The translations under genes and the position numbers were made by a program. Below, piece by piece: positions 1 through 64,000 of a stretch of 64,000 nucleotides of DNA. The notes below the pieces were generated by a model. The model was not told where the DNA came from and searched no databases. It saw only the letters and a list, made by a program, of their open reading frames with translations. Origin of the DNA: Stigmatella aurantiaca DW4/3-1 (GTDB taxonomy: Bacteria > Myxococcota > Myxococcia > Myxococcales > Myxococcaceae); assembly GCF_000165485.1 (NCBI RefSeq), contig NC_014623.1:4545501-4609500 (forward strand). The letters run 5' to 3'. Each line of letters starts with the position of its first letter. Position 1 is the stretch's first letter.

Positions 1-577
1 CCGCGCAGCCGTTGAGCGGTCCCGTGACGATCGTCGACGGTGCGCCGGGGGCCGGGTGCTGGGGCACTCCGTTGATGCCCGCGAAGCGTCCACTCCCCTC
101 TGGGACATAGGGCAGGTAGTGCGCCTGGACACCCTGGCCCCCCGCGGGGCTGAAGGTCAGGTTCGCATTGCCGCCCGGCCGCTGGTGGGCGTTGACCGTG
201 ACGGTGGACTGAGAAGCGGGCACGAAGGGCGCGGTGTTCGTGGGCTTGGGCAGGCCCGGCGGCGGGTTCGCGTTGTAGGCGTTGAGGAGGTTGTTCGCCG
301 AGAACCCCATGGGATTCTTGCCGAAGTCCGACGTGACGTCCTTGCCTCCCGGCATCTTCGGAGACTGCACGGCCTGCTGGGTCTGGCTCGTGCCGAACAG
401 CCCTCGGGAGGAGGGGGGGGACCGGGGGGAGGCCGTCTCGAAGCCATCCCGAGGCGGGGCCGGCCGGGAGGGGGGGGCCGGGGGTGGGGACGCCGGCGTG
501 TTGGGCCGCGGAGCATCATTCCGCAGTCCGCGAGAGGGATTGAAATTGCCGAGACCACCGACGTTGAAACGCTTCAT
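1..577 (-). CDS. Pro-rich protein of unknown function, 5' part only
   Basis: An open frame reads leftward from an ATG at 577 and leaves the window without a stop, so only the first 192 codons are seen. The opening MKRFNVGGLGNF leads into about 60 residues rich in Pro, Ser and Arg with a DGFE motif near residue 45, then a mixed segment with many Asn, Pro and Gly. No signal peptide or membrane segment is visible. The frame stays intact through several long C runs where a random frame would break, and its third positions are GC-rich, which supports real coding. Disordered, Pro-rich N-termini with a DGFE-like motif are common in large myxobacterial proteins of unknown role. The missing C-terminal part probably carries the function. 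Confidence 0.6.
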   Translation of the reverse strand, partial: MKRFNVGGLGNFNPSRGLRNDAPRPNTPASPPPAPPSRPAPPRDGFETASPRSPPSSRGLFGTSQTQQAVQSPKMPGGKDVTSDFGKNPMGFSANNLLNAYNANPPPGLPKPTNTAPFVPASQSTVTVNAHQRPGGNANLTFSPAGGQGVQAHYLPYVPEGSGRFAGINGVPQHPAPGAPSTIVTGPLNGCA

Positions 578-708
578 GGGATTGGCTCGCGTTTGAAGAG
601 GAGAGGACGTTGCCGCTTCCTTATTCACCTCTCATGCCAACAGCGGAACGCCGTGATTCCAAGGGGTTGGAGGCCCTCCACGGGCTGCCACTGGGTGACT
701 GCGGTCAT

Positions 709-733
709 CCCCTGGTGACGACCGTCACCGGGG
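709..733. promoter_or_regulatory. Inverted repeat between divergent genes
   Basis: CCCC-T-GGTGAC, a four-base loop and GTCACC-GGGG form a 10-bp stem with one bulged T. It lies between the leftward gene at 577 and sppA, about 94 bases before the sppA start. It could be an operator or a leader hairpin. No clear -35/-10 pair was found beside it. Confidence 0.3.
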
Positions 734-826
734 GAGCCGTGTTGAGTGCGTGGCATGGAGACGTTCGGCCTCCCTCCCCGCCCGTCCGCGAATGGCATGC
801 TCAGCGCTCGATTCCGGGAGACGCCG

Positions 827-2605
827 ATGAAGGACTTTCTCAAGACGTTCTTTGCCTGCCTGATCGCTCTGGGCATCTTCGTCGCCGGTGCCTTCGTCGT
901 GCTGCTGGGCTTCGTCGCCCTCGCGGGCGCTGCCAAGCCCTCCGTGCCCTCCAAGGCCGTGCTGGTCATGGATCTGGACATGAACCTGCTCGACCACACC
1001 AACAAGGCTGGACCGAGCGAGATCCTCCAGAGCGCTCTCCAGGGAGAGAAGACCCGCGTCGTCGCCCTGGCCACCGCCGTGGCGGCCGTGGACAAGGCCG
1101 CCGAGGACGAGCGCATCGTGGGCCTCTTCCTCATCGGCAACATCACCCCCGTGGGCTACGGTTCGGGCCCTGCCGCTCTGCGGGAGCTGCGCGCCGCGAT
1201 CCTGCGTTTCAAGGCCAAGAAGCCCGTGCTGGCCTACAACGTGGATTGGGGCAAGCATGACTACTACCTCGCCTCCGCGGCCTCGACGCTGGTGGTGAAC
1301 CCCGCGGGCCACCTCGAGGTGAGTGGCCTCGTGTCGGAGCCGGTGTTCTTCGCCGACGCTTTCCAGAAGTACGGCATCGAGGTGCAGGTCACCCGGGTCG
1401 GCAGATACAAGTCCGCCGTCGAGCCCTTCATCCTCAACCGCATGAGCGATCCCAGCCGGGAGCAAATGCAGAAGCTGCTGGATGATCTGTGGGCCGAGTG
1501 GAAGGCCAATGTCGGCGTCGACCGGAAGCAGCCTCCCGAGGCCATCCAGGCCGTCGCGGACGAGAAGGGCATCCTGGAGCCCGAGGAGGCCCTTGCCGCA
1601 GGGCTCGTCGATCGCGTCGCGGCCTTTGACGAGATCCTCGAGGAGCTGAAGACCCTGGCAGGCACCGACGACAAGGAGAAGACCTTCCGCCAGATCTCAT
1701 TGGACACCTACGCCGACCTCGAGGTCCGCTCGAAGGAAGGCAAGAACCGCATCGCCGTGGTGTACGCCGAGGGAGAGATCGTCAACGGCGAAGGACGCCC
1801 CAGCCAGACAGGCGGCGATCGCATCAGCCGCGAGCTGCGCAAGCTGCGCCTGGACGAGGACGTGAAGGCCGTGGTTCTGCGCGTCAACAGCCCTGGAGGC
1901 AGCGCCAGCGCTTCGGACCTCATCCAGCGGGAGGTCATCGTCACCCGGAAGGTGAAGCCGGTGGTCATCTCCATGGGCAGCTACGCCGCCTCGGGGGGCT
2001 ACTGGATCAGCACCTATGGAGACCGGATCTTCGCCCAGCCCACCACGATTACAGGCTCCATCGGCGTCTTCGGCATGCTGCCCAACGTCCAGAAGCTGGC
2101 GAACACGCACGGCATCACCTTCGACAGCGTGCAGACCGCGAAGATGGCCAACCCCGCGACCTTGGCCCGGCCAAAGACCGAGGCGGAGCTGGCCCGCATC
2201 CAGCACATGGTGGATCGCATCTATGAGCAGTTTCTGAGCAAGGTGGCCGAGGGCCGAAAGCTGCCCCGGGAGAGAGTCCACGAGATCGCCCAAGGCCGCG
2301 TGTGGTCCGGTGAGGAGGCCCGCAAGTTGGGGCTCGTGGACGAGGTGGGCGGCCTGCAGGATGCAGTGAAGTTCGCGGCCGAGCAGGCAGGTGTGGGCAA
2401 TGACTACTGGATGGACCTTCCCGACGCCCCCAAGCCCTTGCTCCAGCAGCTGATGGAGTCGATGGACGACAAGCCCAAGCCCAAGGCCCACTCCGCGGTA
2501 GCTCCCCTGTGGTCGGACATGCAGCGGCAGTTGGAGGCGCTGCGTTCGCTCGATGATCCGGCTGGAATCTACGCGCGCATGCCGCTCGAGGTGACCGTGC
2601 ACTGA
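827..2605 (+). CDS. sppA: Signal peptide peptidase SppA, 67K type
   Basis: A membrane-bound serine protease of family S49 that degrades signal peptides left after secretion. The 592-residue length fits the long form with two tandem S49 domains. An N-terminal membrane anchor (about residues 3-35) is followed by the first domain, which holds the probable general-base Lys195 in a YKSAVEPF motif. The C-terminal domain carries the nucleophile Ser389 in SYAASGGYW, preceded by NSPGGS. The frame is open back to 746, but ATG 827 is chosen because GGGAG sits 6 bases upstream and the hydrophobic anchor then starts at once. It is transcribed alone or with the DUF2721 gene 128 bases downstream. Confidence 0.93.
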   Translation: MKDFLKTFFACLIALGIFVAGAFVVLLGFVALAGAAKPSVPSKAVLVMDLDMNLLDHTNKAGPSEILQSALQGEKTRVVALATAVAAVDKAAEDERIVGLFLIGNITPVGYGSGPAALRELRAAILRFKAKKPVLAYNVDWGKHDYYLASAASTLVVNPAGHLEVSGLVSEPVFFADAFQKYGIEVQVTRVGRYKSAVEPFILNRMSDPSREQMQKLLDDLWAEWKANVGVDRKQPPEAIQAVADEKGILEPEEALAAGLVDRVAAFDEILEELKTLAGTDDKEKTFRQISLDTYADLEVRSKEGKNRIAVVYAEGEIVNGEGRPSQTGGDRISRELRKLRLDEDVKAVVLRVNSPGGSASASDLIQREVIVTRKVKPVVISMGSYAASGGYWISTYGDRIFAQPTTITGSIGVFGMLPNVQKLANTHGITFDSVQTAKMANPATLARPKTEAELARIQHMVDRIYEQFLSKVAEGRKLPRERVHEIAQGRVWSGEEARKLGLVDEVGGLQDAVKFAAEQAGVGNDYWMDLPDAPKPLLQQLMESMDDKPKPKAHSAVAPLWSDMQRQLEALRSLDDPAGIYARMPLEVTVH

Positions 2606-2733
2606 GCGCGGGGGGGAGCGGTGTGCTCTTGGCACGGTGCAGAAGACGTATTGGCCCGGGTTCAGCTCAGGGGAGAGGCTGCGCAGCAGCGCATGCAGTG
2701 AGGTCTCGCCGGTCATGGCGGTACCATGCCGGG

Positions 2734-3156
2734 ATGGAACTGACGCTCACTACTCCTGGACTGCTCTTTCCGACCGTGTCGTTGTTGCTGCTCGCCTATA
2801 CCAACCGGTTCCTGGCCCTCGCCGCGCTGAGCCGGAGCATGCATGCCCAGTACAAGGCCAATCCCGATCCCTTGCTGCTTCCCCAGATCGACAACCTGCG
2901 GGTCCGCGTCCGGCTGATCCGCGACATGCAGTTTCTGGGGGTCTCCAGTTTGTTTTTGTGCGTGGTGTGCATGCTGCTGCTCTTCGCGGGAATGAGCAGG
3001 GCAGGGGAGTTTGTGTTCGTGGGATGCTTGCTGTTGTTGCTGGCATCCCTGGCGCTGTCCATCTGGGAGATCCAGATCTCCATCCGGGCCCTTCAAATTC
3101 AATTGGGAGATCTGAAGGCCGAGCCGCTTAGAGCGCCTAACAAAAGTCAGGATTGA
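2734..3156 (+). CDS. DUF2721-like membrane protein with an IS-derived C-terminus
   Basis: A 140-residue membrane protein resembling the DUF2721 family. An N-terminal hydrophobic segment (residues 5-30) is followed by a charged stretch and two hydrophobic helices (about 66-88 and 93-112). The function is unknown. The start at 2734 places the first hydrophobic segment at the N-terminus; upstream codons in this frame are Arg-rich and not protein-like. The inverted repeat of an IS5-type remnant begins at 3127-3129, so the last eight residues (from Arg133) and the stop codon come from the IS end. The native C-terminus has therefore been replaced. The hydrophobic core is intact, so the protein may still work. 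Confidence 0.7.
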   Translation: MELTLTTPGLLFPTVSLLLLAYTNRFLALAALSRSMHAQYKANPDPLLLPQIDNLRVRVRLIRDMQFLGVSSLFLCVVCMLLLFAGMSRAGEFVFVGCLLLLLASLALSIWEIQISIRALQIQLGDLKAEPLRAPNKSQD

Positions 3157-3735
3157 GGCTCCGGAAGAGTATCAGGCAGCAGCCCAGAACAAGGAGGCCG
3201 AAGTGGACATCGTCGCGCCGCTCATCGCGCACGCGCAGACGCCTCTGCCGGTGAAGCCACGAGTGGGTCCGCTCCACCACCCATCGGTGCTGGCCCAGCC
3301 GTTGCTTCGGCTCGATGCCGGGCCGTGCGATGCGTGGAGTGATGCCGCGCCGACGCAGGCCGCGACGGTTCTTGCGCGACGCGTACGCCTTGTCGGCATG
3401 CAGCTTGTCGGGCCGGTGACGGGGAGGACCGTGCGGCTGCCTCACTTCGGGCACAGCCTCCAGCAGAGGGAACAGCTCGTGGCGGAAGCTCTCTTCTGTC
3501 GACGGGAAGATGATGCTGACTGCCCGCCTTCTCGTTGAATGGCCTCCAACGCGGCTCGTTCATCACCCCCGGGACGGCAGGGCATTTTCTTCTTCTTGGG
3601 AGGCGGAAGCAGCGGTGCGACTCGCTCCCACAGCGCGTCCGGTACGAGATCGCGAACCCTGAAGCCCAAGTGCTCATGGGGCCTGGTTTCCGTCCACCCT
3701 CCCTTTCAAACCTGACTTTTGTTAGGCGCTCTAAG
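3127..3735 (-). mobile_element. Decayed IS5-family element (IS427-like)
   Basis: Perfect 25-bp inverted repeats at 3127-3151 and 3711-3735 (outer part CTTAGAGCGCCTAACAAAAG) bound about 609 bp. Flanking TA dinucleotides at 3129-3130 and 3732-3733 are compatible with a 2-bp TA target duplication, as in the IS427 group. The transposase inside is on the minus strand, frameshifted and internally deleted. Complete relatives are roughly 830 bp, so about 200 bp seem lost. The element separates the DUF2721 gene from the zinc-ribbon gene and supplies the former's stop codon. Intact ends mean it could still be mobilised in trans. Confidence 0.85.
3137..3669 (-). pseudogene. IS5-family transposase, truncated and frameshifted
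   Basis: Reading from 3669, the N-terminal part contains LWERVAPLLPPPKKKK and DERAALEAI, typical of the DUF4096 opening of IS5/IS427 transposases. The frame then breaks. A GSQHHLPVDR fragment, normally the start of the second half, is in one frame, FRHELFPLLEAVPEV in another, and the C-terminal part (RPDKLHADKAYA, GITPRIARPGIE, HRWVVERTHSWL) follows to the stop at 3137. The segment between DERAALEAI and GSQHH, which should hold the WEDLP region and a catalytic Asp, is absent. No functional enzyme can be made. Confidence 0.8.
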
Positions 3736-3764
3736 GCCGTGATGCGCCGTGTACTCCTCCGGAC

Positions 3765-4421
3765 TCAGTCGTTGACGTGTGAGAAAAGCCAGCCCAATGC
3801 GCGGGAGATCGGATCCGTCGGCTTGGAGGGACTGTTGCGATCAGTTGTGGGCATCGGGCTGGAACTGATCCGCGCCAGCTCGGCGTCGTACGGAGAGGCC
3901 TCCGTGGGGGCGCAGCTTCCGCAATAGAGCTTCCCGCCGGAGGTGAAGGCGTGCTCGATCTGGAGCGTCCGCTGGCACGAAGCACACCGTGGCTTGGCCT
4001 TCTTCTGGGGAGGGGCGGTGGGTTCAGGGGCGGTGAACGGCTCGTCCCCCGCCCGTTCCAGCAGTTGCTCCAACTCGCCGGGATCCAGTGCCATGCCGTG
4101 GCAGTGGACACAGACATCCACTTCCACCCCGCGGACGTGCGTCACCGCCAGCGGAGCGATGCCACACTTGGGGCAACTGGGCGCGTCCCGGCCACACTTC
4201 GGACACTGGGGCTCGGTGGTCAGGGGCGTGTCGCAATCCTTGCACTCCCCATGCTTGCCCCGGGCTTTCGCCAGAAGCGCGTTCGTGGCGGGGCCGCCCA
4301 TGACCGTCTCCAGCCCTTCGCCCTCGAACCAGAGCGCGGCGCACCGGCCACATTTCTCCCGGGGAAGCCCATGGGTGAACGTGGGCAGCAACGTCCCGTA
4401 GCAGAAGGGGCAGGCACTCAT
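3765..4421 (-). CDS. Zinc-ribbon protein with TFIIB-like zinc finger
   Basis: 218 residues with at least four CxxC-type zinc ribbons: CPFC and CGRC near the N-terminus, CKDC, CPKCGRDAPSCPKCG around residues 73-86, CVHC near 102, and CASC...CGSC near the C-terminus. The N-terminal CPFC...CGRCAALWFEGEGLE resembles the zf-TFIIB family, small zinc-binding domains of unclear role. No signal peptide or membrane helix is present, so it is probably cytoplasmic. It lies 24 bases downstream of the CheB-like gene on the same strand and is probably the last gene of the kinase/CheB operon. The IS remnant begins 29 bases past its stop codon. Confidence 0.7.
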   Translation of the reverse strand: MSACPFCYGTLLPTFTHGLPREKCGRCAALWFEGEGLETVMGGPATNALLAKARGKHGECKDCDTPLTTEPQCPKCGRDAPSCPKCGIAPLAVTHVRGVEVDVCVHCHGMALDPGELEQLLERAGDEPFTAPEPTAPPQKKAKPRCASCQRTLQIEHAFTSGGKLYCGSCAPTEASPYDAELARISSSPMPTTDRNSPSKPTDPISRALGWLFSHVND

Positions 4422-4445
4422 GGCGGCTGCTGACGGACAGGCGTG

Positions 4446-5483
4446 TCACATGCCAGGAGTGCTCGGCACGAGCTGCACGCCCTCCAGGGCGCGCAGCACC
4501 GTGGCCAGCGTCTCGGGAGACACCACCTGCTCGGTGGCCTTGTTCCGGAGCGCCGCCTCCGGCATCCCCGCGACCAGACACGTCTCCGGCTCCTGGGCGA
4601 ACGTCAGACCGCCCGCGCGGCGGATGGCCATCAGCCCCACCGCGCCCTCTTCGCCCATGCCGCTGAGCACCGCACCCGCCGCGTGCACGCCATAGGCGCG
4701 CGCCATCGAGGCCAGCAGCAAATCTCCCGAGGGGAACGTGCTGCCCGAAGCGCGCTCCACGACGAGCTCGCCCTGGGGCCCCACGCGCAGGTGGTGCCCA
4801 TCCGGCGGCAGGTACACGGTGCCGGCCCGGGGCTGCTCCGTGGCGCGGGCAATCTCCACCGGCAGCGGCGACAGCGAGGAGAGCCACCGGTGCAAGCCCA
4901 CGGTGAAGCCCGGGGTGATGTGCTGGGCGATGAAGAGCGGGAAGGGCAGGCTGCGCGGCAGCAGCCACAGCAGCGAGGCCAGCGCCGTGGGCCCACCGAT
5001 GGACGCCGTCAGGCCGAAGCCCGCCACGCGCGAGCCCGGCGGCAGCGCCGGCGCCGTGGATCGGCCCTCGTGGCGCTGGGTCACCAGCGGCACCTCGGCC
5101 AGCAGCCGGATGGCCGACAGCAGCCGGACACCGAAGCGCGCCACGTCCTCCGGGGCGCCTTGCGGCTTGGCGATGACCTCCAGGGCGCCCGCCTGAAGGG
5201 CCCGGAAGGACAGGTCCGTGTCCGGCGCGCCGGACACCATGAGGATGCGGCAGGGGGACTCGGACATGATGCGCTCGGTGGCGCCCAGCCCGTCCATGCC
5301 CGGCATCTGAACATCCAGGGTGATGACGTCCGGCTTCAGGGAGCGCGAGAGCGCCACGGCCTCCTCTCCGTCTCGGGCGGTGCCCACCACGCTCACGTCC
5401 GGCTGCGCGGACAGCAGCCGCGTGAGCACCTGGAGCATCGTGGGCGAATCATCGGTGAGGAGGACTTGAATGGGCTTACTCAT
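4446..5483 (-). CDS. cheB: CheB-type protein-glutamate methylesterase response regulator
   Basis: 345 residues in the normal CheB order: receiver (1-122) with acidic Asp11/Asp12, phosphoacceptor Asp57 in VITLDVQMPGMDG and Lys107; then a linker and the methylesterase domain (about 155-338). In chemotaxis CheB demethylates receptor glutamates. The catalytic Ser161 (TASIGG) and His188 (AQHITPG) are present. The position of the catalytic Asp, normally NDG or DDG, is Glu279 in GMGEEGAVG, a conservative but unusual change. It sits downstream of a hybrid membrane/GAF histidine kinase and no cheR, cheA or receptor gene is near. It may act in a non-classical pathway with that kinase. Confidence 0.88.
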   Translation of the reverse strand: MSKPIQVLLTDDSPTMLQVLTRLLSAQPDVSVVGTARDGEEAVALSRSLKPDVITLDVQMPGMDGLGATERIMSESPCRILMVSGAPDTDLSFRALQAGALEVIAKPQGAPEDVARFGVRLLSAIRLLAEVPLVTQRHEGRSTAPALPPGSRVAGFGLTASIGGPTALASLLWLLPRSLPFPLFIAQHITPGFTVGLHRWLSSLSPLPVEIARATEQPRAGTVYLPPDGHHLRVGPQGELVVERASGSTFPSGDLLLASMARAYGVHAAGAVLSGMGEEGAVGLMAIRRAGGLTFAQEPETCLVAGMPEAALRNKATEQVVSPETLATVLRALEGVQLVPSTPGM

Positions 5484-5551
5484 GAAGGATCTCCAGGCTT
5501 GGGGCCGTTTCTACTCCACCGCGCGGTGCTCGCCTATGGCTCCGAGGGCCA

Positions 5552-7798
5552 TTACAGGGACTTGCTCTTCTTTTCCCGCTTTGACCGGCTCTCGGGGGCC
5601 TGGGGAAGGGGGCTTTCCCGGAGTGTCTCCCGGGGCACGTCCTTGGCGGAACGCGGCAAGGGCATGGGTGTCCACTCCGGAGCAGGAACCACCTCGGCGG
5701 GAGGCTGCTCGGAGGGAAGGGCCGGAAACCGGACGATGAAGATGCACCCCTCGCCGGGTTTGCTCTGCACCGAGATGCTCCCGCCGTGATTCTTGACAAT
5801 GCGCTGGCAGATGGCCAGCCCCAGGCCGGTGCCCTTCTCCTTGGTGGTGAAAAAGGGAACGAAGATGTGTTGCTGCTGTTCGGCGGGGATGCCCGGCCCG
5901 GTGTCGAAGACGTGCACCTCGACGGATTCGGCCACGTTGCTGCGGAAGTCGCCGAAGCGGTCCGGCTTCAGCGTGCGCACGGTGATGCGCCCCGCCGAGG
6001 GGCCGATGGCCTGCACCGCGTTCTGCACCAGGTTGATGAGCACCTGCTTGAGCTGCTCCGCGTCCCCGTCCACCTTGGGCACCGTGAGATCCAACTCCAC
6101 CGCGAGGTTCATCTCCTTGGGCACGTCGTTCTGGATGAGACGCATGGTGCGCGTCACCACTTCGTTCAGATCCGTGGGCCCGAAGTTCTGCTTGAGCGGG
6201 CGGGCGTAGTCGAGGAAGGCGGTGACGACGCCGTTGAGCCGGTTGACCTCCTCGACGATGACGCCCAGGAACTCCCCATCCTCGCCCGGGAGCCGCCGGG
6301 GATCCAGGCACTGCGCCGCGCCCTTGATGGCGCCCAGCGGGTTGCGGATTTCATGGGCCAGGCCCGCCGCCATCTCGCCCAGGGCGGCCAGACGGTCGCG
6401 CTCGCGGATCTTCTCGTACAGCTTCGAGTTCTCCAGCACGGTGGCCAGGCGCTCGGCCACCTTCAGGATGAGGGCGATCTCGTCGGAGGCGTAGGCTTCC
6501 GGCACGCGCTCGTCCCAGAGGTTCAAAAAGCCGATGACCCGGTCATTGCCCAGCAGCGGCACGGTGATGCCCGCCTGCATCTTCACCAGCGCCGACCGGG
6601 TGTCGCCCAGCCGTTTGACTTCATCGCGGAAGCGCTTGCCCTCGGTGAGCTGGGCGCGGAGCGTCTTCATCCGGCTGTCCAGGTTCTCCAGCAGCACCGC
6701 CTTCTGGCCGGAGGCGACCATCAGCAGCAGGCCGCGCGCCGCGGCGGTGTCCAGGAACCCCTCCGGCGGGGGGCCCCGGGAGTCCAGCAACCGGTAGCCT
6801 GGCCGGTCTTCGGCCATCAGGTAGATGGAGACGTGCGTGACGCGGCCCGTCTCGTGGATGGCGTCCAGCGCCATCCGCGTCACCTCGCCGATGTCGATGA
6901 CGGTGGCCATCCGCGCCTGGAGGGCTCCCAGCGCTTCGAGCAGCTCGAAGCGCTCGCGGAAGAGGATTCGCACCATCTGTGTGTCGACCTTGGCCCCCAG
7001 CGGCTCCAGCAGGATGATGATGACGAAGGTCGCCACCACCGTGTTGAACAGCAACTGGAGGATGTTCTCCTTGACCCACGAGGTGAGCACCGTGAAGACG
7101 GCCGCGAGCAGCACGGCCAGCACCGCCTGGGAGGCCAGCTTCCCCAGAAGCTCGTTCAGGTCCATCAGCCGCAGCCGCCGCAGTGTCTGGTACAGGAAGA
7201 CCAGGTAGAGCGTGGTGAACACTGCCCCCAGCGAGGGCAGGGGGATGTCGTAGTGGCCGCTCACCAGGTCCAGCAACGACAGGAGGATGGAGACCCCGGC
7301 GCCGATGGCCAGGTACGTCAGCCGCAGCCGCTCGATGCGCGACTGCTGGTTGCGGACCCGGAGAAACAGCAGGCTCACCGAGATGAGCAGGGCCCCCAGC
7401 ACCCACACGCTCAGGGTGAGCCGGGCCCAGGAGCGCTCCGCCAGCGGCGTCACCGCGACCGCCAGCCCCAGGACCGCTGACAGCAAGGAGAGCCGGCGGC
7501 CAGCCAGGTGGGTGCTTTTGCCCACACTCAGGAATTCCAGGAAGAAGCCCACGGCCGAGCCGGGCACCATCGACAGCAGCAAGAGCGAGGCGCCCACGGC
7601 AATGCGGGAAACCCAGGGAGACTCGGTGGGGGAAACGACGGTGTAGACGAAGGAGGCGAGGTAATACCCCGCCACGGTGAAGGCGAAGAGGGAATACAGC
7701 GTCATCGCCCGGGAGCGGCCGGACCTGAGCAGCATGGCCAGCCCCAGCGCCAGGCCGACGAGGGAGGCGAACAGGGCGTTCTGGGTGGGGATATCCAT
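5552..7798 (-). CDS. Membrane histidine kinase with GAF domain
   Basis: 748 residues. The N-terminal half has seven or eight hydrophobic segments (about 8-25, 33-55, 64-90, 102-120, 128-147, 159-180, 186-205, and a pair near 222-268). A GAF-like domain spans about 300-455. The HisKA dimerisation helix holds phospho-His482 in AHEIRNPLGAIKG. The HATPase_c domain has N (NLVQNAVQA), G1 (DTGPGIP), F and G2 (GTGLGLAI) boxes. The C-terminal 60 residues are Pro- and Arg-rich. The layout resembles 7TM-sensor kinases of the NtrB/PilS-like HisKA type. It is first in an operon with the CheB-like regulator (68-base gap), which is a likely partner. Confidence 0.9.
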   Translation of the reverse strand: MDIPTQNALFASLVGLALGLAMLLRSGRSRAMTLYSLFAFTVAGYYLASFVYTVVSPTESPWVSRIAVGASLLLLSMVPGSAVGFFLEFLSVGKSTHLAGRRLSLLSAVLGLAVAVTPLAERSWARLTLSVWVLGALLISVSLLFLRVRNQQSRIERLRLTYLAIGAGVSILLSLLDLVSGHYDIPLPSLGAVFTTLYLVFLYQTLRRLRLMDLNELLGKLASQAVLAVLLAAVFTVLTSWVKENILQLLFNTVVATFVIIILLEPLGAKVDTQMVRILFRERFELLEALGALQARMATVIDIGEVTRMALDAIHETGRVTHVSIYLMAEDRPGYRLLDSRGPPPEGFLDTAAARGLLLMVASGQKAVLLENLDSRMKTLRAQLTEGKRFRDEVKRLGDTRSALVKMQAGITVPLLGNDRVIGFLNLWDERVPEAYASDEIALILKVAERLATVLENSKLYEKIRERDRLAALGEMAAGLAHEIRNPLGAIKGAAQCLDPRRLPGEDGEFLGVIVEEVNRLNGVVTAFLDYARPLKQNFGPTDLNEVVTRTMRLIQNDVPKEMNLAVELDLTVPKVDGDAEQLKQVLINLVQNAVQAIGPSAGRITVRTLKPDRFGDFRSNVAESVEVHVFDTGPGIPAEQQQHIFVPFFTTKEKGTGLGLAICQRIVKNHGGSISVQSKPGEGCIFIVRFPALPSEQPPAEVVPAPEWTPMPLPRSAKDVPRETLRESPLPQAPESRSKREKKSKSL

Positions 7799-7860
7799 GG
7801 TCGGGCGAACAGTCTAACCTGTGTCCACCGCCGGAAATTTTTCGACTGTCCTCAGTTGTC

Positions 7861-7876
7861 CTCGGGCGTGCCCGAG
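7861..7876. promoter_or_regulatory. Perfect palindrome between divergent genes
   Basis: CTCGGGC-GT-GCCCGAG is a 7-bp inverted repeat around two bases, 31 bases before the transglycosylase start and 62 bases before the kinase start. It could be a protein-binding site serving either gene. GC-rich palindromes arise by chance at this base composition. Confidence 0.25.
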
Positions 7877-7906
7877 CGCATCCAACAGGGCCCACGGCCC
7901 CCCCGC

Positions 7907-10288
7907 ATGAACTCCGTCCTCTTTCTCCTCGTCCTTGCCTCCGCCGTGTCGCTCGCGACCGCGCAACCCGTGGCCTCCGAGCCCACCCACGCTCCGCAGC
8001 CTCGCACGGAGGGTGCGCCCCCGGAGGCCCTGTTGGGCCCGTTGCCGGATGCCGAGAAGACGCCGTTGCCCGCCGGGTACGTGGAGGTGTTCAACCCCGC
8101 TTTTCCCCTGCCGTGGGTCGAGCCGGCCAAGGTCCGGGTCGACAAGGGCCGGGCGTACCGGTTGGAGGACCTGTCGCCGTACTTCGCGGAGGGACGGCGG
8201 AAGGAGGCCAAGGAGGCCTTTGACCGCGGCCTCTACGTCCGGGCCCGGGCCCTGCTGCACCTGGAAGGAAACGCACTGCCCGTGCGGTACCTGCGGGCCC
8301 TGAGTGCCGTGCGGGCGGGGGATGACGCGCGCGCGGCCGAGGAGATGACGGCCCTGGCGGAGGACTACCCAGCGCTGAGCGATCGGTGCTTCACCCACGC
8401 CGGGGTGGCGCTCGAGCAGTTGGGGCGTTTCGAGGAGTCGGCGGCGCTGTTGGGCCGGGTGCCGGAGGAGTCGAAGCTGTACGTGGACGCCCGGCTGGGG
8501 ATGGCGCGCGTGCTGCGCAAGAAGAAGGATTTTGACGGGGCCATGGCGGCGCTCGCCCCGCTGACGGCCCGGCCCGCCCCGTCCTTTGGCCGCAGCGTGG
8601 GGGCCGAGGCCCTCATGGCCACCGCCGACATCGCCGCGGAGAAGAAGGACCGCGAGCACGAGCGCGAGGCGCTCTGGAAGCTGTGGGCCCGCTACCCGCT
8701 CTCGCAGCTGACGAAGCAGGCCGAGCGCCGGCTCAAGGGGCTCAAGCCACCGCTGGAGGCCCAGGTGGCGCGCGCCGAGCAGCTCATCGAGCTGCACCGC
8801 AACAAGCAGGGGCTCACCGCGCTCGAGCCGCTCCTGCCCTCGCTGAATCTGCCGGAGCCGCTGGCGTGCCGGGCGCACTTCGCCTTCGGCAAGGGCATGC
8901 GCAAGGAGCGCCAGCACACGCGCGCCATCGCCGCCCTCGTGCCCGTGGTGGAGAAGTGCCAGGACGCGGACCTGCTGCCCCGGGCCATGTATGTGCTGGG
9001 CTCTTCGCGCTCCATCGTGGATCCCCGGCGTGGCACCGAGACGTACGAGCGGCTGGCCCGCGAGTTTCCCGGACACTCCTTCGCGGACGACGCCCTGTTC
9101 TATGCGGCCGACCTGTACGTGAAGACGAACCAGCTGGATCAGGCGCTCGCGCGCCTGGAGGAGCTGGAGCGCAATTATCCGAAAGCCGACTTCCTGGGCG
9201 AGGCGCTTTTCAAGGCGTTCTGGATCGCCCGCACCCGCAAGGTGCCCGATGGCGGGCTGGACCTGTTGTCCCGCATCGAGCAGCGCTTCGCGGACGCGGA
9301 CGAGACATATGACGTGGAGCGGGCCCTGTACTGGCGGGCGCGCACGCTGCAGGAGCGCGGGGACATGCCGGGCGCGGTGGGCCTCTTCGAGAAGCTCGCC
9401 GTGGAGCACCCCGCCACCTATTACGGGCTGATGGCGCGCTCGCAGCTCGGCGAGGTGGACAAGGACCGCCTGGAGCGCATTGCCCCGCAGCTCGTTTTCA
9501 CCCCGGAGACCGCCAGCCCCTGGCCCCTGCATGCGGGCTCCATGGAGAAGGATCCGCACTTCCTGGCGGGCGTGGAGATGATGCGCCTGGGCTTCCCGGA
9601 GGCGGTGTCCTCCGAGCTGCTCGCGGTCAACCGCACGGGGCTGCCCCCCGAGCCCATGCGGCTCATCGTCCACTTGCTGTCCCTGGCGGGCGACGAGCGC
9701 TCCGCGCATGCCGTGGCCCGCGTGGCCCTGCGCCGGGACCTGGGCGGGCGGATCACCCCGCAGACGCGGTCCGTGTGGGAGATTGCCTACCCCAATGCGT
9801 TCCGGGAGCTGATCGAGAAGCACACCCGGGCGGCGGGGGTGGAGCCGGATCTGTTGCAGGCGCTGATGCGGGAGGAGAGCGCGTTGGATCCCAAGGCGCT
9901 CTCGTGGGCCGGCGCGCTGGGGCTGACGCAGCTCATGCCGTACACGGCCAAGGGCGTGGCCCAGCAGCTGAAGATCAAGAACTTCCGGGTCGAGGCCCTG
10001 TTGGATCCGGACCTCAACATTCGTTTGGGCGCCCACTACCTGGGCGAGCTGGTCAAGAAGTTCGATGGGCACACGCCGTTCGCGGTGGGCAGCTACAACG
10101 CGGGCTCGGGGGCGGTGAACCGCTGGCGCTCCGAGCGCCCGGGGATGCCGCTGGACGCGTGGGTGGAGGAAGTGCCCATCGCCGAGACGCGCGGCTACAT
10201 CAAGCGCGTGCTGCGCTCGTACAACACCTACCAGCTGCTCTATGGGCGCCCCGCGAAGGTGCCCGTGGTGAAGTCCGCGGGGTTGTGA
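7907..10288 (+). CDS. Soluble lytic transglycosylase, Slt70-like
   Basis: 793 residues. A cleavable signal peptide (MNSVLFLLVLASAVSLATA) exports it to the periplasm. Residues 100-600 are a long alpha-superhelical region of TPR-like pairs, as in Slt70. The C-terminal SLT domain (about 635-760) carries the catalytic Glu in LMREESALDP, followed by GLTQLMPYTAKG and GSYNAGSGAVNRW. It would cleave peptidoglycan between MurNAc and GlcNAc to give 1,6-anhydro ends. ATG 7907 is chosen because it begins the signal peptide. The frame is open much further upstream, across the kinase gene on the other strand, but those codons are not protein-like. Confidence 0.88.
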   Translation: MNSVLFLLVLASAVSLATAQPVASEPTHAPQPRTEGAPPEALLGPLPDAEKTPLPAGYVEVFNPAFPLPWVEPAKVRVDKGRAYRLEDLSPYFAEGRRKEAKEAFDRGLYVRARALLHLEGNALPVRYLRALSAVRAGDDARAAEEMTALAEDYPALSDRCFTHAGVALEQLGRFEESAALLGRVPEESKLYVDARLGMARVLRKKKDFDGAMAALAPLTARPAPSFGRSVGAEALMATADIAAEKKDREHEREALWKLWARYPLSQLTKQAERRLKGLKPPLEAQVARAEQLIELHRNKQGLTALEPLLPSLNLPEPLACRAHFAFGKGMRKERQHTRAIAALVPVVEKCQDADLLPRAMYVLGSSRSIVDPRRGTETYERLAREFPGHSFADDALFYAADLYVKTNQLDQALARLEELERNYPKADFLGEALFKAFWIARTRKVPDGGLDLLSRIEQRFADADETYDVERALYWRARTLQERGDMPGAVGLFEKLAVEHPATYYGLMARSQLGEVDKDRLERIAPQLVFTPETASPWPLHAGSMEKDPHFLAGVEMMRLGFPEAVSSELLAVNRTGLPPEPMRLIVHLLSLAGDERSAHAVARVALRRDLGGRITPQTRSVWEIAYPNAFRELIEKHTRAAGVEPDLLQALMREESALDPKALSWAGALGLTQLMPYTAKGVAQQLKIKNFRVEALLDPDLNIRLGAHYLGELVKKFDGHTPFAVGSYNAGSGAVNRWRSERPGMPLDAWVEEVPIAETRGYIKRVLRSYNTYQLLYGRPAKVPVVKSAGL

Positions 10289-10336
10289 CCAGGGCGTGGC
10301 TGGCGCCCGGGGCCTGGGTCTCCTAGACTCGGGTTC

Positions 10337-11737
10337 ATGGGCGCACCTTCTCAGCGAGGGGAGAGCGGGAAGAACGCGCTCCTGCGCTCGCTTCCGTCCA
10401 TCGAGCAGCTCCTGCGCCGTCCCGCGCTGGAGTCTCGGCTGGCTGCGATCCCCAGGGCCCGTGCCGTGGCCGCCCTGCGGTTGGCGGTGGAGCGGGTGCG
10501 CGGGCGCCTGTTGAGGGGAGAGGCCCGGCCCTTCGAGGACGCGGACGTGGACGAGGCCCTGCGCTCCCTGCTCACCCCGCGCTTGCGCGCGGTGCTCAAC
10601 GCCACGGGCGTGGTGCTGCACACCAACTTGGGCCGCGCGCCGCTGGCCCCGGAGGCGGTGGCCCGCGTGGCGGCGGTGGCCCGGGGGTATTCGAACCTCG
10701 AGTACGACCTGGAGGAAGGGGAGCGCGGCACCCGCTACGCCCCCGTCGCAGGCCTGCTCACGGAGCTGACGGGGGCGGAGGACGCACTCGTCGTGAACAA
10801 CGGTGCGGGTGCGGCGCTGCTGGTGCTGGCGGCGCTGGCGGCGGGCAAGGAGTGCGTCCTCTCGCGCGGGGAGCTGGTGGAGATCGGCGGCGGCTTCCGG
10901 GTGCCGGAGGTGATGCGCCAGTCCGGCGCGCGTCTGGTGGAGGTGGGCACCACCAACCGCACGCGCCGCTCGGACTACGAGGGGGCCCTGACCCCCGAGA
11001 CCGGCTTGCTGGTGAAGGTGCACCGCTCCAACTTCGAGATGGTGGGTTTCACCGAGGAGGTGGCGGTGGCGGAGCTGGCCGCGCTCGGCCGGGCGCGAGG
11101 GGTGCCGGTGTTCCAGGATCTCGGCTCGGGCCTGCTGGTGCCCTTGAAGGGCGACGGGCTCACCGCCGAGCCTTCCGTGCGCCACGCCGTGACGGCGGGG
11201 GTGGACGTGGTGGCCTTCTCTGGAGACAAGCTGCTGGGGGGCCCCCAGGCGGGGATCATCGTGGGGCGGCATGCCCTGTTGTCCCGCATCAAGGCACACC
11301 CGCTCACCCGGGCCCTGAGGGTGGACAAGATGACGGTCGCGGCGCTGGAGGCCACCCTGGAGCTGTACCGGGATGGCCGTCCGGAGGCGGTGCCCACCTG
11401 GAGGTTGCTCGCCCAGCCCTCCGAGGTGCTGCGGGCCCGTGCCGAGCGGCTGCGGGGGCTGCTGGCCGCGCAGGGCGTGACGGTGCGCGTGGCCGAGGTG
11501 TCGGGGCAGGTAGGGGGAGGAGCGATGCCCTTGGCCCGCTTGCCCTCGTTCGCCTGCATCCTCACTGTTCAGGAACCAGAAGGATTCCTGGAGAGCCTGC
11601 GTGGCGCCGAGGTGCCAGTTATTGGAAGGATTGCGGACGGCGAGGTGCTTCTCGACGTCCGCTGTTTGGCGGAGGACGAGCTGGGACGGGTGGCCGAGGC
11701 CGTCGGTGGCACCGCTGGACAGGAAAGAGGCCCATGA
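10337..11737 (+). CDS. selA: L-seryl-tRNA(Sec) selenium transferase SelA
   Basis: 466 residues, the usual length. The enzyme uses PLP to convert Ser-tRNA(Sec) to selenocysteinyl-tRNA(Sec). The N-terminal helical domain is followed by NATGVVLHTNLGRAPL, the classic SelA opening of the PLP domain, then VNNGAGA, GTTNRTR, QDLGSG and the PLP lysine Lys298 in FSGDKLLGGPQAG. All key residues are present. Its stop overlaps the start of the HNH gene by four bases (ATGA), so the two are translationally coupled. Neither selB nor a selenocysteine tRNA is seen nearby. Its presence implies that the organism decodes some UGA codons as selenocysteine. Confidence 0.95.
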   Translation: MGAPSQRGESGKNALLRSLPSIEQLLRRPALESRLAAIPRARAVAALRLAVERVRGRLLRGEARPFEDADVDEALRSLLTPRLRAVLNATGVVLHTNLGRAPLAPEAVARVAAVARGYSNLEYDLEEGERGTRYAPVAGLLTELTGAEDALVVNNGAGAALLVLAALAAGKECVLSRGELVEIGGGFRVPEVMRQSGARLVEVGTTNRTRRSDYEGALTPETGLLVKVHRSNFEMVGFTEEVAVAELAALGRARGVPVFQDLGSGLLVPLKGDGLTAEPSVRHAVTAGVDVVAFSGDKLLGGPQAGIIVGRHALLSRIKAHPLTRALRVDKMTVAALEATLELYRDGRPEAVPTWRLLAQPSEVLRARAERLRGLLAAQGVTVRVAEVSGQVGGGAMPLARLPSFACILTVQEPEGFLESLRGAEVPVIGRIADGEVLLDVRCLAEDELGRVAEAVGGTAGQERGP

Positions 11738-12327
11738 TCGAAAGCGCTGTCCTGGTTCTTAACCGGAATTATCAACCGGTCCACGTCACCTCGGTAAAGC
11801 GCGCCTTCTCCCTGCTCTATCAGGGCGTGGCCAAGGCGATCGACGACCAGTACAAGCTTTACGAGTTCGATGATTGGGCGGCGCTGAGCACCACGGGCGA
11901 TTGCATTGTCACGGTGAACCGCGCCATCCGCGTGCCCCGGGTGCTGGTGCTCTCCGCCTATGAGTACCTGCCCAAGGGACGGGTGCGCTTCTCCCGGCTC
12001 AACATCTACGCGAGGGATCACGACACCTGCCAGTACTGCGGGCGCACCCTGCCGCGCTCGGAGTTGAACCTGGACCACGTGAACCCCCGGTGCGAGGGCG
12101 GCAAGACGACGTGGGAGAACGTGGTGTGCTCCTGTGTCCCCTGCAACCTGCGCAAGGGGGGGCGGACGCCGGAGCGGGCGGGGATGAAGCTGCTGCGCCG
12201 GCCGTTCCGTCCCCGGTGGACTCCTCTGTTCCGGGGCGCCATCCGGCGCGTCACGTACCGGGAGTGGCTGCCCTTCCTGCGTGTGGAAGACGCCTCGTAC
12301 TGGAACGTGGAGCTGCTGGACGAATAG
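11734..12327 (+). CDS. HNH endonuclease-domain protein
   Basis: 197 residues. The C-terminal half has an HNH nuclease fold: CQYCGRTLP, the LDHVNPRCEGGKTTWENVV core with its His residues, and a second CxxC pair in CVPCNLRKG that binds structural zinc. The N-terminal half (VLVLNRNYQPVHVTSVKRA) matches a widespread family of small HNH proteins of unknown substrate that occur outside mobile elements. The start at 11734 overlaps the selA stop and has GGAAAGAGG just upstream. Cutting of DNA is inferred only from the fold. A strong hairpin follows 23 bases after the stop. Confidence 0.85.
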   Translation: MIESAVLVLNRNYQPVHVTSVKRAFSLLYQGVAKAIDDQYKLYEFDDWAALSTTGDCIVTVNRAIRVPRVLVLSAYEYLPKGRVRFSRLNIYARDHDTCQYCGRTLPRSELNLDHVNPRCEGGKTTWENVVCSCVPCNLRKGGRTPERAGMKLLRRPFRPRWTPLFRGAIRRVTYREWLPFLRVEDASYWNVELLDE

Positions 12328-12350
12328 GGCCGCCTCTTGCCTGCCTGCTC

Positions 12351-12380
12351 GACTCCCCGGCCTCAAAAGGTCAGGGAGTC
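12351..12380 (+). terminator. Hairpin after the selA-HNH pair
   Basis: GACTCCC pairs with GGGAGTC, and inside it GGCCT pairs with AGGTC (one G-T) across a CAAA loop; one C-A mismatch separates the two parts. This gives about 12 bp. No T run follows, so it is either a weak intrinsic terminator, a Rho-associated structure or a leader hairpin for the next gene. Confidence 0.4.
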
Positions 12381-12416
12381 GACGCGGAGGGCAGGACGGG
12401 TTTTGATATACGCCGA

Positions 12417-13469
12417 TTGAAGCCCGGCACATCCATTCCTGCTGATTCCCGCCGCATTGCCCCTCCCGCGAAGGACGTCCGGGACTTGGGGACACCGGTC
12501 CTCCACGCGGCGAGCGCTGGTCCGCCGGGGCTCTCCAAGCGCGCCCGTCCGCGGCGCGTCATCGCCGTGGGCGGCGGAAAGGGTGGCATCGGCAAGACGC
12601 TCGTCTCGGCCAACCTCGGCATCGCGTTGGCGCAGGCCGGCATGCGCGTGCTGCTGGTGGACGCGGACTTGGGCGGAGCCAACCTGCACACGTGCCTTGG
12701 CGTGGGCCAGCCGAGCGCGACGCTGTCGGACTTCGTGCGCAGCAACAAGACCCGGCTGGAGGACATCATCCTGCCCACGGGGGTCCCCCAGCTGTCGCTC
12801 ATCGCGGGGGCCCAGGATGTGCTGGACGCGGCCAACATCAAGTACGCCCAGAAGCAGAAGCTGCTGCGCTCGCTGATGACGCTGCCGGTGGACTACCTGT
12901 TGCTGGACCTGGGGGCGGGCACCAGCTTCAACACGCTCGATTTCTTCCTCGTGGCCGACCACGGGGTGCTGGTGGTGCTCCCCGAGCCCACCGCGGTGGA
13001 GAATGCCTATCGCTTCGTCAAGGCGGCCTTCTTCCGCCGCCTCCAGCAGGTGGAGGCCCAGTACGGCATCGAAGAGCTGGTGGAGAGTGCCCTGACCACC
13101 CGGGAGGGGACCTTGCGGACCCCCCATGATTTCATCTCCCAGGTGCGCAAGGAGGATCCGGCCGCGGGGGCGCGGCTGGAGAAGGAGCTGTTGTCCTTCC
13201 GCATCCGCTTGGTGGTGAACCAGGCGCGCACGGACGCGGACATGACGGTGGGCACCGCCGTGGTGTCCGCGTGGAAGAAGTTTTTCGGTCTGGAGATGGA
13301 TGACCTGGGGGCCATCCGTTACGACGATGAGGCCTGGCGCGCGATCCGCAAGCGCCGGCCCGTCTTGCTGGAGCGGCCCGATTCCCCCGCCGCTCAGGGC
13401 CTTCAGCGCATCGCGGGACGCATCCTGGCCCTCGACGGTACCGCCATTCCCACCCCACCCTCGCCATGA
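12417..13469 (+). CDS. MinD/ParA-family ATPase
   Basis: About 350 residues. The deviant Walker A motif GGGKGGIGKT identifies the MinD/FlhG/Mrp branch of ParA-like ATPases, followed by LLVDADLGGANLH and Walker B-like DYLLLDLGAG. These proteins dimerise on ATP and place other components in the cell or regulate them. There is no ATG in the upstream part of the frame; TTG at 12417 gives a start before a Pro-rich 45-residue lead-in and is the best guess. The stop overlaps the start of the J-domain/HTH gene (ATGA), so the two products are probably made in equal amounts and may act together. No flagellar genes are nearby, so FlhG function is unlikely. Confidence 0.82.
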   Translation: MKPGTSIPADSRRIAPPAKDVRDLGTPVLHAASAGPPGLSKRARPRRVIAVGGGKGGIGKTLVSANLGIALAQAGMRVLLVDADLGGANLHTCLGVGQPSATLSDFVRSNKTRLEDIILPTGVPQLSLIAGAQDVLDAANIKYAQKQKLLRSLMTLPVDYLLLDLGAGTSFNTLDFFLVADHGVLVVLPEPTAVENAYRFVKAAFFRRLQQVEAQYGIEELVESALTTREGTLRTPHDFISQVRKEDPAAGARLEKELLSFRIRLVVNQARTDADMTVGTAVVSAWKKFFGLEMDDLGAIRYDDEAWRAIRKRRPVLLERPDSPAAQGLQRIAGRILALDGTAIPTPPSP

Positions 13470-15121
13470 AGCCTTTCGAGCAGCAAACCTACTACGAACT
13501 TCTCGAGGTGCCCGTCACCGCGCCCGGGGCGGAGATCCGCGCCGCGTTCGAGCGGGCGCTCGAAACGTACTCGCCGGACTCCGTCGCGGTGTACATGCTG
13601 GTGGATCCGGGGCAGCTGGACTCGCTGAGGGCCCGCCTCACCGAGGCGATGGAGATCCTCACCGAGCCGGACCTGCGTGAAGAGTACGATCAGATGATCG
13701 GCGTCAAGCAGGCCAAGAAGAACACGGTGGTGGAGCCACCCGTTCCGGCGATGGTGGCGCCGCAAGCGCCGTCCGTGCAGCCTGCCGAAAAGACGGCGGT
13801 CCCTCTGGCGGAGGCCGTGGCTCCGCCTGTTTCCGAGGAAGCACCTCCGGTGGTGGCGGCCTCCGTGGAAGCACCGCTTGCAGAGAAGGCTCCTGTGGCG
13901 GCTGGGGTGGACGTCCCACCGGCCGTGGAGGCTCCGGAGGCGGCCCCCGTGGTAGCGGCGCCTCCGGTAGCGGCGGCGCCTCCGGTAGCAGTGGCGCCAG
14001 TGGCAGCGCCTCCGGTAGCAGCGGTCTCCGTGGACGTTCCACCGGCCGTCGCGGCTCAGGGAGGGACTCCCGGGCCCGCGCCTGTGGCCCCAGCAGCCCC
14101 CGAGCCGGTGGTGATGCCCACGCTGTCGCCCCAGCAGATCCACGCGGCCTTCCGCAGCTACGCCATCTCGTATGTCCCCATCCTGGTGCCAGCGCCGTCG
14201 CTGACAGGCTCGTCGGGCATGGCAGCGTTCCCGGTCCCGGCACAGGCAACCCCTGGGCCCCTTCCGGAGGCCCCCCTCGAGGAGCCCGCTTCGGTGGCCC
14301 CCGCGCCTCGGGCCGGTTCCTCCTCCGCGGAGGGTCCCACGGAGGAGGTTCGGGAGAAAGCGGTGCCCGAGCCCGTTCCCCAGCCCGTGGCGGCGGAGCC
14401 TCCGGACGCCGTCCCTGTCAGCCACCCCGCCGAGCCTGTGGCTTTGGTGGAGGTCGCTCCTGCGCAGGTCACGGAGCCTTCCGTGGCCGAGTCCCCTCTG
14501 ATGACGTCCTCCTCGCTGCATGAGGAAGAGGTGTCCGGGGTGGGGGCACCCCTGCCCGCGCGGGGGGAGCCCAGAGCCCCTGCCGGGGGACCGGTGCGGA
14601 AATCCTCGCCACTGGAACGGAGGGTGACCCCTCCGCCCTTGCCCCCCGCAGGACGGCGCCTCCACCGGCCTGCGTCTGGGGAGCCCTCTCAGAACGGGGC
14701 CCGGGAGCCCGAGAGAGGGGCCCCGGCCTCCGCCTCCTCGGGGGGACGGAACCTGGGCGAGGCCCAGCATCTGGCGCAGGAGTCCGCCATCGCCACGGCG
14801 GAGGCGGCGCTCGCGGTGGTGGCGGCCAAGGCCCGCGAGCCCCGGCCCAAACCTCCGGAAATCCCCCCCGGCACCGAGTTCAACGGCGAGGTGCTGCGTC
14901 AGGTCCGCGAGGGCAGGGGATTGTCACTGCACCAGTTGGCCGAGCGCACGCGCATCTCCGCCAAGCACCTGGAGAACGTGGAGGCGGACCGCTACGCCGC
15001 GCTTCCAGCCACGGTGTACCTGCGCGGCTTCCTGATGAGCCTGGCCCGCGAACTGGGGCTGGATCCGCTCAAGGTGTCGCGCAGTTACCTCACCCTCGCC
15101 TCCGGAGCGCAGAAGAAGTGA
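13466..15121 (+). CDS. J-domain-like / Pro-Ala linker / RodZ-type HTH protein
   Basis: 551 residues in three parts. Residues 1-75 resemble a divergent J domain (TYYELLEVP...AEIRAAFERAL...LREEYDQMIG) without a clear HPD tripeptide. Residues 80-440 are a low-complexity Pro/Ala/Val linker. Residues 470-548 are an HTH_25 (RodZ N-terminal-like) helix-turn-helix: EVLRQVREGRGLSLHQLAE, ISAKHLENVE, LPATVYLRGFL. No membrane segment follows, unlike true RodZ. It is translationally coupled to the upstream MinD/ParA ATPase. Such proteins may link an ATPase to DNA or the cytoskeleton, but this is inference. The linker length probably varies between strains. Confidence 0.75.
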   Translation: MKPFEQQTYYELLEVPVTAPGAEIRAAFERALETYSPDSVAVYMLVDPGQLDSLRARLTEAMEILTEPDLREEYDQMIGVKQAKKNTVVEPPVPAMVAPQAPSVQPAEKTAVPLAEAVAPPVSEEAPPVVAASVEAPLAEKAPVAAGVDVPPAVEAPEAAPVVAAPPVAAAPPVAVAPVAAPPVAAVSVDVPPAVAAQGGTPGPAPVAPAAPEPVVMPTLSPQQIHAAFRSYAISYVPILVPAPSLTGSSGMAAFPVPAQATPGPLPEAPLEEPASVAPAPRAGSSSAEGPTEEVREKAVPEPVPQPVAAEPPDAVPVSHPAEPVALVEVAPAQVTEPSVAESPLMTSSSLHEEEVSGVGAPLPARGEPRAPAGGPVRKSSPLERRVTPPPLPPAGRRLHRPASGEPSQNGAREPERGAPASASSGGRNLGEAQHLAQESAIATAEAALAVVAAKAREPRPKPPEIPPGTEFNGEVLRQVREGRGLSLHQLAERTRISAKHLENVEADRYAALPATVYLRGFLMSLARELGLDPLKVSRSYLTLASGAQKK

Positions 15122-15161
15122 GCCTCTGAAAGGAGGACCGCGAGAGAGACGGGCAGAAAAG

Positions 15162-15190
15162 TTGACTCTCCGCGGTACCGTGCATATGAA
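15162..15190 (+). promoter_or_regulatory. Sigma-70-type promoter
   Basis: TTGACT (15162-15167), a 17-base spacer and TATGAA (15185-15190) closely match the housekeeping consensus. The predicted transcription start near 15197 lies only about three bases before the ATG at 15200, so the transcript is either leaderless or translated from an internal ATG at 15227. Confidence 0.6.
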
Positions 15191-15199
15191 AGAAGTACA

Positions 15200-15463
15200 A
15201 TGACAGAGGAAGAGAAGGTCAAAGCGATGCGTCTGGCTCGCGCGATCGCCTCGGATATCTCGCTCTACAACGAGCAGAAGATCATCAAGGGCATCGAGCA
15301 GGACAACCTCTTCGAGGTCCTCAAGGACGAGCTGGACGAGGGGCGCGATCTCTACAAGAGCCGCGTAAGCGCGGAGATCTTCACGCGGGCGAACTTCTTC
15401 GAGCGGGCCATCAACGACATCGTCCTGCGCTCGAAGGCGCACGTGAAGTCCAAGATTTGGTAG
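15200..15463 (+). CDS. Small conserved helical protein
   Basis: 87 residues, highly charged (MTEEEKVKAMRLARAIA...IIKGIEQDNLF...LKDELDEGRDLYKSRV), probably all alpha-helical, with no membrane segment. I do not recognise the family. Its own promoter begins 38 bases upstream. Two starts are possible: ATG 15200 (near-leaderless) or ATG 15227, which is preceded by GAGGAAGAGAAGG and gives 78 residues. Its last seven bases overlap the TTG start of rluD, so it probably leads a two-gene operon with that pseudouridine synthase. Confidence 0.7.
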   Translation: MTEEEKVKAMRLARAIASDISLYNEQKIIKGIEQDNLFEVLKDELDEGRDLYKSRVSAEIFTRANFFERAINDIVLRSKAHVKSKIW

Positions 15464-16398
15464 CCCCGGGGCCGCGCGAGCACCGCGCTCCTCCCGAAGC
15501 CCGGGGCGAGCGGTTGGATCAGCACCTGGCGCGCGCGTTTCCCGAGTTCACCCGTTCCCGGATTCAGGGGTTGATCGAGGCCGGCCACGTGCGGGCGGAC
15601 GGTCGCCCCGTGAAGGCCTCGTCGCGCCTGCGGGGTGGGGAGCTGTTGTCGCTTCACGTTCCTCCCCCCGTGGCGGCCCTTCCGGAGGCGGAGGAACTGC
15701 CGCTCGAGGTGTTGCACGAGGACCGGGACCTGGTGGTGGTGAACAAGGCGGCGGGCATGGTGGTGCACCCCGGGGCGGGGCATGCCTCGGGGACGCTCGT
15801 GAACGCGCTGCTGCACCGGGTGAAGGACCTGGCGGGCGTGGGCGGAGAGCTCCGGCCGGGCATTGTCCACCGGCTCGACAAGGACACGACCGGGTGTCTG
15901 GTCGTGGCCAAGAACGAGCAGGCGCTGGTGGCGCTGCAGAAGGCCTTCAAAACGCGCGCGGTCGAGAAGACGTACCTGGCGCTGGTGCACGGGCACCCGA
16001 AGGCCGAGGGCCGCATCGAGACGCTGTACGGGCGCCACCCGGTTCACCGCCAACGCTTCACGGGCAAGGTGAAGGAGGGCAAGAGCGCGGTGACGGTGTT
16101 CCGGACGCGCGAGTTCTTCGAGGGGGCGGCGCTGGTGGAGGTGGACCTGCTGACGGGCCGGACGCACCAGATCCGGGTGCACCTGTCCGAGTCCGGGCAC
16201 CCGCTGCTGTGTGATGCGCTGTACGGCGCGGGGCGCAAGGCGAAGGGACAGGTGGCGCAGGCGCAGGAGCGGCTGGGCCGTCAAGCACTGCACGCCTGGC
16301 GCCTGGGCTTTGCCCACCCGAGGACGGGCAAGGCGCTGAAACTCGAAGCCCCCCTCCCGGAGGACTTCGCCGCGAGCATGAAGGTGCTTCGGGAGTAA
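15457..16398 (+). CDS. rluD: Ribosomal large-subunit pseudouridine synthase, RluD family
   Basis: 313 residues. An N-terminal S4 RNA-binding domain (about 15-75, LDQHLARAFPEFTRSRIQGLI) precedes the RsuA/RluA catalytic domain. The active Asp lies in HRLDKDTTGCLVVAKN. Further family blocks are VVNKAAGMVVHPGAGH and LLTGRTHQIRVHL. It converts uridines of 23S rRNA (helix 69 in RluD proper) to pseudouridine. The exact target cannot be told from sequence alone. The TTG start at 15457 overlaps the preceding gene by seven bases. GGGAG near its stop may serve as the ribosome site for the interrupted ORF that follows. Confidence 0.9.
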   Translation: MVAPGPREHRAPPEARGERLDQHLARAFPEFTRSRIQGLIEAGHVRADGRPVKASSRLRGGELLSLHVPPPVAALPEAEELPLEVLHEDRDLVVVNKAAGMVVHPGAGHASGTLVNALLHRVKDLAGVGGELRPGIVHRLDKDTTGCLVVAKNEQALVALQKAFKTRAVEKTYLALVHGHPKAEGRIETLYGRHPVHRQRFTGKVKEGKSAVTVFRTREFFEGAALVEVDLLTGRTHQIRVHLSESGHPLLCDALYGAGRKAKGQVAQAQERLGRQALHAWRLGFAHPRTGKALKLEAPLPEDFAASMKVLRE

Positions 16399-16399
16399 C

Positions 16400-16630
16400 G
16401 TGGATTTTGCTGCGGGTGTCTACGCGCAGATGCAGCTCAACAACCCGTGGCTGCTGTTTCCAGGCGCTGCCTCGTTCATCGTCACGAACATCTATCACCA
16501 GACGGACAACCCGTTTCCCTCGTTCACGCTCCCGCTCGCCTACCGGCAGTGAATTCCCGGGACGCTCATTGTCTTCAAGGAACTCGGGCCATCCTTCACC
16601 TGTCTGGCCATTGCCCAGCGGAACAACTGA
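16400..16630 (+). pseudogene. Short ORF interrupted by an in-frame TGA
   Basis: A GTG at 16400, five bases after a GGGAG, opens 50 codons (beginning VDFAAGVYAQMQLNNPW) ending at TGA 16550-16552. The same frame continues with another 25 GC3-rich, protein-like codons (IPGTLIVFKELGPSFTCLAIAQRNN minus the last few) to TGA at 16630. Both sides look coded, so the inner TGA is most simply a Trp codon mutated to stop, making this a pseudogene of about 76 codons. selA is present in this genome, so selenocysteine is a remote alternative, but no SECIS-like hairpin or known selenoprotein motif was recognised. The family is unknown. Confidence 0.45.
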
Positions 16631-16650
16631 AACCCGTTTGAGGTCGTCTC

Positions 16651-18348
16651 TTAACGGGCGCGGATGACCACTGCCTGGTAGGGCCGCAGGTGGAGTTCCT
16701 GCGTGCCCTCCAGGGACGGATAGTTGTTGCTGAGCACCTCCCCGTCGGCGAACTCGGGGGGAATCCGGTAGGTCTCGGTCTGGCCATGGAAATGGCCGGC
16801 CACGAGCAGCCGGGTGTGAGCGTCTTCGCGGATGTAACTGAAGACGGTGGGGTGCCCAGGGTCCAGGAGGGTGAAGGTGCCGTCCCGGACAACGGGTAAG
16901 GCTTTGCGCAGGGCGATGGTGTCCCGGTAGTGATGCCAGACGGAGTGGGGATCTGCCTCGGCCGCCTCGGCGTTGATGTCTGGGTAGTTGGGGTTCAGGG
17001 CGATCCAAGGCGTGCCCTCGGTGAACCCGGCGTTTGCTCCTCCGGACCAGTGCATGGGCGTGCGGGCGTTGTCCCGCCCACGGGCATACACGCCCGCGAG
17101 GACTCGCGCGTCGTCCCAGCCGTGCTCGTCTCGCAGCACCTTGTAGGCGTTGAGCGTCTCGATGTCCTTGTAGTGCGAGATGCTCTCGAAGGACACGTTG
17201 GTCATGCCAAGTTCCTGGCCTTGGTAGATGTAAGGCGTTCCCTGCATGAACAGCAGCACGGTGCAGAGCATCTTGGCGCTCTCCACGCGGTACTCCCGAT
17301 CATTGCCGAAGCGGGAGACGGCGCGCGGCTGATCGTGGTTGTCCCAGTACAGGCTGTTCCATCCGCGGCCGTGCAATTCCGTCTGCCAGCGCGCCAGCAC
17401 GTGCTTGATGTCCGGCAGGCGCAGCGGAGGGTTGCTCCATTTGCCGCGCTCGGCGGTTTCATCTCCGAGGAACACGTGCTCGAAGTGGAAGACCATGTTC
17501 AGCTCGCCACGCTCCGCGCCGCAGTACAGCGAGCCCTCGGCGGGCGTCACGCCGGGCGTCTCGCCCACCGTCATCACGTCATAGTGGGCGAGCACCTCGC
17601 GGTGCATCTCCTGGAGGAACTCGTGAATGCGCGGACCATTGAGGAAGTGTGGCTGGCCCTCGGTGAGGGTTGTTCCGGGAATGGGCCGGCCCTCGGGGTA
17701 GTGAGAGGGTTTGCTGAGCATGTTGATGGTGTCCATGCGCCACCCATCCACGCCTTTGTCGAGCCAGAAGCGCATCATGTCATACACCTCGCGCCGCACC
17801 GTGGGGTTCTCCCAGTTCAGGTCGGGCTGCTTGCGGCTGAAGAGGTGCAGGTAGAACTCTCCGCTTCGCTCGTCCTTTTCCCACACGGAGCCGCTGAAGA
17901 ACGACTGCCAGCGGGTGGGGGGCTGGCCGTTCTGGGCTTTCTTCCAGATGTAGTAATCGCGCTTGCTGGACTCCGGGCTCGCCCGGGACTCGATGAACCA
18001 GGGGTGCTCGTCGCTGGTGTGGTTCACGACGAGATCGAGCATGATCTTCAGGCCGCGTGCATGGGCTTCGCGGAGGAGTTCCTCGAAGTCGGCCATGGTG
18101 CCGAACTCGGGCATGATGGCGCGGTAGTCGGAGATGTCGTAGCCGTTGTCGTCATTGGGAGAGGCGTAGATCGGCGAGAGCCAGAGGACGTCCACGCCGA
18201 GGCGCTTGAGGTAATCGAGCCGCCGGAGGATGCCGCGCAGGTCGCCGATTCCATCGCCGTTGCTGTCCTGAAAGCTGCGGGGATAGATCTGGTAGACGAC
18301 GGCGTCCTTCCACCAGGGGATGTGAGGGGGGGCGTCGGAACGGGACAT
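16651..18348 (-). CDS. GH13 alpha-glucosidase / oligo-1,6-glucosidase
   Basis: 565 residues. Typical GH13 regions in order: DLVVNH (region I), GWRMDTIN with nucleophile Asp206 (II), VGETPG with acid/base Glu263 (III) and WDNHDQPR with Asp339 (IV). The opening WWKDAVVYQIYPRSFQDSNG and the LNAYKVLRDEHGW region place it with cytoplasmic oligo-1,6-glucosidases and alpha-glucosidases (GH13 subfamily 31-like). It should release glucose from isomaltose- or maltose-type oligomers. No signal peptide is present. ATG 18348 is chosen because GGAGACG lies seven bases upstream; the 13 codons before it look random. It lies 52 bases after a small secreted-protein gene on the same strand. Confidence 0.9.
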   Translation of the reverse strand: MSRSDAPPHIPWWKDAVVYQIYPRSFQDSNGDGIGDLRGILRRLDYLKRLGVDVLWLSPIYASPNDDNGYDISDYRAIMPEFGTMADFEELLREAHARGLKIMLDLVVNHTSDEHPWFIESRASPESSKRDYYIWKKAQNGQPPTRWQSFFSGSVWEKDERSGEFYLHLFSRKQPDLNWENPTVRREVYDMMRFWLDKGVDGWRMDTINMLSKPSHYPEGRPIPGTTLTEGQPHFLNGPRIHEFLQEMHREVLAHYDVMTVGETPGVTPAEGSLYCGAERGELNMVFHFEHVFLGDETAERGKWSNPPLRLPDIKHVLARWQTELHGRGWNSLYWDNHDQPRAVSRFGNDREYRVESAKMLCTVLLFMQGTPYIYQGQELGMTNVSFESISHYKDIETLNAYKVLRDEHGWDDARVLAGVYARGRDNARTPMHWSGGANAGFTEGTPWIALNPNYPDINAEAAEADPHSVWHHYRDTIALRKALPVVRDGTFTLLDPGHPTVFSYIREDAHTRLLVAGHFHGQTETYRIPPEFADGEVLSNNYPSLEGTQELHLRPYQAVVIRAR

Positions 18349-18400
18349 GGTCGTCTCCTGGAGAGAAGGGTCAGTCTCTTGCAACAAGGGTACGAAGGGG

Positions 18401-19093
18401 TCAGAAGCGGCCGGTCAGCCCTCCCAGGAGGCCGCCTCCCGGCGTGAGTCCCAGCAGCGGGAGCATCTGAATGTTCGTGCTGGCGCGCTGAGGAGATGCC
18501 GGAGTGGGCTCCCAGAGGGCGCCGGAGATTTCATAGCCGAGGATCGCCCCCAGGGCACTGAGGGGAGCAATCAGCACAATCACTCCGTAGCCCGCGATGT
18601 CCTGGAACGCGATGCTGGCGCCAGCGCCCACGAAACCTCCCAGCAGCGTGGGCAGAAAGCTTCCCCTTCCATCCAGGAGGTTGCCGACCCCGTACACCGC
18701 CAGGGAGGACAAGGACCCCGCCGCGAGGAGCGTGGGAATGCCATAGGCATACAACGTGTCGTCACCACACACGTGATCGAACAGATCGCAATCATTGATC
18801 TGAGAGCCCACGAGGAATCCCAGGAACGTGCCACCCGCCGCCGCCAAGGTGCCTGCCAGGGAACCCAGCAGGACGCGCGGTACGATCAGGTACGGTCTGT
18901 CAGGGCGCTCATCCTCCAGATCGCGTGGGATGATCTCCCCAGCAGGGGGAGGTGTCTGGGCTGCCGGTGGAGAGGTGACGAGGGGAGGGGGCGAGGGCTC
19001 GGGCAATGCCATCGGTGCATCCGCCGTTTGAGCGCGTCCCATGGCGGGCAGCGACAGGAGGATGCAGAGGACGAGGCGGGGCAGAAGGTCCAT
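18401..19093 (-). CDS. Secreted or membrane protein of unknown function
   Basis: 230 residues with a signal peptide (MDLLPRLVLCILLSLPAMGRAQ) and a Pro-rich stretch to residue 55. The rest contains Gly/Ala-rich hydrophobic segments (about 73-95, 115-135, 147-165, 170-187) and a CDLFDHVC pair of cysteines that might form a disulphide. It may be an envelope protein with glycine-zipper helices. I do not recognise the family. It shares strand with the glucosidase gene and may be cotranscribed with it. Confidence 0.6.
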   Translation of the reverse strand: MDLLPRLVLCILLSLPAMGRAQTADAPMALPEPSPPPLVTSPPAAQTPPPAGEIIPRDLEDERPDRPYLIVPRVLLGSLAGTLAAAGGTFLGFLVGSQINDCDLFDHVCGDDTLYAYGIPTLLAAGSLSSLAVYGVGNLLDGRGSFLPTLLGGFVGAGASIAFQDIAGYGVIVLIAPLSALGAILGYEISGALWEPTPASPQRASTNIQMLPLLGLTPGGGLLGGLTGRF

Positions 19094-19256
19094 TCCCGGA
19101 GTCTACCCTGCCTGTGCTCAGAGGACGTCGACACGTTTTCGACTGCTCGTCTTGAAAGGGGGATGGCTTCCCTGGGGGAGATTCGCTAAAGCCCGCCGCG
19201 GAGCGAACACGGACATGCCGGGCTTGAATGCCCAGGCTCAGAGAGAGGGACGCATC

Positions 19257-19748
19257 ATGTCGGATCGGTTTGGAAGGGTGGCCGTCGCCGTGGCCATGCT
19301 GATGAGCCAGGCGGGGTGCTACCACACGAGCATCGTCACGGATCGCACGCCCGAGAGCCGCTCGTACTCGGACCGGCAGTGGTTCACCATCGCGGGGCTG
19401 GTGCCCCTCTCGTCGCCCGCGGGACGCGAGTGCCGCGATGGCCTGGCCCGGGCGGAGAGCGAGATGAGCGGCGCGGACTGGCTCATCAACATCGGTCTGG
19501 GGGTGGTGGGAGCCGTGGCGGGCGCGGCGATATGCCGCGACGAGTCCAATTCGCGGCAGACCTCCTGCGCGACGAGCGGCGCGGCCGTCATGTCCTTCCT
19601 GCTCGGCTCGCGCACGGTGGAGTACTCCTGTGCCAGGGGCTCCGGCGAGGACTCCGCGCCGCAAGGCTACGCGCCGTCTTCTCCGCAGAGTTCCGCGCCG
19701 CCTCCCGTGGCGGCACCGCAGTCCGAGCCAGCGCCCTCCAGTCCGTGA
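19257..19748 (+). CDS. Bor/Iss-like lipoprotein
   Basis: 163 residues. The N-terminal hydrophobic stretch ends in SQAGC, a lipobox with Cys20, so the protein is probably lipid-anchored. YHTSIVTDR, a WFTIAGLVPLSSPAGREC core and a hydrophobic Gly-rich segment followed by a final Cys pattern resemble the Bor family of outer-membrane lipoproteins (first seen in phage lambda, involved in serum resistance in enterics). The C-terminal 35 residues are Ser/Pro/Ala-rich. ATG 19257 is chosen for the GAGGGA upstream and the lipobox. The resemblance to Bor is moderate and the role here is unknown. Confidence 0.6.
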   Translation: MSDRFGRVAVAVAMLMSQAGCYHTSIVTDRTPESRSYSDRQWFTIAGLVPLSSPAGRECRDGLARAESEMSGADWLINIGLGVVGAVAGAAICRDESNSRQTSCATSGAAVMSFLLGSRTVEYSCARGSGEDSAPQGYAPSSPQSSAPPPVAAPQSEPAPSSP

Positions 19749-19791
19749 GGCCGCTGAGCCCGCCGGGCATACGCTCCCCATGGCCGGGGAA

Positions 19792-20124
19792 CTACCTGCG
19801 AGGGGCCAGCACGATGATGGCCATGCCGGCCAGCGCCACCAGGGCGCCTGCCAGGTCCCAGGCGCTGGGCCGCTCACCCTCCACCCCCCACAGCCACGCC
19901 AGCGCCACCGCGATGTAAACGCCGCCGTAGGCGGCATAGGTGCGCGCGGCCCCCGTGGGGTGGAGCGTCAGAAGCCACGCGAAGGCGGCAAGGCTTGCGG
20001 CCGCTGGCAGGAGGAGGAGCGGCGACTTGCCCTCGCGGAGCCAGAGGTAGGGCAGGTAACAGCCCACCACTTCCGCCACTGCCGTCAGCACGAAGAGGCC
20101 CAGGGCGCGCAGGAGGACGAACAT
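19792..20124 (-). CDS. ynfA: YnfA/UPF0060 family membrane protein
   Basis: 110 residues with four hydrophobic helices. The conserved family features [32 protein letters not shown] and WLWGVEG are all present. YnfA proteins are small-multidrug-resistance-like inner-membrane proteins, and efflux has been proposed for some. ATG 20124 gives the family's usual length; a GTG six codons earlier (20142) is an alternative. It stands alone and is transcribed away from the esterase gene. A long dyad lies between the two starts. Confidence 0.88.
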
Positions 20125-20186
20125 GACGCCATTCCGTCCCACGTTGCGGGCTGCCTCTGCAAGGGAACCTTCACCTTGATCGGTAT

Positions 20187-20221
20187 TTCAGGCTAAAACG
20201 TGTTAAACTGTTTTACCTGAA
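20187..20221. promoter_or_regulatory. Long dyad between ynfA and the esterase gene
   Basis: TTCAGG-C-TAAAAC (20187-20199) and GTTTTA-CCTGAA (20210-20221) are inverted repeats of 12 bp differing by one extra C, around a 10-base AT-rich centre. The region is much richer in A+T than its surroundings and lies 40 bases before the chosen esterase start. It is a good candidate for a repressor operator or promoter-embedded dyad. Confidence 0.5.
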
Positions 20222-20260
20222 GAAGCTGACCCGATGAAGACAGGAATGGAGGCCAGGGTG

Positions 20261-22219
20261 ATGACGAAACAAGTCAGGCTGAGAGGGCTCGTAACCGCGC
20301 TCACGGTGGTCTGTGTGTTGCTGATGTCAGGGATGATGGGCAGCCCGATGGCGGCCGCGGCCACGGGAGATGGTTCTGCCTCGGATGCGAACATCTTGTA
20401 CGTGGGCAGGTGGGACAAGACGGATGCGTCTGTCTATCGGAGCTACTGGCCGGGGGCCTATTTCCGGGTCAACTTCACTGGCACGACAGTACAACTCCGT
20501 CTGGCCGGAGCCGCCAACCTCTACGTCAGCATCGACGGACGAGGGGATGTCTATTACCCGGGGGCCAGTGGAACCATCAACCTGACCCCGGCACCGCTGG
20601 CTGCTGGAGTTCACACCCTTCGAGTTGCTTCACGCTCCGAGTCGGATGTCTTGCAATTCCAGGGACTGATCTTGAGCAGTGGCGCCACCACCCAAGCACC
20701 CGCTGTCCGGAGCAAGCGGCTCGAGTTCATCGGAGACTCGATCACCGCGGGTTGCTGTGCCCTGAGCCAAGGCGCCTTGCACGACTACGCCTGGTTGGTG
20801 GGTGAGGCCTTGAACGCGGACCATACCCAGATCGCCTATTCCGGCATCTGTCTCCAAGACGGCGTGGCTTGCTTCGCGCCGAACAACATCGGAATGAGCA
20901 ATCAGTATTTCAAGCTGCAGACCGTGCAGTATCCGTCCTCTCCGATGTGGGATTTCACCCGCTATCAGGCCGATGCGGTGGTCATCAACCTGGGGACCAA
21001 CGACAACACCCGGGGCATCTCCGACGCCGCCCTCCAGAGCACGTACACCACCTTCTTGCAAAACGTCCGGGCCCAGCACCCGAACGCCGTCATCTTCGCG
21101 CTGAGGACCTTCGGTGGATTCAAGGTGGCCCCCACACTGGCCGCCGTGAACGCGAGGATCTCCGCGGGGGACACGAAGCTGTACTACGTGGACACCAGTG
21201 GGTGGGTGACGCCAGGGACCTCGGATTTCAGCGATGACCTGCATCCTTCGGAGAGCGGGCACGTGAAGATCGCCAAGCTCCTGGCGCCTTTCATCGCCAA
21301 GACGGCGCGGTGGGAGGCTCCGTTCAGCGATGATTTCAACGACGGCAACGCGAATGGTTGGAGTGTTTACGGGGGAAGCTGGGCCGTGTCCGGCAATCAG
21401 CTGACCGTCGCGGCCCATCCTGGCGCGAAGGCGATTCCCGTGGGCGTGCTCTTCTCGAATGGCACGCTCGATGCCGACATCACGATTGGAACTGCTGGAA
21501 ATGCGGGACTGATGTTCCGTGCCAGCCGCTTGGAGACCGGGACGGATGCCTACCAGGGGTATTTTGCTGGTTTCGAGCAAGGCCAGGTGTTCCTGGGCAA
21601 GGCGGACAACAACTGGACGACGATCGCGTCGGCGGCGGCGGCCCTCGCCGCCAATACGGCCCACCATGTCCGGGTGGTGGCCGTGGGGTCCACCCTCCGT
21701 GTCTACGTGGATGACATGGTCACGCCGAGGATCACCGTGACGGACACGTCGTATGCGTCTGGGACGATCGGCGTCAGGACTTACCAGGCGGCCGCGCGGT
21801 TCGACAACGTAACGGCCCGGGCCTTTTCACGGTTCGAGGCTTCACTGCGAGGCTACTTCCTCCGGCATCAGAACGGCCGGGGCCGGATCGACCAATTCCT
21901 GTCTCCGGCCGAGGACGCGGAGTGGCGAATCGTCCCGGGATTGGCGAATGCCTCCGCGCTCTCCCTGGAGTCCGTTGCATTCCCTGGCTACTTCTTGAGG
22001 CATGCCAACGGGGAACTCTGGCTGGCCCAGAACGATGGCTCCGCTTTGTTCAAGGCGGATGCCACGTGGTGGCGTCGGCCGGGGCAAGCCAACGCCAGTC
22101 TGAGTTCATTCGAATCCTTCAACTTCCCAGGTAGCTACATCCGGCACCGCAACAGCTTGCTGTACAGCGAGCCCCTCTCCACGGACCTGGACCGGAGTGA
22201 CGCGACCTTCCGGGAGTGA
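20261..22219 (+). CDS. Secreted SGNH/CE2-like esterase with C-terminal binding modules
   Basis: 652 residues. A signal peptide ends near residue 34 (PMAAAATG). Residues 40-145 look like the jelly-roll domain that precedes CE2 carbohydrate esterases. The SGNH catalytic domain has Ser160 in EFIGDSITAG, Asn247 in LGTNDN and Asp325/His328 in DDLHPS. Residues 350-520 resemble a concanavalin-like (DUF1080-type) domain (FSDDFNDGNANGW). The end has two AbfB/CBM42-like repeats (RGYFLRHQNGR, PGYFLRHANGE, PGSYIRHRN). It probably deacetylates plant or microbial polysaccharide outside the cell. ATG 20261 has GGAGG eight bases upstream; ATG 20234 is an in-frame alternative. Confidence 0.85.
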   Translation: MTKQVRLRGLVTALTVVCVLLMSGMMGSPMAAAATGDGSASDANILYVGRWDKTDASVYRSYWPGAYFRVNFTGTTVQLRLAGAANLYVSIDGRGDVYYPGASGTINLTPAPLAAGVHTLRVASRSESDVLQFQGLILSSGATTQAPAVRSKRLEFIGDSITAGCCALSQGALHDYAWLVGEALNADHTQIAYSGICLQDGVACFAPNNIGMSNQYFKLQTVQYPSSPMWDFTRYQADAVVINLGTNDNTRGISDAALQSTYTTFLQNVRAQHPNAVIFALRTFGGFKVAPTLAAVNARISAGDTKLYYVDTSGWVTPGTSDFSDDLHPSESGHVKIAKLLAPFIAKTARWEAPFSDDFNDGNANGWSVYGGSWAVSGNQLTVAAHPGAKAIPVGVLFSNGTLDADITIGTAGNAGLMFRASRLETGTDAYQGYFAGFEQGQVFLGKADNNWTTIASAAAALAANTAHHVRVVAVGSTLRVYVDDMVTPRITVTDTSYASGTIGVRTYQAAARFDNVTARAFSRFEASLRGYFLRHQNGRGRIDQFLSPAEDAEWRIVPGLANASALSLESVAFPGYFLRHANGELWLAQNDGSALFKADATWWRRPGQANASLSSFESFNFPGSYIRHRNSLLYSEPLSTDLDRSDATFRE

Positions 22220-23184
22220 CGCGAAGGCCGTGGGGGCTGGGCTTCTAGCAGGGGCTTATGAAAAGCCGTAGGCTCGCGCGGAGTGTTCATGAGGTTTGAG
22301 GTTCCGGAAGATTTCTGGGAGGGAGCCACGCGTTGGTCCGCTCCCCCCCAAGGGCATCCCGGTTCGAACTCTGAATACCCGAGGCTCAAGTGCCTCAAGC
22401 GTCCAAGGAACAGGCGCGCCAGCGTTGATGGGCTGAGGCGTCGAGTGCTTCTGGCTGCGTCATCCAGGAGAAGAGAGGGAGAGTCTCCCAATCGGGGCAA
22501 GCTCAATCCACCTCAAACTGCTGAAGCTCGCCGCCATCGTCCGCGTGAGCGTCCGCCGCGTCGTCCTCTCGCTGAGCACTGCGGCCCCCGTGCGCGACGC
22601 ACATCGCCCAGCAACTGCTCACCGTACCCGCCGCCTCCTCCTGACGTCCGCTGCTCTTTGACAACCTCGTGCGGGCCCCCACTCCGGTCGGAGAGGGCCG
22701 AGCCTTGCCTGTTGCCGACATCACAACCACCCCAAGCCATCGCGCGGCGCCTCCGCTGGGCTACGCTGCGGAGGAGGCCCGCTGGGACGACAACCCCGGT
22801 AGGTGGGCGCAGTGGGAGTTCGAGTTGCTGAGGCAAGCAGCGCGCGCGGTGGATCGTCCCGGACAGTGGGCACTCTGTGCGCTGCACGCCCTGGCCGCCA
22901 AGGACGCGCAGTCGCTGCGCCGGGAACTGCCTGCCCTGCTCCAAGCCAGCGATGAGCACCTGCTGGCCCGCCTTCCACTCCCGCAGGAGCCCGGGGAATC
23001 CTCAGGCCCCCACCCTGCGCAGATACCGCCCCCTCTGACGCTCCCCCGGAGCAAGAGAACGTCCCGGAGAGGCTGTCGGAGCAGAAGGGTCCCCACCTGT
23101 CTGCTTGCCCTACAGGTTCGAGCCAACGGACGCCCACGGGCGGCTCACCACCCGAGGCGCTCTCGGCTGACCCACGCATTCCGC
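22220..23184. other. Decayed stretch with no intact gene
   Basis: About 960 bases without a gene I can defend. Frame fragments are visible on the plus strand: an opening MRFEVPEDFWEG at about 22289, loosely like the start of IS5-type transposases but soon losing sense, and a stretch at about 22770-22985 (RWDDNPGRWAQWEFELLRQA and following) that reads like protein but has no credible start and runs into low-complexity Arg/Pro sequence. The region ends at an IS-like terminal repeat (23185). It is best read as the remains of one or more insertions. Confidence 0.5.
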
Positions 23185-23206
23185 ATTTTTGTTAGGAGTT
23201 CTGAGT
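23185..23206 (+). repeat. IS-like terminal repeat remnant
   Basis: TTTTTGTTAGGAGTTCTGA at this place shares TTTTGTTAGG and the spaced G-TCT-A pattern with the right inverted repeat of the IS remnant at 3711-3735. It lies immediately before the point where the choice-of-anchor A gene resumes, consistent with an IS end marking the break. Confidence 0.5.
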
Positions 23207-23595
23207 CTTGGGGAGGCATCATGCTGCGCGGCACAGCCTCTGGCGTGAACGTTTTCAAAGTGCCTGCGAGCGCTTTTGCCAGTGCCAAGGTGCTGTCCAT
23301 TGAGGCTCCAGCGGGCTCCTTGGCGGTCATCAACATCCAAGGGATCGCTGCCTCATTCAGTGGCTTCGGCCACTCGTTCAGCGGCGGTATCGATCAGCAC
23401 GGTGTGCTCTTCAACTTCGTGGATGCCTCTTCGATCAGCGCCGAGGGCTACGGTTTCTGGGGCACGGTGCTCGCCCCCTTGGCCCATGTGAGCTTCAGCA
23501 ACGGGAGCTTCGATGGTGGCTTCTATGCTCGCTCGCTGACAGGCAATGCCGAGGGCCATCTCAACGTGCTGCACGATCGCGACATCTGCCCGTAG
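23206..23595 (+). pseudogene. Choice-of-anchor A domain protein, 5'-truncated
   Basis: The frame from SWGGI through NVFKVPASAFA, APAGSLAVINIQG, LFNFVDASSISAEGYGFWGTVLAPLAHVSF (quoted in part) and NGSFDGGFYARSLTGNAEGH to the stop matches the C-terminal half of the choice-of-anchor A domain, a beta-rich domain of secreted and surface proteins. The N-terminal half and any signal peptide are missing. The homology starts within a few bases of an IS-like end, so an insertion probably cut the gene. An ATG at 23221 with GGGGAGG before it could still give 124 residues, but without export signals the product is unlikely to function. Confidence 0.7.
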
Positions 23596-23621
23596 CGGCT
23601 TCCCGCTTGGGCGGAAGAGTG

Positions 23622-23659
23622 GACAGGCGCATGGGCGCGGGGGGGCTCAGGCGCCTGTC
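23622..23659. terminator. Hairpin between convergent genes
   Basis: GACAGGCGC (23622-23630) and GCGCCTGTC (23651-23659) form a perfect 9-bp stem around a 20-base G-rich loop, between the truncated anchor gene and the convergent HD-domain gene. No long T run follows on either side. It is a plausible shared terminator. Confidence 0.4.
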
Positions 23660-23671
23660 TACACAAAGAAT

Positions 23672-24988
23672 TTAAACGCCAGACAGCGACACGTTCTGCT
23701 GGCGCTTGGAGAGCACCTTCACCGGTTGGATGGCCATCACGCGCATGAAGACTTGCAGCAGCTCTGGGTCGAACTTGCTGCGCAGCTCCGTCCACATCAG
23801 CATCAGCGCCACGTCCGGGCCGTAGGCATCCCGGTAGGGGCGTTTGCTCGTCAGTGCGTCGTACGCGGCACAAATGGAGATGATCTTCGCGTACACCCCC
23901 AGGTTCATCTTGGGGATGACCATCTGGATGTTGCCGTGCGAGTCCCTCACCGCCGTGCCGAAGTCCGTCTTGTGCTCGAACGTCGTCACCACCCGCAGCA
24001 GGGTGGAGCGCGAGAAGCCCTTCTCCATCAGGATGTTGCGCACCGAGATGAGCGGCGCCTTCTGGAACAGCGCCTTCTCCTCCGGCGTCAGCGCCCCCTT
24101 CTTGGTCGCCAGCTCCTCCGGAATGGTGATCATCCCCGCGTCGTGGAACAGCGCGATGTAGCCCAAATCTCTCAACTGCGGCTTCGTCAGCCCCAGTTCC
24201 GCGCCGAACACGATGCTGATCAGGCAGACGTTCACCTGGTGGTAGACGAGGTAGTCCTCCTCGCGCTTCGTCGTGGTCATCCCCAGAAAGTGCGTCTTCT
24301 GGTCATAGGAGATGTCCACGAAGTCCTGCACCAGCCGCAGCGCTTTGGCCGAGTTCAGCGGCTTTCCCTCGCGCACCGACTCCATGTACTTCTGGAGGAA
24401 GAACACCGCGCGCGCGTAGATGGTCATCGCGTACTTCTTGCGGTCCACCTTCTGGTCGTCCGGATTCTCCAGCGAGTCGTCCTTGCTCAGCTTCTCGCGG
24501 AGCTTGGAGAACCGGGCCACCTTCATATTGAGCAGCTTGCGCTGCGCAAGCCCGTCTTCCTGCACCTGCTCCGTCTGCTCCTTGCTGAAGATCCAGACGA
24601 AGTTCTTCAGCTCCGGCACGGTGATGGATTTGGCCAGCGCGAAGCCGCCCACGTCCTTGGCCCGCATCTCCGTCAGCAGGTAGCGCTGGTTGTCGATGGA
24701 GTTCAGGTCCACCTTCACCAGCATGTTGTTCAGGTAGAAGGAATCCTTCACGCCCACCAGCTCCAACCGGCCCTCTTTGGAGATGATCTGGTTGATGAGA
24801 TCCTGCAATTGCAGGAGCGGCTTCTGGAAGACGGCGTTGTCCGGATCGTACATCTTCACGGACCGCACCAGCATGTAGAGCCCGCTCACCAGCCCGCGCG
24901 CCATCGCCTGGAGCTTCTCCGAGTGCGCGCGGCCGAACTCCCCGAGGTTCTCCGACTGGCCCTGGGTGATTTTCAGGTTCTCGGCCAT
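23672..24988 (-). CDS. HD-domain protein, degenerate HD-GYP type
   Basis: 438 residues. The N-terminal 200 residues are helical with LVRSVKMYDPDN and a dimerisation-like segment. The C-terminal half has an HD-GYP-like layout: His250, the HD pair in ALFHDAGM (282-283), and AYDALTSKRPYRDAYGPD near the end, all typical of HD-GYP cyclic-di-GMP phosphodiesterases. However, the HHE...GYP signature that should follow is replaced by TFEHKTDFG and the sequence around it. It may bind or hydrolyse another ligand or act as a signalling scaffold. The start at 24988 overlaps no codon of the upstream HEAT-like gene (stop 24993), with GAGGAG upstream, so the two are an operon. Confidence 0.75.
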   Translation of the reverse strand: MAENLKITQGQSENLGEFGRAHSEKLQAMARGLVSGLYMLVRSVKMYDPDNAVFQKPLLQLQDLINQIISKEGRLELVGVKDSFYLNNMLVKVDLNSIDNQRYLLTEMRAKDVGGFALAKSITVPELKNFVWIFSKEQTEQVQEDGLAQRKLLNMKVARFSKLREKLSKDDSLENPDDQKVDRKKYAMTIYARAVFFLQKYMESVREGKPLNSAKALRLVQDFVDISYDQKTHFLGMTTTKREEDYLVYHQVNVCLISIVFGAELGLTKPQLRDLGYIALFHDAGMITIPEELATKKGALTPEEKALFQKAPLISVRNILMEKGFSRSTLLRVVTTFEHKTDFGTAVRDSHGNIQMVIPKMNLGVYAKIISICAAYDALTSKRPYRDAYGPDVALMLMWTELRSKFDPELLQVFMRVMAIQPVKVLSKRQQNVSLSGV

Positions 24989-24992
24989 GACG

Positions 24993-26759
24993 TCACGGCT
25001 CCTCGGGGCTCGAGTCCCCAAACAACGCCTTCTTCGTCTGGTACATCGCCTTGCGCGCCGCGGTGAGCACCTCCACCGGTTGCCCCTTGTCCTCCACCAC
25101 CCCCTGCAAGACCTTGTAGGACTGGATGGTGCCCGCGCCCGCCAACCCCTGGATGGCCAGGAGCTTGTCGTTCAGCACCTTGCTCCGGTTGAGCAGCGAG
25201 GGCTTCTGGGCCAGCAACTGCGTCATCACCGCCAGCGCCGCGGGCAGCCCCGTGGAGCCGATGGCCCCGTAGAACGCCGCGCGCTCCTCCGCCGTCCGCT
25301 TCTCGAAGTCCGGCAGGCGCACCACGCGCATCAGGTCCGAGTAGGCCTTGTCCGGGTCGAACTCGGGCAACAGCCGGGCCGCCTGAACGCGCACCTGGGA
25401 GATGGGATCATTGAGCATCTCCGCCAGCATCCGGCGGGCCTCCGCCGTGTGGGTCCGGGCGATCGTGCTCATCACCTCCAGCTTCACCAGCAGGTTCCGG
25501 CCCTTGAGCACCTGCGCGAACATCTTCAGCCGCTCCGGGTGCTGGCTCTTGTCCAGCACGTACACCATGTCGCGCACCGTCTGCGGCCGGTCCGAGGCGA
25601 GCCGGACCACGAAGGGATCCGGCTTGTCCTTGGCGAACGGCGCCAGCACGTCGCACAGCAACTGCCGGTTCTCGGGCACCTCGATGGTTTCCAGCACCGT
25701 CAGCAGGGTGATGACGCTGTGCTCGTCCAGTTGCTGGAGGTAGCGGGTGATGTCCGCGGCGTTCTTCGGCCGGCTCAGCTTGAGCGTCTCGCCCAGGCGG
25801 GTGAGCCGCTGCTCCTCGCCCATCTTCTGGATGAAGTAGGAGCGCAGTCCCCCGATGTTGCTGGTGTCCGAACCCCCGCGCTGCTCCAGGGCCCGGAGCT
25901 TGAGCACCATCTGGTTGATGGTGGCGAAGTCGTCCTGGATGAGCATCGCGTCCAGGAGCTGGAGGAAGATCTCCTCCAGCAGCGTGGCGTCATCCACGCC
26001 CCCTTCCACCACCTGGAACACGGCGCTCACCAGCTTGGGGAACAGCCGCTCGTTCTCCTCCTGTTCGATCTCCTTCTGGAGCTGGGCCTTGAGCGTGTCG
26101 GAGGCATACGTGCCGCCTACCACCACGCCGCGCACTTGCTCCACGCCCTCCATCTTCGCGTCCAGGTCCTCCGTGGACACACGCGCGAAGCGCAGGTAGT
26201 CCTCCGAGTGCGTCTTCAGCCGGGAGTAGAGGTAGTTCACCACCTTGTCGACTTCGACCTGGACCTCCTCCTCCGAGGCGCCATCCACGTTGAAGCCCTC
26301 CACCACCACGTACTCCAGGTGCTCCAGGTTCGCGCGCCACAGCTGCGCGAGCACGTCGTCCGCGCCGCGCTCGGGCTCGGACAGGGCGATGAGCGTGAAG
26401 GTGACCAGCTCCTCCACCGTGAGTCCCGGCCGGAAGATGAGCTGGCGGATGCCGTCCCGGTAGAACTTGTAGGGCAGCGGCGTGTCCTCGGCGAACAGCG
26501 GCGAGCCGAGCAGCAGCAGGTTCTGCTGTTCCACCTTGAGGGACAGCGGGCCGTGCTTGTCCGTGTACACCGCGAGGGCTTCCTGGGCCTTGCCGAGGAA
26601 CTCCGGGAACTTCGCCTCATTGTGGCGGTACATGCCGATCTGCTTGATGCCCTTGAGCAGATGGAAGGTGAAGCCCTGCGCCAGTTCGATCTTCTCGCGG
26701 GCGACGGGATCCTCGGACGCCTCGGGGGCCGTGTTGCTGACTGTCTGGGGCTGGGCCAT
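24993..26759 (-). CDS. HEAT-repeat-like protein
   Basis: 588 residues, almost entirely alpha-helical. Residues 30-200 begin with a helical domain (KGIKQIGMYRHNEAKFPEFL and following); from about 340 onward helix pairs such as ARRMLAEMLNDPISQVRVQAARLLPEF look like HEAT repeats. No signal peptide or catalytic motif is visible. The first domain's IGMYRHNE / LVRSVKMYDPDN pattern recurs at the start of the downstream HD protein (MLVRSVKMYDPDNAVF), suggesting a shared module or paired partners. Start 26759 is chosen over 26795 because the latter adds only Pro-rich codons. The two genes form an operon of unknown function. Confidence 0.7.
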   Translation of the reverse strand: MAQPQTVSNTAPEASEDPVAREKIELAQGFTFHLLKGIKQIGMYRHNEAKFPEFLGKAQEALAVYTDKHGPLSLKVEQQNLLLLGSPLFAEDTPLPYKFYRDGIRQLIFRPGLTVEELVTFTLIALSEPERGADDVLAQLWRANLEHLEYVVVEGFNVDGASEEEVQVEVDKVVNYLYSRLKTHSEDYLRFARVSTEDLDAKMEGVEQVRGVVVGGTYASDTLKAQLQKEIEQEENERLFPKLVSAVFQVVEGGVDDATLLEEIFLQLLDAMLIQDDFATINQMVLKLRALEQRGGSDTSNIGGLRSYFIQKMGEEQRLTRLGETLKLSRPKNAADITRYLQQLDEHSVITLLTVLETIEVPENRQLLCDVLAPFAKDKPDPFVVRLASDRPQTVRDMVYVLDKSQHPERLKMFAQVLKGRNLLVKLEVMSTIARTHTAEARRMLAEMLNDPISQVRVQAARLLPEFDPDKAYSDLMRVVRLPDFEKRTAEERAAFYGAIGSTGLPAALAVMTQLLAQKPSLLNRSKVLNDKLLAIQGLAGAGTIQSYKVLQGVVEDKGQPVEVLTAARKAMYQTKKALFGDSSPEEP

Positions 26760-26882
26760 GGTCCTGAAGGGGTGCGCGGGCGGGGGAGCTCCCATTCTAC
26801 CCGGTCGAGGGGGGCTGAACGTTTACCCTTAAGCCGGGACCCCTCCGGCTGCCATGTGAGCAGGATGCCTACCCAATGGGTC

Positions 26883-26904
26883 CCCCTGCCTGGACGGGCA
26901 GGGG
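26883..26904 (-). terminator. Hairpin downstream of the HEAT/OPT boundary
   Basis: CCCCTGCC and GGCAGGGG form an 8-bp stem with a six-base loop, 34 bases past the stop of the OPT transporter gene. No T run follows, so termination is uncertain. Confidence 0.3.
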
Positions 26905-26937
26905 AGGGGCAGGCGGGCCCGCGGTGACTTTCCGCGG

Positions 26938-29403
26938 TTACTTCGGAGGGGGGGCCTCCGCGCCGCTCGGCTTGCGCACCGCGGTGCGCAACAGGAACAG
27001 GGCCACGCTGGCGAAGAGGGCCAAACCCCAGAGGTTGGACCAGAGCGGGTGGGCGTGCTCGCTCTCGCCGATGGTGTTGAGCAGGGTGCCCAGGCCTCCC
27101 TCGGTGCCGAACAGCGCCGGGAGGTTCAGGGCGCGCGTGGCGGCCCCGTCGGTGACGATCTCCAGGAAGGCGATCAGCACGCCCGCGATGGAGCCGCCGG
27201 CGATGAGGCCCGAGGAGAGCAGGGTGCCCGGGGAGAAGTCGGCCTCGGCGCCGCCGCGCATCCGGTCCACCAGGCGGCGCACCATGCCGCCCACGAAGAT
27301 GGGGGCGCTGCTGGAGATGGGCAGGTACACGCCCACGGCGAAGGGCAGGGCGGACACGCCGCACAGCTCCAGCATCAGGGCGATGAAGACGCCCAGCAGC
27401 ACCAGGTCCCACGGCAGCTTCTGCGTGAGGATGCCGTCGATGATGAGCGCGAAGAGCTGGGCCTTGGGCGCGGCGTAGCGGGTGAGGGGGACGCCCTCGT
27501 ACTCACTCACGCGCCCGCCGATGGCCGGGTCCACCAGGTACTGGATGGCACCCGCCGAGTCGACGAGGTACTTGCCCGCGGGGACCGGGGTGTCCGCCCC
27601 GCGCACGAAGCCCTCCGTGTAGGTGCGGTCGGGCCCCGGGGTGAGCGTGCCCAACTCGGAGATCTTCGGCGACAGCCCCGGCTTGAGGGCGAGGACGGCA
27701 CCCCCCACCTGGGCGGTGTCGGCCGAGCGCCACGTGCGCAGCTCCGTGGCGCCCTCCTGGGTGGACAGCTCGAGGCCCTGCTTCCACAGCTCGCGGCGCA
27801 GGGCCGTTGCCTCGACCCCCTGGGAGGCCAGCGCCTCCGGGGCCATGGTCCACGCCCAGGTGTGCTGGGTGCGGGTCTTCTGCGTCGTCTCACTCAGGGC
27901 GACGCCCGGGTGCCGCTCGGGGATGAGGGTGGTGCCGCCCTCGTTGAGCAGCACCAGCACCAGGCCGATGAACAGGGCGCTGGTGAGCACGCCCACGAAC
28001 AGGGCGATCTGCTGCTTGCGCGGGGTGCCGCCCACGAGGAACGCCGTCTTGAGGTCCTGCGCCGTCGTCCCGCCGTTGGAGGCGGCGATGCCCACGATGG
28101 CCGCGGTGGTCAGCGCCATGAAGCGGTCGGAGGAGTCCGTCCACCCCAGCATCAGGTACACCAAGCAGGTGATGAGCAGCGTGGCCACCACCATGCCGGA
28201 GATGGGGTTGGAGGAGGAGCCAATCTCGCCGGTGATGCGGGCGCTCACCGTGACGAAGAAGAAGCCGAAGATGACGATGAGCAGCGCCGAGAGGAAGTTG
28301 ACGTGCAGCGGCGGGGCCAGCCAGATGGCCAGGATGAGCAACAGGCTGCCTCCGAGCACCAGGGTGATGGGCAGGTCCTGCTCGGTGCGCAAGAGCTGGG
28401 GCGCGCCGCCCTGTTGGCGCGAGGCCCGAAGGGTGTCGAGGCTGCGGCGGAAGGCGCCCAGGATGGTGGGCAGCGAGCGGATGAGGCTGATGAGGCCGCC
28501 GGTGGCCACCGCGCCCGCGCCAATGTAGAGCACGTAGGCGTTGCGGATCTGATCCGGCGACATGTTCTGGATGAGCCGGGTGTCCGTGGGCAGCACCTTC
28601 TGCGTCAGCCCCGATCCGAAGAACGAGATGAGCGGGATGAGGATGAGGTAGGAGAGCACCACTCCGGCGAAGGTGATGGAGGCCACCCGGGGGCCGATGA
28701 TGTAGCCCACGCCGAGCAGCTCCGGGCTCACCTCCATGGAGACGCTGGCGCCCTTGAGCGCCGTCAGCTTCGTGCCCACCGCCTCCCGGAAGAGCTTCAT
28801 GCCGGAGTAGGCGAACTTGTAGACGCCGCCCAGCACGAAGCCGGTGATGACGGTGCGCGCGTTGGTGCCGCCCTGCTCGCCCACGATGAGGACGTCCGCG
28901 CTCGCCGTGCCCTCGGGGTAGGTGAGCTTGCCGTGCTCCTGGACGATGAGGCCCTGGCGCAGCGGAATCATCATCAGCACGCCGAGGATGCCGCCCAGCG
29001 CCGTCGTCATCAGGGCGTGGGTGAGATCGATGTCATAGCCCAGCAGGAGCAGCGCGGGCAGCGCCGCCGCCACCCCGAATGCCAGGGACTCGCCCGCCGA
29101 GCCCGCCGTCTGGACGATGGTGTTTTCCAGGATGCTGGAGCGCCCCAGGGCCCGGAAGATGGCGATGGAGAGCACCGCCACCGGGATGGAGGCGGACACC
29201 GTGAGCCCCACCTTGATGGCCAGGTACACAGAAGATGCCGCGAACACGATTCCCAGCACCGAGCCGAGCACCAGCCCGCGGAAGGTCAGCTCCGCGGGGG
29301 ACTCGGTGGCGGGAACGAAGGGGGTGTGTGCCAGGGGTGCATGGGCCTGCGCGAGGGGGACGCGATCCTCGGCAATCGGCGGGTGGGACAAGGCTGCCTC
29401 CAA
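26938..29403 (-). CDS. OPT-family oligopeptide transporter
   Basis: 821 residues with about 14-16 hydrophobic segments. The conserved opening FRGLVLGSVLGIVFAASSVYLAIKVGL (quoted in part), NTIVQTAGSAGESLAFGVAAA, KLTYPEGTASADVL and GEIGSSSNPISGM are signatures of the bacterial branch of the OPT superfamily. Members move small peptides or metal chelates into the cell with protons. A soluble insert of about 150 residues (roughly 500-650) splits the hydrophobic core, as in several bacterial members. No neighbouring peptidase or siderophore gene indicates the substrate. The N-terminal 30 residues are His/Pro/Ala-rich and probably cytoplasmic. Confidence 0.92.
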   Translation of the reverse strand: MEAALSHPPIAEDRVPLAQAHAPLAHTPFVPATESPAELTFRGLVLGSVLGIVFAASSVYLAIKVGLTVSASIPVAVLSIAIFRALGRSSILENTIVQTAGSAGESLAFGVAAALPALLLLGYDIDLTHALMTTALGGILGVLMMIPLRQGLIVQEHGKLTYPEGTASADVLIVGEQGGTNARTVITGFVLGGVYKFAYSGMKLFREAVGTKLTALKGASVSMEVSPELLGVGYIIGPRVASITFAGVVLSYLILIPLISFFGSGLTQKVLPTDTRLIQNMSPDQIRNAYVLYIGAGAVATGGLISLIRSLPTILGAFRRSLDTLRASRQQGGAPQLLRTEQDLPITLVLGGSLLLILAIWLAPPLHVNFLSALLIVIFGFFFVTVSARITGEIGSSSNPISGMVVATLLITCLVYLMLGWTDSSDRFMALTTAAIVGIAASNGGTTAQDLKTAFLVGGTPRKQQIALFVGVLTSALFIGLVLVLLNEGGTTLIPERHPGVALSETTQKTRTQHTWAWTMAPEALASQGVEATALRRELWKQGLELSTQEGATELRTWRSADTAQVGGAVLALKPGLSPKISELGTLTPGPDRTYTEGFVRGADTPVPAGKYLVDSAGAIQYLVDPAIGGRVSEYEGVPLTRYAAPKAQLFALIIDGILTQKLPWDLVLLGVFIALMLELCGVSALPFAVGVYLPISSSAPIFVGGMVRRLVDRMRGGAEADFSPGTLLSSGLIAGGSIAGVLIAFLEIVTDGAATRALNLPALFGTEGGLGTLLNTIGESEHAHPLWSNLWGLALFASVALFLLRTAVRKPSGAEAPPPK

Positions 29404-29473
29404 GGACTGAAGAAGCCCCTTGTAGCAGGGCGCCCCCGGGGCCGCGAATCTTCCACTGCATCTGAAACGGCAA

Positions 29474-29499
29474 CGCCCCCGCCGGTGAGGGCAGGGGCG
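29474..29499 (-). terminator. Terminator of the sigma-factor gene
   Basis: On the minus strand CGCCCCTGCC pairs with the CC-rich partner ending GGGGCG across a short CTCA loop, 49 bases past the sigma-factor stop. The stem has an internal mismatch and only a weak T tract (TTGCCGTTTC) follows. Confidence 0.45.
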
Positions 29500-29547
29500 C
29501 TGGGGGGGCCCGTGGAGGGGCCAGGGGCCTGGAAGGTGTTTTAACGG

Positions 29548-30438
29548 CTACTGGAGGGCCGCCGCGGCATCCGGGTCCACCTCGGCCAGCAGCGCCGCCA
29601 GCTCCGCCTTGAGCTTGTCCTTGGCGCGGATTTCCAGCTGGCGGGCGCGCTCGCGCGAGAAGCCGAAGTGCTCGCCCAGCTCCTTGAGCGTCATGGGCCG
29701 CTCGTTCATGACGCGCTGCTCAATGATGAAGCGCTCGCGCGGGTCCAGCCGCATGAGGGCCATGTGCACGCGGCTGTTGATGAGGCCCGCCTCCTCCTTG
29801 TCGGCGAACTCGTCATCCTGCGGCGCGGCGGCGCTCGCCACGAAGTCCACGTGGCTGTTGCCTCCGTCCTCGCCCATGGGCGCGTCCAGGGACAGATCCC
29901 GCCCGCCCATGCGCTGCTCCATCTCGCGCACCTCGGAGGCCTTCACGTTCAGCTTGTTGGCGATCTCATCCACGTTCACCACCGCCCCGTCGCCGGCGCC
30001 GAACTTCTCCAGCTCGCGCCGGGTGCGCGCCAGGCTGAAGAACAGCTTCCGCTGCGCCTGAGTGGTGCCCAGCTTCACCAGCGACCAGCTCTTGAGGATG
30101 TAGTTCTGGATGTACGCGCGGATCCACCACACCGCGTAGGAGATGAGGCGGATGCCCTTGTCCGGGTCGAACTTCTGCACCGCCTTCATCAGGCCGATGT
30201 TCCCCTCCTGGATGAGGTCGCTCATCTTGATGCCGTAGGAGCGGTACTCGTAGGACACCTTCACCACGAAGCGCAGGTTCGAGGTGACGAGCCGGTGGCC
30301 CGCGGCGAGGTCTCCCTTGACGAACTTCCGGGCCAGGGCTTGCTCTTCCTCGACGGACAGAAGGCCGTACTGGTTGATCTCCGAGAGGTACATCGTCAGG
30401 GAGCCAGAGTGGGACGACGGATCGTTGGAGATCTGCAT
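29548..30438 (-). CDS. rpoH: RpoH-type (sigma-32-like) RNA polymerase sigma factor
   Basis: 296 residues of a group of sigma-70 proteins lacking region 1.1. Region 1.2/2 has [29 protein letters not shown] and [19 protein letters not shown]; region 2.3-2.4 has [17 protein letters not shown]; the tract [19 protein letters not shown] is close to the RpoH box. Region 4.2 has [16 protein letters not shown]. Myxobacteria hold several such sigmas (SigB/C/D/E group) used in heat shock and development; which one this is cannot be settled here. ATG 30438 is chosen for the GGGAG upstream. A near-consensus sigma-54 promoter lies 86-102 bases before the start, implying control by an enhancer-binding protein. 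Confidence 0.88.
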
Positions 30439-30523
30439 GGTGGGTTTCTCCCAACGGGGCCTCGCAAGGCCTGTTGAAGTTGAGTGGGTTGGTGCGACTG
30501 GCAACCGCGCGCTGGATGCCTAG

Positions 30524-30540
30524 AGCAACCACGGTGCCAG
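30524..30540 (-). promoter_or_regulatory. Sigma-54 (-24/-12) promoter of the sigma-factor gene
   Basis: On the minus strand, CTGGCACC-GTGG-TTGCT matches the sigma-54 consensus TTGGCACG-N4-TTGCT at nearly every fixed position, with the required GG-N10-GC spacing. Transcription would start near 30512, giving a leader of about 75 bases before the sigma-factor ATG. The 250 bases further upstream (30541-30792) hold no gene and have room for enhancer sites. Confidence 0.72.
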
Positions 30541-30792
30541 CTTTGGGCGAGGAAAATCCCTAGTGAAAACGATGGTTTGTGGAGGCTCTCCCCCGAAGGT
30601 AGGGGCGGAAGCGTGAAAGGATTACAGACGGCTTCCGGTAGGAGCAGGGGCCTGTGACTGAACGGAATACGCCGCGCGGACCGGTGCCTATCGGATGGAT
30701 GGATTCCATGTCTCAGCACTAACGGGCCGAGGGGGAAGTCTCCGAAAAGTGTCCTGGTCCGGCTGCCTTGAGGGCGAGAGGGCGGGCAGGTC

Positions 30793-32787
30793 TCAGGAAG
30801 CTCGGCGCGTTTGCAGCACCTGGCGCAAGGGGCCCAGAAGCCGCTCGGTCTCTCCGGGCTGGAGGGGGCGCTGGCCAAAGCGTGCTTCGAGGTAGCGCCG
30901 GGTGAGGGGGACCAGGGGGGCGGCGAGCGTGGGCTGTTCCCGCGTCAGGCGCGAGGTGAGCTCCTCCAGCGCTTCGCCCTCGCGCATGCGCACGCCAGCC
31001 TCTCCCAGCAGGCGCTCCACGGCATCGGCCAGGTGGGTGGCCTGGTGGGGCTTGGGGGAAGAGGACCGCCGGGAGAGGAGCTGCCACACCGAATAGGTGA
31101 CGAGCCCCGCGGCGATCGCCAGGCCCCAGATGCGTGCTGGGGGCAGCCGGGTGGTGTCCCGGCGTGGGCCCCTCGGAGGGCGGACGAGGCCCTGGGCCAG
31201 TTGCAGCTGATCCCGGAGTGAGAAGTCCACGACGGTGGAGCGCCAGCGCGTCTCCAGGGCTTCATAGAGGCCCGTGAGGAACTCGAGCGCCGCCAGGCTC
31301 TGGCTGGCCCGGTTCGCGGGGGGGGTGGCATCCACGGTGACGAAGCCCCGCCCCGGCATCAGCACGTGCGTCCAGGCATGGGCATCGCCCGCGCGGACCA
31401 CATAGCCGTCCTCCACGCGCTCGCCTCCAAAGAAGCCCGAGGCCAGCCGGGCGGAGATTCCCTGGGTGCGCAGCAGCAGGGTGAGGGCGGTGGCGAAGTG
31501 CTCGCAGTGGCCCGCCTTGCGGACGAAGAGGAAGTCCACCAGGGGCTCTTCCACGTCTCCGGAGAGCTCCAGCGTGTACGTGTACTCGCGCTGGAGGAAG
31601 GCGGCCAGCTTCCGGGCCGCGGCCAGGGGGTCCTTCTCCCCCTGGAGGACACGCTGGGCCAGCGCGGCCACGCGGGGATCCAGCCGGTCCGGCAGGGCCA
31701 GGAGCTGGCCCCGTTCGGCCTCACTCATCGGCGTGGTGGCGTCCTCTTCGGGCGGGAGGCTGGTGGCCTCGTAGCTGTAGGCGATGGCCGGTACTTGGAA
31801 GCGCACCTCTCCGCCGCCCAGCTCCGTCAGCGGGGTCCGCTGGCTGCCGGTGGCCGAGTGGGCCAGGGCGTTGCCCAGCCGGGTGGGGGTCTCCAGCGCC
31901 ACCAGCGTGGTGCCCCCGTAGGCGGGCAACAGCTCGATGCGCTGGTGGATGGAGTGCTCGCCCCCGTGCCGCAGCGTCACCCGGGGGCGGGTGCGCTTGG
32001 GCTGGCCGATGCTCGTCCATTCCTGGCCGTCGAAGGTGTCATAGGTGCGCGCCAGCCAGTAGGCATCGAGCCGCTCCCGGACGGGATCCGGGGTGAGCTG
32101 GGCGCGCAGCACCACCCGGGGATTGCTCTTGAGGGTGCCCTCGCCCCCCAGGCGCACCGTGTCGGCCAGGCCCGTGGTGGCCCCCAGCCCGGGGGCGGAG
32201 CGCCGCGCGGCCATGTTCCAGTTCAAGCGGGGAAAGAGGAGGAAGAAGGCCGCCGCGCCGCACACCGCGAAAAAGATGCCGGAGCCCAGGGGCCGCATCA
32301 CCGCGCGCACGGGCACCGGCTCGCCCGGGGGCACGGCGCCCTCCACCACCGACAGCCCCATGGAGAGGCTGGCCAGCACGCCGAAGGCCAGCAGGCACAG
32401 GGCGAAGGCCAGCTCTCCGGACAGGGCCGCGCCGCCCGCCACCATCAGCAGGCCGGCCAGATGCACCTGCCCATCCGTGCGGGGCTCTGGCATGGACAGC
32501 AGCCGGTGGCCGGCGATGAGCCCCGCGAAGGCGCACGAGGCCACCACCAGATCCACGTGGCCCGCGTACACCGAGAAGACGAGCACGCCGGCCACGCCCA
32601 GCAGCACCGCCGCGGTGGCCTTCGTGCGCCGGGCGAAGATGCGCCAGCCCATCAGCGCGCTGACCAGCGCGAGGCCGAAGAGCAGCAAGGTCCACGTGGG
32701 GAGCTGCCCGGACACGGCCATGGAGGCAAATGCCGCCCCGGCGGCCAGATCTCTCAAGACCAGCCGCAGCCGGGAAGCGCCGCTCAC
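30793..32787 (-). CDS. TgpA-like membrane transglutaminase
   Basis: 664 residues. Six to eight hydrophobic segments in residues 10-185 (DUF3488-like) anchor it in the inner membrane. A periplasmic transglutaminase-like domain follows with the triad Cys428 (AGHCEHFATA), His470 (GDAHAWTHV) and Asp486 (VTVDATPP). A last membrane helix near 560 precedes a DUF4129-like tail. TgpA-type proteins occur with MoxR and DUF58 partners, as here; their substrate is not firmly known. GTG 32787 overlaps the DUF58 stop (GTGA) and has GGAGGAGG five bases upstream, showing tight coupling. Confidence 0.87.
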   Translation of the reverse strand: MSGASRLRLVLRDLAAGAAFASMAVSGQLPTWTLLLFGLALVSALMGWRIFARRTKATAAVLLGVAGVLVFSVYAGHVDLVVASCAFAGLIAGHRLLSMPEPRTDGQVHLAGLLMVAGGAALSGELAFALCLLAFGVLASLSMGLSVVEGAVPPGEPVPVRAVMRPLGSGIFFAVCGAAAFFLLFPRLNWNMAARRSAPGLGATTGLADTVRLGGEGTLKSNPRVVLRAQLTPDPVRERLDAYWLARTYDTFDGQEWTSIGQPKRTRPRVTLRHGGEHSIHQRIELLPAYGGTTLVALETPTRLGNALAHSATGSQRTPLTELGGGEVRFQVPAIAYSYEATSLPPEEDATTPMSEAERGQLLALPDRLDPRVAALAQRVLQGEKDPLAAARKLAAFLQREYTYTLELSGDVEEPLVDFLFVRKAGHCEHFATALTLLLRTQGISARLASGFFGGERVEDGYVVRAGDAHAWTHVLMPGRGFVTVDATPPANRASQSLAALEFLTGLYEALETRWRSTVVDFSLRDQLQLAQGLVRPPRGPRRDTTRLPPARIWGLAIAAGLVTYSVWQLLSRRSSSPKPHQATHLADAVERLLGEAGVRMREGEALEELTSRLTREQPTLAAPLVPLTRRYLEARFGQRPLQPGETERLLGPLRQVLQTRRAS

Positions 32788-33758
32788 GCTGCCTCCTCCG
32801 GTGGTTCCTCGCGCAGGGACTCGAAGCCGAGCCATGCCAGGGAGCGGAGGATGCGGCGCTCCTGGTGGCCTCCCGCCGCGGGGGGCAGGCGCTCGGCCTC
32901 TGTCTCCAGGCCCACCTCGTGGCCTGCCTCGAGGAGCTGGTGGCAGAGGGCCGCCACCTCCTCGCAGCGCCGCTCCAGCGCGTCGTCTTCCAGCCCGGAG
33001 TCCACCTTGAGCACGAAGGTCCGGCGCTCCTCGCGCTCCCGCTCCACCTTGAGCAGCTTTCCCGCCCCGGCGCTCTTGAGCCAGTGCACGCGCCGGGCAT
33101 CCTCGCCCGGGGCGAGCTCGCGCAGGCCTGCCACATCTCCCGTCCCGTCGTTCCGGCGCGGGCTGCTGGCATCTCCGAAGGCACCCACCCGGGCCTCCGC
33201 CGGGAGGTGGCACGCATAGCCCCGGCGGGGATAGACGAGGAGCATGCCCTCCAGCTCGAACACGCGGGTCTTGGCGAAGAGGCCCAGGGGCCAGGTGGTG
33301 GTGGCGCGCACGCCGCTCAGCCGCAGGGGGCCGCGGTGAGGGGCCTGGAGATCCGCGCGCACGGTGTACTCGGCCCCCGCGGGGAGGTAGCCCACGCGGC
33401 CCTCTCCGGTGAGGGGCACGTCCGCCTCGGCGAGGGTCAGGGCGAAAGAGGCGCCCTGGCGCCGGGTGAGCCCCCAGCGGTAGGCGAAGGGCTCGCCCGC
33501 GAAGGCCGACTCGGTGCCCAGCCGGCGGATGTCCAGGTGCCGCAGGCACCGCTCGGACAGCACGCCGGACACCACCACCATGGCCAGCAGCAAGCCCAGC
33601 AACAGGTACAACAGGTTGTTGCCCGTGTTGAGGGCGCCCAGGCCCACGCCGAACGTCACCACCAGGTAGGTGCGTCCAGCGCGCGTCACCTTCAGGGTGA
33701 ACGGGGGACGGAGCCGGGCCCGAAGCCGCGCCCAGCGAGCCGGCAGGCGGAACTTCAC
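32784..33758 (-). CDS. DUF58-domain protein
   Basis: 324 residues. Two hydrophobic segments (about 30-46 and 49-67) anchor it; the DUF58 motif appears in GDVAGLRELAPGEDARRVHWLKSAGAGKLL (quoted in part), followed by a VWA-like tail (FVLKVDSGLED). In this widespread triad, DUF58 proteins are thought to work with the MoxR ATPase on an envelope target. The GTG start at 33758 overlaps the moxR stop (GTGA) and the 3' end overlaps the transglutaminase start, so all three are translated as a unit. Confidence 0.85.
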   Translation of the reverse strand: MKFRLPARWARLRARLRPPFTLKVTRAGRTYLVVTFGVGLGALNTGNNLLYLLLGLLLAMVVVSGVLSERCLRHLDIRRLGTESAFAGEPFAYRWGLTRRQGASFALTLAEADVPLTGEGRVGYLPAGAEYTVRADLQAPHRGPLRLSGVRATTTWPLGLFAKTRVFELEGMLLVYPRRGYACHLPAEARVGAFGDASSPRRNDGTGDVAGLRELAPGEDARRVHWLKSAGAGKLLKVEREREERRTFVLKVDSGLEDDALERRCEEVAALCHQLLEAGHEVGLETEAERLPPAAGGHQERRILRSLAWLGFESLREEPPEEAA

Positions 33759-34735
33759 CGGGGCGCCACCACCTTCCTTGCGAGCTCCTCGAGCAGGTGC
33801 GACGCCTCCTCGCGGGCGGCCGCTCCCTGTACGTTGCTGCGCAGCATCAACCGGTGTGCCAGGCACGGCACCAGCACCGCCCGCACGTCGCCGGGGGTGA
33901 CGAAGTCCCGTCCTTCCCACAGGGCTTGCGCACGGGCCGCTCCGCCCACCGCGAGCACCGCGCGCGTGGAGGCGCCCCGCTCGATGTCCCCGTGCTCGCG
34001 TGTCGCCCGGGCAAGCCGGACGATGTACTCGGCCACCGCGTCGTCCATCCGCAGCCCGGCGGCGAAGGCGCGCAGGCTGAGCAGCTCCTCGGGCCCCGTG
34101 ACGGCCTCCAGCGTCTCCACGGGAGGGGTGCGTCCCCGGGTGGTGAGCAGCCGTGCCTCCACGTCCGGGGCGGGGTGCCCCAGCGACAGCCGCATGAGGA
34201 AGCGATCCAGCTGGGAGTCCGGCAGGGGATAGGTCCCGGTGAGATCCACCGGGTTCTGGGTGGCCACCACCGTGAAGGGCGCGGGCAGGGGCCAGGTGGC
34301 ACCGTCCAGCGACACCTGGCCGTGGGCCATGCCCTCCAGCAGCGCGGACTGGGTGCGGGGCGGGGCGCGGTTGAGCTCGTCGGCCAGGACGAGCTGCCGG
34401 AAGATGGGCCCCTGCCGGAAGGTGAAGGTGGCGCTCGCCGCGTGAAACACCTGGGAGCCCAGGATGTCGGTGGGCATCAGGTCCGCGGTGAACTGGATGC
34501 GCGAGAAGCTCAGCCCGCACGCGCGCGCGAGGGCCTCGGCGAGCGTCGTCTTGCCCACCCCCGGCACGTCCTCGAGGAGCACATGGCCCCCGGCGATGAC
34601 GCTGGTCACCGTGAGACGCGCCTGGGCCTCCTTGCCCTGGACGACCCGGGAGAGGTGGGTGGCGATGCGCTCCATGACCTGGCGCGCGGCTTCAACGGTG
34701 GGGGCGGCAACGAGTGCGCGGACAGGTGGGTTCAT
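33755..34735 (-). CDS. MoxR-family AAA+ ATPase
   Basis: 326 residues. Walker A is GVGKTT near residues 59-64, followed by FTADLMPTDILGS, Walker B-like LVLADELNRAPPRTQSALLEGM (quoted in part), sensor motif VVATQNPVDLTGTYPLP and DRFLMRL. MoxR proteins act as chaperone-like remodellers of partner complexes. It is the first gene of the MoxR-DUF58-transglutaminase operon. The gene lies 94 bases from the STAS gene, which is on the same strand and upstream in transcription. Confidence 0.93.
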   Translation of the reverse strand: MNPPVRALVAAPTVEAARQVMERIATHLSRVVQGKEAQARLTVTSVIAGGHVLLEDVPGVGKTTLAEALARACGLSFSRIQFTADLMPTDILGSQVFHAASATFTFRQGPIFRQLVLADELNRAPPRTQSALLEGMAHGQVSLDGATWPLPAPFTVVATQNPVDLTGTYPLPDSQLDRFLMRLSLGHPAPDVEARLLTTRGRTPPVETLEAVTGPEELLSLRAFAAGLRMDDAVAEYIVRLARATREHGDIERGASTRAVLAVGGAARAQALWEGRDFVTPGDVRAVLVPCLAHRLMLRSNVQGAAAREEASHLLEELARKVVAPR

Positions 34736-34829
34736 CCCGCCCTGCAGTCTAACCCGAGCCGCCCGCTTGCTGGGACTAACGTCCTCACAGCGGGGCGCTG
34801 ACGCCTCCTCGGTGCCCGAGCAGCGAAGC

Positions 34830-35147
34830 TCAGGCGAGGAGTTCTTCGGGGGTGTAGTAAGCGCGAGGCGAAGCGCCGGTGCTGACCCCGAAATACCGGA
34901 ACATGCGCTCGTGGTGGCCGGCCAACCCGCGCAGTTGCACCTTGCGCGCCGTCAGCTCCCCGGTGAGCACCCCCACCGCGGTGTCCTTGAATTCACGCAA
35001 GTGCGTGAAGTCCAGCACCACTTCGCGTGAACCCAGCTCTTCGAGGGAATGGCGCAGCTGCGCCGCCGTCCGCCAATCCAGCGTCCCCTCCAAGCGGAGG
35101 GTGACGCGCCCGGACAATTCCTCTTGGTGGATCTGCAACCCCGCCAT
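34830..35147 (-). CDS. STAS-domain protein, anti-sigma-antagonist-like
   Basis: 105 residues with the STAS fold pattern: VTLRLEGTLDWRTAAQLRHSL, then VVLDFTHLREFKDTAVGVL. In SpoIIAA-type antagonists the second block has a phosphorylated Ser; here the position reads DTAVG, with Thr, so phosphorylation control may persist or be altered. The C-terminal part (HHERMFRYFGV) is longer on the helix side. ATG 35147 has GGAGAG seven bases upstream; codons before it are not protein-like. No anti-sigma kinase is nearby. Confidence 0.75.
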   Translation of the reverse strand: MAGLQIHQEELSGRVTLRLEGTLDWRTAAQLRHSLEELGSREVVLDFTHLREFKDTAVGVLTGELTARKVQLRGLAGHHERMFRYFGVSTGASPRAYYTPEELLA

Positions 35148-35374
35148 GATGCGCTCTCCCTTTAAGCCGTAGCGATGTACGGCGCCCTGAATCCACAACG
35201 GGCACGGCGCCTGAAGCATTTTCCTGGCCGACGGAGGCCCAGAAACCTCCGGAAATCCAGAGGGATGCACCGTACGACGGGAACAATGTGCGCAAATCGG
35301 AAGACTTTTCAGTCCCCCCCCAGGGAAAAGCGTCTGAGTGTCCATTACCGAGCGGACGGGCTGTCACACAGCCA

Positions 35375-36112
35375 TCAGCTCTTGCTGCCTTCCGTCTGCT
35401 GCTGAGCACGCAGGGTGAGTTCACGCTCCTGCTGCGCCTTGAGCTTGCGGAACTCGCCCACGACCTTGGCGGGGTAGCCGGCCATGAACTTCTTGCGCAC
35501 CTCGTGTTTGGAGAGGATGCGCCGGGCCAGCCCCGGCCCCGCGTTGTAGGCCACCAGGGCCTGCTCCACCGTGCCGAAGCGCTGGATGAGGTCCGCCAGG
35601 TAGGCGGTGCCCAGCTCGATGTTCGTCTCGGCGTCGAAGAGGTTGGTGGAGCGCCCCAGCCGGTAGCCCGCCTTGTCCGCCAGATAGGTGCCCGTGCCCG
35701 GCATCACCTGCATCAGCCCCATGGCCCCCACACCGGACACCGCATAGTTGTTAAAGGAACTCTCGCAGCGGATCAGCGCGACGACGAGCATCGGATCGAT
35801 GCCGTTGCGCTCGGCCTCGCGAACGATGGCCACCGCCACCCGCCGCTGCTGCCGAAGCGGCAGGCCCGAGGCCTTCACCGCCTCCGCCACCCCCAGCCGC
35901 GATGCCTCCACATAGAGGACCTCGTCCTGATAGTCCTTCAGGCGCGCCTCGGCCTCCCGGAGCGCGTTCTCACGCTCGGCGAGTTGAACGCGCAGCGCCG
36001 CGACCTCGGGCTTCTCGCCCACCGCGCTGTCGGGCAACCTGGAAGGAAAGCCTGGCACTGCCAATCCCGCCAGAATCGACGCCGCCGCCACCGTCACCGT
36101 CCACCGTTGCAT
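35375..36112 (-). CDS. Membrane-linked lytic transglycosylase, SLT domain
   Basis: 245 residues. An N-terminal hydrophobic segment (MQRWTVTVAAASILAGLAVP) is a signal peptide or anchor, then a charged coiled-coil-like helix (about 30-65) leads to the SLT domain. The catalytic Glu lies in ALIRCESSFNN, followed by GAMGLMQVMPGTG and AYNAGPGLARR. It would cut peptidoglycan glycan strands. ATG 36112 has GAGGAG eight bases upstream; the longer frame adds 48 codons of random-looking Arg-rich sequence. It is the second lytic transglycosylase of the window and much shorter than the one at 7907. Confidence 0.85.
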   Translation of the reverse strand: MQRWTVTVAAASILAGLAVPGFPSRLPDSAVGEKPEVAALRVQLAERENALREAEARLKDYQDEVLYVEASRLGVAEAVKASGLPLRQQRRVAVAIVREAERNGIDPMLVVALIRCESSFNNYAVSGVGAMGLMQVMPGTGTYLADKAGYRLGRSTNLFDAETNIELGTAYLADLIQRFGTVEQALVAYNAGPGLARRILSKHEVRKKFMAGYPAKVVGEFRKLKAQQERELTLRAQQQTEGSKS

Positions 36113-36406
36113 CGCCCAGCTCCTCACGGCGCACCGAACGGTCGCGCCTCGGCAATCCTGCCTGGGCCGTAGCACCCGGCGTGCCAACAGACGAGCGTCC
36201 CCCTTATCATTAAGATCTCTTGAATCCGCGCACCTCCCTGGAGGGCGGTGGGGCAACGTGGGTCAGCAAAAATGCCCGTCCGAGGAAGAGATTTGCCCAG
36301 CAAGGGCTGTCGAAAGCACTGATCACTCCCTTGGCCGCCTGGGGTTGCCGCCAGGAGCGAGGCTCCCTAGTTTCGCCCACGGTTGTGATGCCAGGAGGGG
36401 GCGGGC
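36113..36406. other. Intergenic, no gene seen
   Basis: About 290 bases between divergent genes. It contains an AT-rich patch at 36205-36225 on the transglycosylase side (TTAATGATAAG on its strand), which might be a -10 region, but no convincing -35 partner. No repeat or RNA gene was recognised. Confidence 0.4.
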
Positions 36407-36562
36407 GTGTTCTGGACGATGAGCATCATCCTGTTCGTGTTGTGGAGTGTGGGGATGGTGACGGGCTCCACCGAAGGTCTCTGGGTTCACTTGCTGCTGC
36501 TCTTCGCGGTGGTGACACTCATCCTCGCGGTGGCCCGTCAGGGGCGGCGGATGGTGGTGTGA
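36407..36562 (+). CDS. DUF5670/Lmo0937-like small membrane protein
   Basis: 51 residues from GTG 36407 with a strong AGGAGG site about eight bases upstream. The sequence (VFWTMSIILFVLWSVGMV...GLWVHLLLLFAVVTLIL) has two membrane helices joined by a short Gly-containing turn, the pattern of the Lmo0937/DUF5670 family of small inner-membrane proteins. These are widespread, often stress-linked, and of unknown function. The gene is too short for most ORF cut-offs. Its stop shares one base with the start of the zinc-ribbon gene, so the two are coupled. Confidence 0.75.
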   Translation: MFWTMSIILFVLWSVGMVTGSTEGLWVHLLLLFAVVTLILAVARQGRRMVV

Positions 36563-37119
36563 TGACGCCGGAGGCGCGGATGGAAGTGGGGTTGCCACGG
36601 GATCCTTCCGGCTTCGTGCGGCGGCAGTGCCCGCACTGCCAGCGTACCTTCAAGACACTTCCAAGTCCCTTCGACGCACGGGTCTTGCAGCGCCGATTGG
36701 CGTCGATCTTCCCCTTCGAAAACGTGGACGAGGGTTTCGAGCCGGTGCCTTCCTGGCACTGCTTGTATTGTGGCCACCACGCCGATGGGGACGAGTGGCT
36801 GGCCCGGGACCACTGCGATTACCTGGAGGCGCTCGCGCGGGGGTGGGCCAACCACGTGCGCTACGAGCAGCTCTCCCACGTGTCGCGCACGCTCTCCCAG
36901 AACCCGCGGCCCACCTTCGTCGCGGTGGCGCCGGATGCGCTGCCCGAAGGGCCCGGCGCGGACCCGGAAGATCTGCGCCTCGTACCCATGGTGTGCTGCG
37001 GCGAGGACGTCAAGTCTCAGTGGGACTGGGATGGCCCCTTCTACTGCCCGCGCTGCGGGACGCGTCACGGGGAGCCGCACGGCCGCCACCAGATGCAGCT
37101 CGAGTTCATCCAAGAGTAG
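36562..37119 (+). CDS. Zinc-ribbon protein of unknown function
   Basis: 185 residues, soluble. Zinc-binding motifs: CPHCQRTF near residue 23, CLYCGHHADGDEW near 67, CCGEDVKSQW near 150 and CPRCGTRHG near 163, so two CxxC ribbons per half. It could bind nucleic acid or protein. No catalytic motif is seen. The start codon at 36562 overlaps the preceding small membrane gene by one base. HupE-like gene follows 39 bases downstream. Confidence 0.7.
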   Translation: MTPEARMEVGLPRDPSGFVRRQCPHCQRTFKTLPSPFDARVLQRRLASIFPFENVDEGFEPVPSWHCLYCGHHADGDEWLARDHCDYLEALARGWANHVRYEQLSHVSRTLSQNPRPTFVAVAPDALPEGPGADPEDLRLVPMVCCGEDVKSQWDWDGPFYCPRCGTRHGEPHGRHQMQLEFIQE

Positions 37120-37158
37120 ACGCGGGCCGGGGGCCGGCGGCAGGCTGTCCGCCAGCCC

Positions 37159-38223
37159 ATGCGGACAGAACGACTCGCGGCCCTGCTGCTCCTGCTGTGG
37201 GGCGCGGGCGCGGCCCTCGCGCACGACGCGGACCTGATTTTTGCCCAGACCGAGCGCTCCCAGCGGGGGGCACCCGAAGTCCATGCGCGGCTGACAATGA
37301 CAGTCAATACGCTGTCATTGTTGCTTTCCAACGGTGCTGACGCCCAAGGGACTCTTTCTCAGAAAGACCTGGATGCGAGGCATTCAGCGCTCGCGGTGAG
37401 TGTTTGGGATGTGTCACCACTGCGCGCGAGGGACGGTCCGTGTGTGCGGCTTGGACAGACGGCCCGGCGGCTCGAAACGTCCGTGGAGCTGACCGCCACC
37501 TTCCATTGCCCGCCCGGCCCGTTGTGGCAGACGTTTGGGATGCTGTCTGTCCTTCCCCCTGAGTACCAGGTGGTCCTGAGCCCTCCCAGGGGGGGACAGG
37601 GGGCCGCCCGCACCGTGGATGCCCGCCAGCCCCAGGTGGTGCTGTCCGAGGAAGGGGATGTGCCCCAGCGCGTGCCAGGCCTGGCGGGCTGGGTGCGCCT
37701 GGGCATGAAGCACATCTTCGAGGGGGCGGATCACCTCGCCTTCCTGGCCGCGTTGCTGCTCGTGGGCGGCACGCTCAAGCAGGTGATCGGCCTGGTGACC
37801 TCCTTCACGGTGGCCCATTCCCTCACGCTGGTGGCCACGACGCTGGGCGTCATTCCCCTGGATGCGACGCGTGCCCGCTGGGCCGAGGCGGCCATTGCCA
37901 TCTCAATCATCTATGTGGCGGCGGAGAACCTCCTCGTGCGCCCTCCCCGGTACCGCCCCTTCCTCACTTTTCTGTTCGGGCTGGTGCATGGCCTTGGCTT
38001 TGCCAGCGTGCTGGCGGGCCACGGATTGGGCAAGCCCGGGGGAGAAGAACTGTTAGGCTTCAACTTTGGCGTGGAGCTGGGACAAGCGCTTGTTGTCTTG
38101 CCTGTTTTGCCGTTTATGCGGCTGATTCAGCGTCGGCCTTCCGTTCATCGGAAGATAGTCGTACTGCTCTCTGGTGCTGTTTTGTTCATGGGCATAAACT
38201 GGTTGATCAAGCGGGTCGGTTGA
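37159..38223 (+). CDS. HupE/UreJ-like membrane protein
   Basis: 354 residues with a signal peptide (RLAALLLLLWGAGAALAH). A soluble beta-rich part (25-175) is followed by six or more hydrophobic segments from 180 on. The family motif GMKHIFEGADHLAFLAALLL and later GLVHGLGFASVL match the HupE/UreJ_2 group, whose members are linked to nickel handling or are of unknown role. The conserved His/Asp residues in HIFEGADH may bind metal. There is no hydrogenase or urease gene in the window, so the substrate is open. It overlaps no neighbour. Confidence 0.82.
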   Translation: MRTERLAALLLLLWGAGAALAHDADLIFAQTERSQRGAPEVHARLTMTVNTLSLLLSNGADAQGTLSQKDLDARHSALAVSVWDVSPLRARDGPCVRLGQTARRLETSVELTATFHCPPGPLWQTFGMLSVLPPEYQVVLSPPRGGQGAARTVDARQPQVVLSEEGDVPQRVPGLAGWVRLGMKHIFEGADHLAFLAALLLVGGTLKQVIGLVTSFTVAHSLTLVATTLGVIPLDATRARWAEAAIAISIIYVAAENLLVRPPRYRPFLTFLFGLVHGLGFASVLAGHGLGKPGGEELLGFNFGVELGQALVVLPVLPFMRLIQRRPSVHRKIVVLLSGAVLFMGINWLIKRVG

Positions 38224-38277
38224 ATACTCAGGAACCCGTCCTTAATTTGCCGCCGACGGTGGGGAAAGGGGTCGCTG

Positions 38278-38736
38278 ATGGGGGCGAGACACTCTCGCTT
38301 GGCCGCGGCACTGGCCGCAGCCTGGGAAGCAGAAGTCATCTCAGCACGACGCATGACTGCTTTGGCGGAGCGAGTGCCAGAGCCACGCGCCCGGGCACGC
38401 CTGATGGTCTTGGCGGCGTTCTGCCGTGCGCATGCCTCGCGCCTGCTGGCCCGGCTCGCGGCGTTGGGCCGCGGGCCACTGCCAGTTCCCTCGGAGGACT
38501 TCGAGGTGGGGGAGGACCTGGCCCTGGAGTTGCGTCGCGAAGGCGTCTTTGCCCGCACCGCGGCCACCCGCTACGAGTCCACCGCGGAGATGGCCCGCCA
38601 GCACGCGGATCTGTCCTCCGCGTGGGTGTGCGAGCTCAACCGCACCGAGGAGCAGGACCGCTCCCGGGAACTGTTGGCGCTGGCGGAGGGGACCTTCCCG
38701 GTCCTGGAAGCCATCGCCGCCCCCGCCGAACCGTAG
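38278..38736 (+). CDS. Helical protein of unknown function
   Basis: 152 residues, mostly long alpha helices rich in Ala, Arg and Glu (AALAAAWEAEVISARRMTALAERV; ARLMVLAAFCRAHASRLLARLAAL), perhaps a four-helix bundle. No membrane segment and no recognised motif. A GGGG-rich ribosome site lies about eight bases before ATG 38278. It lies 54 bases after the HupE-like gene and 61 before the coiled-coil gene, on the same strand. Confidence 0.6.
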   Translation: MGARHSRLAAALAAAWEAEVISARRMTALAERVPEPRARARLMVLAAFCRAHASRLLARLAALGRGPLPVPSEDFEVGEDLALELRREGVFARTAATRYESTAEMARQHADLSSAWVCELNRTEEQDRSRELLALAEGTFPVLEAIAAPAEP

Positions 38737-38797
38737 CGCGGCCCCGCCCCGTTTCCCGGGGCTGACATCCCCCACGCCTTGGGCGTAAAACGCGCCC

Positions 38798-39571
38798 ATG
38801 GCGAAGGCGGAGAGCTACAACGATCTCATCTTTCAACTCGGGGATCTCGCGAGAGATCTGCTGGCGGGCAAGCCCAATTGCCCGCGGACCATGGAGCGGG
38901 TGTACCGCGCCGAGGAGGCGCTGGTCGTCCGCCGTGACGCGCTCGCCGCCTGCGAGCAGCAGATGAACGACGAGGAGGCGGCCTACCAGGACTTCCTCGC
39001 CGGGCAAGAGGCGGAGAAGCTCGAGCATCAGGCCGTGGTGAAGAAGTGGAAGCGCGCGGTGGATGCCATCGAGGGCAAGGTCAAGGACATGCGCAAGGCG
39101 CTGTCGGGCAAGCGCGCCGAGGTGCGCTACGCCGCCAAGGGCCTGAAGAAGCTCGAGGCGAAGATCGCCGACATGGAGATGACGCGCCAGGACTCCCAGC
39201 TGATCGACATCGCGCGGCAGAACCTGAAGAAGAACCGGCTCATGCAGATGCGGCTCGTCCGCGAGGTCGAGGCGCTGGAGTACGATCTCAACAACGCCCT
39301 GACCCCCGTCCCGGGCCAGCCGGGCGCCCCGGGCATCCTGGCCCACAAGCGCCTGCTGGAGATGATGGACGAGGCCGAGGAGCGCAAGGAGGCGTACGAG
39401 CAGGCGATGGCGGACATCGACCAGGCGATCGCCCAGAAGGAGCAGGAGGCTCAGGCGGCGGAGGATTACCTGGATCAAGCGCTGTTCCTGCTGGGCGAGG
39501 AGGTGTATGGACAGCGCCTCGCGCACGCGCAGCTCGCGCCGTTCTACCCCAGGCTGGATCGCGCCGAGTGA
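38798..39571 (+). CDS. Coiled-coil protein of unknown function
   Basis: 257 residues with extended heptad-like helices: YRAEEALVVRRDALAACEQQ, AGQEAEKLEHQAVVKKWKRA, KGLKKLEAKIADMEM and MMDEAEERKEAYEQAMADI. A short VPGQPGAPG break lies near residue 172. No signal peptide, membrane segment or enzyme motif. I do not recognise the family. It ends 22 bases before the promoter of rplC and is a separate transcription unit. Confidence 0.65.
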   Translation: MAKAESYNDLIFQLGDLARDLLAGKPNCPRTMERVYRAEEALVVRRDALAACEQQMNDEEAAYQDFLAGQEAEKLEHQAVVKKWKRAVDAIEGKVKDMRKALSGKRAEVRYAAKGLKKLEAKIADMEMTRQDSQLIDIARQNLKKNRLMQMRLVREVEALEYDLNNALTPVPGQPGAPGILAHKRLLEMMDEAEERKEAYEQAMADIDQAIAQKEQEAQAAEDYLDQALFLLGEEVYGQRLAHAQLAPFYPRLDRAE

Positions 39572-39593
39572 GGCCGTGATGCTCCCTCGGTGC

Positions 39594-39621
39594 TTGACGT
39601 GGGAGGCGTGTCTGCTAGATT
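39594..39621 (+). promoter_or_regulatory. Promoter of rplC
   Basis: TTGACG (39594-39599), a 16-base spacer and TAGATT (39616-39621) match the housekeeping consensus well. Transcription would start near 39628, giving an 88-base leader before the GTG of rplC. The leader holds a small hairpin CCCGT...ACGGG. Confidence 0.6.
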
Positions 39622-39715
39622 GCGCCGCTTCCTGCTGCCCGTAGACGTAAAAACGGGCCAAGCATGTGATTTCATTGAGTTTTCTGCGCGGAGACGCGCT
39701 GGCTGTGAGGATGAC

Positions 39716-40387
39716 GTGAAGGGTCTGATTGGCAAGAAGATCGGCATGACCCAGGTGTTCAACGACGAGGGCAACCTCGTTCCGGTGACGGTCGTTGACG
39801 TCAGCACCTGCCAGGTGGTGGGCAAGCGGACGCCTGAGAAGGACCAGTACTCGGCGGTGACGCTGGGCTTCGGAGAGATCCGTGAGAAGGTCCTCAACCA
39901 GGCCCAGCGGGGCTTCTTCAAGAAGAACAGCGCGGCCCTGCGCCGTCACCTGAAGGAGTTCCGGGTGACGCCGGAGGATGCGGCGCAGTTCAACGTGGGC
40001 GACGCCGTGAAGGCGGACCTGTTCACCAAGGGGCAACTGGTGGACGTGACGGGCACCACGAAGGGCCGCGGCTTCTCGGGCGTCATGCGGCGCTGGAGCT
40101 TCAAGGGCTCCCAGACGAAGACCCACGGTACGCACGAGTATCAGCGTCACCCGGGCGCCATCGGTCAGCGTAAGACGCCGGGCCGCACCTACCCGAACAA
40201 GAAGATGCCGGGCCACTACGGTGTGGAGCAGGTGACGACGCAGAACCTGACCGTCGTCGACGTGGACACGGAGAAGGGGCTGCTGCTCATCAAGGGCGCC
40301 GTCCCGGGCCACAACGACGCCATCGTCTACGTGCGGCCGAGCGTGAAGGTCGCGCTGCGCGCCCAGCACAAGGCCTCGCGCGGTTAA
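39716..40387 (+). CDS. rplC: Ribosomal protein L3 (uL3), stand-alone gene
   Basis: 223 residues, full length. LIGKKIGMTQVFNDEGNLVPVTV opens the protein; KGRGFSGVMRRW, GTHEYQRHPGAIGQRKTPGR and NKKMPGHYGVEQVTTQNL are L3 blocks, including the Gln that is methylated in E. coli (GAIGQ). The GTG at 39716 has GAGG six bases upstream. In most bacteria rplC lies in the S10 operon with rplD and rplW. Here it stands alone between its own promoter and terminator, followed by gliding genes. It is either a relocated single gene or an extra copy. Confidence 0.93.
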   Translation: MKGLIGKKIGMTQVFNDEGNLVPVTVVDVSTCQVVGKRTPEKDQYSAVTLGFGEIREKVLNQAQRGFFKKNSAALRRHLKEFRVTPEDAAQFNVGDAVKADLFTKGQLVDVTGTTKGRGFSGVMRRWSFKGSQTKTHGTHEYQRHPGAIGQRKTPGRTYPNKKMPGHYGVEQVTTQNLTVVDVDTEKGLLLIKGAVPGHNDAIVYVRPSVKVALRAQHKASRG

Positions 40388-40405
40388 CCCCCGCCGTCGC
40401 TGATC

Positions 40406-40452
40406 CAACGCCCCGGACTGGAACCCTTCGTTGGGTTCCGGACGGGGCGTTG
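40406..40452 (+). terminator. Terminator of rplC
   Basis: CAACGCCCCG and CGGGGCGTTG pair as a 10-bp outer stem; within it GGAACCC pairs with GGGTTCC around TTCGTT. It begins 19 bases after the rplC stop. A T-rich tail is weak (TTGTCGTGTCC), but the stem is very stable. Confidence 0.75.
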
Positions 40453-40575
40453 TCGTGTCCAGCCCCCGGCGACGCAAACGTTGGCCAGCGGGCGGTGTGA
40501 AAAAAATGCACGGTTCCGGGTGCCATACCGCTTGCCCGGAGGGCCTCCCGTGGGCAGATGGATGCGCCAACGGGG

Positions 40576-40654
40576 GCAAGTGTCGCTGGGACGCTTGCTC
40601 TCCGAGGGGGCGCAGATCCTTTTTGCACACCGCGGTTCAAACCCCTGAACCGCG
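40576..40654 (+). promoter_or_regulatory. Two leader hairpins before the glt operon
   Basis: GCAAGTGTC pairs with GACGCTTGC (40576-40598), and CGCGGTTCA pairs with TGAACCGCG around AACCCC (40631-40654). The second stem ends only a few bases before the GGGA ribosome site of the first gliding gene at 40665. Such structures could regulate translation or mark a processed leader. Confidence 0.45.
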
Positions 40655-40664
40655 CCGGGAATTT

Positions 40665-41486
40665 ATGTCGACCGTTCGTTCGCTTCCGGTCCTCGCCGCG
40701 CTGACCTTGGCCTTGACGGCCTTGAGCGCCGCCGGACAGGAGGAGCAGCTGTTGGAGGAAGCCGTTGTCCGCAACCGGCTCTACCGGCCCGCTGGCAACT
40801 TCGAGCTGTCCCCCAGCGTGGGCGTCTCGTTTCTCACCTATCTGACGGCCCACTACAGCTTCAACGTGGGGCTGGCCTACAACCTCTTTGACACCTTCGC
40901 CCTGGAGGCCCGGGGCGGGTACGCGCTCAGCCGGCACACGGGCTTGGCGCGCTCCATCTCCGAGAGCTTCCTGGACCGGGAGGACAAGAAGGTCACCGAC
41001 GAGCTGGAGGATCTCTGGCGGATGAACCTCCACGGCGTGGTGGGGGTGCGCTGGGCTCCCGTGTACGGAAAGCTGTCCCTGCTGGCGGATGTGCCCGCGC
41101 ACTTCCAGGCGTACCTGTGGGCGGGGGGCGGGGTGGCCTCCCTCAAGCGCGAGTCGCTGATCCAGTGCGGCCAGGTGGTGGACCGGAGCCTGGGCATCTG
41201 CGACGACCGGACGGATCCGCTGGATCGCTCCACGGCGAACGAGCGCTTCTGGGTGAAAGAGAGCCGCGCGGCGCCGGTGGTGAGCGTGGCGGTGGGGTTG
41301 CGCTTCTTCGCCTTCGAGCGGCATGGCGTGAAGCTGGAGATCCGCGACTGGGCCTTCCGGGATGACTACCGCGTGGGGTTGGTGCGGGACGAGTGGGAGG
41401 CGGGCCGCGAGACGGGCGAGCCGGCCTCCAATCCCGGCTTCACGCACTTGGTCCAGTTCGACGTCGGTTACACCTTTCTCTTTTAA
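40665..41486 (+). CDS. gltB: Outer-membrane beta-barrel, GltB-like gliding protein
   Basis: 273 residues. A signal peptide (SLPVLAALTLALTALSAAG) is followed by beta-rich sequence with alternating hydrophobic strands (FELSPSVGVSFLTYL, YSFNVGLAYNLF, FALEARGGYAL) and a terminal aromatic residue (VQFDVGYTFLF), as in outer-membrane barrels. It is the first of three genes whose order (barrel, barrel, TPR) matches the gltB-gltA-gltC part of the M. xanthus gliding locus. The specific A/B label is from gene order only. It would sit in the outer membrane as part of the envelope-spanning gliding complex. Confidence 0.6.
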   Translation: MSTVRSLPVLAALTLALTALSAAGQEEQLLEEAVVRNRLYRPAGNFELSPSVGVSFLTYLTAHYSFNVGLAYNLFDTFALEARGGYALSRHTGLARSISESFLDREDKKVTDELEDLWRMNLHGVVGVRWAPVYGKLSLLADVPAHFQAYLWAGGGVASLKRESLIQCGQVVDRSLGICDDRTDPLDRSTANERFWVKESRAAPVVSVAVGLRFFAFERHGVKLEIRDWAFRDDYRVGLVRDEWEAGRETGEPASNPGFTHLVQFDVGYTFLF

Positions 41487-41491
41487 GGCTT

Positions 41492-42685
41492 ATGCGAACG
41501 ATCCTGTCCTTCGCGCTCCTCGTGTCGACGGTGGCCCGGGCGCAGATGGTGGCCCCTCTGGCCGAGTCCGCGCTCCTGCGCTCCTCCTTGGCGGTGCCCG
41601 CCCAGGTCTCCCAGACACCTCCTTCCTCCGAGACGCCGCCCCCGGCGGCCCCTGGTGCGCCGCCCCGGCATGAGATGGGCTCCAGCGTTCCGGATCAGGA
41701 AACGCCCTCCACGGCGCGGCCGCTCTCCACGAGGGAGGCCGCGCCCGAGGCCCCCGCGCCCGTCACGGACGTCCCCGCGGATGCGCCCACGGTGACGGTG
41801 GATGAGTCGGAGCTGCGCACCACGACGGCCGAGCAGCAGCGGCTGGTGCATGGCGCGCCGCTGTACAACCCGAACGTCGCCGTCCACATCGTCCAGAAGA
41901 AGCGCTTCGCGGACGAGGGCCGGCACGAGTTCTCGCTCTACCCGGTGGCGGTGCAGGTGAACGGCAAGTTCACCAACCACCTGGGCAGCGCGCTCCACTA
42001 CACGTACCACCTGCAGGAGAACTTCGCGCTCCAGGTGACGGGCCAGTACAACTGGCACACCGACGAGAGCGACTTCAACCTGGAGCTGATCGACAAGGTC
42101 CGCGAGCAGGCGCAGGCCGCCTCGTCGCTGCTGTTGCAGTGGGGCGCCCAGGCGGGCGTGGAGGTGACGCCGCTCTACGGCAAGTTCGCCTTCTACGACA
42201 ACACGCTCGCGCAGTTCAGCGTGGTGCTCAGCGGCGGCGCGGGGGTGGGCGGCACCCGGCACCTGATCCGGCCCGAGGTCTCCAACCAGGTGGGGGGCGA
42301 GACGTTCAGCGTCCCCGCGCGCTTTGGGGCCGCGGGCAACAAGTTCCTGGGCTCGGTGGGGGGCGGCTTCCGCCTGCAGATCGGCGACTCATACGCCGTG
42401 CGGCTGGAGGTGAAGGATCTCATCTACACCGCGCGAGTGGACCGCGTGGATGGGTGCAACCTGGCCGACTTCGAGCAGATGGAGGCGGCCCGTGTCTCCA
42501 ATGACCCCTTCGAGGGGCTGCCGCTGAGCAGTGGCTGCAAGTTCCAGAAGTTCGACGGCGTGGATCCCAAGACCCGGAAGAACTACCGCGAGGACATCAT
42601 CCTCGGCAGGGATCTGGTCGAGGAGCCCTCGTCGGATGTCCTCAACAACGTGAGCTTCTACGCCGGGTTCTCGGTGCTCTTCTGA
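41492..42685 (+). CDS. gltA: Outer-membrane beta-barrel, GltA-like gliding protein
   Basis: 397 residues. Signal peptide MRTILSFALLVSTVARA, then about 110 residues of Pro/Ala/Ser-rich linker, then a beta-barrel region from about 135: FSLYPVAVQVNGKFTNHLG, FALQVTGQYNW, VVLSGGAGVGGT, FRLQIGDSYAVRLEVKD and a final SFYAGFSVLF. It lies five bases after the GltB-like stop. Position and fold match GltA in the M. xanthus operon, where GltA, GltB and GltC interact. Two Cys (GCNLADF, SGCKF) may form a disulphide in a loop. Confidence 0.6.
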   Translation: MRTILSFALLVSTVARAQMVAPLAESALLRSSLAVPAQVSQTPPSSETPPPAAPGAPPRHEMGSSVPDQETPSTARPLSTREAAPEAPAPVTDVPADAPTVTVDESELRTTTAEQQRLVHGAPLYNPNVAVHIVQKKRFADEGRHEFSLYPVAVQVNGKFTNHLGSALHYTYHLQENFALQVTGQYNWHTDESDFNLELIDKVREQAQAASSLLLQWGAQAGVEVTPLYGKFAFYDNTLAQFSVVLSGGAGVGGTRHLIRPEVSNQVGGETFSVPARFGAAGNKFLGSVGGGFRLQIGDSYAVRLEVKDLIYTARVDRVDGCNLADFEQMEAARVSNDPFEGLPLSSGCKFQKFDGVDPKTRKNYREDIILGRDLVEEPSSDVLNNVSFYAGFSVLF

Positions 42686-42699
42686 TGGAAACCCACGCC

Positions 42700-44235
42700 A
42701 TGTTCCGATTGCTCGCCCTCGTCGCCGCCGCCCTGGCACCGTTCACGGTGTCCGCGCAGGACGCGAACGCCTACAACCGCGCGCTCTCCTCCTTCAACGC
42801 GGGAGAGCTCGACACGGCCATCCCGCTCTTCTTCCAGGTCTCGGAAGGCAGTGCCGAGCCGGAGACGAAGGGCAAAGCCGAGTACTACCTGGCCCAGGCC
42901 TTCGCCCGGAAGGGGCTGCCGGTCAGCGCCTTCGTGACCTATGCGGCCATCGTGAAGGCAGGCCCGCGGCACCCATCCTACCTCCAAGCCGTCGAGGGGC
43001 TCGTCGACATGCAGCAGCAGCTCGACGAGCAGAACCTCATCCCCAGCCTCCTCAACCAGGCCTACACAGACGAGGTGCGGGACCGGTGGGTGACGCTGCC
43101 CAAGGAGGTCCTGGCGCGCATCAACTACCTGGTGGGCACCATCAGCCACCGCCGGGGCCGCCTCGAGGAGGCGCGCTCCCTGCTGGAGGCGGTGCCCGCG
43201 GACAGCCGCGCCTATGCCCAGGCCCGCTACCTGCTGGGCGTGGTGCTCGCCGACCGGCGCTTCCCTGGGCGGCCCGGGGAAGGGGAGGCACTCGACAAAG
43301 CCGCCCTGACGGCCTTTCAGAGCGTGCTGGAGCAGCGGGACAAGCGGCAGCTCAAGTTGGAGGAGACCCGGCACCTGGCGATGCTGGCGCTGGGCCGCCT
43401 GCACTATGGGCGGGGCGAGTACAAGCAGGCCATCGCCGCCTACGAGTCCGTGCCGCGCTACACGCGTGTCTGGGATCAGGCCCTCTTCGAAAACGGCTTT
43501 GCTCGCTTCCAGGACGAGGACTTTGGCGGAGCCCTCGGCAGCCTCCAGGCCCTGCACGCACCTCAATACGCTGGCTCCTTTCAGCCGGAGTCGTGGATCC
43601 TCAAAGCGACCGTCTACTACTACAGCTGCCTTTTCGACGAGGTGAAGACCACCCTGGGTGCGTTCGAGCAGGTCTATGAGCCGATGGCCAAGCAGCTCGA
43701 GCCCTTCATCGGCGAGGACGTCGAGCTGATCGCTGCCTTCAACCTGGTGGCTTCGGAGAACCGGCGGCTGCCACGCCCGGTGTACCTGTGGCTGCGCAAC
43801 AACGAGCGGATCCGCGAGGTGATGCGGATGCTGTCACGCGTGGACGCGGAGAAGAAGGACGTCCTGGGGACATCGGCTTGGCGGGGAAGCGCTCTCTCGG
43901 CGCAGACGGCCACCGCCCTGGAGGATGTGCGCAGCACCTTGCTCCAGGTGGGGGGCACGCTTGCCCGCAGCCGGATCCGCGAGGCCTCCGACAACCTGCG
44001 CACCTTCGCGGATCAGGCGGAAATCATCCGGGTGCAGACCGCGCTCGATGAAAAGGATCTGCTCCAGGAGGGCGTGGACCAGAAGGCCCTGCTCACCCGG
44101 CAGTCGCTCTACCGCCCCGCGATGCCCGGCGCGGACTGGAACTACTGGAAATTCCAGGGTGAATTCTGGATCGACGAGATCGGCTACTACCAGTACACGC
44201 TCAAGCGGGGCTGCCCCGCCAGGCAGGGAGAGTAG
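42700..44235 (+). CDS. gltC: Periplasmic TPR gliding protein GltC
   Basis: About 511 residues. Signal peptide MFRLLALVAAALAPFTVSA, then TPR-like helix pairs (YNRALSSFNAGELDTAIPLFF, AEYYLAQAFARKGLP, RYLLGVVLADRRF, LGRLHYGRGEYKQAIAAYE). The C-terminal part ends in ADWNYWKFQGEFWIDEIGYYQY. In M. xanthus GltC is a soluble periplasmic protein linking the outer-membrane barrels to the rest of the gliding complex. The frame opens at 42685, overlapping the preceding stop; 42700 is preferred for its GGAAA and clean signal peptide. Confidence 0.72.
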   Translation: MFRLLALVAAALAPFTVSAQDANAYNRALSSFNAGELDTAIPLFFQVSEGSAEPETKGKAEYYLAQAFARKGLPVSAFVTYAAIVKAGPRHPSYLQAVEGLVDMQQQLDEQNLIPSLLNQAYTDEVRDRWVTLPKEVLARINYLVGTISHRRGRLEEARSLLEAVPADSRAYAQARYLLGVVLADRRFPGRPGEGEALDKAALTAFQSVLEQRDKRQLKLEETRHLAMLALGRLHYGRGEYKQAIAAYESVPRYTRVWDQALFENGFARFQDEDFGGALGSLQALHAPQYAGSFQPESWILKATVYYYSCLFDEVKTTLGAFEQVYEPMAKQLEPFIGEDVELIAAFNLVASENRRLPRPVYLWLRNNERIREVMRMLSRVDAEKKDVLGTSAWRGSALSAQTATALEDVRSTLLQVGGTLARSRIREASDNLRTFADQAEIIRVQTALDEKDLLQEGVDQKALLTRQSLYRPAMPGADWNYWKFQGEFWIDEIGYYQYTLKRGCPARQGE

Positions 44236-44280
44236 CGCTCACCCGGTGGGAATAGCCGGTCCGCGAGGATCGGAGTAACG

Positions 44281-44327
44281 AAGGGGCTCCACGCGTTGTC
44301 CGGCGCGCGGGGGCCCTTTGCGTTTTT
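44281..44327 (+). terminator. Intrinsic terminator between gltC and gltD
   Basis: AAGGGGCTCC and GGGGGCCCTT pair over ten positions with one G-G mismatch and one wobble, around an 18-base GC-rich loop, followed by TTTGCGTTTTT. It would end or attenuate transcription 46 bases after gltC. Confidence 0.55.
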
Positions 44328-44398
44328 CCAGCGTGGGGTCTGGCAGGGTGTTCAGCGCCCGAAAGATCCGGTGCCTCCCGGGGCATGATTCGCAGCGC

Positions 44399-44414
44399 TG
44401 GCACGGCAGCAGCA
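44399..44414 (+). promoter_or_regulatory. Possible sigma-54 promoter upstream of gltD
   Basis: TGGCACG-GCAG-CAGCA has a good -24 element and the GG-N10-GC spacing, but the -12 element reads CAGCA rather than TTGCA. It lies 60 bases before the gltD start and just after the terminator, so gltD may have its own promoter. Confidence 0.35.
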
Positions 44415-44473
44415 CTTCTCATTCCAGAGGTGCGCGTCTACTTTCCGTCGTCCCTGGCATGGCAGGAGTTCGC

Positions 44474-47400
44474 ATGAAGGCGTTCCTTCGGTTCGGTGCG
44501 CTCGCTGTGGGCGTAACGCTCACCGTGAGTGGTGTAGGTGAGGCGGCGGCGTCCAGGAAGGCTGCGGCGAAGAAGCCCTCGGTGGCGGCCAAGGCAGTCC
44601 CCGGCAAGTCTCGTTCCAAACAGGCCCAGAAGCCTCAGGCCCAGAAATCGCCCGTGGCGGCCGCGGTCCCCGGCGCCGTGGAGGAGAAGGAGAAGCGTCA
44701 GGGGCCCGCGCGCGTCAAACCCGCCAACGAGAAGTTCGCGGAACTGCCGCGCATCGCGGACGCCAAGAAGGATGCCCTGGCGGACCGCAAGCGCGATGAG
44801 GCCATCGAAGGCTTCAAGCGGCTGATCCCGAAGATTCAGGATGGCAGCGAGCGCAAGGCGGATCTCATCTACCGGCTCTCGGAGCTGTACTGGGAGAAGT
44901 CCAAGTACCTCTACCGGCTGGAGATGGACCGGTTCCTCGCCGCCGAGAAGGCGTTCGACGCGGCGGAGGCGCGCGGCGAGAAGGTGGAGGCGCCGCAGCA
45001 GGACCACCGCGACAGCGAGCGCTACCGCGCGGAGACGATGAGCCTCTATGAGGACCTCCTGCGCGACTATCCCAAGTATGAGCACATGGACGAGGTGCTC
45101 TTCGCCCAGGGCTACAACCTCAACGAGCTCAACCGGGGCCCGGAGGCGGTGAAGCGCTACCAGCAGCTGATCCGCGACTTCCCGCAGTCCCAGTTCGTCC
45201 CGGACGCATACATCCAGCTGGGCAACTACTTCTTCGAGAACAACAAGCTGGCGCCCGCGCGGGAGAACTACGAGAAGGCGCGCGACACCCGCGTGCCAAA
45301 GATCTACGCCTACGCCATCTACAAGCTGGCGTGGTGCGACTTCAACAGCGGCGGCTACGAGGACGGCCTCAAGAAGTTGCAGGAGGCGGTGGAGTTCGCG
45401 GAGACGCAAGGTGAAGAGCTGGGCGACCTCAAGACGGAGGCGCTCAATGACTTGACGGTCTTCTACGTGCAGCTCGACCAGCCGAAGGAGGCCCTGGCCT
45501 ACTTCAAGGCGAAGGCGCCGGCCAAGCGCCAGGGACGGCTCATCGCCAAGACGGCGGTGGGGCTGGCCGACGCGGGCCACTTCGACAGCGCCATCCTCAT
45601 GTTCCGCACGCTCGTGGACGACGCGCCCATGGGCCCGAACGCCCCCGAGTACCAGCAGGCCATCGTCCGCTCCTACGAGGGGCTGCGCCAGCGCACGCAG
45701 GTGCGCACCGAGATGAAGCGCATGGTGGACCTGTACCGCCCGGGCGGCACGTGGTGGCAGGCCAACGCCGGGGATACCCCGGTGCTGCGCAACGCCTTCA
45801 ACGTCACCGAAGAGGCCATGCGGGTGATGGTGACCGAGTACCACCAGGAGGCGCAGAAAACGCGCCAGGTGGAGACCTACCGGCTCGCCCGTGACATCTA
45901 CAAGCAGTACGTGGACGCGTTCGCCTCCAGCGAGGATCCGGACTTCGTCGCCGACTCGGCCTTCAACCTGCGCTTCTTCTACGCGGAGATTCTCTGGGCG
46001 CTGGAGGAGTGGGAAGCCGCCGCTGCGGAGTACGACGCCGTGGTGGCCTTCAAGATCCCGGACCGGGACTCGGCGCGCGAGGTGTCCAACGAGTCCTACC
46101 GCAAGAGCGCCTCGTTCGCCGCGGTGCTCGCCTACGACAAGCTCGTGAAGATCGAACGGGGCCAGCTCGCCAAGAGCGACTTGAAGGACGGCCAGAAGGT
46201 CAACGAGAACAAGGACAAGGGCGACGTCGAGAAGAAGCGCATCGTCAAGAAGGACGCCAAGCAGCAGCAGGAGCAGCCGCTCACGCACCGCGAATCGCGC
46301 TTGGTGGCCGCGTGCGACACGTACAACTCGCTCTATCCCAACAACCCGGACGAGATCGACCTGCGCTACCAGGCCGCCGTCATCCTCTATGACCGCAACC
46401 ACTTCGTGGACGCGGCGCGGCGCTTCGGGGAGATCATCACCAAGTACCCCGAGGAGCGGCGCTCGCGGGACGCGGCGGACCTGACGATGTTCGTGCTGGA
46501 GAGCCGTGAGGAGTGGCAGGAGCTCAACACGCTGTCGCGCCAGTTCCTGGGCAACAAGAAGCTCAGCAAGCCGGGCACCGAGTTCGCCGCGCGTGTGGCG
46601 AAGGTGGTGGAGGGCAGCCAGTACAAGTGGGTGGATGAGATCGTCTACCGCAAGGAGCAGAACCCGAAGAAGGCCGGGGAGCTGTTCCTCTCGTTCGTCA
46701 CCGAGTTCCCCAAGTCGGAGAACGCCGACCGGGCGCTCACCTACGCGATGATCATCTTCCAGGAGGCCGCGGAGCTGGATCGTGGCGTGGAGGCGGGGAC
46801 CCGCGTCCTCAACGAGTACCCGGACAGCATCTTCAGCCTGAAGGTCCGCTACACCATGGCGGGCTTCTACGAAAAGATGGCCGAGTTCCAGAAGGCCGCG
46901 GAGATGTACGAGTCCTTCGTGGATGCCTATGACGCCGCGGTGAATGGCGGCCAGGAGGCCAAGGAAAAGACCACCAAGGCCAAGAGCGCGAAGAAGGGCA
47001 GCAAGGCCCCGGCGAAGAAGCAGGAGGTGGCCGCGAGTGCCGCCACGCCGCAGACCGAGCGCCAGCAGCTCGTGAAGGAGGCCGAGGAGTGGGTGGCCGA
47101 CGCCCTCTTCAACGCGGGGCTCTGGTGGGAAGGCGTCGGGCAGCCGCAGAAGGCGATCGCGGCCTATGCCGAGTACTTGGCGCGCTTCCGCGACCGCAAG
47201 GACGTGCCGCAGATTGCTTACAACGTCGCCCTTGTCCACGAGAAGAACGGGAACTGGAGCGATGCGGCGCGGGCCTTCGCCTCGTTCGCCGAGGCGTACG
47301 CGAGGGATCCGCGCACCACGGGAGGCCAGCTCTACCTGGCTCGCTACCGGGAGATGCTGGCCTACCAGCAGGCCAAGGATCTGCGCTCCGTGGACCGTGT

Positions 47401-48103
47401 TCGCGCGGATCTGCTGCGCGGCTGGGGCCGGCTGTCCGACCAGGACAAGCAGGATGTGAAGCTGCTGGACGCCTACGCCCACACGCGCTTCCTGGAGCTG
47501 GAGTTCCTGTGGAAGCGCTACACGGGCATCCGCTTCTCGCGCGTGTCCACCATCCGGAGGGATCTGGCCGCCAAGCAGAAGGAGATTCAGCGGGTGGAGA
47601 AGGAGTATGCGGCGGTGCTCGCCGTGGGCTCGGGCGAGTGGGGCATCGCGGCGCTCACCCGCATCGGCATGGCCTACGCGGACTTCGCGCGCAACATCCT
47701 CGATTCGCCGGATCCCAAGGGGCTGGATGAGGAGCAGCTCGCCATGTACCGCGGCGAGCTGGAGAACCTGGCCCTGCCCCTGGAGGACAAGGCGACCGAG
47801 GCGCTCGAGAAGGCGCTTCAGAAGGCCTACGAGCTGTCCATCTACAATGATTGGACGCTCACCGCGCAGGATCAGATGAACCGCTACCGTCCGGGCGCCT
47901 ACGCGCAGGTGCGCCAAGTGCCCTACCGCGGCAGCGAGTTCTTCGCCACCTCGGACGTCGTCAAGGAGCCAGAGCTGTCGGCCTCCGCGACCGCCACGCC
48001 CACTCCTGGCGCGGGAGCTCCCGTGTCGGCCACCCCGGCCGCCCCGGAGCCTCCTTCGGCCTCCTCCGAGCCCTCCGCTCAGGTGGGGGAGGTCCAGCCG
48101 TGA
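44474..48103 (+). CDS. gltD: Large periplasmic TPR gliding protein GltD (AgmU)
   Basis: 1209 residues, close to the M. xanthus AgmU/GltD length. A signal peptide (MKAFLRFGALAVGVTLTVSGVGEAAA) precedes a Lys/Ala/Pro-rich basic linker to about residue 80. Many TPR-like helix pairs follow (LFAQGYNLNELNRGPEAVKRY, AYIQLGNYFFENNKLAPARENY, VRYTMAGFYEKMAEFQKAAEM), with basic linkers near 585 and 835. The last 50 residues are Pro/Ser/Ala-rich. In M. xanthus the protein associates with moving periplasmic gliding complexes. ATG 44474 has AGGAG five bases upstream. The stop overlaps the next frame by one base. Confidence 0.82.
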   Translation: MKAFLRFGALAVGVTLTVSGVGEAAASRKAAAKKPSVAAKAVPGKSRSKQAQKPQAQKSPVAAAVPGAVEEKEKRQGPARVKPANEKFAELPRIADAKKDALADRKRDEAIEGFKRLIPKIQDGSERKADLIYRLSELYWEKSKYLYRLEMDRFLAAEKAFDAAEARGEKVEAPQQDHRDSERYRAETMSLYEDLLRDYPKYEHMDEVLFAQGYNLNELNRGPEAVKRYQQLIRDFPQSQFVPDAYIQLGNYFFENNKLAPARENYEKARDTRVPKIYAYAIYKLAWCDFNSGGYEDGLKKLQEAVEFAETQGEELGDLKTEALNDLTVFYVQLDQPKEALAYFKAKAPAKRQGRLIAKTAVGLADAGHFDSAILMFRTLVDDAPMGPNAPEYQQAIVRSYEGLRQRTQVRTEMKRMVDLYRPGGTWWQANAGDTPVLRNAFNVTEEAMRVMVTEYHQEAQKTRQVETYRLARDIYKQYVDAFASSEDPDFVADSAFNLRFFYAEILWALEEWEAAAAEYDAVVAFKIPDRDSAREVSNESYRKSASFAAVLAYDKLVKIERGQLAKSDLKDGQKVNENKDKGDVEKKRIVKKDAKQQQEQPLTHRESRLVAACDTYNSLYPNNPDEIDLRYQAAVILYDRNHFVDAARRFGEIITKYPEERRSRDAADLTMFVLESREEWQELNTLSRQFLGNKKLSKPGTEFAARVAKVVEGSQYKWVDEIVYRKEQNPKKAGELFLSFVTEFPKSENADRALTYAMIIFQEAAELDRGVEAGTRVLNEYPDSIFSLKVRYTMAGFYEKMAEFQKAAEMYESFVDAYDAAVNGGQEAKEKTTKAKSAKKGSKAPAKKQEVAASAATPQTERQQLVKEAEEWVADALFNAGLWWEGVGQPQKAIAAYAEYLARFRDRKDVPQIAYNVALVHEKNGNWSDAARAFASFAEAYARDPRTTGGQLYLARYREMLAYQQAKDLRSVDRVRADLLRGWGRLSDQDKQDVKLLDAYAHTRFLELEFLWKRYTGIRFSRVSTIRRDLAAKQKEIQRVEKEYAAVLAVGSGEWGIAALTRIGMAYADFARNILDSPDPKGLDEEQLAMYRGELENLALPLEDKATEALEKALQKAYELSIYNDWTLTAQDQMNRYRPGAYAQVRQVPYRGSEFFATSDVVKEPELSASATATPTPGAGAPVSATPAAPEPPSASSEPSAQVGEVQP

Positions 48104-48141
48104 TGCGTACCCACTTCAAGGTTCCCGCAGGGAAGACCGCC

Positions 48142-49542
48142 ATGACGCTCGCCCGCTCGTTCACCACCGCCGCGCTTGTGTTCACCACGGCTTGCGCGAC
48201 GACCTCCCAGGTCAAGCCCGCTGACGCCGAGGCCCCTTCACCACGGCCTGTGCCGGTGGCCACCGCCGAGGTGCCCTCGGCCCCTGCCGCCTCCCAGGAT
48301 TCAGAAGACTCGGGGCCCCATGCCCTGTTCCTGTCGGCGCTCGCGGCCTTCGACGCGGGCGACTACGACAGGGCCCGCAAGGGTTTCGAGCAGGTGGTGC
48401 AGACTTCGCCCCAGAGCCTCAATGCCCAGTTCAACCTGGGGCTCATCGCCGAGCGCCAGGGACGGCTCGCGGATGCCCAGGCCGCCTACGAGAAGGTGCT
48501 CGCCAAGGAGCCGGGCCACCAGCCTTCGCTCTTGAACCTGGGGCGGCTGTACCGCGTGCAGGAGAAGTTCGCGGAGGCCATCCGCCTGTACGAAGGGGCT
48601 TTGGCGGCCCCCGGCCACGCGCATGACGTCGCGCTCCTCAACAACCTCACCGTGGCGTACCGGCTCGCGGGCCAGTTCGCGAAGGCGGAAGCCACCGCCC
48701 GGCGTGTCCTGGCGCGCAGCAAGGACAACCCCGAGGCGTACAAGAACCTCGCGCTCGTCTACTACGACCAGGGGCAGTACCGGCTCGCGGAACTGGTGAG
48801 CGCCAACGCGCGCAAGCTCGCGGAGAATGATCCCGGCGTCTACAACAACCTCGGGATGATCTACCTGAAGCTGAACGAGCGTCCCCGGGCGCTGGCCCAG
48901 TTCCAGAAGGCGGTGTCGATCAACGACAAGTTCGCCCCGGGTTATCTGAACATCGGGGCCATGTCGCTGGCGTACCGGGACTACGCGGGCGCCGAGCGGG
49001 CCTTCGCCCGGGCGGTGGAGCTGGATCCCACCTCCTACGAGAGCCACCTCTATTACGCCTTCGCCCTGGATGGGCAGAAGGGGAGCGACGCGAAGCGAGG
49101 CCTCGCCGCCGGGGAGGCCTTCGAGAAGGTCCTCGCCATGCGCCCCGGGCACCCCGAGGCGGTGTGCGGCGCCGGGTGGGCCTATGCCGCGGACCGGGCC
49201 GGCTGGCAGAAGGCGCTGGATTACCTCGAGCGGTGCAAGACGCTCCAGGCCACCCCGCCCCAGGACCGCCAGATGATCGATGCCAAGGTGCAAGGCATTC
49301 AGGCGATGCTGAAGAGCGGACAGCCCCAGCCCGCCGCCGCCGAGGCGAAGAAGGAAGGCGCCCAAGGCACGGACAGCTCCCTGCTGGACAAGGTGTCGGA
49401 TGAGGCAGCGCGCCAGGAGGGGGCTCCCACCGAGGAGGCCCTTCCGGCGGACGAGGCGGCCTCGGCAGAACCCGGGCCTTCCCAGGAGGCCCCCGCGGCC
49501 TCGCCGGGCAATCCCGCTGGGGCTCCTTCTCCGGCGCCTTGA
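48142..49542 (+). CDS. gltE: TPR lipoprotein GltE (AglT)
   Basis: 466 residues. MTLARSFTTAALVFTTAC ends in a lipobox-like FTTAC, with Cys18 as the lipid site, so it is probably an outer-membrane lipoprotein. Seven or more TPRs follow from about residue 60 (ALFLSALAAFDAGDYDRARKG; YKNLALVYYDQGQYRLAELV; YNNLGMIYLKLNERPRALAQF). The tail from 400 is Ala/Glu/Pro-rich. It matches GltE/AglT of M. xanthus in fold and position. ATG 48142 has GGGAAG upstream; an ATG at 48103 overlapping the gltD stop is an alternative that adds 13 residues before the hydrophobic segment. Confidence 0.8.
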   Translation: MTLARSFTTAALVFTTACATTSQVKPADAEAPSPRPVPVATAEVPSAPAASQDSEDSGPHALFLSALAAFDAGDYDRARKGFEQVVQTSPQSLNAQFNLGLIAERQGRLADAQAAYEKVLAKEPGHQPSLLNLGRLYRVQEKFAEAIRLYEGALAAPGHAHDVALLNNLTVAYRLAGQFAKAEATARRVLARSKDNPEAYKNLALVYYDQGQYRLAELVSANARKLAENDPGVYNNLGMIYLKLNERPRALAQFQKAVSINDKFAPGYLNIGAMSLAYRDYAGAERAFARAVELDPTSYESHLYYAFALDGQKGSDAKRGLAAGEAFEKVLAMRPGHPEAVCGAGWAYAADRAGWQKALDYLERCKTLQATPPQDRQMIDAKVQGIQAMLKSGQPQPAAAEAKKEGAQGTDSSLLDKVSDEAARQEGAPTEEALPADEAASAEPGPSQEAPAASPGNPAGAPSPAP

Positions 49543-49640
49543 AAAAGGCCCCCCGGGGGCGCCAAGCTTACTGGGCAGGGTTGGAAGTTTTTTCTGCCCT
49601 GGGGGGCAGCCAGGTGACGAACCGGGCTCCCGCTCTTTAA

Positions 49641-49664
49641 GATCCAAGGGGTTGCGCTTGGATC
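49641..49664 (+). promoter_or_regulatory. Perfect 8-bp inverted repeat before gltF
   Basis: GATCCAAG and CTTGGATC flank an 8-base loop, 73 bases before the gltF start and downstream of gltE. A T6 run lies about 50 bases upstream. It could be an operator or a structured leader or processing site. Confidence 0.4.
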
Positions 49665-49737
49665 GACTCCTGCAAGACTCCGCGGGAACCTCTTCGTAGG
49701 CCCGCTGGCTCAACCGATGAGTGATGGGAGGTTGAAG

Positions 49738-50010
49738 ATGAGACGACTGGCATCGGTGGTGGTCCTGGCCCTGGTGGGCGCGGCCCCCGCGCTGGCTCAG
49801 GACAACGAGGTGAAGATCATCCAGGAGGCCGACAAGACGGTCTACCGGAAGAAGACGGTCATCGACTTCACGGATGTGACGGTGGAGGGCGAGCTCACCA
49901 AGCCGGAGGGCTCCTATCTCCTCAACCGGAAGAAGACGGACTTTCAGAGCCTCATCAAGGTTCGGGACAACTTCAACCCCGAGTTGCAGAAGTCGGTAGA
50001 CAACCTCTAG
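49738..50010 (+). CDS. gltF: Small periplasmic gliding protein GltF (CglF)
   Basis: 90 residues with a signal peptide (MRRLASVVVLALVGAAPALA). The mature part (KTVYRKKTVIDFTDVTVEGE, then PEGSYLLNRKKTDFQSLIKV) is short and soluble. Its place between gltE and gltG matches GltF (CglF) of M. xanthus, one of the gliding proteins that cells can share on contact. ATG 49738 has GGGAGG six bases upstream; ATG 49717 seven codons earlier is less likely. Confidence 0.7.
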   Translation: MRRLASVVVLALVGAAPALAQDNEVKIIQEADKTVYRKKTVIDFTDVTVEGELTKPEGSYLLNRKKTDFQSLIKVRDNFNPELQKSVDNL

Positions 50011-50066
50011 CGCCTGGGAGGGCGCTCGTTTTTCTTTGGGACGGAAGGGCGGAAGGGAACATCCTC

Positions 50067-51992
50067 ATGGCGGCGGCGAAGAATAACGGATTGAGGTTGC
50101 GCATCACCGGACCGGACGGGTCCACGATGGAAACCATCGCGGACACGGAGAGCATCATCGTCGGTTCGGGAGCGCAGGCGGCAGTGAAGCTGACGGATCC
50201 CAGTGTCTCCAACCTCCACGTGATGTTGAAAGTGGACAAGGAGGGTGGGGTCACGGCGATTGATCTCGGCAGCGAGGCCGGGACGCAAGTGGGAGACCAG
50301 CGGCTGCTGGTGCCCAAGGCACTCGTGCCCGGTGACGTGCTCAAGGTGGGCTCCTCGCAGGTGGAGGTGCTCTTCGGCGAGCCGTCGTCGGTGGCCCCGA
50401 AGGTTCCCGCTGGGGCACAGGTGAACGGCAGGAGCTTCCAGGGTTCGGTTACCCAGCGGGCGCCCGTGCCCCCTGTGCCCCCCGCGAGGCCCGAGGTCGT
50501 CATCCCCTCGGCTCACCGCACGGTGGCCCCTCCGGGCATGAAGGCGAAGAGCCTGCCGGCGGTGCCCGTGGTGGCGAAGAGGCCCGAGGTGCCCGCGCAC
50601 CTGCAGGAGCCGCTGCCGCCGGATGCCCTGCCCACCCCCGAGGCGAAGATCCTCCAGGTGGCCATGCTCTGGGGCGATTCCCTCCTCGAGGTGAAGCATT
50701 TCCGCGAGGGCGTGCCGGTCACCATCGGCGAGGGCAAGAAGAACTTCTTCCACGTCTTCGTGCCCGAGGTGGGCTCGCGCCACGTGCTGGCGGTGGGCAA
50801 GGGCGAGCAGGTGGAGCTGCGCGTGCCTGGCAAGGCGGGCGTCATCGTCACCTCGCAGGGCGATGTGCGGACCAAGGACGCGCTGCGCGCCTCCGGACAG
50901 CTCGCCTCGGCGGCGGCCAGCGATGGCCAGGTGTTCACCCTGGGCCTGCATGACCGGGCCGAGGTGTCGCTCGGCACGCTCGCCTTCGTGGTCCGCTACG
51001 TGCGGCCGTCTCCGGCCATCCAGGTGAGCGCGGGCCAGGAGGCGGACTTCACCTACTTCAAGATCGCCTGCATCTCGATGTTGGCCTCGGGCGCGCTCGT
51101 CGCCGCCATGCTCCTGACGCCGCGCTCGGAGGCGCCGTCCGCGGACGACTTGCTCCAGTCTCAGCAGCGGGTGGCGAAGTTCCTCGTGACGCCGGAGAAG
51201 AAGCAGGAGCTGAAGAAGCTCAAGCTGGCCGGTGTGGAAGAGGGGGCCAAGGCGAAGGACGAGGAGGGCAAGTTCGGCAAGGAGGAGGCGAAGAAGGCCG
51301 AGGCGGATCCCTCCAAGCCGGGCACACCCGTCGTGGACAAGACGAAGCGGGAGAAGGATCGCCAGGTGGTGGGCCAGGTGGGCCTGCTGGGGGCCTTCAA
51401 GGGCCTCAAGGGCGGCGCCTCGGATGTGTTCGGGCCGGGCGGCCTGGGTACCGGCATCAACAATGCCCTCGGCGGCCTGAAGTCCGGGGCGGGGCTGGGG
51501 GATGCGCAGGGTGTCGGGGGTCTCGGCTCGCGCGGCAATGGCTCGGGCGGTGGCGGCAAGGCGCTGGGCATCGGCGGCCTGGGCACCCAGGGCAGTGGCC
51601 GAGGCACGGGCGGCAACGGCGGCATTGATCTGGGCGGCAAGGGCAGGGCCACCACCAAGGTGGTTCCCGGCAAGACGACGGTCATCGGCGGCCTGGACAA
51701 GGACGTCATCGCCAAGGTCATCCGGCGGCACCAGAACGAAATCAAATACTGCTACGAGACCGAGCTGAACAAGAACCCGAGCCTGGCGGGCAAGGTGGCG
51801 GTGGCCTTCACCATCGACCCGGCGGGCGCGGTGGCCGAGGCGAACGTGTCGGAGTCGACGCTCGGTAACGCCACGGCGGAGAACTGCATGCTCTCGCGCA
51901 TCCGCCGCTGGAAGTTCCCCGAGCCCAAGGGGGGTGGCGTGGTCGCGGTCACCTACCCGTGGCTCTTCTCGCCTTCCGGCAGCGAGGAGTAA
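50067..51992 (+). CDS. gltG: Inner-membrane FHA/TonB-like gliding protein GltG
   Basis: 641 residues. Residues 1-105 form an FHA-like domain (IIVGSGAQAAVKLTDPSVSNLHVML). A Pro-rich linker leads to a second beta-rich domain (about 195-315). One membrane helix lies at 331-351 (FKIACISMLASGALVAAMLL), then Lys/Glu-rich and Gly-rich segments (430-530) span the periplasm. The C-terminal domain (from 540, VIRRHQNEIKYCYETELNKNPSLAGKV) is the AgmX/PglI-type C-terminal domain, TonB-like. GltG thus links the cytoplasm to the periplasmic TPR proteins. Position and layout match M. xanthus GltG. Confidence 0.85.
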   Translation: MAAAKNNGLRLRITGPDGSTMETIADTESIIVGSGAQAAVKLTDPSVSNLHVMLKVDKEGGVTAIDLGSEAGTQVGDQRLLVPKALVPGDVLKVGSSQVEVLFGEPSSVAPKVPAGAQVNGRSFQGSVTQRAPVPPVPPARPEVVIPSAHRTVAPPGMKAKSLPAVPVVAKRPEVPAHLQEPLPPDALPTPEAKILQVAMLWGDSLLEVKHFREGVPVTIGEGKKNFFHVFVPEVGSRHVLAVGKGEQVELRVPGKAGVIVTSQGDVRTKDALRASGQLASAAASDGQVFTLGLHDRAEVSLGTLAFVVRYVRPSPAIQVSAGQEADFTYFKIACISMLASGALVAAMLLTPRSEAPSADDLLQSQQRVAKFLVTPEKKQELKKLKLAGVEEGAKAKDEEGKFGKEEAKKAEADPSKPGTPVVDKTKREKDRQVVGQVGLLGAFKGLKGGASDVFGPGGLGTGINNALGGLKSGAGLGDAQGVGGLGSRGNGSGGGGKALGIGGLGTQGSGRGTGGNGGIDLGGKGRATTKVVPGKTTVIGGLDKDVIAKVIRRHQNEIKYCYETELNKNPSLAGKVAVAFTIDPAGAVAEANVSESTLGNATAENCMLSRIRRWKFPEPKGGGVVAVTYPWLFSPSGSEE

Positions 51993-52012
51993 GAGGCTGC
52001 TGGGAGTGCCCT

Positions 52013-52042
52013 GGGCCCTGCCGGTTCGCGCCGGTAGGGCCC
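52013..52042 (+). terminator. Terminator of the glt operon
   Basis: GGGCCCTGCCGG and CCGGTAGGGCCC form a 12-bp stem with one mismatch around TTCGCG, followed by ATTGTATTT. It lies 21 bases after the gltG stop and 38 before the convergent receiver gene. Confidence 0.75.
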
Positions 52043-52079
52043 ATTGTATTTGGGACGCTTGGCGTGGGTGCGGCTCAGC

Positions 52080-52547
52080 CTAGGGCGTGACGAGATCCGA
52101 AGGGGTGGGCGGGAGCTGTTCCAGGCGGCGAGGCTTCTCCCGGCTCTGGCTGTTGTTGGCCAGCGCGCGCTTGAGGTTCACCATGGCCATGGCGCGCCAG
52201 ATGGTCGAAATGAGCTCGTCCGGCGTGAAGGGTTTAAACAGCAACGAGAAGGTGCCTTGCCGCTCCTGCGGGGCGCAGCATTCCCAATACTCTCGGTTAT
52301 CCGCGATGAGGACACTGGCAATCTGAGGGTGGAACCCACTCGCCAGCCGCAGCAGTTGCAGGCCGTTGCGTCTGGGGAGCTTGAGGTTCGTGCACAGGAC
52401 ATCGAAGGATTGCTTCTCCAGCAGCCCCAGTGCCGTTTCCCCGCTGTTGGCCAGCCGCAATTGGAAGTGCCCGGAGAGCATGGTCCCCGTGGCTCCCAGC
52501 TCGGCGTCCTCACTGTCGACGAGCAGAACATTGCATTCCTTGAGCAT
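52080..52547 (-). CDS. Receiver-like protein lacking the phosphoacceptor Asp
   Basis: 155 residues with a receiver fold: NVLLVDSEDAELG, a mid block SFDVLCTNLKLPRRNG where the phosphoacceptor Asp is Asn54, and the conserved Lys105 in LLFKPFTPDEL. The tail of about 35 residues is polar. A stand-alone receiver with Asn at this site cannot be phosphorylated there, so it probably acts as a constitutive or protein-binding pseudo-receiver. It is encoded antisense between gltG and gltH, convergent with gltG. A role in gliding is inferred only from position. Ribosome site GGGGGG lies just before ATG 52547. Confidence 0.72.
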   Translation of the reverse strand: MLKECNVLLVDSEDAELGATGTMLSGHFQLRLANSGETALGLLEKQSFDVLCTNLKLPRRNGLQLLRLASGFHPQIASVLIADNREYWECCAPQERQGTFSLLFKPFTPDELISTIWRAMAMVNLKRALANNSQSREKPRRLEQLPPTPSDLVTP

Positions 52548-52863
52548 CCAGCCCCCCCAGGCCGAGGATCTTCAGTGACTCCTGTCAACTTGAATCTTCC
52601 TGGAAGGGCTTTCACCTCCACTTCCGTGATTTGCGGGCTAGATGGTTAAGTCAGCCCCTCTTGGCCGGGCACCCCGGGCCCGGAGCGTTCGAGAGCATGA
52701 AGCCGCATAGGACGTGGGAAGGGCACGGTGGGCCCGTGCCGTGGAATGGATGACGTTTCACGCCCGGGCCATGCATGCCGATCATTGCGGGCCAAGAGGG
52801 AGCGTCACTAACGTCCGGTGCGACTCCCCGTGGTTCGTGGGAGCACCCGCCTGGGGAGGTTTT
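52548..52863. other. Divergent intergenic region
   Basis: About 316 bases between the receiver gene and gltH. It contains one small hairpin (GGCACGG / CCGTGCC at 52722-52740). No clear promoter or gene was recognised. The ends carry the ribosome sites of both genes. Confidence 0.4.
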
Positions 52864-53460
52864 GTGAGGAAGTTCCTGCCGTTCGTTGCGCTCGTCCTGT
52901 CCACGTCCGCCCTGGCGGCCACGCCGCCGGAGGGCGTGGCGTTCAAACCGCGACGGGGCTTCTTCACCGAGACGGACATCGGCGTGTTCTTCACGCTGGG
53001 GGGCAAGAACGACTACTCCAACGCGCAGTCCTACCTGCAGCTCGGCGTGGGCTACGACTTGACGGAGCGGATCTCCCTGGGCGCGCACTTCGCGCTGGGC
53101 ACGTCGGCGGCGAACTGCTTCGCCGACTACCAGGCGGACACGGGGCTCTGCTCCCTGTCGGACAACTTCACGGTGGCCTTTGGAGACCTGACGGCGGCGT
53201 ACCATGTGCGGCTGGCCGACCGGTTCACGCTCACGCCGAAGCTGGCGGCCGGGTACACGCGGTTGGATCCGACGCCCGTGGAGGGGGAGGGCGATCCGGG
53301 CCGGGCCATCAACGCGCTCAACGCCGGGGTGGGCATCGGCATCGAGTACGCGACGATGATGGACCACTTCACGGTGGGGGCGGACCTGCTGGCCCGCTAC
53401 ATCATTGGCCCCAACATTCCCACCTTCGCGGTCTTTCCCCGCGTGAAGTACACGTTCTGA
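52864..53460 (+). CDS. gltH: Outer-membrane beta-barrel gliding protein GltH (CglE)
   Basis: 198 residues from GTG 52864, with GGGGAGG five bases upstream. Signal peptide VRKFLPFVALVLSTSALAA, then beta strands typical of a small outer-membrane barrel (GFFTETDIGVFFTLGGKNDY, YLQLGVGYDLTERISLGAHF, FTLTPKLAAGYTRL, HFTVGADLLARYI) ending in FPRVKYTF with a terminal Phe. A Cys pair lies in NCFADYQADTGLC. In M. xanthus the gene after gltG is gltH/cglE, a small barrel that cells can exchange; the sequence style and position fit. Confidence 0.68.
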   Translation: MRKFLPFVALVLSTSALAATPPEGVAFKPRRGFFTETDIGVFFTLGGKNDYSNAQSYLQLGVGYDLTERISLGAHFALGTSAANCFADYQADTGLCSLSDNFTVAFGDLTAAYHVRLADRFTLTPKLAAGYTRLDPTPVEGEGDPGRAINALNAGVGIGIEYATMMDHFTVGADLLARYIIGPNIPTFAVFPRVKYTF

Positions 53461-53570
53461 CGGCCTTCCACGCTGGGTGAGCTTTTGTGTGACCTTGGGT
53501 GATGTTGGCCGCCCTCAGCGGACATGTGCCGGGAACTCGAAATTAAGGGCAGCCCCGTGGGGTTTTGGGC

Positions 53571-53599
53571 TTGATTTCGGCTTCCCAAGCATAAATACA
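53571..53599 (+). promoter_or_regulatory. Possible promoter of the glutamine synthetase gene
   Basis: TTGATT (53571-53576) followed by an AT-rich stretch CATAAATACAT; AATACA at 53594-53599 has a 17-base spacer, TAAATA at 53592 has 15. It lies in an otherwise GC-rich gap, 57 bases before the start codon. Confidence 0.4.
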
Positions 53600-53655
53600 T
53601 CGGTCCGCGACCTGGACCCCTCGCCCATTTCTGGGGTCCCAGCTGGAGGCATGCC

Positions 53656-55095
53656 ATGGAGACGAAGGGCCTGCGGGACTTTCTCGAGATTCCCTATGAC
53701 GAGCTGGAGGAGCTGAACCTCCAGGTGAAGGAGCAGCGCCTCAAGCGGGAGTCCCCGGACAAGCTGCGCGAGGAGCGCACCCGCTACCTGACGGACGAGA
53801 AGCGCATCAAGGCCGTCACCGTGTGCTTCACCGACCTCGAAGGCCGGCTGCACATGCTGGACTACGACAAGAAGTTCCTGCTCAAGAGCGCCGACAACCT
53901 GACGTTCGATGGCTCGTCCATCCGCGGCTTCTCGGCGCAGGCCGAGAGCGACCTGCGGCTGAACGTGGACTGGTCGTCCTTCTACTGGCTGCCCTCGGAC
54001 ATCTTTGGTCCGGGCAAGGTGCTGGTGTTCAGCGAAGTGCTGGAGCGTGACGGCTCGTCGTACGCCTCGGACATGCGCGGGGTGCTCAAGCGGCTCACGG
54101 GCCAGATGTTCCAGAAGGACGGGCTCATCTGTCACGCGGCGCCGGAGATCGAAGGCTTCCTGTTCAAGGGCCGCGACGCCGAGCGCCACTACCACGAGAC
54201 CAACCAGTTCGAGTTCATCTCCACGGGTGGCTACTACCACTCGCTGCCGGGTGACTCGCTGCGCTCCTTCATCGATCATGCGGCCGAGGCGCAGCGCGCC
54301 ATGGGCTTCCAGAACGAGAAGGATCACCCGGAAGTGGCCCCCAGCCAGTTCGAGATGAACTTCTCGTACAGCGAGGCGCTCATCTCCGCGGACCAGATCC
54401 AGCTCTACAAGCTGCTGTGCCGCCAGGTGGCCGCGCAGCTGGGGCTGACCGCCAGCTTCCTGCCCAAGCCGATGATGGGCGTGAACGGCAACGGCATGCA
54501 CATGAACCTGTCGCTGTCGAAGGGCGGCAAGAACCTCTTCTTCGAGAAGGGGGGCCAGGACGGCCTGTCGCAGCTCGGCTGGGACACCATCGACCGCATC
54601 CTCAACAACGCCAACGACATCTGCCTGGTGCTCAACTCGAGCGTGAACGCCTACCGCCGGTTGGATCCGCATTACGAGGCGCCCAACCAGATCAAGGCGA
54701 GCCCGAACAACCGCGGCGCGATGGTGCGCATCCCGTTCGGCAACGAGCGCAGCGCGCGCATCGAGGTGCGCTCGGTGGCGCCGGATGCCAACCCGTACCT
54801 GGTGCTCTACACGCTGCTGCGCACCGCGCTGGAGGGCCCGGCGCCGCAGGAGGACGCGGAGACCAAGCGCAGCCGCACGCGCTTCCTGCCGGACAACATC
54901 TTCGACGCCGTGCGCCTGTTCAAGGGCAGCCAGTTCATCTCGCAGATCCTCGGCGAGGTGGTGCAGGGCAAGTACGCGGAGCTGAAGCAGTCGTCGGCCG
55001 AGCGCTGCCCCAAGCAGCTGGGCACCCGCGTGAAGGCGGCGGAGATCCAGTTCCACCACGAGGTGACGAACCAGCACCTCTGGAGCCAGTTCTAG
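53656..55095 (+). CDS. glnA: Glutamine synthetase, type I-like
   Basis: 479 residues. Joins ammonia to glutamate using ATP. FDGSSIRGFSAQAESDL, PEIEGFLF, GVNGNGMHMNLSL (metal and glutamate site), NNRGAMVRIPFGNERSARIEVRSV (quoted in part) and PDANPYLVLYTLL are glutamine-synthetase blocks. Start 53656 has GGAGG six bases upstream. The region where adenylylation-controlled enzymes carry the NLYDLP tyrosine instead reads RFLPDNIFDAV, so control by adenylylation seems unlikely. It is monocistronic, with tandem hairpins after it. Confidence 0.88.
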   Translation: METKGLRDFLEIPYDELEELNLQVKEQRLKRESPDKLREERTRYLTDEKRIKAVTVCFTDLEGRLHMLDYDKKFLLKSADNLTFDGSSIRGFSAQAESDLRLNVDWSSFYWLPSDIFGPGKVLVFSEVLERDGSSYASDMRGVLKRLTGQMFQKDGLICHAAPEIEGFLFKGRDAERHYHETNQFEFISTGGYYHSLPGDSLRSFIDHAAEAQRAMGFQNEKDHPEVAPSQFEMNFSYSEALISADQIQLYKLLCRQVAAQLGLTASFLPKPMMGVNGNGMHMNLSLSKGGKNLFFEKGGQDGLSQLGWDTIDRILNNANDICLVLNSSVNAYRRLDPHYEAPNQIKASPNNRGAMVRIPFGNERSARIEVRSVAPDANPYLVLYTLLRTALEGPAPQEDAETKRSRTRFLPDNIFDAVRLFKGSQFISQILGEVVQGKYAELKQSSAERCPKQLGTRVKAAEIQFHHEVTNQHLWSQF

Positions 55096-55112
55096 TCGTT
55101 CTCCAAAGAGTT

Positions 55113-55147
55113 CCGAGGAGAGAGGCCTTGCGTGAGTCTCTCCTCGG
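55113..55147 (+). other. Hairpin after the glutamine synthetase gene
   Basis: CCGAGGAGAGA and TCTCTCCTCGG form a perfect 11-bp stem around a 13-base loop, 18 bases after the stop. It is directly followed by the terminator at 55150, so it may stabilise the transcript or bind a regulator. Confidence 0.6.
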
Positions 55148-55149
55148 CC

Positions 55150-55194
55150 ACAGCCCGGAGCGGGGGTATATCCCCGGCTCCGGGCTGTTCTTTT
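55150..55194 (+). terminator. Strong intrinsic terminator
   Basis: CAGCCCGGAGC with GGCTCCGGGCTG, plus an inner GGGG/CCCC pairing around TATA, followed by TTCTTTT. It ends the glutamine synthetase transcript and stops just before the convergent APH gene. Confidence 0.88.
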
Positions 55195-55201
55195 CAGGCG
55201 C

Positions 55202-56101
55202 TCACCCTTCCTGGCGCAAGGCTTCGAGCATGGCCGCGACGTGCGGGCCCCAGTCGGGGAACTGCCGGATGAGCGCGTAGCCCCAGGTGATGGCGTGGAG
55301 CCGGCGCACCTGGCGGAACAGCTCGAGGCTCTCGCGGCTTGGGGCGCCCGGGTAGGCCGCGAGCGCCTGGCCATCCGAGTCCATGCTGGCCAGATCCCAG
55401 CCGATGGGGCCTCGGCACGTGTCCTCGAAGTCGTTCCACAGCCAGCCGTCCGCGACGGGAATGAGGTTGTGGACGTGGGCGTCGCCGTGAAGGGGCTGGA
55501 GCGGGCCGAGGGCGGACTCACTGAGCTGGGGCAACAGGCGCTCGTAGCGCTTGCGCAGCAGCAAGAGGCTGTCGGCGGGGAGAATGTCCCCGGCCTGCTC
55601 CAGGCGCTCCAGCGCCCGTGGGATGTCGTTGAGCGGCGGGGCCAGCAAGGGGAGGGGGCCCGGGTAGTCCCGAAGCACGGCGTGGAGCTCGGCCAGCATT
55701 CGCCCGGCCAGGGGGGCTTCTGGGAGGACATCGGACGTGGCGGGCACGTAGCGCCAGAATGTCACGCACAGGCCCTCATGGTGGTGGGGCCCCGGGGGGA
55801 GGGCATCGCTGGGAGGCACCACGGGGGCGCCCCGTGAGGCCAGGAAGGCGGCGACCTCGACCTCCCGGGCCAGCCAGGAGCCGATGGGCGCCCGCATCAG
55901 CGCCGTCAAGGTGCTCACGCGGGCCACCACGGGGGCGGGGGCCAGGTGAATCCGGACGCCACAGCCCTGCGCCAAGACGCCCGGATCGTCCACGGTGAGG
56001 CCCTGCGCCCGGGCGATCGTTGTCGCAGCCGCCACGGCCCGCTGGGTCAGTTCGATGTGTTGTTGCCGGGCCTGCTCCAGGGTCTGCTCAAAGTCCGTCA
56101 T
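55202..56101 (-). CDS. Aminoglycoside-phosphotransferase-family kinase
   Basis: 299 residues. The APH/choline-kinase fold is shown by LQPLHGDAHVHNLIP (Brenner-like catalytic loop with HGDAHVHN) and WNDFEDTCRGPIGWDLASM (metal-binding Asp). The N-terminal part has VARVS and AREVEVAAFLASRGAPVVPP, typical of this family. It probably phosphorylates a small molecule; antibiotic resistance is not implied. Start 56101 is chosen although no clear ribosome site is seen; a GTG at 56122 is possible. It is the last gene of a pair with the upstream TPR gene (36-base gap). Confidence 0.8.
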   Translation of the reverse strand: MTDFEQTLEQARQQHIELTQRAVAAATTIARAQGLTVDDPGVLAQGCGVRIHLAPAPVVARVSTLTALMRAPIGSWLAREVEVAAFLASRGAPVVPPSDALPPGPHHHEGLCVTFWRYVPATSDVLPEAPLAGRMLAELHAVLRDYPGPLPLLAPPLNDIPRALERLEQAGDILPADSLLLLRKRYERLLPQLSESALGPLQPLHGDAHVHNLIPVADGWLWNDFEDTCRGPIGWDLASMDSDGQALAAYPGAPSRESLELFRQVRRLHAITWGYALIRQFPDWGPHVAAMLEALRQEG

Positions 56102-56137
56102 GGGGGAACTATAGGAGCCCACCCCTCGCCATGAGGA

Positions 56138-57445
56138 CTATTGCGCGGCCTCCAGGAGGTTGGACTCCAGCTTGCGGGCCTCCTCGGCCGTGGCATCGCC
56201 CGCGGGGGCCTCGCGCACGATCCGGCGGGCGAGTTCCAGGGCCCGCTCGCGTTTGCCGAGCTTCGTGTAGGCCAGCGCCAGGTTGTACTGCACCCGCCAC
56301 TCCCCCTTGGGGGCGATCAGGGCGGCTTGCTCCAGCAGGGGAACGGCCTCGGCGTTCTTGGCCCGAGACTCCATCTGGATGAGGAGCCCGGCGAGGTTGG
56401 TGAGGGGCTTCCAGTTGTCGGGGGCGAGTTCGACAGCCTTGCGGTAGGCCTCTTCCGCCTTCGCCTCGTCAGGCACCGCCTCGAAGAGATTGCCCAGGTG
56501 GTACCACGCCTCCCAGCTCTCCGGGTTGCGCCGCAGCAGTTCCCGGGCCGCCTTCTCGCTCTTGTCGAAGTCCTTCTCCAGGAGCGCCAGGTTGGCGAGG
56601 TTGATCCACCCCTGCTCGTGGTTGGGCACGACTTTCAGCTCCCGCTCCACATAGCGGATGGCGCCCGCGTTGTCAGAGAGCATCATCGCCGTGGCGAGGG
56701 CCTTCTCCAGGAGCGCGGGGTGTTCGCCACAGGCCGCGAGCCCCCGGTCGAGAATGTCGCGCGCCGCCTGGAACTCCCTCACCTCGAAGAGCACGTCGGC
56801 GAGGGTGGCCCAGTAATCGACGTTCTTCGGGGCCAGATCCTTCGCTTTCTCGAAGGACCGGAGTGAGTTCTCGTATTGCCGGGCCTGCTTGTAGACGATG
56901 CCGAGCGTGTAGAAGCCGTCCGGATTGCCCGGCTCGAGTTCGACCGCCCGGGTGAGCGCCGCGATGGCCTCGGTGGGACGCCCCGCCACGCCCAGCACCC
57001 GCCCCAGGTTGAACTGACACAGGAAGACGGACGGGGACAGCTCGGTGGCCTTGCTCAGGTGCGGCAGGGCACCGGCCACGTCGCCCTCGGCTTCATGCAC
57101 CAGGCCCAGCAGCGTCCAGGCAAGGCCCAACTCGGGGCCCAGCCGCACGGCCGCGGTGGCGTGGACACGCGCGGCGTCGAGCTGCCCCAGGAAGAGGCTG
57201 ATGCGCGTCAGGCCGAGGTAGATCTCCGGAAGGGACGGGTTGCGCTCGAGCAGTTGCTCATAGACCTTGGCGGCCCCCTCCAGATCGCTCTTGGCCAGGC
57301 TTGCCGCTGCCTGGCGCAACAGCGCTTGGGTCTCCGAGGCGGTGCCGGCTTTTTCCTCGTGGGCCAGGAAGAGCCGTTTGGCCTCGTCGTAGTTCCCCGC
57401 CTTCAGCTGCTCGTAACCGCGTCGGTAGAGTTCGCTCTGGACCAT
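56138..57445 (-). CDS. TPR protein
   Basis: 435 residues without signal peptide, made almost wholly of TPRs: YRRGYEQLKAGNYDEAKRLF, KVYEQLLERNPSLPEIYLGL, GLAWTLLGLVHEAEGDVAGAL, FYTLGIVYKQARQYENSLRSF, WYHLGNLFEAVPDEAKAEEAY, VQYNLALAYTKLGKRERALEL. TPR arrays bind partner proteins. It lies in the cytoplasm and is followed by the APH-like gene. No partner is indicated by the sequence. Confidence 0.75.
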   Translation of the reverse strand: MVQSELYRRGYEQLKAGNYDEAKRLFLAHEEKAGTASETQALLRQAAASLAKSDLEGAAKVYEQLLERNPSLPEIYLGLTRISLFLGQLDAARVHATAAVRLGPELGLAWTLLGLVHEAEGDVAGALPHLSKATELSPSVFLCQFNLGRVLGVAGRPTEAIAALTRAVELEPGNPDGFYTLGIVYKQARQYENSLRSFEKAKDLAPKNVDYWATLADVLFEVREFQAARDILDRGLAACGEHPALLEKALATAMMLSDNAGAIRYVERELKVVPNHEQGWINLANLALLEKDFDKSEKAARELLRRNPESWEAWYHLGNLFEAVPDEAKAEEAYRKAVELAPDNWKPLTNLAGLLIQMESRAKNAEAVPLLEQAALIAPKGEWRVQYNLALAYTKLGKRERALELARRIVREAPAGDATAEEARKLESNLLEAAQ

Positions 57446-57500
57446 CGGTCGGAAGTATCCCTCGAAAGACGCGGGAAGACGAGCAGCCAGCGGTGAAGGA

Positions 57501-59390
57501 TCAGAAGCCCAACCAGCCGAGTACCTTGTCCTTCGCCTTGTTCACGGTGGCCTTGGCCTCGTTGACCGTGTTGGTGACGGCGGCCTTGGCCTCGTTGACC
57601 GTGTTGGTGACGGCGGCCTTGGCCTCGTTGACCGTGTTGGTCACCAGGTTCTTGGCCCCGTTGACGACGGCCCCCGCATCATTGAGGTCCAGCTTGCCGT
57701 CCCCGTTGACGTCCGCCGCCTTGACCGCGGTGTTTTTCGCCATCTCGCCGATCTGGGCGACGTCGACCTCCACGTTCACCGCGCCGCCCGCCCCGAGGCC
57801 GAGCGCCGCGCCGGCGCTGCCGCCGATCTTGAGCTTGCCGTCCTCGAAGCCGATGGTGCCGGAGGCCTTGGCCTCGGCGCCGGCGCTCGCGTACCCGCTC
57901 GCGGTGACCGAGAACGGGCCCGCGGAGGCCTTGACCTCACCCTCGATCTTGGCCACGGCGGAGGCGCCCACGGTGCCCTCGGCGATGGCCGTGGGCGGGT
58001 TGCGGGTGACCTTCACCTTGCCGGTGGCCTCGGCGGAGGCGCTGACAGAGGCCTTGGCCGTGCCCTCGACGGAGGCGTTGAGGTCCACGCCCGCGACGTT
58101 GATGCTCTGGGTCTGCGCCTTGCCGCTGGCCGACGCCTCGGCCGTCACGCCCACCTTCGCATTCACGCTGGCGTCGAGGCCGTTGAGGTCGAGCTTGCCC
58201 TTCGCGTCGACGGAGGCCTTGGCTTCGACCTTGGCGCCGGCGTTGTAGGAGGCCTCGCCCCACTCGCCCTTGGTGGAACCCTTCGTCTCGGCGTAGAGGC
58301 CCGCCTTGGCCTCACGCTTGAACGAGGCGTTCACGCCATCGGCGCCAATGCTGAGGCTGTGCGAACCGGCGACGCCCACGCGCGAACCCACGAAGGAGTT
58401 GGGGTCCTGCGACAGGTTGTTCTCGTGCATCAGGTCCTTGGGGAGCTCACCCTTGATGAGATCCACCTTGGCGCCTGCTGCTCCCAGGAGGTTGCCGGCT
58501 TTCTGGGCGTAGCCCAGCTTGTCGTTCTTGCGCGTCTGGGTGAAGCCCTGGTCCGCGGTGCTGGGCTTGAGCTCGGTCTCGCGGGAGAAGCTCTTCTCCG
58601 TGTTGAACTTGGAGTTCTTCCAGTCCAGCGCCTCGCCCACGGTGAGCTTGCCGTCCTTGAACTCGAAGGTGGAGTTGGTGGTCCGCTCGGTGCCACCGGA
58701 GTCCTTGGTGGTCTTCTTGACGGTCGTGTTGCCGTTCTTGTCCGTGGTCGTGACGCTGTTGGACCAGGCCCGGTTGCCCTTCTTGTCGGTGGTGACCGAC
58801 TGGGACTGGGTCTCGGAGTGGTCTCCCTGGGTGACCTTGGTGCTCTCGGAGCGGGTCTCCTTCTTCGTGCCCCAGGTGTCGGTCGCCTCGGTGCGGGACT
58901 GGGTCTTCGTGGTGTCGCCCTTGGTGTGGGACACCTCACGCTGATGGGTGGACTGGGTGCGGCGCAGGAGGTCGGTCTGCGAGGAGAACTCGTTCTTGGT
59001 CTCCGTGTTGCCGCTCTTCGAGGTGGTGGAGTACTTGAGCTTCGAGTCTCCGAGCAGCCCCTTCTTCGTGGTGAGTTCCTGGTCTCGGTTGCTCTGCCCG
59101 CCCTTGGCCTTCGTGCGGGTCACCGAGCCATCCTTGTTGGTGGTGACCTCCGCCTTCGGCGAGTTGGCCAGGCGCCGGATGTCGCCCTGGGCCCCCTTGG
59201 AGAAACTCTTGGTGGATCGCTCCGGGACGAAGCTGTCCGGCTTCTTGCCTTCGAAGAGGTCGCGGGCGGGCTTCTCCGAGACCGTGTTCGGCTTCGACTC
59301 GGCCTTGCCAGCGGGAGCCTGGGGAGTGGGTTCCGATGCGGGCCTGGACGTCTTCACAGACCGGGAACCGTTGTTGTCGATGCGTGCCAC
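57501..59390 (-). CDS. Large repetitive Ser/Thr-rich protein with C-terminal repeats
   Basis: 629 residues from GTG 59390, with AGGAG six bases upstream; no signal peptide. The first 45 residues are Pro/Ser/Lys-rich with DSF. Residues 60-260 are very rich in Thr, Ser, Lys and Gln (KKGNRAWSNSVTTTDKNG), with beta-like repeats. Residues 300-520 are Ala/Gly/Val-rich (AKASVSASAEATGKVKV). DVNGDGKLDLNDAGAV near 560 looks like a calcium-binding loop of EF-hand or dockerin type. Three copies of VTNTVNEAKAA end the protein. It may be a surface or secreted adhesin-like protein; function unknown. Confidence 0.6.
   Translation of the reverse strand: MARIDNNGSRSVKTSRPASEPTPQAPAGKAESKPNTVSEKPARDLFEGKKPDSFVPERSTKSFSKGAQGDIRRLANSPKAEVTTNKDGSVTRTKAKGGQSNRDQELTTKKGLLGDSKLKYSTTSKSGNTETKNEFSSQTDLLRRTQSTHQREVSHTKGDTTKTQSRTEATDTWGTKKETRSESTKVTQGDHSETQSQSVTTDKKGNRAWSNSVTTTDKNGNTTVKKTTKDSGGTERTTNSTFEFKDGKLTVGEALDWKNSKFNTEKSFSRETELKPSTADQGFTQTRKNDKLGYAQKAGNLLGAAGAKVDLIKGELPKDLMHENNLSQDPNSFVGSRVGVAGSHSLSIGADGVNASFKREAKAGLYAETKGSTKGEWGEASYNAGAKVEAKASVDAKGKLDLNGLDASVNAKVGVTAEASASGKAQTQSINVAGVDLNASVEGTAKASVSASAEATGKVKVTRNPPTAIAEGTVGASAVAKIEGEVKASAGPFSVTASGYASAGAEAKASGTIGFEDGKLKIGGSAGAALGLGAGGAVNVEVDVAQIGEMAKNTAVKAADVNGDGKLDLNDAGAVVNGAKNLVTNTVNEAKAAVTNTVNEAKAAVTNTVNEAKATVNKAKDKVLGWLGF
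57549..57643. repeat. Three tandem 33-bp repeats inside the repetitive protein
   Basis: A 33-bp unit starting GGCCTTGGCCTCGTTGACCG occurs at 57549, 57582 and 57615, nearly identical, encoding VTNTVNEAKAA three times on the minus strand. The near identity indicates recent duplication or active slippage, so copy number may vary. Confidence 0.85.
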
Positions 59391-59460
59391 GGGTTTCTCC
59401 TGGGTACGTTTGTTCCATTATCTCGGAAGCCCGGGGGATTGTTGTGGGGGCGGACTTTCC

Positions 59461-59506
59461 TCGGCAAACAGAGGGTGAAAGGTAAGTTTAGGTAGGTTTT
59501 TGCCGA
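59461..59506. promoter_or_regulatory. Inverted repeat in the leader of the repetitive protein gene
   Basis: TCGGCAAA (59461-59468) and TTTGCCGA (59499-59506) flank an AT-richer 30-base stretch, 70-115 bases upstream of the GTG start. It could be an operator for the 629-residue protein. Confidence 0.3.
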
Positions 59507-59520
59507 CATTCGCCTCCACC

Positions 59521-59559
59521 GAAAAGCAAAAGGCCCCGTGAAACCATTCACGGGGCCTT
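59521..59559 (-). terminator. Terminator of typA
   Basis: On the minus strand AAGGCCCCGTG and CACGGGGCCTT form a perfect 11-bp stem with an 8-base loop, followed by TTGCTTTTC. It lies 28 bases past the typA stop and is a textbook intrinsic terminator. Confidence 0.9.
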
Positions 59560-59586
59560 CGCTGAGCTTCAGGTGCTGAGAGAGGT

Positions 59587-61428
59587 TTACGCCTCGTTGC
59601 GCTCCTCGCGCTTGCGGTCACGCTCGGCGCGGTAGCGATCGCCCACGGAGAGCGCCTTCTTGCGCATGCGGATCGACTTGGGCGTCACCTCCACCAGCTC
59701 ATCGTCGGCGATCCACTCCAGCGCCTTCTCCAGCCCCATCTCCCGGGGCGGGGTGAGGATGACGTTCTCGTCGCGGCCCGCGGCGCGGATGTTCGTCAGC
59801 TTCTTCTCGCGGCAGCAGTTGACGTTCAGCTCCGAGGGGTGGGCGTGCTCGCCGATGATCATCCCCTCGTACACCGTGACGCCGGCCTCCACGAAGAGGT
59901 AGCCGCGCTCCTGGATGCTGAACAGCGCGTAGGGCACCGTCTCGCCCAGGCGGTCGGAGACCATCGCCCCGTTGCTGCGCTTGGGGATGTAGCCGAACCA
60001 CGGCTCGTATCCGTCGAACTGGCTGCTCATGATGCCCTCACCGCGGGTAATCGTGAGGAACTCCGAGCGGAACCCGATGAGCCCTCGCGCCGGGGTGCGG
60101 AACTGGAGCCGCGTGCGGCCCGAGCCCAGCGGCGACATGTCCACCATGCGGCCCTTGCGAGGCCCCAGCCGCTCCGTGACCGCGCCCACGCTGTTCTCGG
60201 GCACGTCGCACACCATCAGCTCCATGGGCTCGTGCAGCTTGCCGTCGATCGTCTTCGTCACCGGCTCCGGGTTGGAGGCCGTCAGCTCGTAGCCCTCGCG
60301 GCGCATCGTCTCGATGATGACCGCCAGCTGGAGCTCGCCCCGGCCCACCACCTTGAAGGCGTCCGGCGTCTCGGTGTCCTCCACGCGGATCGCCACGTTG
60401 CGGTAGGACTCGCGGTACAGGCGCTCGCGCAGGTTGCGGGAGGTGACGTACTTGCCCTCCTTGCCCGCCAGCGGCCCGTCGTTCACCCGGAAGATCATCA
60501 TCATCGTGGGCTCTTCCACGGTGATGCGCGGCAGCGCCACGGGGTTGGCCGGGTCGGCGATGGTGTCACCGATGGAGATGTCCTCGATGCCCGCGATGGA
60601 GACGATCTCTCCGGGGCCCGCGTCCTGGATCTCCGTGCGCTTCAGGCCCGAGAAGCCATAGAGCTTGACGATCTTTCCCTGCTGCTGCTTGCCACCCTCC
60701 CGGATCACCGTCACCGGCATGTTGGGGGTGAGCTTGCCCGACTGCACGCGGCCCACCGCGAGGCGGCCCACGTAGTCGTCGTAGTCCAGGTTGGCCACCA
60801 GCAACTGCGGCGTCTCCAGGTCGCTCTTGGGCGGGGGCTGGATGTGGCTGAGGATCGCCGAGAAGAGAGGGTCCAGCGTCTTGCCCGGCTCCTCCAGCTT
60901 CAGCGAGGCCTGGCCCTGGCGCGCGATGGTGTAGAGCACCGGGAACTCGAGCTGCGAGTCGTCCGCGCCCAGATCGATATAGAGGGAGTAGACGAGGTCC
61001 AGGACGACCTTGGCCCGGGCGTCCTGGCGGTCGATCTTGTTGATGACCAGCACCGTCTTGAGGCCCATGCCCAGCGCCTTGCCGAGCACGAAGCGCGTCT
61101 GGGGCAGGGGGCCTTCGGCCGCGTCCACCAGCAGGATGACGCCGTCCACCAGGCGCAGGCCGCGCTCCACCTCGCCGCCGAAGTCCGCGTGGCCCGGCGT
61201 GTCGATGATGTTGATCTGCGTGCCCTTGTAGGAGACCGCCGTGTTCTTCGCGAGAATGGTGATGCCCTTCTCGCGCTCGAGGTCGTTCGAGTCCATCACC
61301 CGTTCAACGACCGCCTCATTGCTGCGGAAGATGCCCGCCTGGCGGAGCATGTGGTCAACGAGTGTGGTCTTGCCATGGTCAACGTGGGCGACGATGGCGA
61401 CGTTCCGGATGTTTTCGCGAGCGATCAT
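59587..61428 (-). CDS. typA: Ribosome-associated GTPase TypA/BipA
   Basis: 613 residues, the usual length. G1 [10 protein letters not shown]3 [15 protein letters not shown]4 NKIDRQDAR, then EF-G-like domains and the BipA-specific C-terminal domain ([24 protein letters not shown]). TypA binds the ribosome and helps assembly and stress growth, mainly at low temperature. ATG 61428 is chosen because G1 follows it at the family's usual distance; the upstream frame is not protein-like. A sigma-70-type promoter lies 86 bases upstream and a strong terminator downstream, so it is monocistronic. Confidence 0.96.
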
Positions 61429-61513
61429 ACGAGAAGAGCTTTGTGCTGAAGGGTACGGGTGCCTTCCGTTTTGCAGGAGGACCCTGAATCCACCGGAACG
61501 CACGAGGCGGGCG

Positions 61514-61542
61514 CTTATATGCCGCACGCTTGCCGCCTGCAA
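61514..61542 (-). promoter_or_regulatory. Promoter of typA
   Basis: On the minus strand TTGCAG, a 17-base spacer and TATAAG match the housekeeping consensus. Transcription would start near 61507, giving a leader of about 79 bases before the typA start. Confidence 0.65.
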
Positions 61543-61598
61543 TCAGGGTGCGTGCCCTCCATGCGGGCAGGGGGGCCTTTCTCGGGTTCTTTCCCCTT

Positions 61599-62489
61599 CT
61601 AAGGGGGGGGGAGGGTCAGGCCCAGCCGCTCGTGCAGGAAGCGTCCCACGTGCAACTCCACCTGGTCCCGGTACTCCAGGGGGACGGTGTGGGTGCCCGA
61701 GGGCAACAGCAGGAGCTCGGCCCCGGGGATGGTTCGGGCCATCTCCCGGGACAACCGCACGGGGGTGAACTTGTCGTGCCCCCCGCCGATGATGAGCGTG
61801 GGGACGTTCACGTAGGGCAGGTGGTCCTTGGCGCTGTGCTCGGCCATGGACTCCAGCGTCCGCACGAACACCACCGGGTCCATGTTCGCCAGGTGCTTGA
61901 AGTAGGGAACCATGTCCTGCCGGGCGATGCGCTCCCGGTTGAGCTCGACGAGGATGGCCACCTGCATGGCCAGCTCCGTGCTCAAGACCGCGCGCACGAG
62001 CCGGGCGGCCTGGGGGGGGTAGCGCTCCACGAGGCGGCGCAGCCAGGGGAAGAGGCGCTTGAGGAGGGTGGAGTCGTGGAAGGTGTCGAGCGGGTAGCCG
62101 TAGCTGCCGCAGATGAGCACCAGCCCCTTCACGCGGCGCGCGTGGCGGCGGTGGAACTCCAGGGCCACCTGGACGCCAATGGAGTGGCCGAAGAGGACCG
62201 CCTGCTGGATCCCCGCGGCGTCCATGAGCCGGGCCAGATCATCACAGGTGTAGAGCATCCCCAGGCGGGAGCGGTCCTTGGGCACCCCGGAGCGGCCGTG
62301 GCCGCGGTAGTGCCAGCGCAGCACCTGGTGGTGGCGCGCGAGGAAGGGGGTCAGGTACTTCCAGGCGAAGCCGTCGCAGCCGAGCCCATCGCAGAGGATC
62401 ATCGTGGGCTCGCCCTCGCCCAGGCGCTGGTAGTAGAGCGGCGTCCCATCGGGGAGGTGGAGGAAGTCCTGGTGGAAGAGGTGTCCCAT
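61599..62489 (-). CDS. Alpha/beta hydrolase
   Basis: 296 residues. The alpha/beta-hydrolase fold shows an oxyanion-side [10 protein letters not shown], the nucleophile Ser in [13 protein letters not shown], the acid Asp in [10 protein letters not shown] and the catalytic His in [10 protein letters not shown]. No signal peptide. Substrate unknown; the family includes esterases and lipases as well as haloperoxidase-like enzymes. Start 62489 is chosen because upstream codons are Arg/Gly-rich. It lies five bases from the sigma-54 activator stop on the same strand, so they are cotranscribed. Confidence 0.82.
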
Positions 62490-62493
62490 GGCC

Positions 62494-64000
<1,507 letters not shown>

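Follow-up and report, generated by a model that had tools for sequence, protein, structure and literature searches.

Is the gene for an RpoH-type sigma factor in Stigmatella aurantiaca DW4/3-1 itself switched on by a second sigma factor, sigma-54, and if so, through which upstream site would an activator reach it? The gene lies in a stretch of 64,000 nucleotides (positions 4,545,501-4,609,500; hereafter the window) of a genome that forms a single contig of 10,260,756 bases (10.26 Mb) and encodes one rpoN (PF04552 match) and 48 genes with a sigma-54 activator domain (PF00158, E <= 1e-40). Control by sigma-54 within a cascade is the best reading of this locus. In full, this reading comprises a sigma-54 promoter, an upstream activator site and a two-step sigma cascade, and we give it a probability of about 0.7; binding, activation, the transcription start, the activator and its signal, as well as the rpoN dependence of the promoter, are the parts that we infer. 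The features concerned are listed in Table 1.

Table 1. Features at the sigma factor locus (positions in the window)
Feature	Position	Strand	Basis
Gene for a sigma factor of the RpoH (sigma-32) type (296 aa), probably orthologous to M. xanthus sigB	29548..30438	minus	family models
Predicted 75-nt leader to ATG	30439..30513	minus	start predicted 12 nt downstream of the C in the -12 GC
Stem-loop GGCCT-TGCG-AGGCC in the leader, just 5' of the ribosome-binding site	30458..30471	minus	leader comparison
-24/-12 (sigma-54) promoter element CTGGCACCGTGGTTGCT	30524..30540	minus	exact match, rarity in the genome, ortholog conservation
Probable activator (enhancer) site CTGTAATCCTTTCAC	30613..30627	minus	alignment, position, weight matrix, held-out tests

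The sigma factor gene and its relatives

An earlier, sequence-only reading had described the gene as RpoH-type, and this assignment is borne out by the sigma-32 subfamily model NCBIfam NF005143, which the protein passes with 317.8 bits (cut-off 241), and by Pfam sigma-70 regions 2 and 4 (PF04542 and PF04545), which score above cut-off together with region 1.2 (PF00140), while region 3 falls below. The RpoH equivalog model TIGR02392 gives 318.8 bits and thus misses its cut-off of 323.1, so the product is RpoH-like rather than a certified RpoH. The ATGCAG start of the gene is retained in the aligned orthologs, and the closest named relatives belong to Archangium, Hyalangium, Pyxidicoccus, Myxococcus and Corallococcus.

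The M. xanthus genes sigB and sigC reportedly date from the 1990s, from work by Apelian and Inouye in 1990 and 1993. Based on gene arrangement and chromosome position, the window gene is probably sigB (MXAN_3357) and its 78% paralog sigC (MXAN_6209). In M. xanthus AM003, the ortholog of the window gene (locus L027, 89%) comes after a same-strand transglutaminase gene, as it does here, and a proportional estimate puts the sigma loci of genome G046, at 3.94 and 7.43 of 8.97 Mb, where MXAN_3357 and MXAN_6209 would be expected. According to PMC4320627, a gene next to M. xanthus sigC runs divergently from it, and the gene 5' of the 78% paralog in M. vastator is apparently divergent as well; in the genome of the window, however, the gene upstream of the 78% paralog lies on the same strand, which counts against the name sigC.

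Two side observations concern these gene types. About 40 bp downstream of the sigC-type gene, and in the same orientation, lies a gene that resembles polyphosphate kinase 2 by eye (L391:5647-6465); both may share one transcript. Myxococcus-like loci of the sigB and sigC types (L029 and L050, 88% and 77% to the window protein) are found on contigs under the title 'Comamonas sp. KCTC 72670', and this record is probably misnamed.

A rare promoter element upstream of the sigma gene

The sequence-only reading rested on a near-perfect -24/-12 element at the right distance ahead of the sigma start, with some 250 gene-free bases upstream, and each of these observations was confirmed. The sequence TGGCACCGTGGTTGCT spans 30539..30524 of the minus strand and is preceded by a C at 30540; the GG of its -24 part is found at 30538-30537 and the GC of its -12 part at 30526-30525, with 10 bp in between. 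On a scale with a maximum of 15, which is our own weighting of TGGCACG-N4-TTGCW, the element at 30540-30524 (minus strand) reaches 14.5, the sole scored deviation being a C instead of a G at the seventh base. Counted from the T of TGGCAC, the ATG of the sigma gene (30438) is 101 nt away, and about 253 bp separate the element from the end of the upstream gene at 30793, which encodes a TgpA-like transglutaminase on the same strand.

How easily such a match arises by chance depends on its quality. With up to two mismatches, TGGCAC-N5-TTGCW is found 27 times in the GC-rich DNA of the window, where 29.5 matches are expected; as this is about chance level, which would favour a fortuitous origin, only near-perfect matches are informative. 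The element upstream of the sigma gene is the only zero-mismatch match in the window, and in the whole genome exact matches to TGGCAY-N5-TTGCW are found 19 times, compared to five for a backward-read control. This density corresponds to a probability of approximately 3 in 10,000 for an exact element in a given 300-nt sense upstream region, and two of the 19 precede the two closest RpoH-type genes, namely the window gene and its 78% paralog (C1:8,096,747). The element is moreover conserved in all upstream regions of the orthologs, with controls near zero, so that a chance match is ruled out by conservation and its residual probability is negligible. That the element is a working sigma-54 promoter, the promoter part being taken alone, is highly probable. 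Other exact elements at C1 3859658 (L094), 7074655 (L101) and 4310620 (L095) precede genes which, judged by eye, resemble those for the type II secretion protein GspC, LpxC and glucan synthesis, respectively.

Conservation of the element and its limits

Conservation was assessed in a sample of 80 named loci plus loci from further genomes inside and outside the order; 183 loci matched and 167 were kept after removal of rows with too little upstream DNA or an identical last 150 nt, and the element was counted as present at a score of at least 13.5 of 15. Conservation in close relatives had been put forward earlier as a check on the element, which passed it: the element was present in the upstream regions of all 35 orthologs and, among the other relatives from the order, in 63 of 72 (overall 98 of 107 same-order rows), with spacer bases that vary. 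The nine same-order rows below the threshold are L045, L138 and L145 (13.0), L146 and L156 (12.5), L161 and L166 (12) and L158 and L081 (10.5). The same threshold was reached by 33 of 8,350 dinucleotide shuffles, by none of 167 antisense sequences and by none of 119 regions from -1000 to -700. Seven same-order loci were added afterwards and stand outside these counts; three of them are repeats of L073, L078 and L083, and the other four are new, with a score of 13.5 at three loci and 12.5 at one.

Outside the order, in 18 genomes of Myxococcota, the element precedes only two of 29 rpoH-like genes (L121 and L133). A divergent third RpoH-like paralog (44%) was considered as a further carrier of the promoter and rejected, since none of its 31 upstream regions has the element. 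In a protein tree of 75 chosen rows, for which the element threshold was 13 or more, the window gene belongs to a clade of 47 rows (support 95/88), in which the element is found in 42, weak in three and absent from two, and the clade of the third paralog (12 rows, support 100/100) has no element in any row. L121, L133 and L145 carry the element outside the 47-row clade, all on long branches, and an older origin or separate gains are therefore possible.

Within the order, the same plan precedes the SigC-like paralog and the genes of most relatives, and was probably inherited through duplication. Anaeromyxobacter is a non-fruiting genus, which may have lost fruiting; six named loci from this genus (L073, L075-L078 and L083) possess the element, so the arrangement is not tied to fruiting. 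The sequence-only reading had proposed a sigma-to-sigma cascade as used in development or heat shock: a probable cascade is supported, while the link to development or heat shock is less so in view of these six loci.

At the weak end, genome G059 has a window-like copy with an element score of 12.5 and a second copy with 13.0; the first copy has the upstream motif described below at -91. Nine genomes of the same family, 5.3-9.5 Mb in size (G063, G080, G102, G111, G119, G121, G124, G133 and G143), each yielded one RpoH-type match, with E-values that resemble those of the third paralog, and G060 yielded none; matches were counted at E <= 1e-60, and in several genomes only 16 first-look candidates were scored. 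The sigB and sigC types seem to be absent from these ten genomes.

A near-palindrome at a near-fixed distance

The gene-free DNA upstream of the element had been proposed to serve enhancer binding. This guess is now backed by a conserved near-palindrome. In the aligned upstream regions of the 35 orthologs, GTAAC-N-GTTAC is conserved, and the paralog and Anaeromyxobacter have a related form that begins with CTGTAA at a nearly equal distance from the element, the right half of the paralog-type motif being different. The window copy lies 88 bp upstream of the promoter element and is a degenerate, single copy of CTGTAA-N3-TTAC[A/C]G; with a weight-matrix score of 14.7 forward and 13.5 reverse, it is the sole site above 4 in the 253 bp. 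The matrix was built from 101 of the 107 ortholog and same-order rows, namely those with a promoter score of 13 or more, and 95 of these 101 promoters, on which the matrix was itself trained, score above 9. Of 97 sites with a motif score above 6, 78 are found at -85 to -92.

Because the matrix had been trained on the same rows, held-out tests were made. A matrix from the orthologs found scores above 8 in 18 of 66 other rows, compared to 11 of 1,320 shuffles, and a matrix from the other rows did so in 23 of 35 orthologs, compared to 22 of 700 shuffles, and controls from farther upstream gave no hits (0 of 33, 0 of 27). The signal is clear, although it extends to only 18 of the 66 other rows; the shuffles in these comparisons retain nothing but base content, the palindrome used to seed the search was known beforehand, and the rows, being related, are not independent. 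Confined to -93..-83, the hits number 11 of 66 versus 1 of 1,320, and 13 of 35 versus 0 of 700, respectively.

Genome-wide use of the near-palindrome was considered and rejected. With up to one mismatch, the genome has 13 matches at nine places, compared to 28 for the backward control; five of the nine places score above 15, none having a sigma-54 score above 11 of 15 at 50-160 bp downstream. A similar motif precedes two of the remaining 17 exact sigma-54 sites, namely L089 (14.8) and L095 (12.4, reverse strand).

The promoter could be a genuine sigma-54 promoter while the near-palindrome at -88 is bound by some other regulator, the enhancer-binding protein acting from elsewhere or from solution. 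Many dimeric regulators bind inverted repeats, the genome as a whole shows no enrichment of the motif, sigma-54 elements do not follow its other copies, and orthologs have a second conserved block, CAACCCC, closer to the promoter. However, in most lineages the near-palindrome keeps a near-fixed distance of 85-92 bp from the element, and a second copy is found at -134 in eight of 35 orthologs and at about -143 in Anaeromyxobacter-type promoters; such spacing and second copies fit the activator sites of sigma-54 promoters. A different regulator at this site is therefore an unlikely explanation, and the near-palindrome is a probable activator site, as judged from its spacing and conservation.

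Leader and other routes of transcription

Transcription is predicted to start at about 30513. The stem-loop in the predicted leader has a stem of five in the window, and in orthologs it is GC-rich and often of the form GCCTCC...GGAGGC. A perfect stem of at least five is present in 25 of 34 ortholog leaders (35% of shuffles) and one of at least six in 21 of 34 (9% of shuffles), with two of these 21 located elsewhere in the leader; only one of 35 other same-order leaders has a perfect stem of at least six. A search of Rfam gave no match at 29300-31000.

The main transcription could also come from a sigma-A-type promoter or from read-through of the transglutaminase gene, perhaps with another activator, with the sigma-54 holoenzyme playing a minor or blocking role. 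MrpC, which is not an enhancer-binding protein, is the proposed, putative activator of M. xanthus sigC (PMC4320627) and the only activator proposed for sigB or sigC in the literature searched; moreover, RpoN is reported to be able to repress in E. coli (PMC8743547). The transglutaminase gene has the same orientation as the sigma gene, and a scan of 30300-31000 gave no terminator-like site between them. On the other hand, the same scan, which may miss myxobacterial promoters, returned no sigma-70-like site, and the sigma-54 element is kept in the great majority of same-order rows. Furthermore, the gene before the paralog is apparently divergent in M. vastator, so read-through is not general. 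Taken together, a main route without sigma-54 is very improbable.

Candidate activators

At nine of the 80 loci searched, a gene for a response-regulator sigma-54 activator is convergent with the sigma gene, either adjacent or within about 2 kb. These loci belong to Anaeromyxobacter and its kin (L073, L075, L076, L078, L079, L083, L084, L085 and L086); at L077, no convergent activator was found. At L076, the one locus examined in this respect, the gene behind the convergent activator encodes a CxxCH-containing histidine kinase. As a regulator of the window gene this activator type was rejected, because it has no reciprocal best match among all 48 activators; among 39 parsed proteins of the genome it gives four near-tied hits of 42-44%. 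It stays a lead for its own family only and, lacking a clear ortholog here, suggests that activators may differ between lineages.

Genome G059, whose genus label g20 is common to G061, G096 and G097, has 41 activator-domain genes, and 14 of the 48 activators in the genome of the window have a reciprocal best match there. For two of these 14, L255 and L261, neither G063 nor G121 yields a reciprocal best match, these being family members with only one RpoH-type match. L255 (C1:5,501,202-5,502,536) is a response regulator and 68% identical to its match in G059, and the value for L261 is 54%. Both are weakly nominated as candidate activators from a comparison of three genomes in which the element of G059 is itself weaker; promoter and motif together are absent from the loci of L255 and L261. 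A further sigma-54 activator gene, a frame of 501 codons with the motifs GESGTGKE and GAFTGA, is found at the right end of the window (63240-63381, minus strand).

Proposed mechanism and significance

According to the sigma-54 cascade reading, RpoN-containing RNA polymerase would form a closed complex at the -24/-12 element, to be opened by an enhancer-binding AAA+ protein that binds mainly to the near-palindrome located 85-92 bp upstream (30627-30613 here). The RpoH-type, SigB-like sigma factor would then be produced only while the signal of the activator is on and would direct its own genes, thereby forming a two-step sigma cascade, and one of the approximately 48 activators, together with sigma-54, would switch on the SigB/SigC-type sigma factors. 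Glycerol-induced sporulation of M. xanthus is accompanied by a rise of rpoN, sigB and sigC (PMC2875238), and rpoN and sigC were described as developmentally regulated (PMC6791715). Deletion of rpoN is reported to be lethal in this species (PMC12316311). It is tempting to speculate that the Myxococcales possess an old, dedicated relay, in which one activator family (perhaps that of L255) reads CTGTAA-N3-TTAC[A/C]G and fires SigB-/SigC-type promoters independently of fruiting, and which was recruited into sporulation in the fruiting genera; this wider idea is tentative and rather doubtful.

The combination of a conserved promoter and a conserved upstream site makes the control of sigB and sigC directly testable. 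It would also join the activator cascade to the sigma factor cascade, which are set as alternatives in PMC2875238. Although the circuit is of a known type, the conserved upstream site and the spread beyond fruiting genera raise its usefulness.

Comparison with known systems

Sigma-54 control of a sigma-32-type gene is a known kind of circuit, exemplified by E. coli rpoH. For this gene, which likewise has a near-consensus -24/-12 element listed with it, the sigma-54 site CTGGCACAGTTGTTGCT is given in a ChIP table (PMC4591121), and rpoH is a genomic-SELEX target (PMC8743547). E. coli belongs to a distant lineage, and here a duplicate pair has the promoter and the upstream motif in common. Since so few rpoH-like genes from Myxococcota outside the order reach the threshold, the arrangement looks independent of that of E. 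coli.

The RpoN-to-RpoS cascade of Borrelia depends on a different activator and has RpoS as its target, while the target in the window is an RpoH-type sigma factor. What the two would have in common is a sigma factor gene under the control of sigma-54, as described for Borrelia (PMC3162934). According to a survey of regulons under sigma-54, specialised sigma subunits, including COG0568, are consistently associated with this kind of regulation, with no Myxococcia named for it in the passage concerned (PMC12316311). In the openly licensed literature searched, which does not include the original papers on these genes, no statement on a sigma-54 promoter for M. xanthus sigB or sigC was found.

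The closest system in the same bacteria is the enhancer-binding protein cascade of M. xanthus, including Nla28 and others, in which the sigma-54 machinery is activated upon starvation and activators drive the genes of further activators (PMC7910581, PMC6791715); here, in contrast, a sigma factor gene is the target. The Nla28 half site CT(C/G)CG(C/G)AG (PMC7910581) also differs from the near-palindrome described here. What is new at this locus, as seen in aligned upstream regions, is the near-palindrome CTGTAA-N3-TTAC[A/C]G, a putative activator site whose copies are mostly located 85-92 bp 5' of the promoter element.
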